From the NCBI GenBank assembly GCA_911728435.2, contig OU452205.1:6578260-6642259 (forward strand): 64,000 nucleotides of DNA. Direction: 5' to 3'. The first letter of the stretch is position 1; every line of letters begins with the position of its first letter. Source of the stretch: Apoderus coryli. Lineage: Eukaryota; Arthropoda; Insecta; Coleoptera; Attelabidae. This document shows, in pieces, positions 1-64,000 of the stretch. Below the pieces are notes generated by a model that was not told the origin of the DNA, did not search any database, and worked only from the letters and a program-made list of their open reading frames with translations. A program made the translations under genes and the position numbers.

Positions 1-12
1 CATTTGCAATAG

Positions 13-414
13 TTATGCCTCAGGCAATAAATCTTGCACAGCCCTAAAATGGTAAGCTTTTATACCATCTTTATGAAGTGACTTAAGAATGGTTGACCTT
101 GATATGTTAAGCATGACAGCAGTTCTTCCTGAACTTAGGTTTGGATTTCGACCAAACGTTCTTAAAATACACCTTTCATCGCCCAAATTGTTTCTTCTAG
201 GGCGCTGTCTATTGTTTTTTATGTTAAAAGTAGTATTTAAACCTCGTTCTCGAAATGCCCGATGAACTTGAGAGAAAACTTCTCTTGTTGGATGAAGTCT
301 ATTAGGGAATCTGCGTGCATACTCCCTTGCGGCTGCTACTGCATTTTCTTCGCAAAAACCGTTTTCTTGGTTACTAAATAGCTGCGGCATTATTATTAAT
401 ACTAAAAAGAACAC
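13..414 (-). pseudogene. DUF4817-type transposase N-terminal fragment
   Basis: This 133-codon reading frame matches the N-terminal helix-turn-helix region (DUF4817) of an insect DDE transposase-like family. Recognisable parts are the AAAREYARRFPNRLHPTREVF block and FSQVHRAFRERG, followed by a second helix-turn-helix around SSGRTAVMLNISRSTILKSL. In this family the region binds the transposon ends and is followed by an IS630/Tc1-mariner-like catalytic domain. Here a TAA at 13-15 ends the frame before that domain, so the copy is broken, or its remainder lies beyond the left edge in another frame. A related copy with part of the catalytic domain lies at 59679-60560. Family recognition is by eye. 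Confidence 0.6.
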
Positions 415-2925
415 TTAAATGCAACACAAATTTGTTGTGACAAAATGATTGACATTTCTGTTTTGCAACCAAGTGTTTTGTTTTAATGAAACCTAATGTG
501 ATAATTATGCGCCTTTTACTTGTATGTATTGACAATGACGGTAGTCATTATGAACAGTTTCTGCAAAAAATAAAACCTGTAAAATTTTTCGTTTTTCGCA
601 CATAGTTTATTAACCAGACTCACATTATTTGTCATTATCTATCTATTCTGAAATTTATGCAGGTAAAAGTTGGACCACCCTGCCGATCATCACTGATGTT
701 AAAGTTATGCATCAACGAAATGGCCCATCTGGTTACAGCCTGGTAGTGTGAAGCAAATTTCCAACATAGCTTGAAATGTTGTTACATTATGTAACAAGCA
801 ATTCTTATTTATTTATTGTTAATATACAATTTAAGTTACAATTAATACGAGGTATGGTTGGAAAATAATACTTGTATTTGCTTGCCAAAGGCAAGCTACA
901 ACTGCTTTTCTCCTGTAACCAAATCAGTGTGGTCGTCACCTTTGATATGAGGAAAATGCAATGAAACGGAATATATTATTGAAAAATCGGCATTTTAATT
1001 CGATAAGACGTTACGTGTCGGTTTAAAAATTAATATAGTGTTTATCGCAATATATTATTATTTGTTAAGAACACAATAATTAATTTATTAGCTGTTTGTT
1101 AATTATTACATACAAATCCCACTTGCAGTTAAGACGATTTTTTATTTATGTATACAATTACCTATTCTGTGGTAATAATTAGTAAAGATGTTCTGCGTGC
1201 TTAGCTTGACATTTAGTTACTTATATGAAGTATTATACAATGTCATAGAATAATAAAATGAAATATTTACAGATTGATTATTAACACTTTACCCGTAACA
1301 GAAAAAAACGACTTTCTCTTTCGATTAAAAGGATGCACTAACAAACGATTCTAAGATATTCAAATATACTATGTATATAATTAATATACAAGATGTTTGA
1401 AAAATATGTGGCAATATTTCTAAGACTATATTATAGTAAATCAAAAAAGGTGATGATAAAGTTAGTTTAAAGTGATATAAAAAACCACAACTCGATATCC
1501 CTTTGTAATGTCAATACCGACCGCATCCGTCCATAGGCGCACCCTTTTAACTTTTCATAACAATACATGCCCCATGATATTTTAAAAACCCTTTATGTAT
1601 TAACAATTGTATGTTCATTTGTATAAAAACATACTGTGTTTTTCCTTAGTCAGTGACATTTTCTATACAAGGTAAAAATTTTATAATGTGTATTCGTCAT
1701 TTCATTATTTTCAGATTTAAAAGAAGACGCTGGCTTTGCACAAATAAATCTTGATGCTTAAACTCCCAACGTGTTCCGCTCGTGTCGTATACTGGCCGTG
1801 TCTGATACAGTGACTGCAAAAGTTTCGTCCACTTGAGGTTTTATTAAAAGTTATTATCTAATTTGATGGATCTTGTATCATTTTATTAATCTAAGAAAAA
1901 CTATTGAACAGATCATGGTTACAATATTCTGCCACCGTATTTTACTGTCGGACACAAATGTTCTTGTTTAAATTCCACATTAAGTCTTCGCCATACCATA
2001 TGATGTCCATCCGATTATATTTAGATTAATCTGAGAAAATAACAGGTTGCCAAAAATTATTTGTTTCATGGATATATTTATTTGCAAACTCTAATCCATA
2101 ACCTTCCGCATCTATTAACGTAAACAAACATTTTGAGCACAAAATGCATGAAAGGGAACCTCATCTTAGGAAAAAAATATAAAAAAATACATACATACAA
2201 AATCATTCGTCCTCTGGTAACATTTTCTTGGAAGCTATAAGTGGCAGTAGGGTAGTTTTGTTATGATGAATTTTGCTAATTTGTTGGAAGGTCTGAAAAT
2301 ATTTATTAACACTGACTAGCTATTAATTAATCAACAATTGCAATTGACATGAGCACGTAGTACCAATAACACATAGGACAACGCGCTTAACTGGTTACAT
2401 CACGAAAAAGAGTCAAAACACTATTGGTACGTTATTAGATCTGATGAAGTTCATGCAACTTTAATTTTAAGTTTTTCATTCATACACGATAATTTAAATT
2501 TATCGATATACGTACCCTAATTTTTTATTAATTATTAAAAATCTAGTCCATTAATACTTTCCAATCAAGGATTTATTCTAAATAGTAATAGCAAATTATT
2601 TTATAAATATTAAGAAACGGAATACATGACTTGCAATGATTTTTTAACTTAATTCATGTATGAAAGTATTTAAACAAATTGAAATGTGTCATGATTAATG
2701 ATAGAAAATAATAAGATCAGGGCCACTTTTGCAAATTTACTATTTTTTTTTCTTTATTTTCTTATTGTAATTTTGATTGAGAGAATATTTTGTAGATTGC
2801 CTTGGCCTTTTCAGTTGCTCCGCGCATTGCCTTATTAGAAATTAGAAGGGTTTTGGGATGCAACAATATTTTGTTAACAGAGATACTGATTAATTAATTT
2901 CATATGCACTTTTATACAGGATGTT
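415..2925. other. AT-rich intergenic DNA, nothing recognised
   Basis: No reading frame above 60 codons and no repeat family seen elsewhere in the window is evident here. The stretch is strongly AT-rich, with many short A/T runs. Confidence 0.4.
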
Positions 2926-2928
2926 CCA

Positions 2929-3085
2929 TTTAACCGGAAAAGCATTGTGTTCAACAACATAAAAAAAAGTAACACCTTGTAACTTTTTTTTATAAATAAC
3001 GGTTTTTTTAATTAAGACGTATATCTCCTTACTGATTTCTTTGAAATTTGGCTGCGTTATTGCTAGAAATGTAATGTTATGACAT
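2929..3085 (+). repeat. Copy of an interspersed 'ACAGG(G/A)TG' repeat
   Basis: The stretch begins with TATACAGGATGTT and continues through a diagnostic segment (AAATAACGG, then TATATCTCCTTAC, then GAAATTTGGC). The same order of words occurs on the opposite strand at about 47890-48100, which ends in CACCCTGTATAT. The two copies are diverged but collinear. This is a short interspersed, MITE-like repeat family with no coding capacity. Confidence 0.5.
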
Positions 3086-3104
3086 ATTCAAGAAAGGGGA
3101 GTCC

Positions 3105-3600
3105 AGTCATGTTTAAGTATAGATTAAACAATATAGCATTGAACCGCTTGAGCATTATTCAGGATTTGGGCGTTACTTTTGATTCGAGTCTAACATTTAC
3201 TCCACGTATAGATAAGGTTGTCATTAGCATGTTCTAAACTGATGGGCTTTATTATAAGGAATTGTAAATACTTTAATAATATAAGCACATTGAAACTACT
3301 ACTCAATTCCTATCTCAGATCTAAATTGGAATATAGTGCAATTATATGCCAGCATATCTATTATTCCCATCAACGAACGTGTACATCGCAGGTTCTTAAA
3401 ATATTTGGCGTTGCGAGAGGACAATATTTACCCTACCAGAGGAACTGTTTACAATGATTTGTTAGTCAGATTTGACGAAACCTCCTTAAAATCTAAAAGA
3501 GCCGTCCAATCTATTCAATTTGTTTACAATTTGTTACATAATTTCAAGAAATCCCTTGCCCTTGCGGGATTTCCCAGTCGTCTTGTGGTAGTCTTATCTA
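3105..3600 (+). pseudogene. LINE reverse-transcriptase C-terminal fragment
   Basis: Broken plus-strand coding sequence for the region after the RT palm of a jockey/R1-type non-LTR element. LGVTFDSSLTF-like, GFIIRNCKYFNNISTLKLL and YLRSKLEYSAI blocks are readable, followed in another frame by RRFLKYLALREDNIYP. At least one frameshift and one in-frame stop separate the blocks. It resembles the minus-strand fragment at 11605-12470, where the sequence FRQIREFNNIDCLKSLYF fills the same place. It ends near an A-rich tract of about 3640-3725, which may be its decayed tail. Confidence 0.65.
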
Positions 3601-3635
3601 TGACAAAAGTCATTGAGGGTTGTATGAGGGTTGTA

Positions 3636-3726
3636 AAAAAAATTAAAAAAAATTTTCAAAAAAAAATTTCAAAAAAAAGTTAAAAAAAAATGAAAAAAAA
3701 ATTCAAAAAAAAATAAAAAAAAAATC
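3636..3726. repeat. A-rich low-complexity tract
   Basis: Runs of A (5-9 each) interrupted by T, TC or TG. It lies just downstream of the LINE fragment and may be the expanded poly(A) tail of that insertion. Confidence 0.6.
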
Positions 3727-3973
3727 TGAAAATGTTTCTATCTATGACGTTCTACCGTACCTAAAAATATTGAAAATAAATAGAACCATTTTTGAGTTAC
3801 CCCGTAGATCACCTCTAGGAGCTTATAGTTTATTAACTTTCAAAGAAATCTTGAATTGAAATCTAAAGAAATCAAAAAATTATTCAAAATATTACTTTTT
3901 TCTCCTTAACAAAATAAAAAACATTTTGACTCACCCCGTATATAAATTTAAAGTATATTATGCTAAAAATTGA

Positions 3974-4199
3974 CTACCGTATCTTTCTATTTTGAAATTC
4001 GTTGGTTTAACCAGATGTTAAAATAACGTTAACGTTAATAGTGGCGGACGTTATTTTTTAGAACTACCATATCTCTCTATTTGAGATTCGTTGGTTGCAG
4101 TTATTTATTCTACCATATCTCTCTATTTGAAATTCGTTGGTTGCAGTTATGATTCTACCATATCTCTCCATTTTGAAATTCGTTGGTTTGTCATAATTT
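3974..4199 (+). repeat. Tandem repeat, period about 45 bp
   Basis: The words CTACCATATCTCTCTATTT and ATTCGTTGGTT recur with starts at 3974, 4064, 4110 and 4155. The last three units are spaced 46 and 45 bp apart. The first lies 90 bp (two periods) upstream, and the unit between has been replaced by unrelated sequence. The units differ by a few substitutions. No open coding frame is maintained. Confidence 0.8.
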
Positions 4200-4349
4200 G
4201 GAAATATTTTTTTCTAACGTTGGTGTCACTTATTTTACTAATAATTTGCTTGACAGTTTCCTTTTGTGTGCAGTAGCTGTCACAGTTTATATAACATTTG
4301 GAATAGTGATATTTATAAAAGGAACGTAGTATATGAGAGTGAGTCATAT

Positions 4350-5130
4350 TTTTAAAGATTAATACTTTTTCAATAGAATTTACGAATGGGTACGTGATTC
4401 TTGCATACGATTGTGACTAAAAATATACGAAATTGCTTGTCCCATATGTTTTGCTAATATAATCATGGAAATGGGTTTAAAAAAAAATCGACAAATTCCA
4501 ATATAGTTGCACCTCTAGTTTCACGTCATAATTTGGTTTTGGTAATATGTTTTTACTAACACGACAGACAAATTGCTTGTGTCAAATAGTTTATTATTAT
4601 TTTCTTTGTTTACATTAATAGTCTAAAAGTTTTCGGCATTATTTTCATGTTTAAGATCAATTTCTATCAACGTGGTGTATATTGTAGTGTTATAAAATAG
4701 TTATTCCATATAGTTTTAGTAAATTTAAAAGTTGTCATGGTGTATTTGAAGTAATATTACGGAAAAAGTGTTAATAACCTAAAGTGACAGTGTCATGAGA
4801 GCCGTCAGATGGATGGATGTGATCATATGTTTGTCAATACCCTAAGTCAGATGGATGGGAAATAGTTGATATCTCCCACTGCGTCGCACACAAAATGAAT
4901 TTTTGTAGATGTAATTAAATTAATTAATAAAATAGTGTGGCCGCATTAAATCTCCTTGAAAAGTACCCGTTGAGATGCAGCAAAAAACAAATTAAATATC
5001 AAATCAAAATAAAGTGCTTATTATTATTATAACAACAAATGTTTTCCGTTATCTTGAACTTAATTTAACTTAAAGAATATTTTCGTAATTTTCGAAGATA
5101 TTCTCACTGGTCCAAGATGTCCCTTTTATC
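4350..5130. other. Intergenic DNA, nothing recognised
   Basis: AT-rich sequence with no supported gene. A short direct repeat (GTCAGATGGATGG) occurs twice around 4805 and 4848. Confidence 0.35.
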
Positions 5131-5135
5131 TATGT

Positions 5136-5231
5136 AATATAATTTGGAATCTTCTTTTGATGACGATAAAGTAAAGATAAAAGTTGTAGCCAATGCTGAT
5201 GACGGATACTTTCACAGACAGAACAACACAA
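5136..5231 (+). repeat. Dispersed repeat, copy 1
   Basis: About 95 bp that match 19680-19768 in the same orientation. Both share TAATATAATTTG, then CCAATGCTGATGACGGATA, then GACAGAACAACACA. The second copy is preceded directly by CACCCTGTATA, which may be the true element end. No coding frame is seen. Confidence 0.6.
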
Positions 5232-5968
5232 TCTTTAAGTAGTGAATCGGAATTGTGCCAAAACTAAAGAAATACAACTGAAGATTGTGTGTAAACAACA
5301 AAATCGTCAGAATATTTCTTTATATCATTTCTAACTTTCAGGTGATATTTGGTGGTAACTTTATTATGTATGTACCCATATGTTGACTACGTTAAATTAC
5401 TTGTAGGACCAGAGATAAATTATTATATCAGACGCTCCTTAAATCATTTAGCCGTATACAGGTAAACCGACAAATAATTCTTATTGTCAACTAAACTGTA
5501 TCATGTTGTGCGGATAAAATATCAAGGTAAATACAGTAGAATTTAAAGAAAAGGAAATATTTCAAAGCCAACATTTTTTTTATAAAAACAAGGGAACTTT
5601 AAAGGTCACTGTCTGATTTTAACATTTTTATTTCTGGCCGCAATATTATTAGCTCACCAATCTAATTATTCCTATTTATTCACAACATTACTGTCATTAC
5701 AAGTTATAAATAATGTTCCCTTTTGTCTAGTGGTAAAGTAGACAACATCCAAGTTCCTTTATTCTTTAAATCAATGGTCTTCTCCAAATGTCTCTGCGCC
5801 AACACAGAACAAAATCTCTGCTGCATTGGCTAGGATATTAGCAAAGGTACGTTGAAGATAGTGATCCGTACAGAAAGACGGGTGCCGATTTGGTTGGATC
5901 TAGTTTGCCGAAAACTGAAAAAAAAATCTTTTGAAATGGGCTTGTTTAACAAAAGAAGACTTAAATTC

Positions 5969-6070
5969 CGAGAGTTTGTCTGTCAACCACTATACTTTCA
6001 CCAGACGGCGGTTTCGTCGATCCACGACTTATCAGTGGTGATCGGTCAGTAGTTGACAGCCAAACTCTCG
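5969..6070. repeat. Short inverted repeat (foldback)
   Basis: Arms 5969-5989 and 6050-6070 are inverted copies of CGAGAGTTTG(T/G)CTGTCAAC(C/T)A with two mismatches and a 60-bp spacer. The structure abuts a second, larger foldback at 6111-6360. Confidence 0.7.
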
Positions 6071-6110
6071 TAAATAATGTGGTATATACCCCACATGGTA
6101 CAGAGATGTA

Positions 6111-6360
6111 AAAGAATGTGTTTCGAGACATCTAGTTTTCGTTGGTAGTACGCCGAACGAACAACAATTCACTATTCGACGGCTTGGGATGTCACTGACC
6201 CCATAAAGCACATCTACCAACACATAGATGGGCCGATACTCCCTTAAGTGGGACCGCCTATATTAGAAATGGTCACTGACCTCCCATGCAGTCGATGTAG
6301 TGAATTGTTGTTCGCTCGGCGTACTACCAACGAAAACTAGATGTCGCCAAACACATTCTT
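6111..6360. repeat. Foldback element, arms about 90 bp
   Basis: The left arm 6111-6200 and right arm 6271-6360 are reverse complements over CATCTAGTTTTCGTTGGTAG and GAACAACAATTCACTA, with scattered mismatches and a 70-bp spacer. The right arm continues into a (CTT)n run at 6355-6372. It carries no coding sequence and is likely a foldback or MITE-type relic. The word ACTAGATGTCGCCA of the right arm recurs at about 17411. Confidence 0.75.
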
Positions 6361-6372
6361 CTTCTTCTTCTT

Positions 6373-7325
6373 TTAAAAATATTTTGACACTTGTAGGACG
6401 CAAAGACATAACGTCATGATAAAAGCAAAGTAGAAAACTTCGGTGCACAGGTTTTACTGTTCGATATTTTCACTAATATAACGGAATTCCGGGCCTTCAT
6501 ATTTAGAAGTTCATGACTTCTGCTTTCTGTAAAATAAATAACAATGCGTAACGAATCAAAACAAATAGTCTGCCTTCCGTTAAAAATCTAATAATGTTTT
6601 TGTTCCGTAACACACATGCAATTCATACATTTATATTAAGTAGTAAATAGTAAATAGACCATTTTATATGTTTAGGTATTGTTAATGTTAGTACCCGAGA
6701 GATGTATCTGATGAACATTCTTTGTGACACACCCTGTTGCAACTATAACTGAAAGGACTTTAGTCTAGTCACCATTCAGTAGTTCAATTGCCTTTGCCAT
6801 CTCATAGAACAGACAATGGAACCGAAACTTTGAGTTTAATAAACTGAAATAAAAAATCATCATCATGATAAATGCATTTAAAAATAACAGTTAGTTTTTT
6901 TTTTAAACAACTCTTCACTTACACTTATACTGTATATGAATATAAATAAATTTAACCAAAAAAAAAAAAACAAGCTACTTTTGTAGTATACCTTGAAAGT
7001 TTGTTGGCATTACGGTAAGCCACAGTATATACCATTTATTTTGTTTTATGTCTGTACGGTTCGTTTGTTAAACAAATTCAAATACAGAGTGAATTATAAA
7101 AATCACTGAACTTGTTTTGCAAAAAAATATCCTTATCGCAAATATTTACACAATAACCCTAGATCTTACATCAAGCTAGCTAACTACTTTTAGATGCGAT
7201 GGTGAAAGATTTCCTTCAACAAATATTTCAAATCTACTCCTAGCCTAGCTTGATAGGAAAATATTATAATTCATTATCCCTCAGGCACAGAGTATTCGGA
7301 ATTTTACGACATATGATGACTCAAA
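6373..7325. other. Intergenic DNA, nothing recognised
   Basis: AT-rich, with an A-run near 6958-6971. No gene or known repeat is supported. Confidence 0.35.
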
Positions 7326-7329
7326 CGAC

Positions 7330-7490
7330 AGTGTATAGTCACAGCATTAATAAGTACAGCATTCCAAGTCCACGTTGGCACTTTGAACTAAACTGTGACG
7401 TATAACGCCGCCATTTTGGGTTAAAAGTCAGGTCCTGACTAAGATTAATTATAGTTCTCGGTTTCTAACCACAGTACTGTATTTTTATTT
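7330..7490 (-). mobile_element. 3' end of a THAP/P-like element
   Basis: On the minus strand this stretch contains AACCCAAAATGGCGGCG and AAAGTGCCAACGTGGAC. It matches 59250-59400 (plus strand) over about 150 bp and 42568-42668 (minus) over about 100 bp. In the 59-kb copy it directly follows the THAP-exon part, so it is the other end of the same element. The motif GCCGCCATT(A/T)TGGGTTA occurs in inverted orientation near both ends, as expected for terminal or subterminal inverted repeats. Confidence 0.6.
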
Positions 7491-7785
7491 TTGTAAAAAT
7501 ATTTACGTACATAATAATATCACTGTCAATTTCAGAAATATTTGTGGTCTGTCATAGTGATTGAAAACAGCCTTGAGTGGTGTTATCAGTTAAATGTTGA
7601 CATGATTGGGTTATTTTGATCAATAATAATAGTAAACACAATAATAAAGAGTTTATTATTATTAAAAAAGACACTTTTACAAAAGTTGAAACAGTGCTTC
7701 CTAACTTAACCTAAATTTAACTTATAGTTTAGCTAAACCTATCTGAAAATTGTTTTACATCGCTGGCCAAATTAAGTCGATAGCT

Positions 7786-8055
7786 GATGTTTACAAATTA
7801 AGTTGTTCTATTACGTGTCAGACAGAGCTTTTAAACGAAAACCCCTGTAAATTTTTTGTATTCTCCGGTAGAGCGTTGTAATATTTTGAAACCGTATAGG
7901 AAAATGACCGCTCAAAGATTGATGTTGAGTGTAGCGGTGGCGTAATGACAGTTTTATGAGGAATATTCACATCATACACAGATCCCCGAAACTTCAATCT
8001 TTCATATAAGTATTCCGCCTTTTTCCATCTGATGATTTTATTAATCAAAATTAGT
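7786..8055 (-). pseudogene. LINE reverse-transcriptase C-terminal fragment
   Basis: The minus strand encodes RWKKAEYLYERLKFRGSVYD, then TPPLHSTSIFERSFSY and SKYYNALPENTKNLQGFSFK. This pattern (xPPHxTSxFERSFSYxxxxxYNxLP) is typical of the extreme C-terminus of insect non-LTR ORF2 proteins. A nearly identical copy lies at 43250-43520 on the same strand. The copies begin at the shared word TGTTTACAAATTA and end at AATTAGTGAA. A sister family tail lies at 28002-28262. Confidence 0.7.
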
Positions 8056-8272
8056 GAATGAAAATCCGAGGTTGTTTGATTCTTAACCAGCCGATTTCTT
8101 AATCTTATCGCTAGCCTATTTCACTCCTACGAATTCCACATACAAGCCGGGTGCCTGAATTCTGCATCAACTGAATCCTATTCTCAGCAATTTTAGTCAA
8201 ACAAGGGCCATATTATATATATTGTCAATAATATAACCCTTAGCTGATTGCGTTATCATGGTATCTCGCCAC

Positions 8273-8815
8273 GCGACAACATGTGTTTATGTTTCACTTG
8301 CATTTAGTTTAAAAACATATTAGATACTGTCATTTCGTAATATAAATTTTACGGTTATACAAATAGTTGATATAAACGTAAAATTATCTATTATTCGTCT
8401 TTATTTTTACTTATTCCTCACCTAACAGGATCTTTGGGGAAGCGAAAAAAATGTTTAGAGCAAGTGTACCGCTTATTGGGACAACATTTTGCAGCACACA
8501 CATGTCCTCCCTGATTGTTCATTGTTTTAATCACAAGACACGTTAATAAAAATAAAATCCTTTTAATTCTCGCGAACAATATACCAAAAACACAAAACAC
8601 AGAATTAGATTACAAACACAATATTTATTTATCTCGTACACGCCGATAATGAACTATATATTGAACACAGGAGTGAACGGTATCTATCTACGTCTATGCG
8701 ATTATTGTGACGTTTTAACCCATAATGGTGGCATGCGCGACGAGATGTGCACCATGCCTCGCAAGCGGAGATATAGAATACTGTATTATTTATTATACTG
8801 TGGTATAGTCTTGTG
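8273..8815 (-). mobile_element. P-element-like copy with THAP zinc-finger exon
   Basis: The minus strand has an ATG followed by NNQGGHVCAAKCCPNKRY, then SKHFFRFPKDPVR and a GTGAGG splice donor. This is the first half of a THAP (C2CH) DNA-binding domain: the C-x3-C pair and FFRFPKDP are diagnostic. THAP exons open P-element/THAP9-like transposase genes and also some host genes. The matching copy at 58716-59250 on the other strand has the same flanks, so this is a repeated mobile sequence. No catalytic exon was found, so the element is non-autonomous. The 3' part lies at 7330-7490, with a LINE fragment between. Confidence 0.65.
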
Positions 8816-8819
8816 AAGC

Positions 8820-9560
8820 ATCACATTTGCCTCTTTATTTCAATCTCTCGGTAATATCAAACATAAAGTCACAGCATTTTGGGAATGACTTCCGACGTAA
8901 TGCCTCCAACCATAACCTATGATCTGCCTTATAAAACTCTGTTCCCCAGCAGAGGTTAATGGATTTTATAAACAACTGTAAAAATATACGAGCCACCCTA
9001 TAAAGCAAGCACAACCAAAATACTTGTTTTTGTATTACGAGAACGCTAAACTTTCCCGCATTTTATTATGACAAAGATGTAGAAACAGTATAGCTTGAAA
9101 AAATATAAGACGGATATGCAAAAATATAGATTTACATTATGCTAATCCGCAATTTGTGGTTGAAAAAATTCTTATTAATACTTGGGGTTTAGTGACAAAA
9201 TAATTTATGTTATGTAATTCTTAGTTATTACCTATATAATATCGCCACCACACGATGTGTCCAAAGTTAAACTAAGCTTGAAAAGTTAGTATTTTGGGTT
9301 CGCACATTCAAAGATATTTTTTAAATTAAAAAGGATTAGGTTTAATAAACACTCTCACATACAAATAACCTCTAGTTTACGCCTTAATCATATTTTTTAC
9401 CAACAAAAAATTTAAGTATCTATATATTTTTTAAGTTTTAAATTTCTAAAAAATGGTTCCACCTCGCAAATGCTGACCAAATACAAAACATACCTACCTA
9501 ATATGTATAATAATTATAAATGAAACCAAGTCGGCTCCGCAAAACATTATATATACACAT
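8820..9560. other. Intergenic DNA, nothing recognised
   Basis: AT-rich and without supported genes or repeats. Confidence 0.35.
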
Positions 9561-10144
9561 CAGTGGCGGCTTTAAGGGGGGGGGGGCGCAGGGGGCGCGC
9601 ACCCCCCCAACAATCGCTCCGTGGTTTTACAAAATATTCAACATTTAGAAAATGACAATGAATTCCTCCACATATAAATAGATTAATTGCATAAATATGT
9701 TTTAATCGAGCACCTGGTCTATAATATTCCCTTTAACTTTAATAATATAAATGATCGCGATTCCCTTAAAAAAAGGTCTTGTCGGATATAATTTTGGAAT
9801 TTGGGGAACTACTAGGAAATCCTTCTCTTATGCAATTGCTTGGGGAAATACAATTGTATAAACACAGAATGGTGGATACTAAAAATGCATTTGAAGCTTT
9901 GCAGAAATGTGATAAAAACTATTTCCCACTAGTGCACCAAATTTTTAAAATTTTATGTACGTTGACCATTTCTGTAGTAACGGCAGAAAGAAGCTTTTCT
10001 GGTTTAAGATTAATTAAAAGTTATTTAAGATCCACCATCGCAGAAGATCGTCTAAATGGGTTAGCCTTATTGTATGTTTATAGAAATATTGAAGTAAATA
10101 TTGAAAGTGTAATTAACCGTTTCGCCAATAAAAAAGAAGATTAG
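9561..10144 (+). mobile_element. hAT transposon remnant, 5' end plus transposase C-terminus
   Basis: The stretch opens with CAGTGGCGGCTTTAAGGGG, a typical hAT terminal sequence. It then carries an open frame at about 9779-10144 with the hAT C-terminal dimerisation domain: YFPLVHQIFKILCTLTIS followed by VTAERSFSGLRLIKSYLRST and EDRLNGLALLYVY. The catalytic core between the left end and this domain is missing, so it is an internal-deletion derivative. No matching right end (CGCCACTG) was seen downstream, so the 3' boundary is open. The frame has no convincing ATG. Confidence 0.75.
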
Positions 10145-10626
10145 ATTTTACAATTTAACTTTTGGGTGCTATAATTTTTTTCGTATGAATATTCATGTCT
10201 ATGTTTTTATTTTATTTTTGTTTTATGTATTTTGTTTTTGTGTGATCTACGAGTTGTTTCAGTTTTGTTTATTTTTTTTTTGTTTCAAATTTAGAATTGT
10301 TTAGTTTCTTTTAATATACCTATAAAAAGTTAACAAACGTATTTCTTTTAAATTTTATCTCCATGTTCCTCGTCATGCCCGATCAGTAACGTATTTTATA
10401 AAGTCTTTAAAGATTTGCAGTCTCATCATCAGTGAATAAAAATACAAAATCTTCTTTTACAAACTTAGAAAAGAGTTCAAACGTTTATACATATCTAAAA
10501 ATAGAATTAACAATAATTAGGTCATCAGATTGAACTAAACATGTGAGGTATCTTACCATTTTGTGAAAAAGTTTTTATTTAAATTTAAGGAAAAATTTTT
10601 GGAATGTTCATTACATTATTACATTT

Positions 10627-11145
10627 AAATAATAATAATAATCTCTTTATTGTCTAACAGGTATTGCTACCCAATAACAAGACAAAATCTTACATAAACA
10701 AAAACAATTGCCTAGCATTAGCATACAATAATACCCAACTTAGAACTAACTTAAAACTAACTGAAAAATAGAAAAATACAAAAAAAGAAATAACCGCATC
10801 AAAACGAAAGAAAATTTGGAGAATTACAAGAACAATTAATAATAACAATAAATAATTAACACATGAACATAATTCATCAAAACAAATCCAAATCAGTATC
10901 CAGCAAACATGTCTCCAAACTTTTCTTAAAAGAATCGAACGATACATTAAAAAATCAACGTTTTCATTAATGACTAATCGGTTGCTGTATTTAGAAGCCC
11001 AACATAGCGGTGCTTTAGATTCATAATTAGAACGAATCTGTGGCACCCAAAATAAACTAGCGCTTCTAAAGTGAACCCTAGGGACAGGAAACGATAGCTG
11101 CTGAAGCAACCGAGGACAATCCAACATATTGTTGATTAACTTAAA
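10627..11145 (-). pseudogene. LINE 3' end: RT C-terminus and (ATT)n tail
   Basis: The minus strand reads LSFPVPRVHFRSASLFWVPQ and ASKYSNRLVINENVDFLMYR, the end of a jockey/I-type ORF2. A short 3' UTR and an (ATT)n tail follow at 10627-10642. The 5' part is absent, as is usual for truncated LINE insertions. Confidence 0.65.
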
Positions 11146-11463
11146 AAGAACGTTCTATACTTCATAAAGATTTTAAACTAAATTATGATATACAAAAAGA
11201 AACTCTATAAAAAATGACTAAATTTTTATATATTATGACAACACAATTATTTGGAGTTTCTTTTTTCAGTAAGAAAATGTTTAAATTTTAGTTTTATAAG
11301 ATTTTATTCCAATAATTTCCACTAATTGGTAAGTTTTTAGATAATAATTTAAAATATTCTCATGTCTAAGAGTTATAACACTTTCAGTTTGTATATGTTT
11401 ATATAATCCATGCCATACTGTTTTTGACTTTACCTAAAATGACTGCGTAACTGTTTATTATGA

Positions 11464-11505
11464 GCCACTGATGATGGAAACTTAGTTTTCCGAAACATGT
11501 CTGGC
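11464..11505 (+). ncRNA. Minimal hammerhead-like ribozyme motif
   Basis: The core CTGATGA (11468-11474) and GAAAC (11492-11496) are separated by a 5-bp stem II, GGAAA/TTTCC. The sequence then runs ACATGTC, with the putative cleavage triplet GTC at 11499-11501. Stem I is four pairs, GCCA/TGGC. Stem III would be only ACATGT, which is self-complementary. This fits the short-stem-III, possibly dimeric, hammerheads known from Penelope-like elements. Activity is not shown. Confidence 0.5.
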
Positions 11506-11604
11506 GCTGCAGGCTGATTGCATACTAATATACGAATAGTTTGGTGGAGTAGACGTTGTTTTTATTTGTGTCTTACACATTCAACTCCTCTCTAAGATGG
11601 ATTA

Positions 11605-12470
11605 CTACAGAAAAAAAAAATTAAAAAGAAAGATCTGAGATGCGAAGATGCGTCTCTCAGCTAACGGCCAAAATCCGAATTTTGTCAGTAACAGGCCGTG
11701 ATCACACCCACGAGGAGGAAAATATCCATCAATTTTAAATGACAAATATTTTAAAAACGTACGTTGGATACTCTCCAATCTCTGTATATGAACACGGTAG
11801 ATGGGCGACCAAATGATTGTAGCGAATTCCAAAATCGACAGAACAAAGGCGAAATAGAGACTTTTCAGGCAGTCTATATTGTTGAATTCTCTGATCTGTC
11901 TAAAAATAAATCCTAACATTCGCAAAGCATTATTTGCTCAATGTGGTAGTTAAAATATAAATCACCATCCAAGTATACACCAAGATCTTTGATTAACGCG
12001 CAGCGCTCGAAATTTGAATTATCGATGGTGTAGTTTCGGTGAAACGGAACTTGACGCAATGTCATCGACTTACATTTGATCAGATTTTGTGGAAGTCTAT
12101 TTAGATCACACCATTCTTAGAGCAGACACAGATCTGTTTGAAGCTGTGCGCAATCGTTCTCACAAACAACAGTACGATACAATTTTAAATCATCCGCAAA
12201 CAACAAATAATTGCTATTGAAACCAGAGCCAATATCGTTTACGAATATTGCAAAGAGAAGAGGAGCCAACGTACTGCCCTGCGGAGTTCCACTTGAGGCT
12301 GTGAATGAACTTGAACTGAATCCATTGTAGTCAACAAATTGTTGCCTTGCTCCCAGATAGGACTGAAAAAAATATATCAGATCCCTGCCGAAGCCAATGT
12401 CAATTAGAAAGTAAGCCAACATATTGTGATTTATTTTAGTAATTGTAAATGTATACCTATTGTCAGAAAC
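11605..12470 (-). pseudogene. LINE reverse-transcriptase fragment
   Basis: Two minus-strand frames belong to one broken RT. The first (12117-12422) has SGTPQGSTLAPLLFAIFVND and LLFADDLKLY, the RT motifs B and C with catalytic FADD. The second (11605-11925) has GFIFRQIREFNNIDCLKSLY and RTFLKYLSFKIDGYFPPRG from the C-terminal region. Stops and frameshifts lie between, so the copy cannot be active. It is related to the plus-strand fragment near 3.1-3.6 kb. Confidence 0.8.
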
Positions 12471-12484
12471 AAAATCCCTAATCG

Positions 12485-12743
12485 AACCATACGAAACAGA
12501 ACAGGAGTGCGAGACGCTGTTGAGACTACTCTACATCTGAAATGGAACTGGGCAGGCCATGTGGCCAGAATGAGAGATGGACGAAAACGATTATAGAATG
12601 GCGACCAAGATGCGAAGCTTTTAGAAATAGAGGCAGACCACCCACACGATGGACAGATAACATAAAACGGGTTGCAGGAAAATTTGAGAGAGGCTTTTGT
12701 TCAACAGTGGACAGTATAAGCTCGAAATGATGAGGATGATGAA
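12485..12743 (+). pseudogene. RTE-type LINE 3' end
   Basis: The plus strand reads RTGVRDAVETTLHLKWNWAG, HVARMRDGRKR, then EWRPRCEAFRNRGRPPTRW and TDNIKRVAG. This is the characteristic C-terminus of RTE-clade endonuclease/reverse transcriptases. The frame is broken after that point, and EAFVQQWT appears in another frame. The copy ends in a GATGAGGATGATGA tail, typical of RTE elements. The large foldback element begins at the very next base. Confidence 0.8.
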
Positions 12744-14610
12744 ATATACAGGGTGAGTCACGAGGAACTGTACATACTTCTACCATAAGTAGAGGCACAT
12801 TAGGGGATCATCAAATGACCATTAAAAACTGTCTCCTTGTTTTCATTATTAATATACAGGGTGAATTATGGATATTCACCAAAACAATGTTTAGTCATAT
12901 CTTTTCAATGATTAAGTCGATTTATCTCATTTTTTTATAGAAGTGTGTATTGGTGCCTGGCAACTAACTGACATATTCAGAATTGAGAAAATCCTGGTCC
13001 GTCTTCGAGAAAATTTGTGGGACTGCTTCATATTCAACACTTCACCCTGTATATGATTTTTCAAAAATCTGATATAATTTTTTCAGAGGGTATAAATAGA
13101 CAGTTAGACCTGGGTGTTTGAATTTTTTGTTACACTCACCTCACATTTCCAATTAAAGATTCATTTTAGAGCCAAATTGAAAATTGGCAATAATAAAGTA
13201 TCTTACTGTACAATAATGCTTAGTTATTAAAAAGAAATCTTCAAAATAGACAAAAACGACACTCACTGTGCTCCAGTATGGTAGATACGATAATTTGAAT
13301 TGATTTACAGGGCCGGATTTAAAAATCTGGCATATCTGGTTCATCCCAAAAATTCACCCTGTACGTAACTTTTTCCCCCGTAACAGACAGAAAACAGATA
13401 AAAAATGTTTGTAATAACCTAGTTTTCTTATTTGTTTGAGGAAAACTCATGTGTCTAATTATTTTAATCGGAATGAAATGAACAAGCCAGAGAAATGTTT
13501 ATTCATAAATTAAGAAATAAAATAAAATACAATAACCAAACAATAAAACAGTTTTAACAATGTGGAACAAAGTAAAAAACAATTTATCAAACATTACGAT
13601 TATAAAACACAACAGCTCATTAACGCAGAATTATTCACTGTTAATAATATGAGAAATGACCCATTGACAATCAGAAAATCCATTACACATTTAAACATTC
13701 GTCAAGAAAAGTGTATCAAGGCAGATGGATTTCATTTTGAACATCTTTTATAATCGTAATGTTTATTAAATTGTTTTTTACTTTGTTCCACATTGTTAAA
13801 ATTGTTTTATTGTTTGGTTATTGTTTTTTATTTTATTTCTTAATTTATGAATAAACATTTCCCTGGCTTGTTCATTTCATTCCGATTAAAATAATTAGAC
13901 ACATGAGTTTTCCTCAAACAAATAAGAAAAATAGGTTATTATAAACATATTTTATCTGTTTTCTGTCTATTACGGGTGGAAAAAGTTACATACAGGGTGA
14001 ATTATTGGGATGAACCAGGTATGCCAGATTTTTAAATCCGGCCCTGTAATTCAATTCAAATTATGGTATTTACCATACTGGAGCACAGTGTGTGGCGTTT
14101 CTGTCAATTTTGAATATTTATTTTTAATAACTAAACATTATTATACAGTAAGATACTTCATTATTGCCAGTTTTCAATTTGGCTCTAAAATGAATCTTTA
14201 ATTGGAAATGTGAGGTGAGTGTAACAAAAAATTCAAATTCCCAGGTCTAACTGTCTATTTATGCCCTCTGAAAAAATTATATCAGATTTTTGAAAAAGCA
14301 TGTACAGGGTGACGTGTTGAATATGAAGCAGTCCCACAAATTTTCTCGAAGACGGACCTGGATTTTCTCAATTCTGAATATGTCAGTTAGTTGCCAGGCA
14401 CCAATACACACTTCTATAAAAAAATGAGATAAATCGACTTAATCATTGAAAAGATATGACGAAACTTTGTTTTGGTGAATATTCATAATTCACCCTGTAT
14501 ATTAATAATGAAAACAAGGAGACAGTTTTTAATGGTCATTTGATGATCCCCTAATGTGCCTCTACTTATGGTAGAAGTATGTACAGTTCCTCGTGACTCA
14601 CCCTGTATAT
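12744..14610. mobile_element. Large foldback element, about 860-bp inverted arms
   Basis: Left arm 12744-13607 and right arm 13746-14610 are inverted copies with few mismatches, and a 138-bp spacer separates them. Both outer ends read ATATACAGGGTGAGTCAC, and a TA or TATA duplication is compatible with the flanks. Inside each arm the word ACAGGGTGA recurs (near 12857, 13040 and 13345, mirrored near 14495, 14303 and 13995), as if several shorter elements were nested. No transposase frame is present. The 63-codon frames in the two arms are mirror images of each other and do not resemble a known protein. Confidence 0.85.
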
Positions 14611-16010
14611 AGTACTATTATTATATTATTAATGGCAAACCTTTCTCTATCGAATGAAATAAAAATCAAATGAGATTTTACAAAAATACGTGTTTTTCTT
14701 AAAAATCAAAATGAGACCTCTAATTGCAAAACTCTTATGTTCATGACCATGACGACTGTCCCAACCTTTATGTCAAGTTTCTTGATACATTTAACACATT
14801 TTTATAGATTCTATACTGATTTATTTATTCATATTAGATAAATGAACATTTATTAAGTATTTTATGCCAAAATCTACCTAAATCTTTTCACAGATACACG
14901 CCATAAAAATATCGACTTTCTATATAGGTACATCATTTGCATACACGCTCAGTGCATTATTCCATTCACTTTCCTAAATTTATGCGATGGAACAATTTAT
15001 TTGACTATGAAAACATAATTTCTTTAGTAAACTATTCAAATTAGTTTCCAGTGATTGCTGTAAAATATACTAATTTATAAAAAATAATAGTAAAGTTATG
15101 ACTCTTCTGTTTGTGTTCTGCAAGTACCAGTAGTATAATGAAATATGAAACAATTCAATTAACATAGTTAACACCATCTGACGAAGTCGTTATGACTGCC
15201 TTTCATCCGGTTAAGCGTTTAATCAGGGTCGGTTTCTTTGAAAATTCTAAATGGCCCCTTAATTTACTGATTTTTGACAAATTTCACGCTTTTTATCTCT
15301 GAGGATGATGCAAATATCCCTTAATCGAAACGTTGGAAACAAATAAAATTGTTATTAGCGCAAGCCCAAATTTCAACGAAACTGAATTAACATTAAAAAA
15401 AAAAGTTGGGTTTGGCTATGCAATTTTATTATTCCAAAAGTGCATTTTATTGTTTTATAGAGAAAGTGAAATTAAACGCGTATAGGTTACAGATAGTAAG
15501 AAATGGTGAAATATGGGTATGATGAGTGAATATAGGATTTTTTTATAAAGGACTTCAATCAATTTGTTATTATGGAATCGTATAACATTTGTTCGGGTTC
15601 CTATATTGAACGCCAAACACTAACAGGGCTACTATGTAATAATTTTGCATGCGTTCACATTATTTGTCATAAGATCTTTTGTAATCTAGTTCAAAAGATG
15701 GCTTTGAATGCATCTAGGGCTTCTGCTAACGAAAATCGTTCATCGTCCACGAAATTTATTTTTGATGTTTGAGAACAAAAATAATCACCCATAAATTTTG
15801 TTTTAGTAATTGTAGGGCTTCGTTAAATAAGGATGCCAAACATAATTTTAAAATAAGACTATTTTCATTCATAAACAACAAAAATCTAAATTAACCTCTC
15901 AACATCACAAGAAGAAGCATAGACTTCATCTGTCATTTCATATTTCTGACGTATCTCCTTCAATGTCAACGTCAACTGTCTTGTCAACATTGGGAGCGTA
16001 GACACACTAC
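14611..16010. other. Intergenic DNA with one weak hammerhead-like motif
   Basis: No gene is supported. At 15299-15337 a plus-strand sequence reads CTGAGGA, a loop, then ATCGAAACGTTGG. This resembles the hammerhead relics seen in Penelope-like element termini, but stem II is poor. Confidence 0.35.
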
Positions 16011-16014
16011 ACAT

Positions 16015-16275
16015 AACGAGAGACAAAAATGTCTACATAATAGTCCATTGTTTGAGGAAATGTGTGAGCGCTCGCATTGTCTTGATGAAGAATGATCCGA
16101 CGACGATTTCCTTAATTCACCAAAGACTTCCGGCAAATAAATTGTTTTGTACCAATCAGAATTTGACGTTATACGTTCCTCTAAGGGTGCAGTGCCACAC
16201 GATTAGTATTTCTGAAAAAAGAGGCGACAATTTATTTTGAAGTGCTTCGTATATGAACGACTTTTGTTGGATTAA
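16015..16275 (-). pseudogene. mariner transposase fragment
   Basis: The minus strand carries, in shifted frames, SDWYKTIYLPEVFGELRKS and NRRRIILHQDNASAHTF. HQDNASAHT contains the second catalytic aspartate of mariner (DD34D) transposases. The copy is frameshifted and lacks both ends. It differs from the mariner relic at 48788-49620, which reads NSEWYTTICLPVVFQEIRK in the same place. Confidence 0.7.
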
Positions 16276-16538
16276 GCTCATCTTATTTAGTATCGCAGTG
16301 GAATATGTTAATTTTTAATGAACTATACTATTCATTAATAGCAAGTCATATATTTTTTATTGATAACTTCAAATTTAATTTTTTTACTGGTAACTTATTG
16401 AAAATAATAATAATTCAATTTGTACAGGGATGAAAACTCCCCCTCACGAACTGTGCATCTGTCCAATACTGGATGTGTTTTTTTTTTGTTTGGGCCAAGG
16501 AAATCAAATCTCGATAGACACCCCTACCACTTCCCTGG

Positions 16539-16556
16539 GTGTGTGTGTGTGTGTGT
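16539..16556. repeat. (GT)n microsatellite
   Basis: Nine consecutive GT dinucleotides. Confidence 0.9.
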
Positions 16557-16759
16557 GGTAGACTTTAACTTCACTAAATCTCTCCCTCATTTGTTGTCTG
16601 GCTCGTGAACCATCCCTGATTGTCCTATCTTGCTGTTGTCCTCTGTTGGTGATGCCTAGAAAACACTCTGTAACTTACATTTAGATTAGTTGAGTTGACC
16701 CGAAATAAGGAGCAAACAATTTCAATTGATGTCTTCATTCTTCATGCTGGGGATTCCTT

Positions 16760-17045
16760 CGTCAGACTTGACTCCTTGGTCTCTGGTACCGCCTGGCACC
16801 GTCTTCTACATCGTAATTGACTGCTTCGCGAATCAGTGGGTTTGCATGTATCTCTGCCATTGCAAAGACCTTCTGAGCTCTTAACCTCATAGGTTCCCTC
16901 AAGAAGTCGAAGTTGAGGTCCCTTCGGATGCGTTTTACACAAACCAAGGTGCACCCACTGCCATCCTTCTTGCTTTGTTCTTCGTGGCCTCTAATCGTTC
17001 CACGAACGAGGGTGGCGCGTATCCCCATGCTGGACTGGCATAGGT
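16760..17045 (-). pseudogene. LINE ORF2 C-terminal fragment (jockey/R1-like)
   Basis: Across two frames the minus strand reads ASPAWGYAPPSFVERLEATK, NKARRMAVGAPWFV, then RRDLNFDFLREPMRLRAQKV and HANPLIREAVNYD. YAxPAWGYA and the xAPWxVxN / L..H.NPLI..A blocks are typical of the region after the RT domain in jockey and related elements. One frameshift splits the sequence. Confidence 0.7.
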
Positions 17046-17299
17046 CGCAAGACTGCCTTAATCATTTGGAGCTTGACCTGCAAGGGCATCATTTCGAAAT
17101 GATGATGTTGATGATATTAAATCGATGCCCATCGATAGCACACCATCCGAGCGATAGGTTCATCACATAACTTCTGTAAGATCCTTTACATATTTGGCTC
17201 AAAAGCTTAAACAAAACGCCAAATCGAGGAAAATGTACATCGACGTCAGGGGAAGGAATTTTCATGGGGTTATTATGAAACATCGAAAGCCAATCGCAT

Positions 17300-18390
17300 A
17301 CGAATCAGATCAGAAAAAAATTATTGTTATCTCAAGAGTGTTCGATCTCAATTTCTGATTGAGGTTGAACTATTGCCGCAAGGACTGCAACTGAGTCTAT
17401 TGACCTCTTGATACTAGATGTCGCCAAAAATATTTTGTTGTAAATAAAGTAAAATTAAGTCAGTAATTTGTCAGCTTTTGCTTTTCCCGTTACTCTATTG
17501 AAAAGTAGATTAGCGGGAATTTTAAAATTTTCAAGAGCATTTAAAATATTGTCGTGTGACTCAGCTTTCTGTATAAACGAGTTACCTACTCATTATTATG
17601 ACCTCGCATTTTATGTTAGTTAGTAGTAAGTAGTACTACGATGACGATGTATCAAAATTGTTTTAAATAATCAGTAGGTATTTCCTGTAGACTCTTTCAA
17701 TTTGAAACAACAATTTCAGTTAGCAACTAGCCATAATATTAATGAACAGTGGACTTGTCTAATTACTAAACAAGTTGCACCACACCTCGTATAGAAACTA
17801 CTAACATTTAGGTATGTGGGTAAAAGATGTCATAATATTGATTTATGGTACATTCATTTTACAGTGCGGACACAATCAAGACATGTCTGTATACCGTTAC
17901 GCACCTCATAAGAAGAAGAGCCCTAAAAAATTATTAAATTCGAGTTTTTGGTTAATGTTTAGAATCAAATATTCCCTCTTCAAAAATATTTTTATCGAGA
18001 CATTTTTAAAAATTCAACTTTTCGATACATGGGAGGAGGGTGATGGTGAGGGCTTGGCGTCATTGATTACTACAAATTATTAAATACCCCAAATGGGTAA
18101 AAGATATAGAGCCATAATGCGATATAAGTTAATTGCGGTTGTCTCAAAATTTCTATTGACTCTCTGATTTAACGTTGATAAAAAAAGGGTGAATTAACAA
18201 TCAAATTGGAATTTTCTAATAAAATCTTGTGTTGAGTTTCTTCACAATATTCGGCGCAGGGGGCGTAATGGCCAGTGTTCCGCGGAACACGGGCCCGGTA
18301 TCCTCAAGGGATTACATTTATTTGACTTGATAAAAGTTTTATCACAAATTATATATATATTTTTTTCTTATTTATTATTCTTGAACCTTG
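17300..18390. other. Intergenic DNA with a possible hAT terminal scrap
   Basis: No gene is supported. At about 18255-18300 a GC-rich scrap (GGCGCAGGGGGCGTAATGG, then TGTTCCGCGGAACAC) resembles hAT-end sequence but has no partner. Confidence 0.35.
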
Positions 18391-18398
18391 ATCTTCAA

Positions 18399-18790
18399 TT
18401 TCTTTTATTTTTCTTTTATTGGGATGAGGTTCACAATTTTACACAAAAAAAATATTTTTTTTTAAACTATTTCTTTAATGGTTTCATCATTCATTCATCT
18501 TTTTTTTTCACGCTTCGACTAGACTCAGCTTGCCTTTTTCAAGAAATTCTTTTTTTTTTCAATTCACAAACATTTTTTTTTCTTTTTTTTATATTATTAC
18601 ATTTTCGTTTCAAGTACGTATACACGACCTTGTTCTACAATCTGACTCGTGAATGTTTGTGAATTGAAAAAAAAATAATTTCTTGAAAAAGACAAGCTGA
18701 GTCTAGGCGAAAAAGATTACATGACACAAAAAAAAAGAAATTTGTGTAAAATTGTGAACCTCATCCTAATACAAGAAAAATAAAAGAAAA
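18399..18790. repeat. Foldback element rich in A/T runs
   Basis: Arms 18399-18575 and 18649-18790 are inverted copies. They share GGATGAGGTTCACAATTTTA, then AGACTCAGCTTG, TTTTTCAAGAAATT and CAATTCACAAACATT, in mirrored order. The arms differ mostly in T/A run lengths. The spacer is about 73 bp, and no protein is encoded. Confidence 0.8.
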
Positions 18791-19229
18791 ACAAATTATA
18801 TTGACTTCTTATAACACAACAGAGGCTGCCGAAGCAAATTCTTTGAAAAAATACTAGAAATATTTGAAACTGTCATATTAATCGTTTTGCAAACAAAAAT
18901 TTTGTAATGTACTAATGCTCTTTCGAAACTACTGCAAAATAATCAGCAAAACCTTGAACAAGCCTCAAAAATGTTTAATACTGCTCTCGAAAATATCAAA
19001 ACACTTAGAAATAATTTTGATATATTGATAAGCGAATAAGTAGTTTGGCTGCGGAATGGGGAATAAAGGCGGAGTTTTCAGAAAAGAGAATAACTAGACC
19101 TAAACTATTCTTTGATGAAAAGAAAAATTATTTTCAAGTAGAATCAAATGAAGACTTGTTCAAAATATTATTATATATTTATGGTATTTTTTGAGCCGTT
19201 ACAATGTTGGCTTTTTAATAGTAAGATAA

Positions 19230-19680
19230 TATACAGGGTGTGCCATTTGAAAAAATCAAGACTTCTATGGGTTTGCAAAATGTCATCACCCTGTATGATG
19301 GGTAGCTTTTCGAACCAATGTGTAATGGATTATTTTACTACAGGATGTTGTACATCTTATGAAATACCCACTATTTACAAAACGCAGTGGCGTAACTATA
19401 AAAAATGGCTTTTAATGGTATGCATTTAACTATGCATTTTAGAGGAAACAAACCTTAATCAACATCATTTAATAAGATATCTGATTCGAAAGCAAAAATA
19501 ATATCTAGGGTCTTCCATTTAAAAAAACGTAAGTTAGATATGCTACGGGATAATGTAACACCCTGTATAAATGGCGCCTATTTTACAATGTAGTCCTAAT
19601 AGGTCTACAAAATCAGACGTTGAAAGAATTTTGAAAATCTGAATAGTTTTGCCACAGTCTAAGATGACTCACCCTGTATA
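19230..19680. repeat. Cluster of 'ACAGGGTG' short repeats
   Basis: ATACAGGGTGTGCCATTTGA starts at 19230. Inverted ends (CACCCTGTAT) occur near 19288, 19558 and 19671. The pieces look like nested or clustered short MITE-like elements of the family found throughout the window. Confidence 0.5.
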
Positions 19681-19768
19681 ATATAATTTGAAATCCTCTT
19701 GTGAAGAAGATAACGTAAAAGTTGGAGCCAATGCTGATGACGGATAAGTTCATAGACAGAACAACACA
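19680..19768 (+). repeat. Dispersed repeat, copy 2
   Basis: Second copy of the roughly 95-bp sequence at 5136-5231, joined on its left to CACCCTGTATA. Confidence 0.6.
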
Positions 19769-20368
19769 TGTATATCAATTCGATTTAATAAATTTTTCAA
19801 ATTATTCAACGGTTGTTTTGTTTTTATCGATATTGTGCTAGAATAGGCACAGTTTAAAATTTTTCCACAAAAACTTTAAAACAAAAACAGAACTTAAAGA
19901 AAACAAACTAAAATGAAACACAGACACGATAAGTGCATTTAGTGAAACACCGACATAACAAACGCTGTAAGTATTTTTGGAGATTGTTTAATCTAAAGTA
20001 ATTAAATTTAATTCACCCAGTATAATGATTTATAGTAGTTCAGACCTATACCAATACATAACTAATTTCAAAATCAGCCAGAGGACAATAAGAGAGAAAT
20101 TAATCAAGGCATAAAAGTCGAATCGGATAAAAATGACTAATATCAATTTGTCACCAAGGCGCCAGAGTGTGGAATTCGCAAAACCTAAGGAGAAAGTTAA
20201 ATTTTTGTTTAAAAACAATATGTTGTTATTTAAGCCTGTCTGCAGATGGTGTAATATACCTACAGAATCGCATATGATGAAATAACTTAGGTACTATCCA
20301 AATTGATCATGTCGTGTGATTAGTAATACTTATAATAAATGTGAGATATGTCGAAATAAGAGTAACAG

Positions 20369-20507
20369 CAGTGGCGGCTCGTCAGGGCAGGCAAGACAGG
20401 AGTGCCTACTCAGATTTGATTTCAGGGACATTTTTATAATAGTAATTATTCTATGTATCTACTATTATTTTTTTTAATGTGAAAACTGCTCTAATTTTAC
20501 GCCACTG
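20369..20507. mobile_element. Short hAT-like non-autonomous element
   Basis: A 139-bp stretch begins CAGTGGCGGCTCGTCAGGG and ends TTTTACGCCACTG, so CAGTGGCG / CGCCACTG form the inverted ends. An 8-bp target duplication was sought and not found, so the boundaries or the single-event origin are uncertain. Confidence 0.55.
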
Positions 20508-20827
20508 CTCACAACAGCAATATAATAATAATAATAATATTTATTTACAAATAGCAAAATAAATCACAATTGTTGATATAATTATTAATTAACATTGTAA
20601 ATAAACAAAAACATAGAGTTAAGTATTATAACTTGTACTCTGAAATAGATAAAGTTACTAATTTTTTCCCTTGGTTATCCAATTTTCCACCTGATATACA
20701 TATCCAATAGTAGGTGCCCCGGAGCCATCGCGCGGCAACAACAATATCACATGCGAAGCACAGCTTGTTTAAGCACACCAGACATCGTCGCACCCGCACA
20801 AAAATCCCAGGACCACCACAAAGTTTC

Positions 20828-22600
20828 TTTTTTTTTTTTTTTTTTTTCCTTCAAGCTACATAACAAATGACAACTCAAAACAAAACAAATAATTTTTAAA
20901 TTATTGGAATTAGCAGGCCATGAACATATTCTCTTCCTTTTGAAAGTATCCATCTTTTTAATTTAGATTTATACATATTCAGCGAATTGATTCTTTTGAG
21001 CTCGTTAGGTAAGCAATTGTACAACTTAGGCCCCAAGTAAATAAAGCTTCGCTGGGTAAGGGATTTATCGATTTTGGGCAGTCTCAAATTTTCGCGACTC
21101 CTTGTTTGATAGTGATGCGAAACCATGGATGAAGCATCCCTCATCCTATATTGTCTGACAAGTATTGTATAGGAAAATAACTGTCTCACATCCAGTAGTT
21201 TGGCTTCACTGTATAATACGTCCGTAGGGTATGTAAATTCTTTTTGAAATATTCTCCTAATTATCCATTTTTGTAATTTTTTAAGATGGTACAAATGATT
21301 ATCAGTTGTACCTCCCCATGCTATTATTCCGTAAGTCAAGTGAGGCTCTACAAGTGCATGATATAATATTTTTAGGTGATTTAGATTTAAAAGAGTAGAC
21401 AAATACTTGAACTTATATAGAAGAACGCGCAGTTTTTTAACTGTTTGATCAGCATGCATATTCCACCTGAAATGACTGTCCATGTACAGACCCAAATATT
21501 TTATATTGTTGCATCCGTTTATGGTAACATTTAGGCAATTATCACTGACTTGAAGTGTGTTAAAATCAGGCAAATTACTACTGTATGATGTAAATGGTAC
21601 AAAACTTGTCTTGCCAACATTCACTGTCAGAAGTTTTTTATTAAAGTAGTGTAAGAATTGTTTGAAATCATGTTCTATTAATTTTTTTAGTTCATTCCAA
21701 GTGTCACCCTTATAAATTATTGCGGTATCATCAGCAAAACTGACCGTGTCACCACATGATTTGAGAGAATACAAGTCGTTTATGTAGATGTTAAACAAGA
21801 TGGGTCCCAAGACTGTACCCTGAGGGACACCACACTCAATCATCCGAGTTTCACTCTCTGAGTTTTCAATACAGACAGTTTGTTTCCTATTTTCCAGATA
21901 ACTCTTCATAAGAGCATATGAGGAACCCCTGAATCCTACAGACTCTAGCACCTTTAGAAGTTGGACATGACTAACGGTATCAAATGCCTTTGCTAGATCA
22001 ACGAACACGCATATTACCGGTTTTCTCATTTCAATCTGTTTATATATTTCTCCAGTTACGTAAGCAATGGCATCTTGTGTTGACATTTTTTCCCGGAATC
22101 CAAACTGTTTATCCGATATTAATTTATACTTTTTTAAGAAGCTCGTTATTCGCTTGTGTAGTATTTTCTCAAACACCTTTGCCAGTGTGGATATCAGGGA
22201 TATCGGTCTGTAGTTAGTCACATCCAACCTACTTCCGCTTCCTTTAAAAATCGGTTTAATTTTACTAATCTTAAAATCATCTGGAAAAATGCCTTGTTGT
22301 AGTGACCTATTTATTATAAATGTTAGAGGTGGTGCTATCGTATCCGCGTTCAATTTAATGGTTTCGGATTTTAAATTATCATAACCAGGAGTTTTGCCAT
22401 CTTTTAAATTTTTAATAACGTTTACGACTTCATCCTCGTTCGCATCATACAAATACATGGAATGCGGATTTCGCGAGTTTTTATTGTATTCTAAATCATG
22501 ATCGCATTGCTTAATTTTAGATGCTAAATTTGTCCCAACTGATATAGCAGTGATAATGTCATACCCATCCTGCATGTAGTTAGAATGAACTGAATAGCTC
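20828..22600 (-). mobile_element. 5'-truncated LINE with long intact RT frame
   Basis: A non-LTR retrotransposon on the minus strand ends in a 21-base poly(A) (T-run at 20828-20848 on the plus strand). A 3' UTR of about 47 bp precedes it. The 5' end is lost near 22600. It encodes the 559-residue RT described separately. No target-site duplication was identified. Confidence 0.8.
20896..22575 (-). CDS. Non-LTR retrotransposon reverse transcriptase
   Basis: The longest minus-strand frame (559 codons) is open to its stop without internal breaks. It copies element RNA into DNA at a nicked chromosomal site. RT motifs are in order: PGYDNL near residue 63, NYRPISL at 121, KQFGFRE at 156, VDLAKAFDTVSH (motif A) at 192, GVPQGTVLGPILFN (motif B) at 249 and SFADDTAI (motif C, catalytic FADD) at 279. 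The thumb/connection region YLGLYMDSHFRW and the terminal RSFIYLGPKLYNCLP follow. The endonuclease and ORF1 are absent, so the copy is 5'-truncated but relatively young. It most resembles jockey/CR1-type elements, and the exact clade was not tested. Confidence 0.85.
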   Translation of the reverse strand: MQDGYDIITAISVGTNLASKIKQCDHDLEYNKNSRNPHSMYLYDANEDEVVNVIKNLKDGKTPGYDNLKSETIKLNADTIAPPLTFIINRSLQQGIFPDDFKISKIKPIFKGSGSRLDVTNYRPISLISTLAKVFEKILHKRITSFLKKYKLISDKQFGFREKMSTQDAIAYVTGEIYKQIEMRKPVICVFVDLAKAFDTVSHVQLLKVLESVGFRGSSYALMKSYLENRKQTVCIENSESETRMIECGVPQGTVLGPILFNIYINDLYSLKSCGDTVSFADDTAIIYKGDTWNELKKLIEHDFKQFLHYFNKKLLTVNVGKTSFVPFTSYSSNLPDFNTLQVSDNCLNVTINGCNNIKYLGLYMDSHFRWNMHADQTVKKLRVLLYKFKYLSTLLNLNHLKILYHALVEPHLTYGIIAWGGTTDNHLYHLKKLQKWIIRRIFQKEFTYPTDVLYSEAKLLDVRQLFSYTILVRQYRMRDASSMVSHHYQTRSRENLRLPKIDKSLTQRSFIYLGPKLYNCLPNELKRINSLNMYKSKLKRWILSKGREYVHGLLIPII

Positions 22601-22974
22601 TACTGTTAACCTTCAACCGCTCAGTCTAAACTAAACGCAGGCACCTAGCCACCTGCCTGCTTCCTATTAATATACACGCATATTATTGCATATAAGATTG
22701 TATTGGAGATTTTACGAAAATTCCCTAACAGCAGGAAATAAAATGTAGGGTTTATAAGTTTTCATACTAAATCAGATTTATCAAAAAAGTCTAAATTTTA
22801 GAGATGTCATGGGTTTTTGTAAAATAATAGACAATACACAGGTATTTTTATTGTTACTATATAGGATAGGTACCTAGGTATTTTATTTGTTTAGTGTTAT
22901 AAATATGTCTCATTAATATCTATAGAAGTATACTAGTGTAAGAAAATCTCAAAAACAACCAAATCCACCTATCC

Positions 22975-24600
22975 AACTTTAAGAGATTTGGCTCAAGGCC
23001 ATTCTTCCACTCTACCTATATTTCCAACATAACTAATTAATTCGCAATAAAAAGAATAAAGTAGCAAAAGAAAACAAAAACAGTTCAATTACATTACATT
23101 AAAAAACAAAAAACAAAACAGAGCAGGTGTCTCAATTAAACAACATTTCCTTTAAATTATCATGAAATTGCCTAGGTCACAGTACCTGTTCAATAAATAA
23201 GGGGCAGCATATGAAAAGCAGCCATCAAATCTACTACCAGAATGCTGCGGTATGGTAAAATTGTCAAAACGGATATTCACATTATGCACTCTTGATCGCC
23301 GCCTTAATAATTCAAAAAGATACTTGGGAGTCTTCGAAGTGTAAATCCAGTACAGCATCATCATATACAAATATTCAGTCCTAAGATTGATCCTAGGTTC
23401 ATGCAGTTGAATCAAAAAAGGTGATATATGAGCCCGGTAAGGAACGTTACAAACAAATCTAACACAAGCGTTTTGAATTCTTTGAATTTGGTTTTGATTA
23501 AAGTTAGACAGCAAACGATAGGACACTTGCGAACAATAATCTATATGCGGATATATCAGCGACTTAACGAGCTTCAACTTAGTTCCTTCGTCCAGAATAT
23601 GTTTCAAATGATGGAATGACCTAAGTCTGAAAAACCATTTTTTATATATAGAAGAACAGTGTGACCCGCATTTGAGATTGTCGTCAATAATATCTCCAAG
23701 GTTACGAGCACTTGAAACCCATTGAACAGCAACGCCATCAACGAAAACCCTATGATTCTGCTTAATATTGTTACAGTTCCGTTCATTGCCAAAACACAAA
23801 GCTAGCATCTTATCCGGGTTAATTCGGAGTCCATTGTCCTTACACCAAATAGAAAAGATCTTTAAATCACTATTAACAGTCAGCAAAGCATTCTCCACTT
23901 CACGAAAATGAAAAGGCAAGTAGAACTGCACATCATCTGCATACATATGAAGCTTCAGTTTTTGAATTTGAAATCCGACATCAAATGTAAAAATTGAAAA
24001 GAGAAGAGGTCCCAGGATGCTACCCTGAGGAACCCCGTCCGATGTCCCCCTGAAGCCAGACATCCCCAAATTCATCTTAACTAGCTGTCTTCTATTAAAT
24101 AGATAGCTTTCGAACCACTTCACGGATGCAACATCGAAGCCCAGATATCTCAATTTCGCCAGAAGCATATCAAAGTTAACCAAGTCAAACGCCTTACTTT
24201 GGTCTAATAAAATTAGGAAACAGATTGAGACTTGTCTACAGCACGTGACAAGTCATCCACTACCTTCAACAGGGCTGTATTGGTACTATGTTTTTTCTGA
24301 AGCCCGACTACTCAGAGGGCTGCATACTATGCTGCTGCAAATAATTTTGAATTTGATCACACACTAGTCGCTCAAGCATTTTGGAAAGGGCTGGTAAAAT
24401 ATTACTTGGTCGCAGCTCGTTGTAAGAAGAGGGTGACTCTACCTTTGGAATCGGAATGACATCGGCACTCTTCCATATGTCTGGAAAGATACCGAAGCTC
24501 AACGAGTCATTAAAAAGTTCTGTTACAGCATTAACACAGTAGGGCATGACTAGATTCAACATTTTTATGTTTATATTATCTATGATGGTGCTTGAAAATT
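22975..24600 (-). pseudogene. LINE reverse transcriptase, frameshifted
   Basis: The upstream part (24308-24562) has SFGIFPDIWKSADVIPIPK and RPSNILPALSKMLERLV. The downstream part (23152-24183) has GVPQGSILGPLLFSIFTFDV at residues 50-69 and YADDVQF at 81-87, plus LVKSLIYPHIDYCSQVSYR and FTIPQHSGSRFDGCFSYAAP. Between them QSGFRKKHSTNTALL is readable in another frame, so a frameshift at about 24200-24300 disables the copy. The 3' UTR continues to about 22975. It belongs to the same family as 32371-33405, including the shared 3' UTR words AAGAGATTTGGCT and CATTCTTCCACTCTACC. Confidence 0.8.
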
Positions 24601-24609
24601 ATCATAAGT

Positions 24610-27600
24610 CGAGTACTCTCCGCTGTCATAAAAATTAGTGTGTTTTGTTTTGAGGCATCCAAGCTTCAGACAGCCTTTGCATTGCATGATCATTAAATGC
24701 AAGGTTGCAGCCCTTAGGCTTCGGCAAATCAAATGCATTAATCATTTATATAGTGTTTAGTAAAACAATGATTAAATTCCGTTATGTATGGGCTTGGAGG
24801 CAACTGTTTTGATTCTGAATTAATTTTATTTATACACATTATCTATAGGTATATTACATTTTCCATGGATGTATTATTTATAATCAATAAATATCTAGCT
24901 TAAGAGCTAATCTTTGTTAAGTGAAATAAAGGTAAGTAAATGCGAAAGGAATGTTGTTGTCACACACCCAGTTATTCAATTGTTAATTATTATTATAGTA
25001 GATATAGGTATCTATAGTTTATAAATTTAGCATAATATAAATAACACAATGGTGTAACAGGGTAAGGTTCTGCTAGTGTATAACCTACATTAATTTCATT
25101 CTACCTATGAATATTTAAGACATACTTAGTTTCACGTTAATCAATTTACGCGAGCTATAAATTTGAGATGCAATCTTTTAGTAAACTTTCAAGAAAAATC
25201 TCTTAGGGAGATCGACATAATCGAAATTTTGAAACATTTGTATGCGCAGTACTTGTGAGTGACCACCCATTAGAATACTTCAGAAACAACCTTGAATTGA
25301 ATTTCGAAAATTTCGATATCTGTATTGTCCAATATGGTTTACTCAAATAACATAATAGCAACCACATATTACTTCCGGTTATACCGGAAGTTGATGGCGA
25401 CTTTGGTATTTTAAATCGAACACCCTATGTATTATTACATTTTTGGTTTCTACGTAAGATTCTAGACATGGTCCATGTATCATGTGCTATGCCTAAGTTC
25501 AGCCGGTTTTGACGTATATCAAGGTGTATGTCAAAATTGACATTTTAGGGCTAAATAATAAGCACATCTTTTTCTCATAAGCACATCTTTGTAAATTATT
25601 TTGCACACGTTTTCTTATAAAGTAAGGTCTCCTTTTTTCCGATTCCATAAGACAAATGCAGATTTATTCATACAGAGTGGTCAAAAAGTATACTGAAAAC
25701 GATGGTAGAAAAACAGTTTAAAATCAAATTTTATAATTTTATCTTACTTATCATTTAACGATAAAAAATACTAATTGATTTGTTGAATATGGCCCCCATT
25801 TTGTCTTGAGTACTTCTCTATCTATGATAAGTAAGAGAAAATTATTAAAATATACCTGTCCCATTTTCGTAATTCAATTCAAGGTATACATGTATAATCT
25901 ACAGATTTTATATTCTACGACTACAAAAATACAAATTTTAAAAACAACATAAATATATTATCTAAAAAATATCTATTTTATAGGTCAGATTGTTATTTTT
26001 TTTTCTACTTCTCCTTTTATAGACTAGCTAAATGCTGGTTCAAGTAAACTTGTATTGGTACAGTCTTCAGACAATGAACTGAGTTCAAGGGTGGGCTCAT
26101 CGTGAACTGCAGTTCACGGGAACTAATTGTGAACCATCGTTTGTACAACCGGGCCTAAATCATGCTCTGTGCATCTAATCTAAGATTTTCAGTAAATATT
26201 TTTAATTTAAAAGATCGATATCCCTGAGGAAGATTAATGAATAAGCGAAATTTTAGCTTTTTCTTGAAAGTTGTTTTAATTGTGATCTATAAATTCATCA
26301 GTTCCAAGTTTCAAGGTCAAATATAAACATTCCTCAAAAAAATTTTAAATCTAAGGGCTTAGGTTTTTAAAATTTTTATAGAAACGGTCACCCTATAGAT
26401 GGTTTCTCAAAACACTCGCCTTATATTTTTTAAAAAACATTCGTTTTATGAATTTTAATAAATATACAAAAATGGAAGCCTATCTGGAACGTCCGGTAGC
26501 AGTTTCTGGTTCATATATTTATCCTGCCACCACTTTCTGGATGTCCATCGATGACTCACCCTATACTCGCTTATAACAAAAATATTGTGGTACTCAAATC
26601 CAACTTTTGGTACATGTTTATAAAATAACATTATTAATTACATAAAAAAAACTCTGCCTTGAAGAATTTTAGTTCCGTTACGCCACTGTCGATATATTTA
26701 AAGGACAAACCATTTCGATGCAGCAATAAAGGTTCTTGTTATATATAGAAATCATATTAGAGTCAATGTCAAATCTTTCTTTTATACTAATGTGGTAATG
26801 TGCGATGGGTGGTGTCAAATTTATTGCTATCGGAATTCGAGAAATTTTATATAAGTAGTTGGTAAATTATTAATGAATAACAACGAATTGCTTGACTTTT
26901 ATTGGATTCGCGATATGCAGAACCGGAAATTGTTGGTGTCAGATGTGGAATCCTTGAATACTGCGAAAAAAAAGCCATGATGGATGGGCAGTTTGAGAAA
27001 TATAGTTGAACATAGAAAACAACGCGATCGTAAGAAAAGAGAAGAAAGAAAACGACAAGAAACAATGTAACACGGCAAAGTTAATAGCGAATATTCGATA
27101 CAACCTTAACAAAAATGACGAAAAACAATGAAGCGATGACATAGCTTGTATAAATTGAACTAGGAATGAAAGTAATCGAACAAAAACCCCAATTAGAAGA
27201 AAAATGAAACGAGCAAGCAATGAATACTTATATAAGTAGTGGCGATCAAGACTAACGAAGAAGAGATGAGGAAGAAAGTCGAAGCAAAGATACCAGAAGT
27301 GACAATCAGCAGGATAGATACAATGCGTAATTGCTCTACTTCACGTCCAAGACGGGGACAAACGTCTAAAGCAGGTATACCTCGCACAAATGAAAACTCG
27401 CGAACAAATTAGGACTGACGTGACGCGTATGGTAAGATTACACTAAGTTCGTTCAGCAGGTTGCTGTGCAGACCTTTATCGATGCCCTTCCAAGCTCTAC
27501 AAATTCAAGCGAGAAAACTCGCGAACTCCAAGGTGTGACAAATTCGTGATTGTGATAAAAACGACACGTGAGATTCTGTAAAAGGGTAATTAATAATAAT

Positions 27601-27740
27601 AAAAATTTAATGAAAGTGGGAGCTTAAAAATTTTACGAGGGAGACAACTGTTCACGAAGACATGTTACCTAGTATCTACCAGATCCGAATGGAAATAGCG
27701 ATTTAAAGAACAATTTTTTAGATTGGATTAGTCTAATACT
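24610..27740. other. Intergenic DNA, nothing firmly recognised
   Basis: No gene is supported. At 26231-26260 a CTGAGGA...GCGAAAT word is a weak hammerhead-like relic. GTTACGCCACTG at about 26676 could be a stray hAT end. From about 26970 to 27420 the plus strand is purine-rich, which creates spurious hydrophobic frames on the minus strand. Confidence 0.3.
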
Positions 27741-27744
27741 AATG

Positions 27745-28262
27745 TATAAATAAATAAATTCTTTATTGCACCCAATACATATTACATAGTTCACTAATTA
27801 TAATGTATAAATTTTGGACATTTGTACTGGATAACAAAGGGATTGCAATCACCCGACGGTGTTATTAGTTGCAACTCCGAGAATCAAACGTAAAAAATAT
27901 AATCGAGAGTAAATTCAAGTGCTTATTCCTAGCTTACGCTAACACATACCTTAACAATATACCTACACCATTTAATATTCTTCATAAATCATAACCTAGA
28001 ACTAATGCATATATGCGCTGCAGAGCGTGGACTCCCTAAGACGCAGACGGAACAAATATGCTAAAAAATACAACTGATAGATTCCGCGGGACTGGTCAAG
28101 AAGAAACCGCCTGACTCTCACAGCAAATGTACCTGGTTTCAAACATTTAAACTCTGTTGGAAGGCTGTTGTACATTCTGTAAACCTGGTATGAAAATGAC
28201 CTTTCAAAGAGTGAGGTGCGGTGAGGTGGAGGAGATATAAGTCCACGACATCTTAAATTCAC
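27745..28262 (-). pseudogene. LINE ORF2 tail and 3' UTR
   Basis: The minus strand encodes LISPPPHRTSLFERSFSYQV and YRMYNSLPTEFKCLKPGTF, the same terminal pattern as the fragments at 7.8 and 43.3 kb but from a sister family. About 240 bp of 3' UTR follow, to a TTTAT-rich end at 27745. Confidence 0.65.
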
Positions 28263-29017
28263 AGAATGAACATCCTCCCTGAAACGTATATTGTTGTATA
28301 AATATCTATTTTATTGTAAGCCATATTAAATCTACTAATCTCAAAGGTAAGTAGTAAAGAACTGATCGTTATCAGCAATAACAACAGAATTTTTCAAATT
28401 GAATTCAGTAACAGCTTGTATGTGTATGCGCAAGTAACAATAAAAAGAAACAATAATTTAACAAATTTTTAAAGGAGAAACACGATTGACACACTAATGG
28501 TATATTAAGCAATAGATTAGCATCTTCAACTGAACTAAAGAATTCTAAATATAATAGTATGGTGTGTGAATACATATTATACATCTTACTTTCCCTTTTT
28601 AACATATTTTGGGACAATTACACTCACATTTTTATTTTGCTATTTTTAAAATACTTACCTAATACTAGTTTTAATGTCGAAAATCGGGATACTGAAATCA
28701 TTTTCCTGTTAATCTCTAGTGGGATCATTAAAACTGCTTTAAATTTTGATCATTTTAAACTCCTATGCCATGCTTCGATTTTGGTCTGTTTGAATTCTAA
28801 ACACCCAAAACTTTTTATGAAATGAGGAGGATCAGAAGTAAATATGTTCAAGTCAAACTAGTTCCAATTTCTTTTATTTTATTCAAAGATTTGTTTTCCA
28901 TTTGCTTCAACGCATATACTGCAGATTTCCGTTCTCTATGTAACTTCAACATTTCAAATTCAATTTTCTATCTCTATTTTGCATTTTTCTATCTCTGCTT
29001 TATAACGAGATTATAGT

Positions 29018-29746
29018 GTTTTTAAGTGTGTTTTATATGTTTGAATTTGTACATTTTTTTTGTAATGATTTTGTATATCATTCTATTGACTTGTACATTT
29101 GTTCGAATTTATTACAGTTTTCTGCTAAACTTGTAAATTCTTTTGATTGTCATGTTTTAGTTTGTTGTATTCTAGTAAAATCGCATTTACTTCTTTGTTT
29201 TTTTTTTGTATATTTTCATCTTCATTAATCTCTAAATAGTTATGCTGTATTTCTTTTTTTTTGTCATTTAATATCGGTTAGTTCGATTATAAAATCGTCA
29301 AATTCCGCAATTAGTTCTTGAATTTATTAAGTTTTGAGTGTGTTTTGTATGTTTGGATTTGTAAATTTTTTTTGTAATGATTTTGTATATCCTTCCATTG
29401 ACTTGTAGGTACATTTGTTCGAATTTATTACAGTTTTCTGCTAAACTTGTTAATTCTTTTGATTGTCATGTTTTAGTTTATTGTATTCTAGTAAAATCGC
29501 ATTTAATTCTTTGTTTTTTTTTGCATATTTTCATCTTCATTAATCTCTAAATTGTTTTCGTAAAGTCCTGTGGTTTTCCTCTATTCTTTTATCAAACATT
29601 TTGGTTAGTTCTTCTATAGTTATGCTGTATTTCTTTTTTTTTTCTCGTTTAATATCAGTTAGTTCGATTATAAGATCGTCAAATTCCGCAATTAGTTTTT
29701 GAATTGATTGGGTTTTATTTTTCCATTCAATTATTTTCTCTTTCAA
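29018..29746 (-). repeat. Internally duplicated coiled-coil coding remnant
   Basis: A segment at 29018-29235 recurs at 29333-29551. The following segment, 29239-29320, recurs at 29618-29705, so a block of about 315-380 bp is duplicated in direct order. On the minus strand the right-hand copy is open for 68 codons and reads KLIAEFDDLIIELTDIKREK, then YSITIEELTKMFDKRIEENH, a charged heptad-like coiled coil. The left-hand copy is closed by stops. It could be a relic of a structural/Gag-like or host coiled-coil gene. The family is not recognised. Confidence 0.45.
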
Positions 29747-29759
29747 TTTTCAAGGCTTC

Positions 29760-31800
29760 TTGATCTTTGTTTATTAGTGTTTTGTTAGTTGGGAATATAT
29801 CTTTCGGGTGTAGGGTTTTTGGTGTTGTTACTACAGTATTTTTTTATCTTCGGTAACGTAGGCTGAACGTAAATATCACGTTAGTTAACCATATTGATAA
29901 TAATGACGAATATACAAGGATTTATAGGCAATAAGTAGGCATGACTTGTCAAGACATTTTGAAACAGCTGCTGATGTCAGATTGCTTAGATAGTATGTCT
30001 TTCGTTGGACTCAAGAACAACATTAATGGACAAAATTATTATTTGTCGACGTGTGCATATTAGCAGTTGATTAATATTAATATATTAATAAACTTCCGAT
30101 TTAAATATGCTACTAATAAAAAATGCAATACTAACCGTTTTGAAGGTTCTAGGAACACTTTGTACCCATCCAGTACACTGAACCATTATCTGAAGTTGCC
30201 AGGCCTTGAAAACTATCGCCATTACCTGTTATTAAGTTAAGGATTCATGTACATTCCTCTATTGTATTGCCATCTACTGGCATAGTAGAAAAAGGTAGCA
30301 AAGAATTCTAAATTTCTTTTTGAAATAAGTGGACTCAAGTGCACTTGAACCGTTTTACTTCTAACTTCCGCATTTCAGCAACCCGGTCACTTTTACATTG
30401 AGTGTGGCAGAGGCTTGGGGCTAATTGAGAAAAAAAATCGTTCTCAAGTTTTTATTCCCGATCAGGGGAGGAGGTAATAAAAAATGCTTCCACCGAATTT
30501 CGCGTTCACTACATTTGTTTAGAAGATTGTTATTTTTTTTCGACCCTGAATCACATAATGATTGACACTCGAAAGACCACCGTTCGTTGGTCAGATTCTG
30601 AAATAGAGCACTACTGCTTTTGAATTTTGGACGTGTGTAATAGGCGTGTCTAAGTTGACCGCCCAGGTTTCCACCTGTGGAATTTAAAACCTCTCAACAA
30701 AATTACATTGACATTCAAACCGACTAAGTTCAAAAATCTCGTAAGCGTCGTACTCTACAATCAGCCCCATTATCATTCGTTAAGAGAAATTTGAAGCTTA
30801 GTAACCAATATCAATACGTCCATGTAATAATGCCACACAACATGTATCAGTGCCAAGTAGTGCCAATACCAATAACGAAAATTCAGAAGACAGTTTTGTA
30901 CTGGAATCAGATTATGAATAATTTATTTATATTAACCAATTTTTTTTAGTAAATTAAAATTTAGTTTGAGAAATATAAGAAGTCTTTTGGGTACTTAAAC
31001 TATTTAGATAAATTAGAATTATTTGCGCAATAAAAATGTCGAATTATCGTCATTATTTCGACAGCATAAACTCAGTTTTACGATAGAACTGTTTGTTCAA
31101 AAAATTTTAAAACAACCAATAACCCTAAGGACTTCCATTTTTTTCGTCTCACAATTCTCTCATAATTTTTTATTATATTTTGGAATCCTGAAGGCTTATG
31201 TTTTTTTTTTTGGTTGAAATTTACATTTCAAACAACCACCGTTTGATTAAGGATTTATATCTGAAGAAAGACATTATATTTCTGATGCGAAAAAGGTAAA
31301 TAAAATTCTTATCTAAATGTTTATAGAGAAAACATGCCCTGGCAATTCATAGTGGTTGTATTAGCCGGTAGAGTAGTAGTTTTGCAAGTTTCACTAAATT
31401 TGTACATAGACCAACTTTGATATCAGAAATATATTACTTAGTTTCGCATCGAAAAAATCAAAATTCACTTTCCTAATTTCTCATTTTTTTTTTATATAAA
31501 TGAACGATGTCTGTTTAATTAATATATTTTATTATAAAAATAATCATCCTAGTTACAGTCCTAAAATACAAACATTTTAGGATTCATAAAAATTATTATA
31601 AACACATTGAAAAAGGTGAACATATTGAACAACTAAGTTGAAATTCGTATAATGTATTGTCCATAATTAAAAAAAAAATCTGGCACGGTCATATGTACCT
31701 ACATTTCACATGAATTCAATAATTTATTTCTAACAACTTTGTTAAATAACTTTTAATATTTTCCTTTTTTTTTTAATTTATAAATAATTTAAGAACTATA
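29760..31800. other. Intergenic DNA, nothing firmly recognised
   Basis: AT-rich without supported genes. At 31260-31310 CTGAAGA...TGCGAAAAAGG followed by AAATAAAATT resembles the decayed hammerhead-like relics at 15299 and 53983. Confidence 0.3.
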
Positions 31801-31806
31801 TCACTG

Positions 31807-32009
31807 TTAACTTCTTCCGGCGAACCTTCGACCCGTCCTTACAGGTGCTGCTGAGCTTGCTTCTTCTGCAGCAGGTTCACTGCTTTTGCCCTCTTTTCCG
31901 AATCGGTTTTTCCTACCTGACGGTCGGGACTTGGCTGATTCTTTTTGTACTGGTGCTGGTGCGTCTTCAGTGTCTTCTGAATCTGTTTCTACTGGTTTCG
32001 AATGCTTGA
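31807..32009 (-). CDS. Secreted low-complexity protein, last exon
   Basis: Terminal coding exon. The acceptor TTTTCTTTTTAG ends at 32010. The coding part reads HSKPVETDSEDTEDAPAPVQ, then ESAKSRPSGRKNRFGKEGKS, and ends APVRTGRRFAGRS before TAA at 31807-31809. A single G from the previous exon completes the first codon (Val), so the phases agree across the 4.5-kb intron. The mix of acidic Ser/Thr/Glu/Ala/Pro stretches with short basic GR(K/R) blocks continues the style of the upstream exons. A minus-strand AATAAA lies near 31727. Confidence 0.7.
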
Positions 32010-32080
32010 CTAAAAAGAAAACAATATATATATATTTTAAGATCAGCATAGTTTATTGATTTTGCACTTTTCTTTCTCTT

Positions 32081-32100
32081 GAGAGAGAGAGAGAGAGAGA
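32081..32100. repeat. (GA)n microsatellite
   Basis: Ten consecutive GA dinucleotides, in the last intron of the secreted-protein gene. Confidence 0.9.
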
Positions 32101-32370
32101 CGTTATATTAAATTATTTTATTTTAATGCAATAAATCCAAAGAAACGTCACCTCCATAGAGCAATTTTAATTCATCAAATTAACTAAAATTACTAAGTTA
32201 CAGCTGAACAACAAGAATGAATAAAAAACAATTGCACTTTCAGAAATTACTAACGAACTGAGCTTGTAACAAAACGACACTAGCACTATGGAATTTCGTG
32301 CCATATTATGGTCTTTATTTTTGTTTTGTAATGAAACTATATGGTTTTTAAGTACATCTTCTAAGAAATA

Positions 32371-33405
32371 TAATAATAATAATAATAAAAGGATTTATTA
32401 TGCAAAAAAGAAAAATACAAATCAAATCAAAAACAATACATTGTACATTTTACATAAAGGGTAAGAGATTTGGCTTAAATGCATTCTTCCACTCTACCCG
32501 AAAATTTACGTACATTATAGGTACAATCTTCCACAACAACAACAAAACTTAATTCTTAAATAATATATTTTTGATCGTACGTTGAAAATAGCTTTGTGAC
32601 AAATGAAGGAAACTGCGTACTTTATTTAACAAAGAGGGAGCCATATATGAAAAGCATCCTTCAAATCTTGATGTTGAATGTTGAGGTATTGTGAATGTGT
32701 TATAACGAATATTACTACTGTGCACATGTGATCTTCTATTCAATAGTCTAAACAAATATTCAGGCGTCCGCGATTTATGAATCTTATAGAGCAACATAAC
32801 ATACAGGTACTCAAGTCTATTACAAGTTCGGGGTTCGTTTAAATCAATTAGAAAGGGAGTGATGTGTGCTCTGTGCGGAACCAGAGTTGTGAACCTGATA
32901 CATGCATTATGCACCATTTGAATTTTGTTTTTCTTATACTCAGTCAGGAAGCTATAATACACTTGTGAACAATAATTTATGTGAGGATATACCAAAGCCT
33001 TTACTAAAGTCAACTTGGTTGACTCATCTAAAATATGTTTGAGGGGATAAATAGACTTAAGTCTATAAAACGAGTTCTTATATACGCAGTTACAATGATC
33101 ACCAAAATTTAATCTGGAATCCATTATTACACCAAGATTTTTGGCTTTGTGCACCCATTCAATCGGAGCATTATTTATTAAAACGTTGCAATTTAGGTGC
33201 ACAAAACTTTCCTGACGCTCACTTCCCAGACATAAGGCTACAGTTTTATTTGGATTTATTCGAAGGCCATAATTAAAACACCAATCTGAAAACGCGCTCA
33301 AATCGGTATTCAGATTAGCGATAGCTGTGCGTGCCTTATCGATGCAAAAAGAATACTGCCTTGTGGTACACCACTTGCAGTTTCCCTCATGTCTGACAGC
33401 TCATC
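32371..33405 (-). pseudogene. LINE RT fragment with (TTA)n-type tail
   Basis: The minus-strand frame 32549-33301 (250 codons) covers the region after motif C: SAFSDWCFNYGLRINPNKTV, then ALVYPHINYCSQVYYSF and NTFTIPQHSTSRFEGCFSY. Upstream in another frame GVPQGSIL is joined directly to sequence after the YADD box, so the catalytic motif C is deleted. The 3' end carries an (ATT)n tail at 32371-32389. It is the same family as 22975-24600 and sits in the last intron of the secreted-protein gene. Confidence 0.75.
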
Positions 33406-33409
33406 AGGA

Positions 33410-34586
33410 CTTAATTCAGGATTTAATTCTCTGTTGTCTACCAAATGATATACTTTGGCTGTACATTATTTTAAAGATTGTAAATGTTTCAGCACATGTT
33501 TTCCAATAGTAAAGTTATTATCTAAGGACCTTTTCTTTGGCAAAGTCAATAAATTGTCTTAACGTCAGTAAAGTACAACCATATGTTTCAAAGAATATTC
33601 CAGAAAGCATAATTTTGATTAAAGTGATTAAACGCTTAAATTGTCGAAATACCTACCTTTTAATTAGATACAAGTTAGTTAATTATTGTATAGGTAATTG
33701 GAGCTTGTTATCATGGTTTTTCCCACACCTAAGTATGATTATTAGAAAGGACTCGAAAAGATGTATGGTTTTTCATCTCTCTAAGGATTAAAAAGTCATT
33801 ATATGGTCGTATTGTTTTTCACTTTACAAATTGTAGTGACTAGTTAGTTCAGTTCTGAAATTTAATAGTGAGTTGACGTAAAGTTTTGTTCAGTAAGTTC
33901 TTGTATTTGTTCTTTTTAATGTCTCTAAAGTTAAAGACCTTTTTGTTTCTAAAAGTTTCAGTAAAGTTAAACTTTTGTTTCTTTTTGTAAAATGTCTGAT
34001 ATTTCGAATAGTTGAAATTTTAAAGCCTGTAATAATTGTCAGATTACAATTATAATTAAAGTTTTATTAATTAAATTAATATAATTATTCGTAATTAATG
34101 TAATTATTCGTAATTATATTAATTTAGCTATTTCAGTTCTACATTTTGTTAGATTAAGATCTTCTTCGTTATTCTTTTTTCTTTATACTTATCTATTTTT
34201 CTTATTGTTATTAATTTTTATTATTTATAATTAAATCGTTGTTTTATAGCCCCAAATCTCGTGGTTTTATTTAAAGTAAGGTTAGTTGGGGAAAGCTTTA
34301 GATATCTAGTTGATTGATTGAGGCTTTTAATCAGATTTCTTTCTAGGTATATAGAACGCTTATTGCAAGCTCTAGAAACATGTCCCACATATCCTCTAAA
34401 AATTTAATTAATGAATTAAAATTACTTTGTGGAGCTTTCTTCTTTGGTTTTATTGGATTACTATTACACTTCACATTTGCATAATGGATTATTTCTTCAG
34501 TTTATTTTATTTCAGACACAGATAATGAGCAAAGGGTTGAGAGATTCCGAGGTTGACGTCAAACTACCAATCAAACGAAGACTGGT
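33410..34586. other. Intronic DNA, nothing recognised
   Basis: AT-rich intron sequence. The plus-strand frame 34429-34614 is short and has no recognisable domain. Confidence 0.3.
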
Positions 34587-34589
34587 TAA

Positions 34590-35418
34590 GGGCCAGTTTT
34601 ATAGGTTACGGTAAAACTATAGTTTTACTACCAGAATTTATCTTAAGTTTAACTGCTAGTTATTCAAAATGTTAGTTTTATAGATTACGGTTACTTACAA
34701 GATCTAGCTAACTTCACTATATATAAAATTATCAAAACTACTTTCTTTTATATATCAAAATTAATTTCTTTTATATTCAAAATATGAAAGAAGAAATACC
34801 AGTACTTATAAACAATAAATATTATTCTATGAAATACGCCGATCTATTCACAATTCACATGGATTTATTTATTGGAAATTGGGAGTCGTTAATTCTTGTT
34901 AAGCAGCACACCGTTCTATATGAATAAGTATTTATTCAAATATCAGGGCAGATAATATGGATGATTCAAAAAGATCATTAAATTTTACCGGAGAGGAAGT
35001 GACCATGTTAGTTGCTCTAATTGAAAGTTTTCTAGGGGCTTCAATAACATAAATAATGTTTTCGTAATCCTCATCATCAGACAATAATTCCCCAAATATT
35101 TCTTCTAATACATCCTCCATATTACACAACCAAATAGTACTATAGACACTTATTTTATATGTAAATTTATTTTTATTATTTATAACCTTTCACAACTATA
35201 TGTATTACCTACTTTACTAACAATGTCTTTCAAAAATTATACGATTTTGTATATTTAAACTCTAGTTTACAGTTTAACGGGTACTTCAAGCATCAGTTGT
35301 TAGTTAAACTACAGAATTCTGAAGATTGATGGTTAACTGCAGCTATAAAACGAACAAAAAAGAAAAACTTAAGTTTAACTGCCAGATTTGGTTTAAACTA
35401 TACCTATAAAACTGGCCC
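34590..35418. mobile_element. PIF/Harbinger deletion derivative
   Basis: The 829-bp element begins GGGCCAGTTTTATAGGT and ends ACCTATAAAACTGGCCC, perfect inverted ends. It is flanked by TAA at 34587-34589 and TAA at 35419-35421, the 3-bp (TWA) target duplication of PIF/Harbinger. The subterminal words CTTAAGTTTAACTG are in direct orientation in both halves. Inside, the minus strand at 34932-35129 keeps a transposase N-terminal scrap. The catalytic domain is deleted, so the copy is non-autonomous. It lies in the last intron of the secreted-protein gene. Confidence 0.85.
34932..35129 (-). pseudogene. Harbinger transposase N-terminal scrap
   Basis: A 65-codon minus-strand frame reads MEDVLEEIFGELLSDDEDYE near its start, an acidic N-terminus resembling insect PIF/Harbinger transposases (EEIFGELLSDDE-type). 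It then diverges and stops. It lies entirely within the TAA-flanked element, which supports the assignment. Confidence 0.55.
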
Positions 35419-35421
35419 TAA

Positions 35422-36540
35422 GAGGAACAATAACCTAGGATGATCACTCTTTTGAACCCGAATTAGAAGAGGAGCCTCAATATGAATCTCAATCTAACTC
35501 GGAACGTAACGTGAAACATAATTCAGGTCTGTCAGTGACACATTTTACATGCGTAATGACAAACTAAGAGGTCTAAACAAGTTCCAAAAACAATATAATC
35601 CAAAACTAACATTATCGTTCATTACATGCTAGGTTTCAACAATTTAGCAAAGATGTTGATACTATTTGACTTTCCCTAGATATTGGGATAAAACAGTTGA
35701 TTATAATTAAAAAATACGATTTGGTTTTCTACTTGAATCTAAGATTCAATGTGTACTCTTAGAGGCTGATAAATATGTTTAGTATTTGAAAAAATTGGAC
35801 AAAGACCAAATTGCTCCAAAAAAGTGAGTGAAAAGCGAGTAAGAATTTAGCAGACAACGCAAGCATCTCACAATACCAACGGAAAAAAACTAACTGGGAA
35901 TAATTGGTAGGTATACTTCAGTACAGTTGGTAGAGAGCTTTGAGCGTCTATTTTTGCCAAACATCATAAGTGTTAACGACGTGGTCATCTCTCAAGCACG
36001 TAAATCCGAGCAAACTAAAAGATCAAGTGCATGGTCGAATCCGAGTACAGCTACAGTGAATTGTCAAAGTTAACAAGATATTGAGCAATAATATTATGAG
36101 GCTACTGATGTCACCCGTACTGTCAGGCAAGTGATTCTTTATTGATACATCTACTTCCACAAACTCTTTACAGAAACTCTCTATTGCTGAATTACATTAC
36201 ATGTGTCACATAATTATGTCAAAAGGTTGATAGCCTTTTCCATAGTGTAGAGAAGAGTTAGTTAAAGAGCATTGAGATATCAGAATTTGACGACTTGCGA
36301 TTGACAAAATATTGAGCAAGAAAGAATCCTTTATAGAAATAATTAAAATGATTTACTTAAATTGTGAAAAATGTAAGTAATAACGTGAGGTTAAAAATAT
36401 TGAAGAAGGAAAAAATATTCACCCAGGCTGGAAAGACCAGAACTGCGATTTTCCAGCATCAAATAAGGCTTTTTCTTTTAGAAAGTCTTAAAAGGGAGTA
36501 CGTAGTAGTAACAAAATTGTGTAACTATGTAATTTAACTT
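35422..36540. other. Intronic DNA, possible broken acidic coding remnant
   Basis: Around 35451-35540 the plus strand reads FEPELEEEPQYESQ before breaking. It may be part of an old mobile-element gene that the Harbinger element interrupted. No family is recognised, and the rest holds nothing clear. Confidence 0.25.
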
Positions 36541-36542
36541 AC

Positions 36543-36708
36543 CATTTGCTACTTGTTCCCGCCTTCTTTTCAATGTGGCCAGTAAATCATCATTGCTTCT
36601 AAATGGTCTTAAGCCAGTTTTTATTAATTTTTTTGGTGCTTCTGTCGTTGAACTAGTTTCTACAGGTTGCTCATCTTCGTATTCTGCTTCTTCCACAGCT
36701 TCTTCTTC
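36543..36708 (-). CDS. Secreted low-complexity protein, middle exon
   Basis: Internal exon between the acceptor GTATATTTTTAG and the donor GGTAAGTTAA. It starts in phase 0 and ends with one spare base, matching both neighbours. It encodes an acidic run (EEEAVEEAEYEDEQPVETSS) and then LIKTGLRPFRSNDDLLATLK followed by RRREQVAN. The SNDDLLATLKRRRE segment is the only part likely to form a stable helix. The intron downstream holds a Harbinger element and a LINE. The intron upstream holds the hammerhead element and a Harbinger remnant. Confidence 0.7.
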
Positions 36709-37578
36709 CTAAAAATATACATACATTGTTGAATTAGATTATTAAACTTAATACATTAAAATCAGAAGTTTACTTTATAACAAGTATGAACGTATGAAGT
36801 CTCAAATATTGATGTATTGCTATTACCAAAGATTAATCTACATTAATCTTTGCTATTACTTTCCTGTGCAGGGAAAGTATTGTGAACGCGTTAAAAAAAT
36901 TTTTAGATAAAGACGGATATAAGCATTTTTAAGTTCCCTGAGACGATTAAGAGCATTTCCAGATGGAAGTCTGTCTGTCTGTGTGTATTCTACCACGATA
37001 GCGCCCAAACGCTTTAACCCATTGAGCTAAATCTTGGTTTTGAGTTTGGGGCAGTCCTAGGATGAAGCCATTAGATTTGAGTTGAAATCGCTTAAGCGCT
37101 CTGATAGAGCTGGACACAACCACTAAATTTTCATATATCAGTAGGGGTCGAGTGATACATCATTTCAAAGCTTTTTTATCTGCTTTACAGCGATAGGTCA
37201 CTTTTGATATATGCCCCCATAATTCTCGAGAAAATAGCGTTTAAAATGTCACCAGTTACTTAGTTGGAACGTATATAATATACAGGGTCCCCCGAAATTG
37301 GCTTTAAATAATTTAAGGGGACATTCTACAAGCAAAAATAAGATGGTTTTTTCATATCAACATATATCGAAAAATGCTTCGTTTTTCAGATACAGGATGT
37401 TATTTGTAAATTCCTGACGAAGGGTTTTAGTAATTAAGAGGATTTCATGTCCGTAAATATAATAAATGAAAATAATTTCGTGGCAAAGCGGACTAAAATG
37501 TTGGCTTTACCTACACAAGGAATTTTGTTTAATTTAGCAGGGCCCCAGTCTAATTCGATAGAAACCAGACCGAGGCAT

Positions 37579-37648
37579 GGGTCGACAGGTACTGACGAAT
37601 TCGTTTCGCTCTTGTTATGAGCTCGTCAGAGCACCATAGTCGCTGCCC
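37579..37648 (-). ncRNA. Type I hammerhead ribozyme (inverted unit)
   Basis: Reverse-complement copy of the motif described at 38135-38204, with every core and helix base preserved. It would self-cleave only in transcripts of the minus strand, which is also the sense strand of the surrounding host gene. It could therefore act in the intron of that pre-mRNA. Confidence 0.8.
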
Positions 37649-38134
37649 ATCACAAATATCGGCCTGCATTTAAGCACAATAGGATACACAACAGTAGACA
37701 CATGTAAACATATATCATCTACATGTACATAGTAATGCATATCCCATACCATGCACACATTTTAGTCCGCTTTGCCACGAAATTATTTTCATTTATTATA
37801 TTTACGGACATGAAATCCTCTTAATTTTTCATTATTTGGCATTAAACATCGACGGCAGAACGCTTGGAGACCACCGTCCGAGCATTGCTGAAACCCAAAT
37901 ATTTGGGAGATGCTGGCAGAAGGATAAAATGGTCTCCTGCTAGCGTTTTGTGTTCATACTATTTTTATTTATATTTATTTCTATTTATACGACTGGTTTT
38001 ACCTATACATTGAGTTTGTTCGGCCTCTGCATGGTATGGGATATGCATTACTATGTACATGTAGATGATATATGTTTACATGTGTCTACTGTTGTGTATC
38101 CTATTGTGCTTAAATGCAGGCCGATATTTGTGAT

Positions 38135-38204
38135 GGGCAGCGACTATGGTGCTCTGACGAGCTCATAACAAGAGCGAAACGAATTCGTCAGTACCTGTCG
38201 ACCC
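38135..38204 (+). ncRNA. Type I hammerhead ribozyme (unit 1)
   Basis: The core CTGACGA is at 38154-38160. Stem II is GCTC/GAGC (38161-38164 with 38172-38175), closed by the 7-base loop ATAACAA. GAAA is at 38176-38179. Stem III is ACG/CGT with the AATT loop, and the cleavage triplet GTC ends at 38189. Stem I pairs GGTGCT (38148-38153) with AGTACC (38190-38195). After an internal loop (TAT against T) it continues as CGAC/GTCG and then GGG/CCC. All invariant hammerhead positions are present: CUGANGA, GAAA and the A15.1-U16.1 pair. The stem I internal loop is placed as needed for tertiary contact with loop II. Predicted cleavage follows 38189. Confidence 0.88.
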
Positions 38205-38659
38205 ATGCCTCGGTCTGGTTTCTATCGAATTAGACTGGGGCCCTGCTAAATTAAACAAAATTCCTTGTGTAGGTAAAGCCAACATTTTAGTCCGCTTTGC
38301 CACGAAATTATTTTCATTTATTATATTTACGGACATGAAATCCTCTTAATTTTTCATTATTTGGCATTAAACATCGACGGCAGAACGCTTGGAGACCACC
38401 GTCCGAGCATTGCTGAAACCCAAATATTTGGGAGATGCTGGCAGAAGGATAAAATGGTCTCCTGCTAGCGTTTTGTGTTCATACTATTTTTATTTATATT
38501 TATTTCTATTTATACGACTGGTTTTACCTATACATTGAGTTTGTTCGGCCTCTGCATGGTATGGGATATGCATTACTATGTACATGTAGATGATATATGT
38601 TTACATGTGTCTACTGTTGTGTATCCTATTGTGCTTAAATGCAGGCCGATATTTGTGAT

Positions 38660-38729
38660 GGGCAGCGACTATGGTGCTCTGACGAGCTCATAACAAGAGC
38701 GAAACGAATTCGTCAGTACCTGTCGACCC
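38660..38729 (+). ncRNA. Type I hammerhead ribozyme (unit 2)
   Basis: Exact repeat of the unit 1 motif 525 bp downstream, with predicted cleavage after 38714. Cleavage at both sites of a plus-strand transcript would release a linear 525-nt monomer that could be circularised. Confidence 0.88.
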
Positions 38730-38840
38730 ATGCCTCGGTCTGGTTTCTATCGAATTAGACTGGGGCCCTGCTAAATTAAACAAAATTCCTTGTGTAGGTA
38801 AAGCCAACATTTTAGTCCGCTTTGCCACGAAATTATTTTC

Positions 38841-39420
38841 GGTTTTAGTAATATTTCCGGAACGCGTCTCGATATCAAAATAACATTTGGCACACTTATG
38901 TATCTTTGTGGGAAAGGGAGACCCTTAACCCTTAATACGCATTTCCATTATATTTCTTGTATGATCGTAGCCGTATTAATATTGAAGAGGTTGCATAGAA
39001 ATTTTCAATGTCATTTATCTTAAAAACGGCTTGTTCTAACGTTATGAAACAAGTGAACATTTTTTATGTACAAAAGTCTCAAATTTATTATTCTTTTTAG
39101 GAAAAGTAAAAAAATGGCACAAAAAAATTGGAATAAAATTTGTTCTGACCCCACACAGCCTAACCCACCCCTGACCTTATCCTAACCATTTTTTATTTTT
39201 CAATTTAAGATTTTACAAATAAAAATACATTACAATATTTTCGTAATAATAACAGCATATTTGAGGTTGTTCTTGGTCCAGGGATGAGTTATTTCGTCTG
39301 ACTCGTCATTGCTGATTTTGTGGGCAAATTTTTTTATTTTTCTAGATCTTGCCATGAAATCTCAAGCACGACATACCACAATTTGCTTTTAAATTTTGTA
39401 ATTCCTTCACTATCGTACCT
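38841..39420. other. Intronic DNA, nothing recognised
   Basis: AT-rich intron sequence, with no gene or repeat supported. Confidence 0.3.
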
Positions 39421-39569
39421 CTCTTATCTATTTTGAGAGCTCCTTCTTTGTCTCTTTCGCTTTTTGGCAATTATGGGCCTCAACTAAGACTATTTGGCCA
39501 GATTTGAGAATGATGATCTTTTCTAAATTGTATACAATAACAACATTTTGTTGACAGAAATCTGAAATC

Positions 39570-40240
39570 CAGACCGTCTGGATCCGGACTCTAAACGCTC
39601 TTTCACACGGCCGTCGGAGTTTTCGCCCATCAACCGGACAAGTAGCAAACACAGTGAAGCATGGATCCTTTCACACCTTCCGAACACAGGTTAATCTCTG
39701 TCCAGACAAACAAAATGCCCGGATGTACCCGCTAGAACTCACGGAGTTGCGACGTCCGGACTGCGCGCCAGCGGACCAAAATGTAATATAAACGCGTTTA
39801 CATGATCCGGGTGTTTCATCGTTCGACTATTCTAGATATTGTGTTGTTTTTATAATTAGTAGTATGGGTAATCTGATGTTGAGGGTGTGTTTAATGTGCT
39901 GTTGAGCATGTCCAAAGAAGCAGAAGAAATAAATTCTGAAATTCTGAGCGGTTTAGTTCAAGATAGATCAGAAATCTGGGACAAAGCAAAGCAAATTATC
40001 TTAAGGTAGTAATAATATTATTATTTATTAATAAAATAAGAATCCCAACTTTTTCGACAACTGCCAAGATACTTCGCCTACTTCAGTTAGAAAATAGTCA
40101 CTTAGAACATTCCTGATAGCTCTTCCACCTTGGGTATTTGCTTGCATACCCACAACCCCTTAGTAGTCAGCGGCAAACTGAACTAAACCTACACCAACAT
40201 GAGCTCCGGATCTTAGCCGGCGGACTGTGACGGACAAATA
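39570..40240. mobile_element. Second PIF/Harbinger remnant with MADF and transposase ends
   Basis: On the plus strand an ATG at about 39909 opens SKEAEEINSEILSGLVQDRS and EIWDKAKQIILR, the start of a MADF/Myb-type DNA-binding protein like the accessory ORF of PIF/Harbinger elements. On the minus strand, about 40060-40180, MQANTQGGRAIRNVLSDYFL followed by TEVGEVSWQ matches the C-terminus of Harbinger transposases (RNxLxDYF). The two reading directions converge, as if the interior had been deleted. The left flank has GC-rich CTTTCACACGGCCGTCGG-like sequence common at such elements. Clear terminal repeats were not found, so the limits are approximate. Confidence 0.5.
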
Positions 40241-40281
40241 CACTGACAATGTTAAAGAGCGCTTAATTTTGAATCACTTAC

Positions 40282-40477
40282 ACTTGGTGCTTCAGTTGTA
40301 GTGGTCGTTGTAGATGTTGCTCCTTTATTATTTCTGCCTGCTAAGGGATTTCTTCTGCCAACCAATGGACTTCTTGCTGGTGTTTTTTTCGGTGGTTCAG
40401 CACCATTTTCGTAATCATCCTCGTCTGCTGGACGAGCATTACATATAACTGCCGAGATGACTAGAACCAAAAGGAAT
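40282..40477 (-). CDS. Secreted low-complexity protein, signal-peptide exon
   Basis: Upstream-most visible exon of a three-exon minus-strand gene (40477 to 31807). The acceptor TTTCACATTTTAG is followed by FLLVLVISAVICNARPADED, a hydrophobic signal-peptide core with a likely cut after NA. The mature chain continues through YENGAEPPKKTPARSPLVG, RRNPLAGRNNKGA and a TTTTTTEAPS stretch suited to O-glycosylation, then the donor GTAAGTG. The exon needs two upstream bases, so a short first exon with the ATG lies elsewhere and was not located. An unspliced ATG-initiated frame from 40569 exists but would place an odd second hydrophobic run in front. The three exons total about 188 residues. The protein is exported and disordered, with acidic and basic blocks alternating. 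No named family is recognised; an extracellular-matrix or cuticle-associated protein, or a processed peptide precursor, are the options. Confidence 0.65.
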
Positions 40478-40569
40478 CTAAAATGTGAAAAAAAAATGTT
40501 TTTAACAAACTGTAAAACGAATAGAAAATGGCTCAAAACAATATTATGCCCCATGCTAATAATCAGCAA

Positions 40570-41220
40570 TACCCTCGGTAATCCAGACAGGCTCTAACTC
40601 GATATTATGTACTTTGTAGAAGAAGGAATACTTTTCCGGACTACTATGGAATGCGATGGTGCCAGCCGAAACCAGCAACCATAGGAGTCCGCTAGCCAAG
40701 CTACTAGCGCCCTCTCTACTGGTGTCGGCCTCTCAGGGACAAATGGTTACCTATGTGGGACCCCTCGGCGCCAGTGGAAGTTCCGGAGATGCGTGTGCAC
40801 AGCCCTTGAGAGGGAGCATGTAATGTGGCAAATAGCTTGAGGTTTCAGAGTCAGATTATCATGATTCTAGTATCCGCGACGTGGTCATGCGCAGTGTAAT
40901 CCGCCGGTCATGTAGCTGAGCAGTCGCCTGAGGTGTCGGGGACGTGGAGGCTCTGCTGTTTCAGAGTTGTTGGTTTCCGCCAATAGTCGAGGTTAACACT
41001 ACACCGGGCACTCGTCTGTGCTGGGGCGATGAGATGCTGTAACAGATGCTAAGTCTGCGGTGTATTAAGACGAGACTGGAATCTCAGGTGTTTAGTCGGT
41101 GTAGTGTTAACCTTGATCACCGGCGGAATTAACTCCTTCCTTCCTCACAACTCGATTAGACAGAGTGTATGCCCTCTGTGATGGCACCGGTCCAAATGGC
41201 GCTAATCTCGGATACCAGGC
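40570..41220. other. GC-richer island with an inverted repeat
   Basis: About 650 bp of clearly higher GC than the flanks, without a long frame. AAGGTTAACACTACACCG-type arms occur inverted near 40989-41006 and 41097-41114. It may be the remains of a mobile element or the promoter/first-exon region of the secreted-protein gene, which must start upstream of 40477. The sequence does not decide this. Confidence 0.35.
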
Positions 41221-41229
41221 CCGTTATTC

Positions 41230-42565
41230 ACTACACTTTGGAGTATTTTTTTAAACATGTCCTGAAGAGTTATGCTCCTCAATAATTCTAAAAAAAAAGT
41301 AGTTTTTCTATTTTTTATTATCCCTATAGATTAAGCTAAAGAAAAGAAAATTATTTAATAATTGTCCTTTTGAAAGCTTTTCAACACTACACTATGTAAG
41401 TGGTTAAAATAATAATTAAGCCCTTAGATTTTTTCTTATGAGTTTTTTCGATAAAATAAAGTTGCCACAACTTGATAAGAAAAATATTGCCGCTTCTTTT
41501 TGAACCACCTTGTATAGAGATACAACCTGTGTCACATCGTGATTCATTTACTTATTTATTTGGACATGAACGGTAGATGCGAAGAAAAACAAAAAGCTGA
41601 TTACTTTGACGATTTCATAGACAATTAAAGTTTGTCATATATGATTGTCTACATCATACAAGTCTCTTAACTTTTTTTCAAACATTCCAAGCACTGCCTA
41701 TAGTGTGATGATGCTTTGTGATTCAATGTACACATAAAAAGCATTAATACATAAATGTATGAATCTCTTCACAAGCCTTTACATTAACTTGACCTATAAC
41801 CTGCAAAACACTTTCACTATTTGTTAAATGCATCCATGTAGGTATTGTGCTAAACGATAGATGCCTATAGGATGAATTATTACGAAAGTAATTCATTAAT
41901 AGGTATATTTACAGAAAAATAACGTTACATCATGAGCCTAATTAAAAATAAATAAACGAATATTTGGTTAATGTTTAGACAATTATCATTCAAAAATTAA
42001 CGATAGTAATATTATTGAAGGTATCATTTTTTGTATTATACATAAATAAAATTATTTACATTACAAAGCACAAGGAAATTGAGTCTCGAATATTTTGAAA
42101 GAAAGCCGTACAAGGTAAACTTGTATAACAATATTTTAATTAATAAACAAGTTGCATTTAGTTGTACCTACTACTACAGTGTGGATAGAAAAGATATGCG
42201 AATTCTCGGAAATACTAATAATCACATATAAAAATAGTTTTAAAAAAGTCTTCTGGACATCTAATATTTATAATATTACGACATGCTCCGATACTGTTAA
42301 GTATACAGTGAGTACGTAAAGGCACCCTTAAATTCGATAAAATTCCACCCACAAATTTTTGGAAGATTTGATTTTAAGTTTCCCGTTTTTTTACAGATAA
42401 GTCGTAGGACATTGGGGAAACAATTCTCTTAGGGAAATTGACCATAGGAAATTGCTGGAAATTATATTTTAGTTCCTAACTATACCGACAGGAGGCATAA
42501 TTGATGATAGTAATAAAAACGCATTTTTTTGGTAAATGGTCCAATATAAGTTAAGAAACAAATAT
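41230..42565. other. Intergenic DNA, nothing recognised
   Basis: AT-rich, no supported gene or repeat. Confidence 0.3.
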
Positions 42566-42567
42566 TA

Positions 42568-42668
42568 ACACAGTAATGCCACAGCATTCCGACTCTACGT
42601 TGGCACTTTGCAATAAACTGTGACGTATACCGCCGCCATTTTGGGTTACAAGTCAGGTCCTGACTAAG
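42568..42668 (-). mobile_element. 3' end of a THAP/P-like element (third copy)
   Basis: Matches the end sequences at 7330-7490 and 59250-59400 (GCCGCCATTTTGGGTTA and AGTCAGGTCCTGACTAAG). The match stops where the retrozyme-like element begins, so that element appears to have inserted into it or replaced its neighbour. Confidence 0.6.
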
Positions 42669-43243
42669 AATAATAAATGAAAAATAACTTAGTGGCAAAG
42701 CGGACTAAAATGCTGGTTTTACATACACAAGGAATTTTGTTTAATTTAGCAAGGCCCCAGTCTAATTCACTAGGAACTAGACCGAGGCATGGGTCGACAG
42801 ATACTGACGAATTCGTTTCGCTCTTGTTATGAGCTCGTCAGAGTACCATAGTCGTTGCCCATCTACAAATATCAGCCTGCATTTAAGCACAATAGGATAC
42901 ACAACAGTAGACACATGTAAACACGTATCATTTACATGTACATAGTAATGCATATCCTATACCATGCAGAGGCCGAAAAATTCAATGTATAGGTAAAACC
43001 AGTCGTATAAATATAGATAAAAATAAAAATAGTATGAACACAAAACGCTAGCAGGAGACCATTTTATCCTTCTGCCAGCATCTCCCAAAATGTTTGGGTT
43101 TCAGCAATGCTCGGACGGTGGTCTCCAAGCGTTCTGCCGTCGATGTTTAATGCCAAATATTGAAATATTAAAAGGATTTCATGTCCGTAAATGTAATAAA
43201 TGAAAAATAACTTAGTTTTAGTCCGCTTTGCCACTAAGTTATG
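42669..43243 (-). mobile_element. Retrozyme-like element, second locus
   Basis: A single unit on the minus strand, collinear with the 525-bp unit of 37.4-38.8 kb but with scattered substitutions and small indels. At its 5' side (plus coordinate about 43213-43237) a 24-base snap-back copy of the unit start lies in inverted orientation. At its 3' side the first bases of a second unit follow, again showing a more-than-unit-length template. ACTAAG flanks both sides but is also unit sequence, so a target duplication is not proven. Confidence 0.75.
42791..42860 (-). ncRNA. Type I hammerhead ribozyme (second locus)
   Basis: All core bases are kept (CTGACGA, GCTC/GAGC stem II, GAAA, GTC). Stem I reads GGTACT against AGTATC. 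Relative to the 38-kb copies one G-U pair became A-U and one G-C pair became G-U, so all six pairs are still possible. The outer CGAC/GTCG and GGG/CCC pairs are unchanged. Confidence 0.82.
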
Positions 43244-43249
43244 TACAAT

Positions 43250-43520
43250 ATGTTTACAAATTAATTTGTTCTATTACGTGTCAGACAGCGCTCTTAAACG
43301 AAAACCCCTGTAAACTTTTTATATTCTCCGGTAGAGCGTTGTAATATTTTGAAACCGTCTAGGAAAATGACCGCTCAAAGATTGATGTTGAGTCTAGCGG
43401 TGGCGTAATGACAGTTTTATGAGGAATATTCACATCATACACGGATCTCCGGAACTTCAATCTTTCATATAAGTATTCCGCCTATTTCCATCTGATGATT
43501 TTTATTAGTCAAAATTAGTG
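43250..43520 (-). pseudogene. LINE reverse-transcriptase C-terminal fragment (copy 2)
   Basis: Nearly identical to 7786-8055, with scattered single-base differences. It encodes the same TPPL.STSIFERSFSY region. It lies just beyond the retrozyme-like element. Confidence 0.7.
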
Positions 43521-43854
43521 AAACAGTGATCAAAACTTCTTTCTTGTAAATATTGTATAATCAAACTGTGCTCATAACACATAGAAATAGCGGCGAGCTT
43601 CTTCCGGCAGTACGCCGCGGGCCGTTAAAGCAAGGATGTGAACTTTTCAACAAGATTTTGTGTTTTCACGTGTCTAAAGTAAGTATTTACGATATTCCTT
43701 ATGTATGCGTAATTGAGTCTGTGTATGTGTTTAGTTCGTTGTCAACTTTATATTAGTTAGACCATTAACTTAGCTTTATTTTACGTTGGTTAGTATTTCA
43801 AATTAATTTCGCTTGTACTAAATATGGTATCATTTATTTAAAAATGTCGCTTGG

Positions 43855-44752
43855 GGTCAGTTGTAACGGGGACGTTTGTAACGTTTCAATTGACCCTCAC
43901 CTTTTTGTAAAATAAATTACTTAGTTTATTTAATTTCAGATACCCCGTAAAAGAGTCCTAAAAACTGATAGATCAAGTCGAGATATATCTTTATATGAAT
44001 AGAGTCTAGCTGCTGACCAATTTCGTATATCTCATGTGTCTTTGTTGAGGTACAAGCGACAGATAGACGTGGATTGAAAATGGTATGGCGGGAGAAGAGA
44101 AGAGAGAAGAGAAGACACTGTGACTTATCAATACGAGCACTACAGGCAACCAGTTTATCCAGAGCAACGCAAAGTTGATGTAACTGGCGTAAAACCAGTC
44201 CAGAAACCAATGAATTTCAAAACCCTACTCCACCAAGTTCTAGGGGACTAGAAAATTTTGAAATTTCCGAAAATACTTTAGACAAATCAACCACCCAAAA
44301 TGAGACTTTTTCACCAGAAGCTGTTAGGTCTTTTGGAAAAGGTCCACCACGAAAGGTGGCGGCAAAAGGAAAGAAAAAAAGAAAGTCCAAACTGGTACAC
44401 CAGAATACCTCATAAGCAGAATATTGTGTTAATTTTTGTTGTTGTTATGAAGCTATGAGGCAATTTTGTTGTAGTTCCTACTTGGTTTTGAATATTTTTT
44501 GTTGTCTAATAAATGAAAATAAACAATATATTGTCCCCATTACGATTGTTTCAATTGACCCTTGACCGGGGTCGTTTGTAACATTATGCACCATCTCTTA
44601 TTTCTTTTGCATATTCCTTTCCTGCTTATCAATAGTCTAATTTAACTGCTAGGTTAAGTATATCAAACTCCCAGATATATGTGAACATAAATTTAGAATC
44701 ATTTCCATTCAGTTTCTAGCCAGAAAAAAATTCAATTGACCCCGGTCTCCCC
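43855..44752 (+). mobile_element. pogo/Tigger-type transposon remnant
   Basis: The right end reads CAATTGACCCCGGTCTCCCC and is followed by TA, fitting a pogo-type end with TA duplication. The left region has GGGGTCAGTTGTAACGGGG and a second internal GGGGTCGTTTGTAACA, a related but decayed end. The plus-strand segment 44233-44415 is open and ends in a stop: FSPEAVRSFGKGPPRKVAA and KGKKKRKSKLVHQNTS match the basic C-terminal tail of insect pogo-like transposases (SPExVRPxPKAxPRK-type). The DDE domain is missing. Confidence 0.65.
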
Positions 44753-44754
44753 TA

Positions 44755-45785
44755 TAGGTATCATGGTTTTACAATAGTTAAACTAAGCGATAGGTATACA
44801 CAGTATGTTGTTGTTCGATGTTAATTTCGTTAATAAGGTGTCCTCATTTTGAAAAACACAAAGAATTACATTGAAAGACACACCCTGTAATATCTATAGA
44901 CTACTGCATTTCTTGTATCGTATTATGTAAAACCGGTATTATATGTATATGGATGTTGATAAGAGAAGGTCGTTTGAGGTCGCTATACAACTCAAAAAAA
45001 TTCAGTGGCCTTAATTCTTTTCGATCTCTTTTTTGCGTTATGTGTATGCATGATTAATCTTTAAATGGAAGTTGTTTATACTCTGCACCTATTTAAAATA
45101 CCGATTTGCTATATCAATACTTTCTGTGAATTATTAGGTATAGTATATATGTATAATATTACCTGAAAATGATGCTTCTACCAGGTATTGATCAAAACCA
45201 GAGCATTTCATATGTTAATACACAGCCAACTTTACTTAACAAGCCGTGAACAAGGTAGATTTGGCAACGTCCCGTATGGTTCCATTTATTTATGGTATTT
45301 AGACAGCATAACCTATTTTATCCGTTGTTGTTTTATGTTATATGTAGGTATTTTATATAATTTTATCATTGTCTTTAGGGACTTTATTAATATACTACAA
45401 AGGCGCTGGCTCTGCATTTGTTGAGAAACAATAATTATGACTTTTAATTTTTTTTAATTAAGAAATAGTGTCTGCCGAAGTGCCAGATATCCGAGCAAAT
45501 ACCTAGAGAATTACAAGTTATACAAGGTAAGTTTACAATATAAATGAAGAAACATTCTTCAAGAATGCAGAATGCTATACAGATTCCGGTAATCATGCAG
45601 TATACATTTACTAAATTATGGTATGACCGCGCCGCTGCGCAGTCAGACGAATTTTATGTTAAAAAGTGGCACTACTCTAACGATGTTGCCAGGTTGGTAT
45701 CTATTCACTATATCGACTGATAGAATGAATAATACAATTTTATGATATTATAAATTTATACAGTGGATGTAATTATTATATCATT
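44755..45785. other. Intergenic DNA with stray 'ACAGGGTG' end
   Basis: One CACCCTGTAATATC word occurs at about 44881. No gene is supported. Confidence 0.3.
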
Positions 45786-45788
45786 GCT

Positions 45789-46129
45789 GGGGGTAAAATG
45801 CTGAGTATGGAAGGATAGGTAGCAGGCAGGGATGTGTTGTAAGGGTGTAATACTAATGATCAGGAAGAGTTAGTAAAGAAGAGTGAGTGTAAAAAGCAGG
45901 ATTGAGATGAAATGTAGTAGGCACGTAGTTGTTATATTAGTTCGATAGCAGTCATTATTAGGACAACACATCCCTGCCTGCTACCTAACCTTCCATACTC
46001 AGCATTTTACCCTCAACCTCCTGCAATATTTGTGTGGATTAGTTCGATAGCAGTCATCGTTAGGTAACCATTGCAGGAGGTTGAGGGTAAAATGCTGAGT
46101 ATGGAAGGCTAGGTCGCAGGCAGGGATGT
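45789..46129. repeat. Rearranged repeat, three copies (+,-,+)
   Basis: The unit GGGTAAAATGCTGAGTATGG plus AAGG(A/T/C)TAGGT(A/C)GCAGGCAGGGATGT occurs at 45791-45840 (+), 45963-46027 (-) and 46070-46129 (+). The last two form a hairpin with arms of about 58 bp and a 42-bp loop. TAGTTCGATAGCAGTCAT occurs at about 45938 and 46040 in direct orientation. This reflects repeated snap-back or gene-conversion-like rearrangement. Confidence 0.75.
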
Positions 46130-46234
46130 TTAATACTTGAGATTTAAATTTAAGGTTTGTATATTGTTTGGTTACTGTTTCTCTTTTATAAGACCATAGT
46201 TATTTATGTTTAAGAATTTATGTTGTTGCCTCTT

Positions 46235-46271
46235 AGGCTGATGATGGAGCGGGGCTCCGAAACATGTCCCC
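46235..46271 (+). ncRNA. Possible minimal hammerhead-like motif
   Basis: CTGATGA at 46238, stem II GGAGC/GCTCC, then GAAACATGTC. This is the same plan as 11464-11505, but stem I has only two good pairs. It lies just downstream of the rearranged repeat. Confidence 0.35.
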
Positions 46272-46274
46272 TTT

Positions 46275-47845
46275 TATAAAGGAATCTTAATACAATTTTA
46301 TTAGTGGAGACGATGAATTTATTTTTATTGTAATTATATTACACTCCAATGCATCCAATGGATTACTTCTTTAATTTAATAAGTTTAGTTATGTCCTAAT
46401 TTTAAACTAATAGTAAGAAAACCTGAAGGCAGTAAAACGTGAACCATAGTGCAACTTGACCGTATGTGGTTTATATTTTAATGTAAGTAATATTATTTCT
46501 TTTCTATTATTATATAGTCTCTAATTTAAATTCATCATTTTGTAAATTCTTCTCAACTTTAACTGTTAATAAACTTAGTCTATTGAAACTTGGTATTCGG
46601 TGTTTCAATCTTTTAGATAAGGTCCTTATTTTCAATGCCCTCGTAGTTCACGTTAAACTTAAACGTGACAATATATAAATTTGCTATTATTTTCTCTAAA
46701 ATAATGCCAATGCCTCCAAACTGGTAGAAGTATGCCGCCGAGAGCTTTTTTATGATTTCAACTGAAAATATAACCACTATACTTTAAGAAACAGAAACAC
46801 ACTTAACTGATTTAAAGCAACCAGTGTTTAAAAAATATGTGCAACTGGAATAGTGATCTCTTCTCTGAAGATGTTACCAACCCGATCGATATTTGGGAAA
46901 TTATCGCTATATGGGGTGTGGAAACCATGCTGAAGGGCGATATTATGGCTGCCCATTGAAACATGCATGTATTGCATTTCTGCCAGCGATATTGAAGCCA
47001 GCCGCCCACCAAGGGCGGAGATTTGGGGTTCCAAAGAGGTGAAAAATTTTAAATACACTGCTCCTTCTCTATTCCCCTTCGCAATTTGCCACTTCCCTCG
47101 TTTTGAGCTTCCCCAGCTACAAAAACAGCGCACGCTTTTTCTTGCGTCAGTGTCTAGAGTTTACGATTTGCGCTGTCCAATTTGTGTGCAAAGTGCACCT
47201 AAGGAATGTTCCGTTTGAGCCTCAACCTCGGAATTATAGAGAGGAAAAACTGTACATTTTTCATATAACGTGTCGGAAACTACGAAAGCGTCGAAGGGAC
47301 ATACAAGATATTTTTTTAGAATTCTGACTTTTTTTGCATAATTCTGTAAAAAAAAACTCGGAATGATAAAACATTCTTACAATTTGAAAATATTCAACAG
47401 GACTTAACATATTGAATGAAGCACTGTTATGCGATAATTAAATTACCCAAGTGAGCTCCACCTCGACCAATCCAGCGATTTCCGTATGTTTTCCTTCAGG
47501 AGCCATACGTTGAGGAAATCTTTGAATCTACAACCCGCCTAGCTTCTAATGAATTTCCGGCATTTGTACAGTGATTCATGTTAAGAGACTTCAACAAATT
47601 TGACAGATTCAAAATGATTGGCGTAGTCAAATAACATCAACGTTACTGATTTTTATATTCGCGAATATTCTTGGTATATGTTGAAAAATGTTTTAAATTT
47701 CTATCTCGTAAACGAAGCAACATATCAAAAAAATATAAGAGATAAAAAATTTGTATTTTTAGTTGCTTTATCTCAAGACAATATCGAAATTGAATTACAC
47801 TCAGTGCCGTACAATTTTTTTTTTACTAATTTTTATTAAGTTGCC
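46275..47845. other. Intergenic DNA, no gene supported
   Basis: Overlapping frames on both strands at 46812-47327 share no recognisable domain and are judged chance frames. A stray AACGCCACTG hAT-type end follows CCCCCC at about 47845-47860. Confidence 0.3.
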
Positions 47846-47889
47846 CCCCTAACGCCACTGGACTTAATAATTTTGATCTACTTAAAGCC

Positions 47890-48100
47890 ATATAAGCAAC
47901 AATGCTGCCAAATTTCAATGAAGTCGGTAAGGAGATATTTGAATTCATTAAAAAACACCGTTATTTACAAAAAAACTTTAACATCTTGTATCTTGAAAAC
48001 AATGATTTTCCGGACGTAAGTTTGTGGGTGCTTTTTTTATAAAATGACCTGAGATATCCCCTTAAATATTGCCGCTTTTTTAAAACACCCTGTATATCTG
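47890..48100 (-). repeat. Copy of the interspersed 'ACAGGGTG' repeat
   Basis: Reverse-complement relative of 2929-3085, ending (plus strand) in CACCCTGTATAT. The shared words are GGTAAGGAGATAT, CCGTTATTTA and CATCTTGTATCTTGA. Confidence 0.5.
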
Positions 48101-48787
48101 GAACTATCCATTTGTGTATTAAATTAGGTCATGCTTCAATAATTATTATAATAGCAAAATTCTTTATACCTAGTACTCGCTTCTTGTCAACCAAACATAC
48201 ACATTATTAAATTTTGCCTGTATTCACAGACGTACTATTAATGATTTTTTTGATTACATACTTTCAGTTTCCGTCTTCATAATAACACCAGAATCCTTGT
48301 ACAAAAAATTAATAAAATTAGACACGTAGATTAAGAAGAGTGGTTGGTTGGTACTGGTTTCTTGAAAATAAAAAATAAGTTATTGTGTAATACTTTCATG
48401 TCTGTGAAATTGTGTCTTCAAGTGTATAAAATTTAAATTTAATTGAACATTTATCGGAGGCTATTTATATTATTACGTTATTTTATTTATCCATGTTAAA
48501 ATAATAATTGTAAGCACCTACAATATATTAGTTTATAAATGTAAATAAACATTACTGTATATTTTGCATTTGCATAAACATTCTATTGGATATTTTTACA
48601 GTTATCTATTTTTTTTTACTTATTTGTTATAACAATAACAGATATACTATTACAATTATGTATTATTTAAGTTCCGTATAATAAGGCTCGTGATTTGGGC
48701 ATTTCATCACTGGTGCGAATAGCATCCTTACCGGATCATCCGTAAAAAACTGTGATATGTCCTCTTCAACGCTTACAAAATCGCATA

Positions 48788-49625
48788 CTAAAAATTATAT
48801 TTCAAAAACCCTTCCTCTACCCAACGGATCCGTCTTCGGCGGTTGATTTTCCTGATTTCTTGGAAGACAACTGGCAAACAAATGGTTGTGTACCACTCAG
48901 AATTGAATGTTCTGCGTTGTTCTAATGGTACGGTTGCGCCATGTCCAGTTTTTCCGAAAAAACAGGCGACCATTTGCTTGGAAGTGCTTCGTGCGCGAAC
49001 AAATTTTGTTGCATTTGGCTCATCTTGAAACACCCATACAATCGACTGCTGTTTACTTTCGGGTTCATACGCGTAAATCCACGATTCATCACCTGTCATG
49101 ATGTCATAGACGTGTTTCGAAGCACCGCGATGGTATTTTCTGAGCATTTCTTTCGACCAATCGACACGAGTCGTTTTTTGAGCGATTGACAAATTGTGTG
49201 GGATCCAACGAGAACAAATTTTTTTGACAGTCAAATGTTTATGCAATATTGAATGTATGTTGGTCCCACTAATGCCTAAGGTTGCCTCAATCTCTAGTTA
49301 GGTCACATGACGATCCTGCAATATCAGGTCGCGCACAGCATCAATGGTTTTCGGAACAACAACTGATTTTGGACGACCTTCACGAAATTTGTCTTGGAGT
49401 GAACTACAACCACGATTGAATTCATCATACCATCGATAAACACTGGTCCTTCATCGCCAAAAATTGAATTAAGTTCATCCATGCACTGTTGCTGAGTTAA
49501 TCCACGTCGAAAGTTGTAAAAAATAATCGCAAGAAAATATTCACGATTTTTGGGCCGAGATGAATCTTTTAAGTTACTGTAAACAACACAAATAGCAAAT
49601 ACCGCTCGTATGTCAAAACGTTCTG
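48788..49625 (-). pseudogene. mariner transposase relic
   Basis: The minus strand spans most of a mariner transposase in pieces. The N-terminus is SRPKNREYFLAIIFYNFRRG with LTQQQCMDELNSIFGDEGP. After a frameshift come REGRPKSVVVPKTIDAVRDL, a TAA stop after LQDRHVT, then HKHLTVKKICSRWIPHNLS. MTGDESWIYAYEPESKQQ, with the first catalytic Asp, follows, then NSEWYTTICLPVVFQEIRK. After RRRRI the frame jumps to EEGFLKYNF. The HHDNASSHT box with the second catalytic Asp is therefore deleted, and the copy is dead. Confidence 0.85.
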
Positions 49626-49689
49626 AGTACGTATAACCTCAAACATGTCCAACTTTACGATAGAGCTGTCAGTTGCCAGATTGCAACAC

Positions 49690-49960
49690 CAGGGTTGCCA
49701 AATCCCGAAATATAAAAGGCAACCTTCGTATTAGACAGTTGTACTCTCACATTATCTTATGCAAATTTCATAACAGTCGATCACAACATGCTAAAATTTT
49801 GCACCGCTATAATACCCGAATAAAAACAAATTTCAAAGAATCTCGAGCTAAAAAGGCAATAGGACAAAGATTTTACAATTACATAGCCCCACGTTTGTAC
49901 AATTTATTGCCCCAAAACACAAAAGATAAAACTAGTAATTCATTTAAAAAATATTTGTAG
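49690..49960 (+). pseudogene. LINE ORF2 C-terminal fragment
   Basis: The plus strand encodes HRYNTRIKTNFKESRAKKAI, then GQRFYNYIAPRLYNLLPQNT and SFKKYL before a stop. This is the HxYxTR...G.R.YN.LP tail typical of insect LINE ORF2. It begins right beside the mariner relic, so one element probably inserted near the other. Confidence 0.65.
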
Positions 49961-50499
49961 ACCTGGATTCATCAAAACTCAAATAAAATTAATATATTAT
50001 GCCTATTGTTATTTAAAAATAAAAAAAGAAAACAATATATAGGGTATATGACAATGTTTTTCTTTATGCTATAATCGTTCTTTCTATTTTCATCATTAAT
50101 AGTTTTGTTAAGGATATTCCAATTATATGATTGTTTTTAATTCCTAAACCACCCGGTATATAAAGTTGCAAAAAACAATATTAAAAAAATATTTTTTGAC
50201 GAATTTTTATCGTTCAAAAGAAAATTCAAACTATATTCTTAAATACTGGCCTAATCTTTGGCGACGAGTGCAGATTGATTTCTGAAGGCATAAAAAGTTG
50301 ACTTTAAGGAAGTAACCTATACTGATGTAGATTCCCAATTTAATTCAGGTAAATAGGAGACTTAAGCAGCATTATTTACCTCAATAAAAATTTGTTGCTA
50401 TCTGTTTAGTCTGTCCTGACATCAAGGAAATTCAGCGAATATCACTATTAATTCTGTAGTGGATAAAGTGTCGAGGAAAAAAAATCAAGGCCTCATACA

Positions 50500-50720
50500 A
50501 GTGCGACAACATACCCAAAGCTTTTACAGCTTTGTACAACCGTACTACCAAACTCAGCATATTCTGCAGATCTGGCATCTTCAGATTATTATATGTGGCT
50601 GTTTCTACAAGACTTTGTAAATTACAAGACTTTACTACAAATGAGGATTTGAAATGAGAAATGGATCAGAATTTGGCCAGGAAAGATTACATCGTTCTAA
50701 TAACCACTCAACTGACTGTC
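50500..50720 (+). pseudogene. mariner C-terminal fragment
   Basis: The plus strand, in two frames, reads SRPHTSATTYPKL, then SAYSADLASSDYYMWLFLQD and TTNEDLK.EMDQ. YSxDLASSDY contains the last catalytic Asp of DD34D mariner transposases. It ends about 40 bp before an N-terminal mariner fragment read from the other strand. Confidence 0.65.
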
Positions 50721-50759
50721 TATTAGATTCTGGTGTCTCCATCCATTGTCACATATCTA

Positions 50760-51180
50760 CGATAGCATTCCATTCTATTGCGGTTTAACAGGGCCAAACA
50801 CTCCTCTGAAGCATTTTTGCTTTTGGTCGAGTGTATACATCACGCGACACCCACTGTGCACAGAGCTTTCGCATACCCAAATGTTCGTGTAAAATGGTAA
50901 AAACACTACCATTTGATATCTTTACAATGTCAACTAGCTCGTGCACCTTCAATTTGCGATCGTTCATAACCAATTTGTGAATTTTTTTGACGTTTTCTGG
51001 AATAACAGGCTTATTTGGGCGTCCACTGCGCTCTGCATCATTTGTGCTGGTACGACCACGTTTTGTCTCGATGGAGCAGAGATCGGATAATGTTTAAAGC
51101 CATTGTGTGGTTTCCACTGTATTTTTTTCATCAAAAAGCAATGATTTATCAAAACTCGAAAATCATTTTTTTCCATTTTT
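50760..51180 (-). pseudogene. mariner N-terminal fragment
   Basis: The minus strand reads MEKNDFRVLINHCFLMKKIQ, then after a frameshift RGRTSTNDAERSGRPNKPVI, KLVMNDRKLKVHELVDIVKI and SNGSVFTILHEHLGMRKLCA. This covers both helix-turn-helix units of an irritans-type mariner transposase. It then breaks at MLQRSVWPC, and decayed NRNRMECYRRYVTMD-like sequence follows. The catalytic domain is missing. Confidence 0.75.
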
Positions 51181-51329
51181 TTTTCAATAACAACGAACGA
51201 ATCGATAGTCAGATTGCTGTCAAATTTATACACGTATCGTTTGAAGGTTTGTACTAAATCGGACTTATTGAATGACCAATATAGGTCCAAAATGTGGAAT
51301 AAGGAATGGAGTTTTCTTATATTTTCGGA

Positions 51330-51720
51330 CACAAATTCCTTTTCTTATTGTCATTTCATTTGGGCATTGAAGATCGACTCCAATATGTGGGTGATGCTCG
51401 CAGAATCTAGACATGGTCTCCTGCTGACCTTTTGTGTTTTAATTATGTTTGCATTATTTTATATCCATCTATCTTTACTGCTGTCTTTACCTATATATTG
51501 GATTTGTCAACCTGCATGCGGTGAGATGTGTACTGTTGTAGAAATTCTATGGTTTTAGGCAAGTCGATGTTGTAGTTGGGATAACCATGGTAGGTACTCT
51601 GACGAGTTTATAATATGAGCGAAACAATATCGTCAAAAGACTGGGGTTCTGTTATATTAAACCAAATCCCGTTTATTGGTAAAGTAAATAATTTTGTCCG
51701 CTATATGCCATAGAACTATT
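51330..51720 (+). mobile_element. Retrozyme-like element, decayed third locus
   Basis: Collinear with the 525-bp unit, sharing GTCTCCTGCT, TTTTGTGTT, CTCTGACGAG, GAGCGAAAC and a final TTTGTCCGCT, but heavily diverged with deletions. It starts near a TCATTT word at 51345 and ends with TTTTGTCCGCTATATGCCA. The hammerhead core is present with weakened helices. Confidence 0.6.
51599..51634 (+). ncRNA. Decayed hammerhead ribozyme
   Basis: CTGACGA, GAAAC and GTC are kept. Stem II is GTTT against GAGC (with wobble pairs), stem III retains two pairs, and stem I has lost its pairing next to the cleavage site. Probably inactive. Confidence 0.5.
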
Positions 51721-51724
51721 TCTC

Positions 51725-52620
51725 CTTTAAAACCTAATTTTTGAAATATACTATAACATCATGAGACTATTAGGTAATATCAAGGTCGTAGGTTCCGGCC
51801 CCAGAGAACAGGACAAAATGTTAATAACTATTTGTAAAGAACAACTGTAAACCATAAACAGGTATAATCTTAGTCATTTTAATAGCAAAACAGTTACTTG
51901 ATTTCAATAAAGTAAAGTGTATTTCTTATACTCTGAAATATAGGTAGGTATTGGATAAAATTAATAAAGTGCATTGGTGAAGATCAGATGTATAGTTTTA
52001 CTTTAATTTGCAATACGATTCAATTCGAATCTTCGACAGTAATGTCTCTCATATGGTTGCAGGACAATTTCTACAATTCAAACAAGCCTGTCCCCAAGGC
52101 CTTGTCTGAGTGAAATACAAATTTACTAATATTTCATCATAATATACATGATGAACATTATTACTAGATAATAACATAGGCTATATAATATGAATAATAT
52201 TAAACCAAATATAGACAAATCATATCTGTCAAGATTAGCTTACATAATATAAATATTTGTATGGTCTCAATACCTTTGCTTTGTTTTTATAGCAAAAAAC
52301 TAAAGTGTTCTTTCGACCGATCGGAAAATTACACTGTCTGAATAATTTTTGCGCAAGAACGTAAAATTTTTTCAACCTAAAACGGAAAATGGGCATCACA
52401 GATCAGGAAAACATTTTTCCGATATCATTTGTCAATTTTCCGATCCATGAAATGAAAAACAAATGAAACAAATTCATATCATATAGCCGATTTTTTTTCT
52501 AAAGTAGATAAGAAACAAAAAATTCAAATTTGAAAAAGTAGTCCATTGTCGTGGAGTTATAATTTCAGTAATGAAGAATCTCAACGAAATAAGTTTAGCA
52601 CAATCGTCAATTAATAGTAT
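51725..52620. other. Intergenic DNA, nothing recognised
   Basis: AT-rich, with no supported gene or repeat. Confidence 0.3.
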
Positions 52621-52625
52621 CCTCA

Positions 52626-52668
52626 GCCAAACATGTTTCGGAACCAGTCCAGTTCGATCATCAGTGAC
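52626..52668 (-). ncRNA. Minimal hammerhead-like ribozyme motif
   Basis: The minus strand has CTGATGA (52664-52658), stem II GAAC/GTTC, GAAACATG and the triplet GTT with the putative cleavage base at 52630. Stem I pairs GTCA with TGGC (one G-U). The plan is the same as at 11464-11505. Confidence 0.45.
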
Positions 52669-52984
52669 AAACAATAAACTAAAATAAAAAAAAGCCTTCA
52701 AGGGATTCTATTGAAGTCTGGAAATATACTTTTGTTATTCGCAGCACATCAGCGTCGGTTTTTAGGGTCCGGGCCGAAATAAAATGACAAGAAAAGATTG
52801 CCTATGAAATGCTTAGAAATGTTTGTGCCTTTACCTACGCCAGTGGGTAAATAATTATCGCGCTAGTTTAGGTCAGGAAATGTTGGATGCCTTATGTTTC
52901 TTTGGAAGTGAGTCATTGAACCACATTAATTATGACCAAATAATTGATAAATTTGCGAAAGAAAAAGTGTCCTCTTCATGGAGA

Positions 52985-53028
52985 GGAATTGGCCCATTTT
53001 TTCATGCATGAAAAAATGGGCCAATTCC
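52985..53028. repeat. Perfect 44-bp palindrome
   Basis: The arms GGAATTGGCCCATTTTTTCA+TG and its exact complement meet with no spacer between 53006 and 53007. The 22-bp arms have no mismatch. Confidence 0.95.
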
Positions 53029-53039
53029 GCAGCTGGACC

Positions 53040-53805
53040 CAAAGGCAGACCAAACAGCACCTAACCTTTTAAAGATGCGTTACCGTTTGAACAAAGCCAC
53101 CAATATGAAAATGTGCCTCATGGCTAAAGATAATTTTCATTGGAAAATTTACTCCATCTTCTCGTATCCATTCGGCTAGAACCGCTAGACTCCATAAAGC
53201 TATGGCCAATGGGGCAACAAACCTAACGATGGCACTTAAGAAACCAGATCGGATATATACGGATAGGTGCGAGCCACCCTACTCTTTGATACTCATTTTC
53301 CGGATAGTATAGTAAACTCTTCAAATGAATTAGAAGCGGGATCCACCAGAAATCCTCACAAAGAAGACTGGACCATTGCTAAGAAAATCTTTACGAAAAC
53401 ACGACTGGATTTGTCCTGTTCTCTTACAAAGAGGAATAGAGCAAATCTTGCCACACTGAATGAATATAACAAAAACAAGCTTGGCCTTGGGATACATACC
53501 AAGAAATTGGAGAAGGGCAAAAGTTACCTTCATACCAAAAATACGGATAATCTGAAGCACGCTCTCTTGCAGAGACTGCTCTATATCATCCGAAGATCTT
53601 TGGATAACAAAGAAACAGCAATGTGCGCGTTATTGGACATCTCCGGCGCGCGTTCGATAACACAACACATGCGTCTGTCGAGGGTGCTTTGGACAGAAGA
53701 GGGATGAACAAAACTACCACTAGATGGATATGCGAGATGCTTACTACAAGAGCAGCTGAGACAAAAGTGGGAGACCAAACCACTATCATCAGAACAACTC
53801 GGTAA
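53040..53805 (+). pseudogene. LINE reverse-transcriptase fragment, frameshifted
   Basis: One plus frame (53267-53707) reads ATLLFDTHFPDSIVN early, then ETAMCALLDIS near its end. A second frame (53623-53805) continues FDNTTHASVEGALDRRGMNK and TTRWICEMLTTRAAETKVGD. Joined, they cover RT motif A (ALLDISGAFDN-type) and the following palm region of a jockey/R1-type ORF2. A frameshift at the motif A aspartate and the missing motifs B-C make it non-functional. It starts just after the perfect palindrome. Confidence 0.7.
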
Positions 53806-54265
53806 GGAGTAACCTCCCCCTTAATGAGGAGTAATTACCTAATATACCTAATTGTTTTAAATTATTTTAATTTTTAATTGGTATTTCCTCCCAAGTAAAT
53901 ATAAAAGTATTGCGCATCGGCATTACACTTTGCCTAAGCAGATTTTTCAATTTATTGACTGACCACATTCTAGCACAACTGCTCTGAAGAGACGATAATA
54001 AAATATTTAGCAAAACGTTGTAGATGAAGAAAACATTTTTGTTCATTGTTCACTTTCACACCCTCTTCCTAATATTAATTATTTTCAATCAACCTTGAAA
54101 TGTTAATATTTAATAAATACCTTGTAAATTAAAAAAAATACCTGCCGGATACAAATTTTATAGTTCATAATATAGCGGAAAATCATGCACTTAATCCCTC
54201 TAATTCCTTAGTCATGTTGGGTATGACTATGATGGTAAAAAATTAAGAAATAATCAATTTCTTTG
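53806..54265. other. Intergenic DNA with weak hammerhead-like relic
   Basis: At 53983-54022 a CTGAAGAGACG...TTTAGCAAAACGTTG sequence resembles the Penelope-type hammerhead relics but lacks GAAA. There is no gene. Confidence 0.3.
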
Positions 54266-54270
54266 CGGTG
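54266..54270. repeat. Target-site duplication of the Transib element (left)
   Basis: CGGTG immediately before the element, identical to 57589-57593. A GC-rich 5-bp duplication is the signature of Transib insertion. Confidence 0.9.
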
Positions 54271-54305
54271 CACAGTGGTACAAAAGTCTAAATAGCTGGC
54301 CAAAA
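54271..54305 (+). repeat. Transib left terminal inverted repeat
   Basis: 35-bp end starting CACAGTGGTACAAAA. Its mate is 57554-57588 in inverted orientation, with five mismatches at positions 16, 17, 19, 20 and 23. This is the expected binding and cleavage site of the transposase. Confidence 0.9.
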
Positions 54306-54892
54306 CCCTTAAAAAAGTTTTTCTAAAAATGCGGATTTTTCCAATTAAATAAGTTCAGCAACATAGTAGAGTATCGCGTAGCGTTAAACATACGTCTCAA
54401 GGTCAACCACCTGCCGCGATACGCAGTACGAAAGTGACTCTCGAACAAGTGGTATCGTTAAACACGCACGCGCTTAAAAATAGGCTTTAGTTTGTGAGTA
54501 CGTAAAAAGTGTAGATTTAATTCATTTTTAATAAAACAAAATGGCTGAAGTAGGGAAAGGTACGTAGTATTCGAATATGCTAGTAATAATAATTAATTAT
54601 TTATTACTAATTAATAATTTAAGTAGAAAATACAAGAAAAAGTTATACCTTTCAAGAATATATTATTTATTTTGGTAGAGATACAAAAAAAATTCCACGG
54701 AATTCCGCAACAAATCTTGTTGGATATTGATTATTGTTGTCTACTTATTCCAGAAAAGTGACATTTGTCTGCCACTAGCTGCCACTCTGGCTTTGGAATT
54801 TTTTTTAAAACCTAAATGCATGAAATATCGGAGCATTTTCGCTTCATTATTTAATTTGCATTTTATTTTTTTTTCAGACTCAGATAACGTTC

Positions 54893-56968
54893 GTGGTCTC
54901 TCGAGAAAAGACCTCTTCTTTTTTAATAAAGGGCCAGTTGAATCAAAATATCAAGGACATATGTGACATTGTGCAAAACGAAATTAATAGAAAATATAAT
55001 TGCGATTTTGAATTAACTGAAAGTGATAAAACTAATGTACGTAATACCGTACAAAAAATAAAAATGAAGTGGCAGGAAGTGCACCGAACCGAGGATAAGT
55101 TTTTAGGCAAATTTCAAAACTGGCTAAACGAAATGACTATTGTGATCGATGACGACAAGCAGAAACCAATTTTGAGTACTCCTAGAAGTGGTCGTCCTTC
55201 ATGCTCTTTTTCCGAATCTAGCGAGAGAACAAAGAGGAGAAAAACTGAGGAAATTCGTAAAGTACGAAGTAGCAATGAACTAGCGTATGCAACACAAATG
55301 AAGTTAAGAGCTGAAGGAAAATTGGACTCTGCATATGTTTTACATGACATTACGTTTGGTACACCTACTAAACCGTCCAAGTACAGAAAATCAATTAATT
55401 CGGTTCAAGAGAGAACACTTTCTGAGGACGAAGCTTTGTCATTGCTAATTGAAACAAGACTTTCCAAAAATCAATATCAATTGCTTCGACAAACCAGCCG
55501 TGGAAAGAATTGTAAACTTTTTCCTCATTATTTGAGCATCCTCAAAGCTAAAAAAAGATGTTACCCCGAAGACTCAGTTTTAACTATAACAGAAAGTAAA
55601 GCATCTGTTCGAATACAGGCATTACTGGATCATACGGTCGATCGAATTTTATTTGTGCAAAGCGATGTTATTCAAAGCCTTGCTTCAAAGAACGTTAATT
55701 TGATATTAATTTGCAAATGGGGATGTGACGGGACTTCCGGACAAAGTAATTACAAACAAAAATTTTCTGAAGGATATTGTACTACTGATGCAAACATATT
55801 TTTTACGTCGCTTGTTCCTTTAGAACTCTCGTCTGTAGATGACATAACGGGTGATAAAATTATTGTTTGGAAAAATCCTCGCCCTTCATCAACACGATTT
55901 TGCCGTCCAATAAGAGTTCAATTTTTGCATGAAACTGCAGAAGTAGTTCGACAAGAAGTTGATCAAATTTGCGAAGAAGAAAAACACCTGATTCCATTTC
56001 ACTCTGTATTCGGTGGTACAGAAACAGTCAACTACAAGCTCCAATTTACAATGGTTGACGGGAAAGTGTGCAATTCTGTGGCCAATACAACATCTAGTAT
56101 TCGATGTTATCTTTGTGAAGCGACTTCAAAAAATTTTAATAATTTAGAAAATATATTGAAACTACCGATTAAGAAAGAAAATTTGCAATTCGGGATTTCA
56201 TCACTTCATGCATGGATAAGATTTTTTGAGTGTTGCTTACACTTATCTTACAGACTTGAAATTAAAAGATGGCAAAGTCGTAGTGCGGAAGATAAGGAGA
56301 ATATTGAAAGAAGAAAAAAACAGATACAGAAGAGTTTTCGTGAACAATTAGGGATAATTGTAGACCAACCAAAACAAGGGTATGGGAGCAGTAATGATGG
56401 AAATACGGCAAGACGTTTTTTCGAAAATTCTACTATATCAGCTAGTATAACAGGCGTGGACAAAAATTTAATAGATAGGTTTTATATTATATTACAAACT
56501 ATTTCTTGTGGTTTTAAAGTTGACACAAAAAATTTTGAGGCATACGCTTTAGATACCGCCAAATTTTATGTACAACTTTATCCGTGGTACTATATGCCGA
56601 CTAGTGTTCATAAAATCCTCATCCACGGTCATGAGATTATTGATTATGCCATACTTGCCATTGGTCAAATGTCAGAGGAAGCTCAAGAATCGTGCAACAA
56701 ATATATTAAAAGATATCGAGAGAATTTCGCTCGCAAATGCAGTAGGCAAAAAAATTTGGAGGATGTTTTTAGAAGGCTTTTGGTAGCTTCAGATCCTCTG
56801 ATTTCAAGTTTAAGAAAAATGCCTGCCAAAAAGTTAAAATCATTGTCAGCTGAAGCTATTGAATTATTAGTTCGACCTTCAATTCCAGAAGTTACTACTG
56901 ATAGTTGTAACGCGAGTTCAAGTGACGAAGATGCAAGCGATTCTGATAATTCTTCGGAAAGTGAATAA
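54893..56968 (+). CDS. Transib/RAG1-like transposase
   Basis: An open frame of 691 codons. The enzyme nicks and hairpins DNA at the element ends in the nucleus, the same chemistry as RAG1. By eye the RAG1-core landmarks follow in order: WGCDGTSGQSNYKQKF with D279 (RAG1 D600 position), CYLC at 405-408 (RAG1 CTLC zinc pair), SSLHAWIRFFE at 436-446 (RAG1 ALHCDIG region), NDGNTARRFFE (RAG1 NGNFARKL), and QESCNKYIKRYR at 598-609 (RAG1 NESGNKLFRRFR), with E599 at the E962 position. The tail is acidic and Ser-rich. The frame begins at a GTG codon, so the true start is upstream. ATGGCTGAAGTAGGG at 54541 with a GTACGT donor and a TTTTTTTTCAG acceptor at about 54876 would supply a short first exon, but that junction enters a different frame. 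At the RAG1 D708 position there is W441. Confidence 0.85.
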   Translation: MVSREKTSSFLIKGQLNQNIKDICDIVQNEINRKYNCDFELTESDKTNVRNTVQKIKMKWQEVHRTEDKFLGKFQNWLNEMTIVIDDDKQKPILSTPRSGRPSCSFSESSERTKRRKTEEIRKVRSSNELAYATQMKLRAEGKLDSAYVLHDITFGTPTKPSKYRKSINSVQERTLSEDEALSLLIETRLSKNQYQLLRQTSRGKNCKLFPHYLSILKAKKRCYPEDSVLTITESKASVRIQALLDHTVDRILFVQSDVIQSLASKNVNLILICKWGCDGTSGQSNYKQKFSEGYCTTDANIFFTSLVPLELSSVDDITGDKIIVWKNPRPSSTRFCRPIRVQFLHETAEVVRQEVDQICEEEKHLIPFHSVFGGTETVNYKLQFTMVDGKVCNSVANTTSSIRCYLCEATSKNFNNLENILKLPIKKENLQFGISSLHAWIRFFECCLHLSYRLEIKRWQSRSAEDKENIERRKKQIQKSFREQLGIIVDQPKQGYGSSNDGNTARRFFENSTISASITGVDKNLIDRFYIILQTISCGFKVDTKNFEAYALDTAKFYVQLYPWYYMPTSVHKILIHGHEIIDYAILAIGQMSEEAQESCNKYIKRYRENFARKCSRQKNLEDVFRRLLVASDPLISSLRKMPAKKLKSLSAEAIELLVRPSIPEVTTDSCNASSSDEDASDSDNSSESE

Positions 56969-57004
56969 TTAAATTCTATAGTACCTAGGTATCAAGTATA
57001 TAAT

Positions 57005-57299
57005 TATACAGGGTGATTCGTGGTAGATGATAGATATGACTATTTACTTATATATCATTTGAAAAAGACTTTAATTGCTGTTTAGAATATGTGATAATAA
57101 AGAGGCTTTTATTTGTTCCAAGTAGTTCACACTAAGGTCAATTGCGATTACCCTGTAACTAGACAAAAATATAAATATAAAAATTTTTTGGGTAATATAT
57201 TATATTGACTGTATATATGTAACCAAATTTGGAGGATGTTCGTAAATATGTCTCTTAATAATCGTCGACCCTAACATCAACTATAAATCACCCTGTATA
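57005..57299. mobile_element. MITE nested in the Transib element
   Basis: A 295-bp non-coding element with ends TATACAGGGTGATT and AATCACCCTGTATA, inserted between the transposase stop and the right end of the Transib. It belongs to the ACAGGGTG-ended family scattered through the window, and its insertion postdates the Transib. An internal ATTACCCTGTAAC word at about 57147 resembles its end. Confidence 0.75.
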
Positions 57300-57553
57300 T
57301 TTTTGCTTCCTTATTATTTGTGTTTGACTTTTATACGACAAACTTTCCTGTGCCGATCTATTATTATTTTTCAGTTTTGAAATGATTATTGTTGGTAATT
57401 AAATTTAAGTTGTTTAAGCAAGTTTTCTAAAAGTCTCCAACCATATTAAGTTCGCCATTTTGTTTTTTTTTTAAATTCACCATTTTTTTTGTAATCTGTA
57501 ATTATAAAAGCCCATTATACAAAAATCTCGTTTAAATCAAGGTGAAATTAAGA

Positions 57554-57588
57554 TTTTGGCCAGCTTTTCGGGATTTTGTACCACTGTG
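57554..57588 (-). repeat. Transib right terminal inverted repeat
   Basis: Mate of 54271-54305, ending (plus strand) in TTTTGTACCACTGTG and followed directly by the CGGTG duplication. Confidence 0.9.
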
Positions 57589-57593
57589 CGGTG
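57589..57593. repeat. Target-site duplication of the Transib element (right)
   Basis: CGGTG, identical to 54266-54270. Confidence 0.9.
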
Positions 57594-57795
57594 GCATCAT
57601 TTACGAAAAAAGCTTTTAATACTTTTAATGTCAATGCTTGAAAAAAATCAAAAAACAAAACCTATTATATAAAAATGAATTTTTTTATAACGCTCTAATA
57701 TATAGTTACGTAATAATCTGACTAAAAATTTTCTATACTTAGTATTGCTATTTGAAGATTAAATGTTACCGTATACCTACATGTTAATCATATAA

Positions 57796-57990
57796 TTATT
57801 GCTTAAACTTAAACTTACATAAAATAAAATCTCGACATTGCACAAAACAAGCAGCAACAGCACCAAACACAAATAACAACAAGAATCCAACGAGTAGTAC
57901 AAAATCACTATAAGGATCTGTAATCGGCGCCAACCCATATTTATAAATTCTGTATGTGATTTTCCCTTCACTTTCCAATCGGTCCTCCAA
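57796..57990 (-). CDS. Possible membrane-protein exon, unrecognised
   Basis: An open minus-strand stretch reads EDRLESEGKITYRIYKYGLA, PITDPYSDF, then the hydrophobic VLLVGFLLLFVFGAVAACFV and a basic end QCRDFILCKFKFKQ before TAA. The composition (polar segment, one clear transmembrane helix of about 22 residues, basic cytoplasmic-type tail) looks like a real C-terminal coding exon rather than chance. No ATG begins it (a TTG does), so it would have to be spliced from an upstream exon at higher coordinates. The acceptor is not convincing. No family is recognised. It lies 200 bp beyond the right end of the Transib. Confidence 0.35.
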   Translation of the reverse strand: MEDRLESEGKITYRIYKYGLAPITDPYSDFVLLVGFLLLFVFGAVAACFVQCRDFILCKFKFKQ

Positions 57991-58453
57991 GTATATAAAA
58001 CAAATTAATAATTCTTAAGTATTCATAGATATGTTTGGGCGATACATACATATTCTACGTATATATTTTATAATTTGAATTCTGAAGTAGCTACCTACCT
58101 ACTGAATAAGTTCCTCCTTTTCTTTTATTTTATTATGCCAAAAAAATCGAAAAATACTCTTATTTAATGAGTCCAGTCATCTTCCTTTTTCAACATAAAC
58201 ATAACACTACGAGGGTAGTCAAAAAAAATATATATATACCGGGTGTCCCAAAAAACATTCCCCACCCTTTGGGAGTAGAAATTACGACCAAAAATAAGAC
58301 GAAAATCACTTATGTCAAAATTTCAAAAAATGTCTTCTATGAAATTATGACCATTTTGAATATTAAAATGAAGAAATTTTCGAAAATCAAATCAAATGTT
58401 CACATTCAAATTATTTATTAACTAAACACATAATAAAACAAAAACATTTCAAT

Positions 58454-58620
58454 TTACAAAGGCAAGTGTTCGCAATCCTCAGCAGTTTGTTCAATGCATG
58501 CGTACAAACGGCGAATAAAATGGTTTTCTATACGGCCTATTGCTTCGTTTCTACGATCGATCCATTGGTTGGGAAAACGTCGATTTAATATCTCTCAAAC
58601 ATTATTTGGCCGCTGTACTA
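58454..58620 (-). pseudogene. DUF4817/DDE transposase C-terminal fragment
   Basis: The minus strand reads NRRFPNQWIDRR followed by RIENHFIRRLYACIEQTAED and CEHLPL before TAA. RFPNRWIGR precedes the SPDLTPLDFFLWG catalytic box in this family. Here that box is deleted and the extreme C-terminus is joined directly. The element end CCGGGTGTCCCAAAAAAC follows near 58239. Confidence 0.55.
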
Positions 58621-58715
58621 AAGGAGCTTCTTCCAGAAGAGTTGATACTCTGTTATCGTTCTTTTTTAAATGCTTCCAATTTGAAAACTGTAAATTTTTC
58701 AATTTTTCTCTCATA

Positions 58716-59250
58716 CCACAGTATAATAAATAATGCAGTATTCTGGCTCTCCGCTTGCGAGGCGTCCTGCGCATCTCGTCGCGCATGCCGCCATTATGGG
58801 TTAAAACGTCACAATAATCGCATAGACGTAGATAGATACCGTTCACTCCTGTGTTGAATATATAGTTCATTGTCGGCGTGTACGAGATAAATAAATATTG
58901 TGTTTGTAATCTAATTCTGTGTTTTGTGTTTTTGGTATAGTGTTCGTGAGAATTAAAAGGGTTTTATTTTTATTAACGTGTCTTGTGATTAATACAATGA
59001 ACAATTAGGGAGGGCATGTGTGTGCTACAAAATGTTGTCCCAATAAGCGATACACTTGCTCTAAACATTTTTTTCCCCAAAGATCCTGTTAGGTGAGTAA
59101 TAAGTAAAAATAAAGATGAATACTAGATAATTTTACGTTTATAACAACTATTTGTATAACCGTAAAATTTATATTACGAAATCACAGTATCTAATATGTT
59201 TTTAAACTAAATGCAAGTGAAACATAAACACAAGTTGTCGCGTGGTTTTA
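58716..59250 (+). mobile_element. P-element-like copy with THAP exon (copy 2)
   Basis: Inverted relative to 8273-8815 and collinear with it over more than 500 bp. The THAP exon is damaged: the ATG is followed by a TAG after two codons, and one base is missing in the T-run after KHFF. GGHVC.TKCCPNKRYTCSK and the GTGAGT donor are still visible. The 3' end continues directly at 59250-59400, with AACCCAAAATGGCGGCG. Confidence 0.65.
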
Positions 59251-59400
59251 CAAAAATAAAAATACAGTGCTGTGGTTAGAAACCGAAAACTATAATTATT
59301 TTTAGTCAGGACCTGACTTTTAACCCAAAATGGCGGCGTCATCCGTCACAGTTTAGGTCAAAGTGCCAACGTGGACTCGGAATACTGTACTTATTAATGA
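59250..59400 (+). mobile_element. 3' end of the THAP/P-like copy
   Basis: Matches 7330-7490 and 42568-42668. In this copy the THAP half and this end are contiguous, which shows the native order of the element. Confidence 0.6.
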
Positions 59401-59678
59401 TGTGCTCTTACTTCAAAAAATTTTACAAAAGCACTTGCAAAACTTGACAACTTGTCAATATCTGAAAAACATGCTTGTCCTAAAAAGTTTTAATTGCATT
59501 TGTGTTTTTTTCATGCTGCGTTTTTCTTATAACGTTAAAAAGTGAATTTTTCCTTCTTTTAAAGTTTTTTAGGTCGTTATTTTCATGATTTTTAACCGGA
59601 CATGACATTCCCAGACCACGCTTAGTTTTTGTTTAAAAATAAATAATTTATTTAGTTGCGATTTGATATCGTGTTGTA

Positions 59679-60560
59679 GTGAGTGCTTTTGAAATAGTTT
59701 ATCGTGAAGTTTTTGTACGCGTTCACAGAGCTCTTAGAGAAATAGGATCGTTTAACGTTATGAGAGATCATCAGCTTCCTGTTGTACCACAAAGAGATAA
59801 TGCTATTCTTCACCACTTCAAGAATGATTCTCGTACCAGTGTCAGACGAGCCAGTAATGTATTAAACGTTCCTCGAGAGACCATTAGGCGAACTTCAAGA
59901 AGGCATGGCAGATATCCTTATCATATATATGTGCCGAGTACAAGAACTTTTGGCTGGAGATTCTGAAAGGCGTATTCAATTTTGTCAATGGCTTATTAAT
60001 GCCGCTCGCCTTAACAGGCTACACTGGCAAATGATTTTATGGACCGACGACGCTACATTTACTCGAAGAGGTCTATTGAATATGAGAAAAGAACATCTTT
60101 GGTTGCATGAAAATCCGTATGCCATGCAAGAAGATCGCTTCCAACATCAGTTTAGCGTTAATGTTTAGATTGGAATTATTAACAATCGACTTATAGGTCC
60201 ATTTTTTCTTCCAAACCGTCTTAATGGTGACTATTTTTTACACTTTCTGCAAGAAGAACTTCCTGTCCTTTTGGAAAATTTAATGTAAGACTTTGGTTTC
60301 AATTAGATGGTTGTTCTGCACATTACAGTCGACTTGTTCGAAACTGGCTAAACTTTAATTAATTTTTTCCGTAGGGACATTTAGGCTCTGGTTTACGGAA
60401 ATCCTATAAGAACAAGAGAAGAGCTTATTGATTTGATCCAGGTTTCCTGCCAACAAATAACACCTGGTCAGATAGCAACGGCAACGCGTTCAGTACTTCA
60501 AAGATGTCGAAGTTGCGTGGCACACAATGCAAGCCACTTTGAAGCATTTCCGCGGCAGTA
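59679..60560 (+). pseudogene. DUF4817/DDE transposase, broken
   Basis: The N-terminal frame (59679-59966) has VYREVFVRVHRALREIGSFN and SVRRASNVLNVPRETIRRTS, the two DNA-binding helix-turn-helix units. A frameshift near 59920 leads to 59905-60168 with SERRIQFCQWLINAARLNRL and ILWTDDATFTRRGLLNMRKE, where WTDD carries the first catalytic Asp of this DD34D-type family. Past a stop, WIGIINNRLIGPFFLPNRLN and WFQLDGCSAHYSRLVRNWLN (second Asp) are readable. The RFPNRWIGR/SPDLTPLDFF block with the third acid is missing, and the sequence resumes at NPIRTREELIDLIQV. The copy cannot be active. Confidence 0.7.
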
Positions 60561-61439
60561 ATTCAAATTTTAGACTAAAGAATCTATGTATTAGGTAAGA
60601 ATTTTTGTATTATGAGTTCGACAAAATAAAAATATCGAAAATCATAAAAAAGAAGTATTTTTGACGGACAAACTCGCCCCTAAATGTTTGCTAAAGTAAG
60701 AAAAACTAAAATTAATTAATTTTTCTAAGCCAAGCTAACTGAGTCGTTACTTAACCTTTAAAGAGTTGCGTGGTAGCGTGTGCGGTTACCATTTGCGTAA
60801 TAAAAGCTTTGTACAGCAACTGTTTTGAGCGGTTTTTGACAATGCTTAGATTTGACCACATGAGCGGTCTGTAGCGGTTTTAGCATATTCGGTTAAAAAT
60901 CATAAAAATACCAAATTTTTGTTTTAAATAAAATCTCGTAAAAAATCGCAGCGTAAAAAACTATCGAAACGCCTTAGGACAAGCATATTTTTCAGATATT
61001 GACATGTTGTGAAGTTTTGCTAGTGCTTTTCTAAAATATTTTGAAGTGAGAAAGAAAAATTGAAAAATTTACAGTTTTTAACTTGGCGGCATTTAAAAAT
61101 GGACCTAGACTTAATTGTCAGGATTTACTTTAACATGATTTGAAAGAGAATTTCATTGCCTTTCAGTGGATATGAGATGGTTTTTTCTGGTCCGTGTAGT
61201 TCTAGGAAAATTTTAGGTTAAATGTTCAAAAATATTTAAAACTTAAAAAAACATTAAATGCTAATATCTCGATGTCGATGAAGAATTGAAAAGAAGTTTA
61301 TAGAAAAAAATTTGTTGAATTTGATCAGTAGAATCTAAATTTTAAATATTGCTGGCTAAACCTAGGTCACCCTGTATATATATATTTTTTGACGACCCTC
61401 GTAGTGTTAAGTTTATGTTGAAAAAGGAAGATGACTGGA

Positions 61440-61676
61440 CCTCAGAAAAATAAATAAAAATAGAAGTGGCATAACAAGAAACTAATCAGTTCCTGCGTAG
61501 GTATGTATTTATTATTGGAAACTACAACCACGATTTCAAAAGAATTATACTACGCCACTGGCTTTTGTTTACAAGCACTCCTTCTGTCATTAAAAAGTAA
61601 ATATTGACCTTTATGTTATGAAGACAAACATTGAAATTAGATGACATTTCTATTTTTATTTATTTTTCTGAGGACT
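61440..61676. repeat. Short inverted repeat pair
   Basis: CCTCAGAAAAATAAATAAAA followed by ATAGAA at 61440-61466 is repeated in inverted orientation at 61647-61674. A spacer of about 180 bp separates them. GACTGGAC/GTCCAGT words adjoin both arms, linking this structure to the left end at 58171. Confidence 0.65.
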
Positions 61677-61689
61677 GGACTTAAATAAT

Positions 61690-62285
61690 ATGTGTATGTT
61701 GGGTTGTCTGATATTATTTTGGAATATCGATAGTTTATGATTTAACTATCGATTGTATTCGATATTTTTTTAATTTTAATAAAATTCATACAAAAATTTC
61801 TAATTACAGTAATAATAAATTATGAAACAAGTTGACCAAGTAGAGGATATTCTCCTGTATCATGTGATAAAGTAATATTTGATAATGTATTTAAAATAAA
61901 ACTCCTGTTGAACCCATTTTAGGTAAAGCCCGTCAAATTCTGTTGCATCTCTGGCAAATTATCTTTGAAAGTACAATTATTTATTTTCATTAGTCTACTG
62001 CCCTAAACATTTGACTTACTAGATACTATAAGACTTTAATTGAAAGACAATGTTATTACTATTACTATCGATAGTCTAAACTATCGAAAGTTTCTACATC
62101 TACCGTAGGGTAGCGTTGTTTCAGAGGGTTGGTAACACTGATAATGCTAGGCTGTAGACATATTGACATTTGACATATCCATATAAACAAAAACAAACTT
62201 ATTAAGAATGTAGTTAGTAATTTTGAGTAAAAATTATGTTGTATATGCAATTAAGATATTAATTTAAAAAATTAAATGGTAATGG
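61690..62285. other. Upstream region of XXYLT1, nothing firm
   Basis: AT-rich. CTATCGAT words recur (61743, 62068, 62083) on both strands, forming small imperfect inverted repeats. No gene is supported here. Confidence 0.3.
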
Positions 62286-62293
62286 GTACAGCA

Positions 62294-62302
62294 TATATAT
62301 AA
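62294..62302 (+). promoter_or_regulatory. Candidate TATA element of XXYLT1
   Basis: TATATATAA lies 57 bases before the ATG. In such AT-rich DNA this could be chance. It would imply a very short leader. Confidence 0.2.
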
Positions 62303-62358
62303 CAAGGACATACCTATGCATATAAAATTAAATATCACGGCAATATGCACTTTTAAAC

Positions 62359-62821
62359 ATGAAGAAAAGACGTATACCTTTGTGTCTTAACATTGTTCTT
62401 TTTTGTGGTTTCCTGCTTACACTATATTTATTTATTTACGCATATTTAACAAGAAGCAACAATATTAGAGATAATGTTATCGCCGAAAATACAAAGAATG
62501 GTGTACAGTTTGTGTCCTCACCAAGATATAAGAGAGATGAATACAACATATGGTTAATATTCACTAAAGTAACAAATACATCGACATTAAGATTTAAGTT
62601 TAATAGTATTTTAAAGAACCTGCTTACTGTTTCATCAGTACAACTTAGATTTCATATTATTATCGATCAAAGTTCTAAAGAGATTTGTGAAAATGAAATA
62701 TCAGATGCGGTATATATTACAAATAAATCCTTGCAGTATAGTTTGTATGATATCAAGGAATCTGCAGCCAAAATCCAGGATATTATTACTGTTATGACGC
62801 CGTATTTTAGTTCTAAGCCAG
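62359..62821 (+). CDS. XXYLT1: Xyloside alpha-1,3-xylosyltransferase, exon 1
   Basis: First coding exon of a type II membrane glycosyltransferase of family GT8. XXYLT1 adds xylose to the Xyl-Glc disaccharide O-linked to EGF repeats such as those of Notch, in the endoplasmic reticulum. The ATG at 62359 opens a short basic tail (MKKRR) and a signal anchor, PLCLNIVLFCGFLLTLYLFI, at residues 7-26. After a stem, YNIWLIFTKVTNTSTLRFKF and SVQLRFHIIIDQSSKEI start the GT fold. The exon ends SSKPG at a GTATGT donor, with one spare base before the intron at 62822. Confidence 0.85.
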
Positions 62822-63092
62822 GTATGTATGTGTTTTTGGCAGATAACTTTGGACTCTTACCAAAATGCTGACATGATATAAGTAGGTAATTGAAGTTCGC
62901 ATTAAAGAGAGTCAGCCACTTATTGATCAGAGCTGAATAACGGTTGCCTATGTTCTGCAAAGAGTATAATGGCTACATACTACATGGTCATAAGGTAGTC
63001 AGCCCTGTTTCTATAGTGTACCTACACAACTTTTAAGATGTATTTATAGTTTTTCTTCCTTAGATTGAACGTTTTTGTGTCTTGTTTTCTAG

Positions 63093-63234
63093 GTACTTAC
63101 TACAGTGATGCTTTGTTCTACATATCCTTAGGGCTCTACAGGGTTGCCCCACAAAATCAAACTTATGCAATTCTACTTGACTGTGATTTATACTTTAAGA
63201 AAGACGTTAAGTTATTGTTTGAAGAGTTTCAAAG
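63093..63234 (+). CDS. XXYLT1: XXYLT1 exon 2, DxD motif
   Basis: The exon lies between a TTTTCTAG acceptor and a GGTAAAT donor, with phases matching both neighbours. It encodes TYYSDALFYISLGLYRV and YAILLDCDLYFKKDVKLLFE. LLDCDLYFK holds the DxD metal/UDP-xylose site (vertebrate XXYLT1 has DLD here). YYSD is the conserved start of the substrate-facing helix. Confidence 0.88.
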
Positions 63235-63632
63235 GTAAATAGAATTTGACTTTTATGTTTTACAAAAGATTATTTATTGAGTATTTACTCTTTGTCAATA
63301 GCTCCTATATTTATTAACTTATCTATGTGTAAAAGTGTTATTGGTAATCCCAAAACATCTTGTGGTAATTACATTTGATAATTGTTGAATTTAATAAAGT
63401 TTTGATGTTTTTTTCCCAAAAAAAGTTAGTTTGTTTTTAACTTTTTTCCTTGTAAATGAAGTGGTCAAAAATCACCCAATATACGTTCTGCTGAAGATAC
63501 TCTACTACTAACGTGCAAAAATATAATATTGTAAGAAATGATACTTACTCAGATATGTTACTAATATTATTTTGGTGAATTTTTCTATTTTAAAATATGC
63601 TTAGACCCGATATAATTCATATTTTTTTATAG

Positions 63633-64000
63633 ATTCAAGCAGACAGCTCTATTTGGTTTAGCTCCTGAACTAACCCCAGTTTACCGCCATATTTTGCACA
63701 TGTACAAACAGAATCACAACACAACATTCGGCGAATTCTATCACAGTTCCACAATTTCATCCAACAGTATACATCCAAGAGGCTTTCAAGGTTACAATTC
63801 AGGTGTAGTATTAATAAATCTTAAAGCAATAAGGAAGTCCTCGGAATTTGTCAATATCATTAGAAATGAAACTGTGCACAAGATGGTTACCAAATACTCA
63901 TTTAGAGGCCATTTGGGTGATCAAGATTTCTATACATTGGTAGGGTTTGAATATCCGCATTTAATACAAACGATAAATTGTGGATTTAATAGGCAGTTGT
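63633..64000 (+). CDS. XXYLT1: XXYLT1 exon 3, runs off the window
   Basis: The TTTTTTTATAG acceptor is followed by FKQTALFGLAPELTPVYRHI, then FQGYNSGVVLINLKAIRKSS and FRGHLGDQDFYTLVGFEYPH. NSGVVLINL and GHLGDQDFYTL are the GT8 acceptor and catalytic blocks, in the same order and spacing as in vertebrate XXYLT1. The frame is still open at 64000, so the C-terminus lies outside the window. The introns (271 and 398 bp) are short, unlike those of the secreted-protein gene. Confidence 0.88.

Follow-up and report, generated by a model that had tools for sequence, protein, structure and literature searches.

A multi-copy family of hammerhead retrozyme-like elements in Apoderus coryli, with head-to-head arms and two sites of insertion ends

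Retrozymes are established in animals, insects being named among the carriers, and both the use of RNA circles as templates and mobilisation by Penelope-like elements have been put forward as proposals (Cervera & de la Pena 2020, PMC7229834). Their sizes are species-specific, with circles from 150 to more than 1000 nt (PMC7229834), and we therefore do not treat unit size as defining the retrozyme class. Rotifer Penelope elements are described with direct and head-to-head inverted terminal copies, duplications of 8–10 bp and a 31-bp tail (PMC3846280). In vitro, a Penelope-like enzyme primes on both strands of the target with AT-rich cleavage, and it initiates internally at two adjacent sites whose spacing equals the tail; the ribozyme is dispensable in these reactions and the start site is not homologous to the target (PMC11167929). 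Further papers used in the comparison are PMC6155905, PMC7761336 and PMC8490949.

The window analysed here is a 64,000-nt stretch of the A. coryli genome, and all coordinates refer to it unless a contig is named. It contains an insert at 37435–38840 that is flanked by a perfect 12-bp target-site duplication, GGTTTTAGTAAT, which is found only at these two flanks within the window; the chance that a random pair of 12-mers from the window is identical is about 1e-6. The initial annotation had placed the edges of the element at exactly these positions, and had described two direct units of 525 bp with a partial inverted unit. Both descriptions hold, as the direct copies at 525-bp spacing are identical at 559 of 559 bases (37757–38315 versus 38282–38840) and the inverted partial copy is complementary to the direct unit at 324 of 324. 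The parts of the insert are:

37423..37434, no strand: left target-site duplication GGTTTTAGTAAT (repeat comparison)
37435..37755, minus strand: inverted arm, 321 nt, with its outer end at unit position 159 (site B)
37757..38840, plus strand: direct arm, 1084 nt or 2.06 units, with its outer end at unit position 126 (site A)
38190..38714, plus strand: one 525-nt unit, from predicted cleavage site to predicted cleavage site, position 1 being 38190
38841..38852, no strand: right target-site duplication GGTTTTAGTAAT (repeat comparison)

A single extra base separates the inverted arm (to 37755) from the direct arm (from 37757). The inverted arm overlaps the duplication by 3 nt (AAT) and its outer end lies at 162 if these are counted, so that, with the direct arm ending at 126, the inverted arm carries a tail of 33–36 nt. 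There is no ORF of at least 110 aa inside the element, in agreement with the initial statement that no protein is encoded; it thus has no ORF combining reverse transcriptase (RT) and GIY-YIG and is no Penelope-like element in its own right. The insert has no poly-A between the end of the unit and the duplication, the window contains no tRNA gene, and no Pol III boxes were found on the sense strand of the unit, an A-box-like word being present on the antisense strand only.

Three predicted hammerheads lie within the insert, together with a short palindrome in the first of them:

37574..37645, minus strand: type I hammerhead 3, in the inverted arm, predicted cleavage 37594/37593 (strict descriptor, Rfam E-value mode)
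38138..38209, plus strand: type I hammerhead 1, predicted cleavage after 38189 (strict descriptor, Rfam E-value mode)
38663..38734, plus strand: type I hammerhead 2, predicted cleavage after 38714 (strict descriptor, Rfam E-value mode)
38179..38188, plus strand: ACGAATTCGT, stem III and its AATT loop, a 10-nt palindrome (read from sequence)

Each of the three has the full core, the stems are as first described, and the cleavage positions proposed after 38189 and 38714 agree with the hammerheads that the descriptor defines. Searched with the strict type I descriptor, the window has four intact hammerheads, of which three belong to the insert and one to a second copy (see below); 300 Markov-1 random sequences of window length have none. 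The claim of complete type I hammerheads stands to this extent, but not at the level of the Rfam models. At the gathering threshold there is no match for the insert hammerheads, and in E-value mode each is matched best by Hammerhead_HH9, with 20.6 bits where the cut-off is 52 (E 0.052); the hammerhead of the second copy scores 20.1 bits (E 0.029). The initial annotation had named a covariance-model score below threshold as evidence against its reading and such is the score obtained, although we think that it is outweighed by the other evidence. The isolated 87-nt hammerhead region has only a small folding advantage over shuffled versions (z -1.75, equalled by 9 of 200). The energy model favours a helix that pairs the hammerhead core with the cleavage strand and so buries it, at -26.4 versus -20.8 kcal/mol for the native fold, and the open core makes up about 1e-4 of the ensemble in a model that ignores tertiary contacts. 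This preference makes the activity of a single hammerhead uncertain, and it may be weak in cleavage. Because stem III and its loop are palindromic, a tandem transcript could pair two of its hammerheads into a dimer, an arrangement reported for newts and axolotl (PMC7229834).

The initial annotation had also proposed that the genome be searched for further 525-bp multimers, and this reveals a multi-copy tandem family. Across the 428-Mb assembly (129 contigs) there are 1,238 exact copies of the 36-nt hammerhead core (633 forward and 605 reverse), and the reversed control gives none on either strand. The family sample comprises 62 sequences, these being the three window copies and 59 loci, 39 of which come from regions among the matches listed (40 of 1450 candidates scored) and 20 of which are the first 20 by position on contig 1 in the exact-core list. 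They form 63 clusters, with two loci giving two clusters each and window copy 3 falling below the script settings; one cluster, L072, consists of two adjacent elements merged. Fifty-one clusters are head-to-head, none is tail-to-tail, and 12 are one-armed. A duplication of 11–14 bp accompanies 41 of the 63 clusters and 39 of the 51 that are head-to-head, and random flank pairs with the same slack gave an 11-mer match in 4 of 3000. The duplications are 81% A+T. Unit number varies between insertions, and arms longer than one unit are seen at the A side in 23 and at the B side in 21 of the 32 elements that could be sorted, the longest arm seen being about 3566 nt, or 6.8 units (L090). The family is young and abundant. 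Forty-four viral contigs have the hammerhead pattern and their best match to the unit is a chance-level 20 nt (E 0.085); the phages searched have no match to the unit.

Two regions of contig 1 are of separate interest. One example is a run of five minus-strand followed by five plus-strand hammerheads at 526-bp spacing (contig 1 positions 23319178–23324404, from the exact-core list), which is apparently another single-template insertion. A second example is a set of three similar-looking older copies (L100, L101 and L102) about 5.95 kb apart, and such even intervals suggest that a segment of host DNA was duplicated in tandem; none of the three is among the position-ordered clusters with a duplication.

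The outer ends of the insertions are confined to two sites in the unit, A and B. After correction for the duplication, the A ends lie at unit positions 125–130 (n=38) and the B ends at 156–167 (n=39), with a mean spacing of about 32 nt when the odd end of L088 is excluded. One A and one B end are present in 45 of the 51 head-to-head clusters, with A on the left in 24 and B on the left in 21; five of the other six have B and an end elsewhere, and one, window copy 2, has A at both ends. Among the 39 head-to-head insertions with a duplication, 38 have the A and B pair. The sole exception is L088 (contig 1), which has a 13-bp duplication with ends at B and at position 474, and is the only one of the six clusters lacking the pair to have a duplication. 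If A or B were chosen freely at each end, the probability of 38 mixed pairs in 38 would be about 4e-12. The position-ordered part of the sample (L092–L111, 22 clusters) has seven clusters with a duplication, and all seven have A and B ends. Across the family the insertion ends are unrelated to the ribozyme cleavage site. The predicted structures at the two sites in the window insert are:

38290..38334, plus strand: predicted site A stem-loop GUCCG...CGGAC, unit positions 101–145
38336..38357, plus strand: predicted site B hairpin, unit positions ~147–168

The A ends sit in the predicted 106–140 loop closed by GUCCG/CGGAC, where their unpaired probability is intermediate (0.4–0.7 in copy 1), and the site B hairpin is present in the whole-unit fold, an isolated 81-nt fold showing the site A stem-loop only. 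With this hairpin missing from the isolated fold and the A ends partly paired, the predictions hint only weakly that A and B are in or beside hairpin loops. Microhomology between target and RNA at the junctions is 2.39 nt at A (n=38) and 1.93 nt at the other ends (n=40), compared with 0.35 at control positions, values that the use of the longest possible duplication may inflate a little. A longer homology between target and RNA was considered for the window insert and rejected as weak (168 of 4000 random windows and 23 of 2000 shuffles are as good), and none extends beyond the ends of copies 2 and 3.

Differences between the units of an insertion carry information about the template. Variants relative to the window unit were recounted in 60 sequences (the 59 loci and the window insert, leaving out window copies 2 and 3), at positions covered at least 3 times and with indels binned by 12 nt; an element was counted as young if all of its pieces are at least 98% identical. 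Thirty-five young elements have positions with this coverage, and the 20 that carry variants there have seven variants in all units, one in all but one (11 of 12 units in L090), 43 in one unit, and none between. All eight of the shared variants (in L053, L056, L064, L075 and L090) occur in both arms, and they are not always private to one element, 408 A>G being present in both L053 and L056. Seven elements are old, and five of these have such variants, with 12 in all units, four in all but one, 40 in one unit, and seven between, these last seven all belonging to the merged L072. In L061 and L111, which have one unit per arm, all of the printed non-single variants are common to both arms. A smaller tabulation (15 nt trimmed at alignment ends, 30 of 60 elements with no more than 14 variants, no more than four partial variants each) has a 10-nt deletion in L103 that appears at three neighbouring positions, and an insertion in L075 as 6/7. 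A cruder count in 56 elements, giving 141 variants shared by all units and 637 in some, was set aside for its alignment noise at ends and indels. Among 15 elements with at least two full units, units of the same element differ by a mean of 0.54 (83 of 128 pairs identical), and the between-element mean, using first units only, is 1.57 (21 of 105 pairs identical). We note that L089 (contig 1) has a 31-nt insertion at unit position 299 in one of its seven full units and is otherwise uniform. Mutations strike single units, and a variant present in all units of both arms thus needs a bottleneck of one unit, which a monomeric circle would supply. This pattern of sharing suggests that both arms were copied from a single monomeric RNA, for which a circle is the simplest form.

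Two older copies of the unit, both absent from the initial annotation, are present in the window:

42670..43242, minus strand: copy 2, 91–94% identical in pieces, one unit and a 27-nt inverted end, hammerhead intact
42786..42857, minus strand: copy 2 hammerhead, in which the changes in stem I keep pairing
51302..51731, plus strand: copy 3, degenerate, 72–81% identical in aligned pieces, the 3′ side of stem I deleted and the ribozyme broken

As both are within about 14 kb of the young insert, this region has been struck at least three times. Copy 2 has no clear duplication, only 6-bp words. Copy 3 gives a weak Rfam match in E-value mode (Hammerhead_3, 17.1 bits, E 0.89), and a short inverted end proposed for it is no better than in shuffles (212 of 500).

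Copies 1 and 2 are separated by 26 substitutions, which we compared with random placement of the same substitutions on the predicted fold. On the circular sense fold of copy 1 they break two pairs where 9.8 are expected, and none of 5000 random sets breaks as few; in energy, all of 120 random sets fold less well. The reverse direction, from copy 2 to copy 1, is less extreme for pairs (four broken versus 7.7 expected; 180 of 5000) and again has none of 120 sets folding as well. On the antisense strand seven pairs are broken versus 7.8 expected (2053 of 5000 as few), and here too the energy is favourable, with just 8 of 120 random sets as low. The whole-unit RNA (38190..38714) is predicted to fold with z -6.27 in the sense direction and z -2.85 in the antisense. 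We read these predicted folds as reflecting selection acting on the ribozyme strand as RNA.

The initial annotation read the insert as a non-coding retrozyme-like element that moves through an RNA circle with RT supplied in trans, and this is the explanation that the duplications and the shared variants support best. We consider it probable that the family is a non-autonomous animal (non-LTR) retrozyme with a 525-nt unit, copied from an RNA circle by an RT acting in trans. Tandem units would be transcribed, their type I hammerheads would cut the transcript into 525-nt monomers, and a host ligase would presumably close these into circles. The trans-acting RT would most likely be Penelope-like and would probably work as a pair, cutting both strands of an AT-rich target 11–14 bp apart; among the 22 ORFs of at least 110 aa in the window there is no match to a GIY-YIG domain. 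Copying would start from the two cut ends on one RNA circle, at site A from one strand and at site B from the other, and each start would travel round the RNA for part of a turn at the least and almost seven turns at the most. Joining of the two cDNAs head-to-head and filling of the gaps would leave an inverted and a direct arm inside the duplication. The sequences themselves show the anatomy, the two end sites, the duplications, the variants common to both arms and the preserved fold of the ribozyme strand; the circle, the enzyme and ribozyme activity belong to the proposed scheme. Within this scheme we favour, with less assurance, an arrangement in which two RT units hold one circle, each loads one cut end at its own site (A or B) and both run round, with the circle and not a linear transcript as the template in vivo; among the 39 duplicated head-to-head insertions the same site is never used twice. 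Weighed against the preferred explanation are the Rfam scores below the cut-off, the predicted burial of the hammerhead core, the lack of a GIY-YIG match among the window's ORFs, the less extreme pair count from copy 2 to copy 1, the favourable antisense energy and the intermediate variants of the merged L072. The 12 one-armed clusters and the six of 51 head-to-head clusters that lack the A and B pair also count against it, as does the fact that a uniform linear concatemer could give long arms too.

This last point belongs to an alternative in which the template for the retrozyme is a linear transcript of several units that has not been cut, as has been proposed for the anole Penelope-like element, where initiation is internal on linear RNA and ribozyme cleavage is not needed in vitro (PMC11167929). 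The young tandem loci have near-identical units and their linear transcripts would therefore resemble a circle, but variants carried by every unit in both arms need the one-unit bottleneck that a multi-unit RNA does not give, and many arms of both kinds exceed one unit; we regard a linear template as unlikely. We judge it similarly unlikely that a LINE mobilises the retrozyme by ordinary twin priming with the inversion as a by-product. Twin priming gives one fixed 3′ end with a variable second priming site, and most copies lack it. In this family the outer ends are both confined, head-to-head clusters are the large majority with no tail-to-tail ones, and the window insert lacks poly-A before its duplication. 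ORFs with RT matches that read as LINE-like do occur in the window, duplications of 12–14 bp would suit LINEs, and the 15-bp duplication of Nematostella repeats has been compared with those of LINEs (PMC4918200). A hammerhead carried by chance in satellite DNA or in a TIR DNA transposon would fit the tandem units and inverted ends superficially, and the cave-cricket pDo500 hammerhead repeat is called satellite DNA (PMC2808323), but this is very improbable given the insertions' own duplications, the variable unit number, the asymmetry of the A and B ends and the preservation of pairs on the ribozyme strand. For these respective reasons we rejected the LINE reading and the satellite and DNA-transposon readings.

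Other parts of the window also have protein matches. An uninterrupted ORF of 714 aa (54824–56968, plus strand) matches the solved structure of the DNA-mediated transposase 6pqn, which we take to be a Transib, over residues 199–683 (E 2e-122) and has a weak match to RAG1; it may be a V(D)J recombinase relative that is still intact. The ORFs with RVT_1 matches that we read as LINE-like are all on the minus strand (20896–22599, 23152–24252, 12117–12530 and 32549–33400); one is open over 567 aa, and the match of 32549–33400 is weak (E 0.017, below the cut-off). Three further stretches (13–414, minus; 9770–10144, plus; 48788–49297, minus) have matches to DUF4817, hAT dimerisation and Transposase_1 (mariner-like); the first two domains score above the cut-off and Transposase_1 does not reach it.

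The initial finding is right, and richer than was reported. Since the family is young and abundant, each insertion records its own event, and the records bear on the two points left as proposals for animal retrozymes in PMC7229834: variant sharing across both arms speaks for a one-unit circle as the template, and the two end sites speak for machinery of the Penelope type. The copies define two landing sites that are open to direct test with a purified enzyme, and the family is a natural case of what we infer to be rolling reverse transcription on a circle.

How does the family compare with known systems? The retrozyme class is known, whereas the family, its size and the anatomy of its insertions seem, tentatively, to be new. 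Neither the two-site head-to-head anatomy nor a shared-variant test was found reported for retrozymes in the literature covered, which was open-licence with few subscription papers and no preprints. The pDo500 repeat of Dolichopoda cave crickets has a unit of about 500 bp. It is alike in being an insect hammerhead repeat with conserved, compensated stems, and unlike in being described as a tandem satellite DNA, the likeness being one of description only (PMC2837043, PMC2808323). Plant LTR retrozymes share the hammerhead, the non-autonomous habit and the circular RNA (predicted here), but have a type III hammerhead, LTRs, PBS/PPT and 4-bp duplications (PMC4918200). The hammerhead repeats of newt and axolotl have a similarly weak stem III (3 bp here) with a palindromic tetraloop suited to dimeric cleavage, in units of 330–350 bp (PMC7229834). 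Also close are the metazoan non-LTR retrozymes, which have the type I hammerhead, short AT-rich tandem non-coding units, duplications of more than 4 bp and a highly self-paired RNA, and differ in unit size (about 170–400 nt, in repeats of 150–450 bp, versus 525 nt here; PMC7229834). The word 'inverted' does not occur in the main text of that paper, which does not appear to mention head-to-head two-arm insertions with two end sites.

The insertion anatomy has a parallel in the Penelope-like elements, which have direct and head-to-head inverted copies, AT-rich targets and type I hammerheads (PMC3846280, PMC11167929). The retrozyme differs in having no RT/GIY-YIG gene, its whole unit being apparently non-coding, and in having A and B ends in 38 of 39 duplicated head-to-head insertions and several rounds of copying. 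The duplications are 8–10 bp in the Penelope-like examples versus 11–14 bp here (PMC3846280, PMC11167929), and short microhomology with the target is seen in the retrozyme whereas the anole Penelope-like enzyme starts at a non-homologous site (PMC11167929). The Penelope-like tail is optional and its 30–40 bp correspond to the distance between RT start sites (PMC3846280, PMC11167929); the equivalent distance in the window insert is 33–36 bp, the retrozyme start sites A and B being deduced from insertion ends. By this analogy, the two-site, head-to-head anatomy of the family matches the 'tail' signature of Penelope-like elements.
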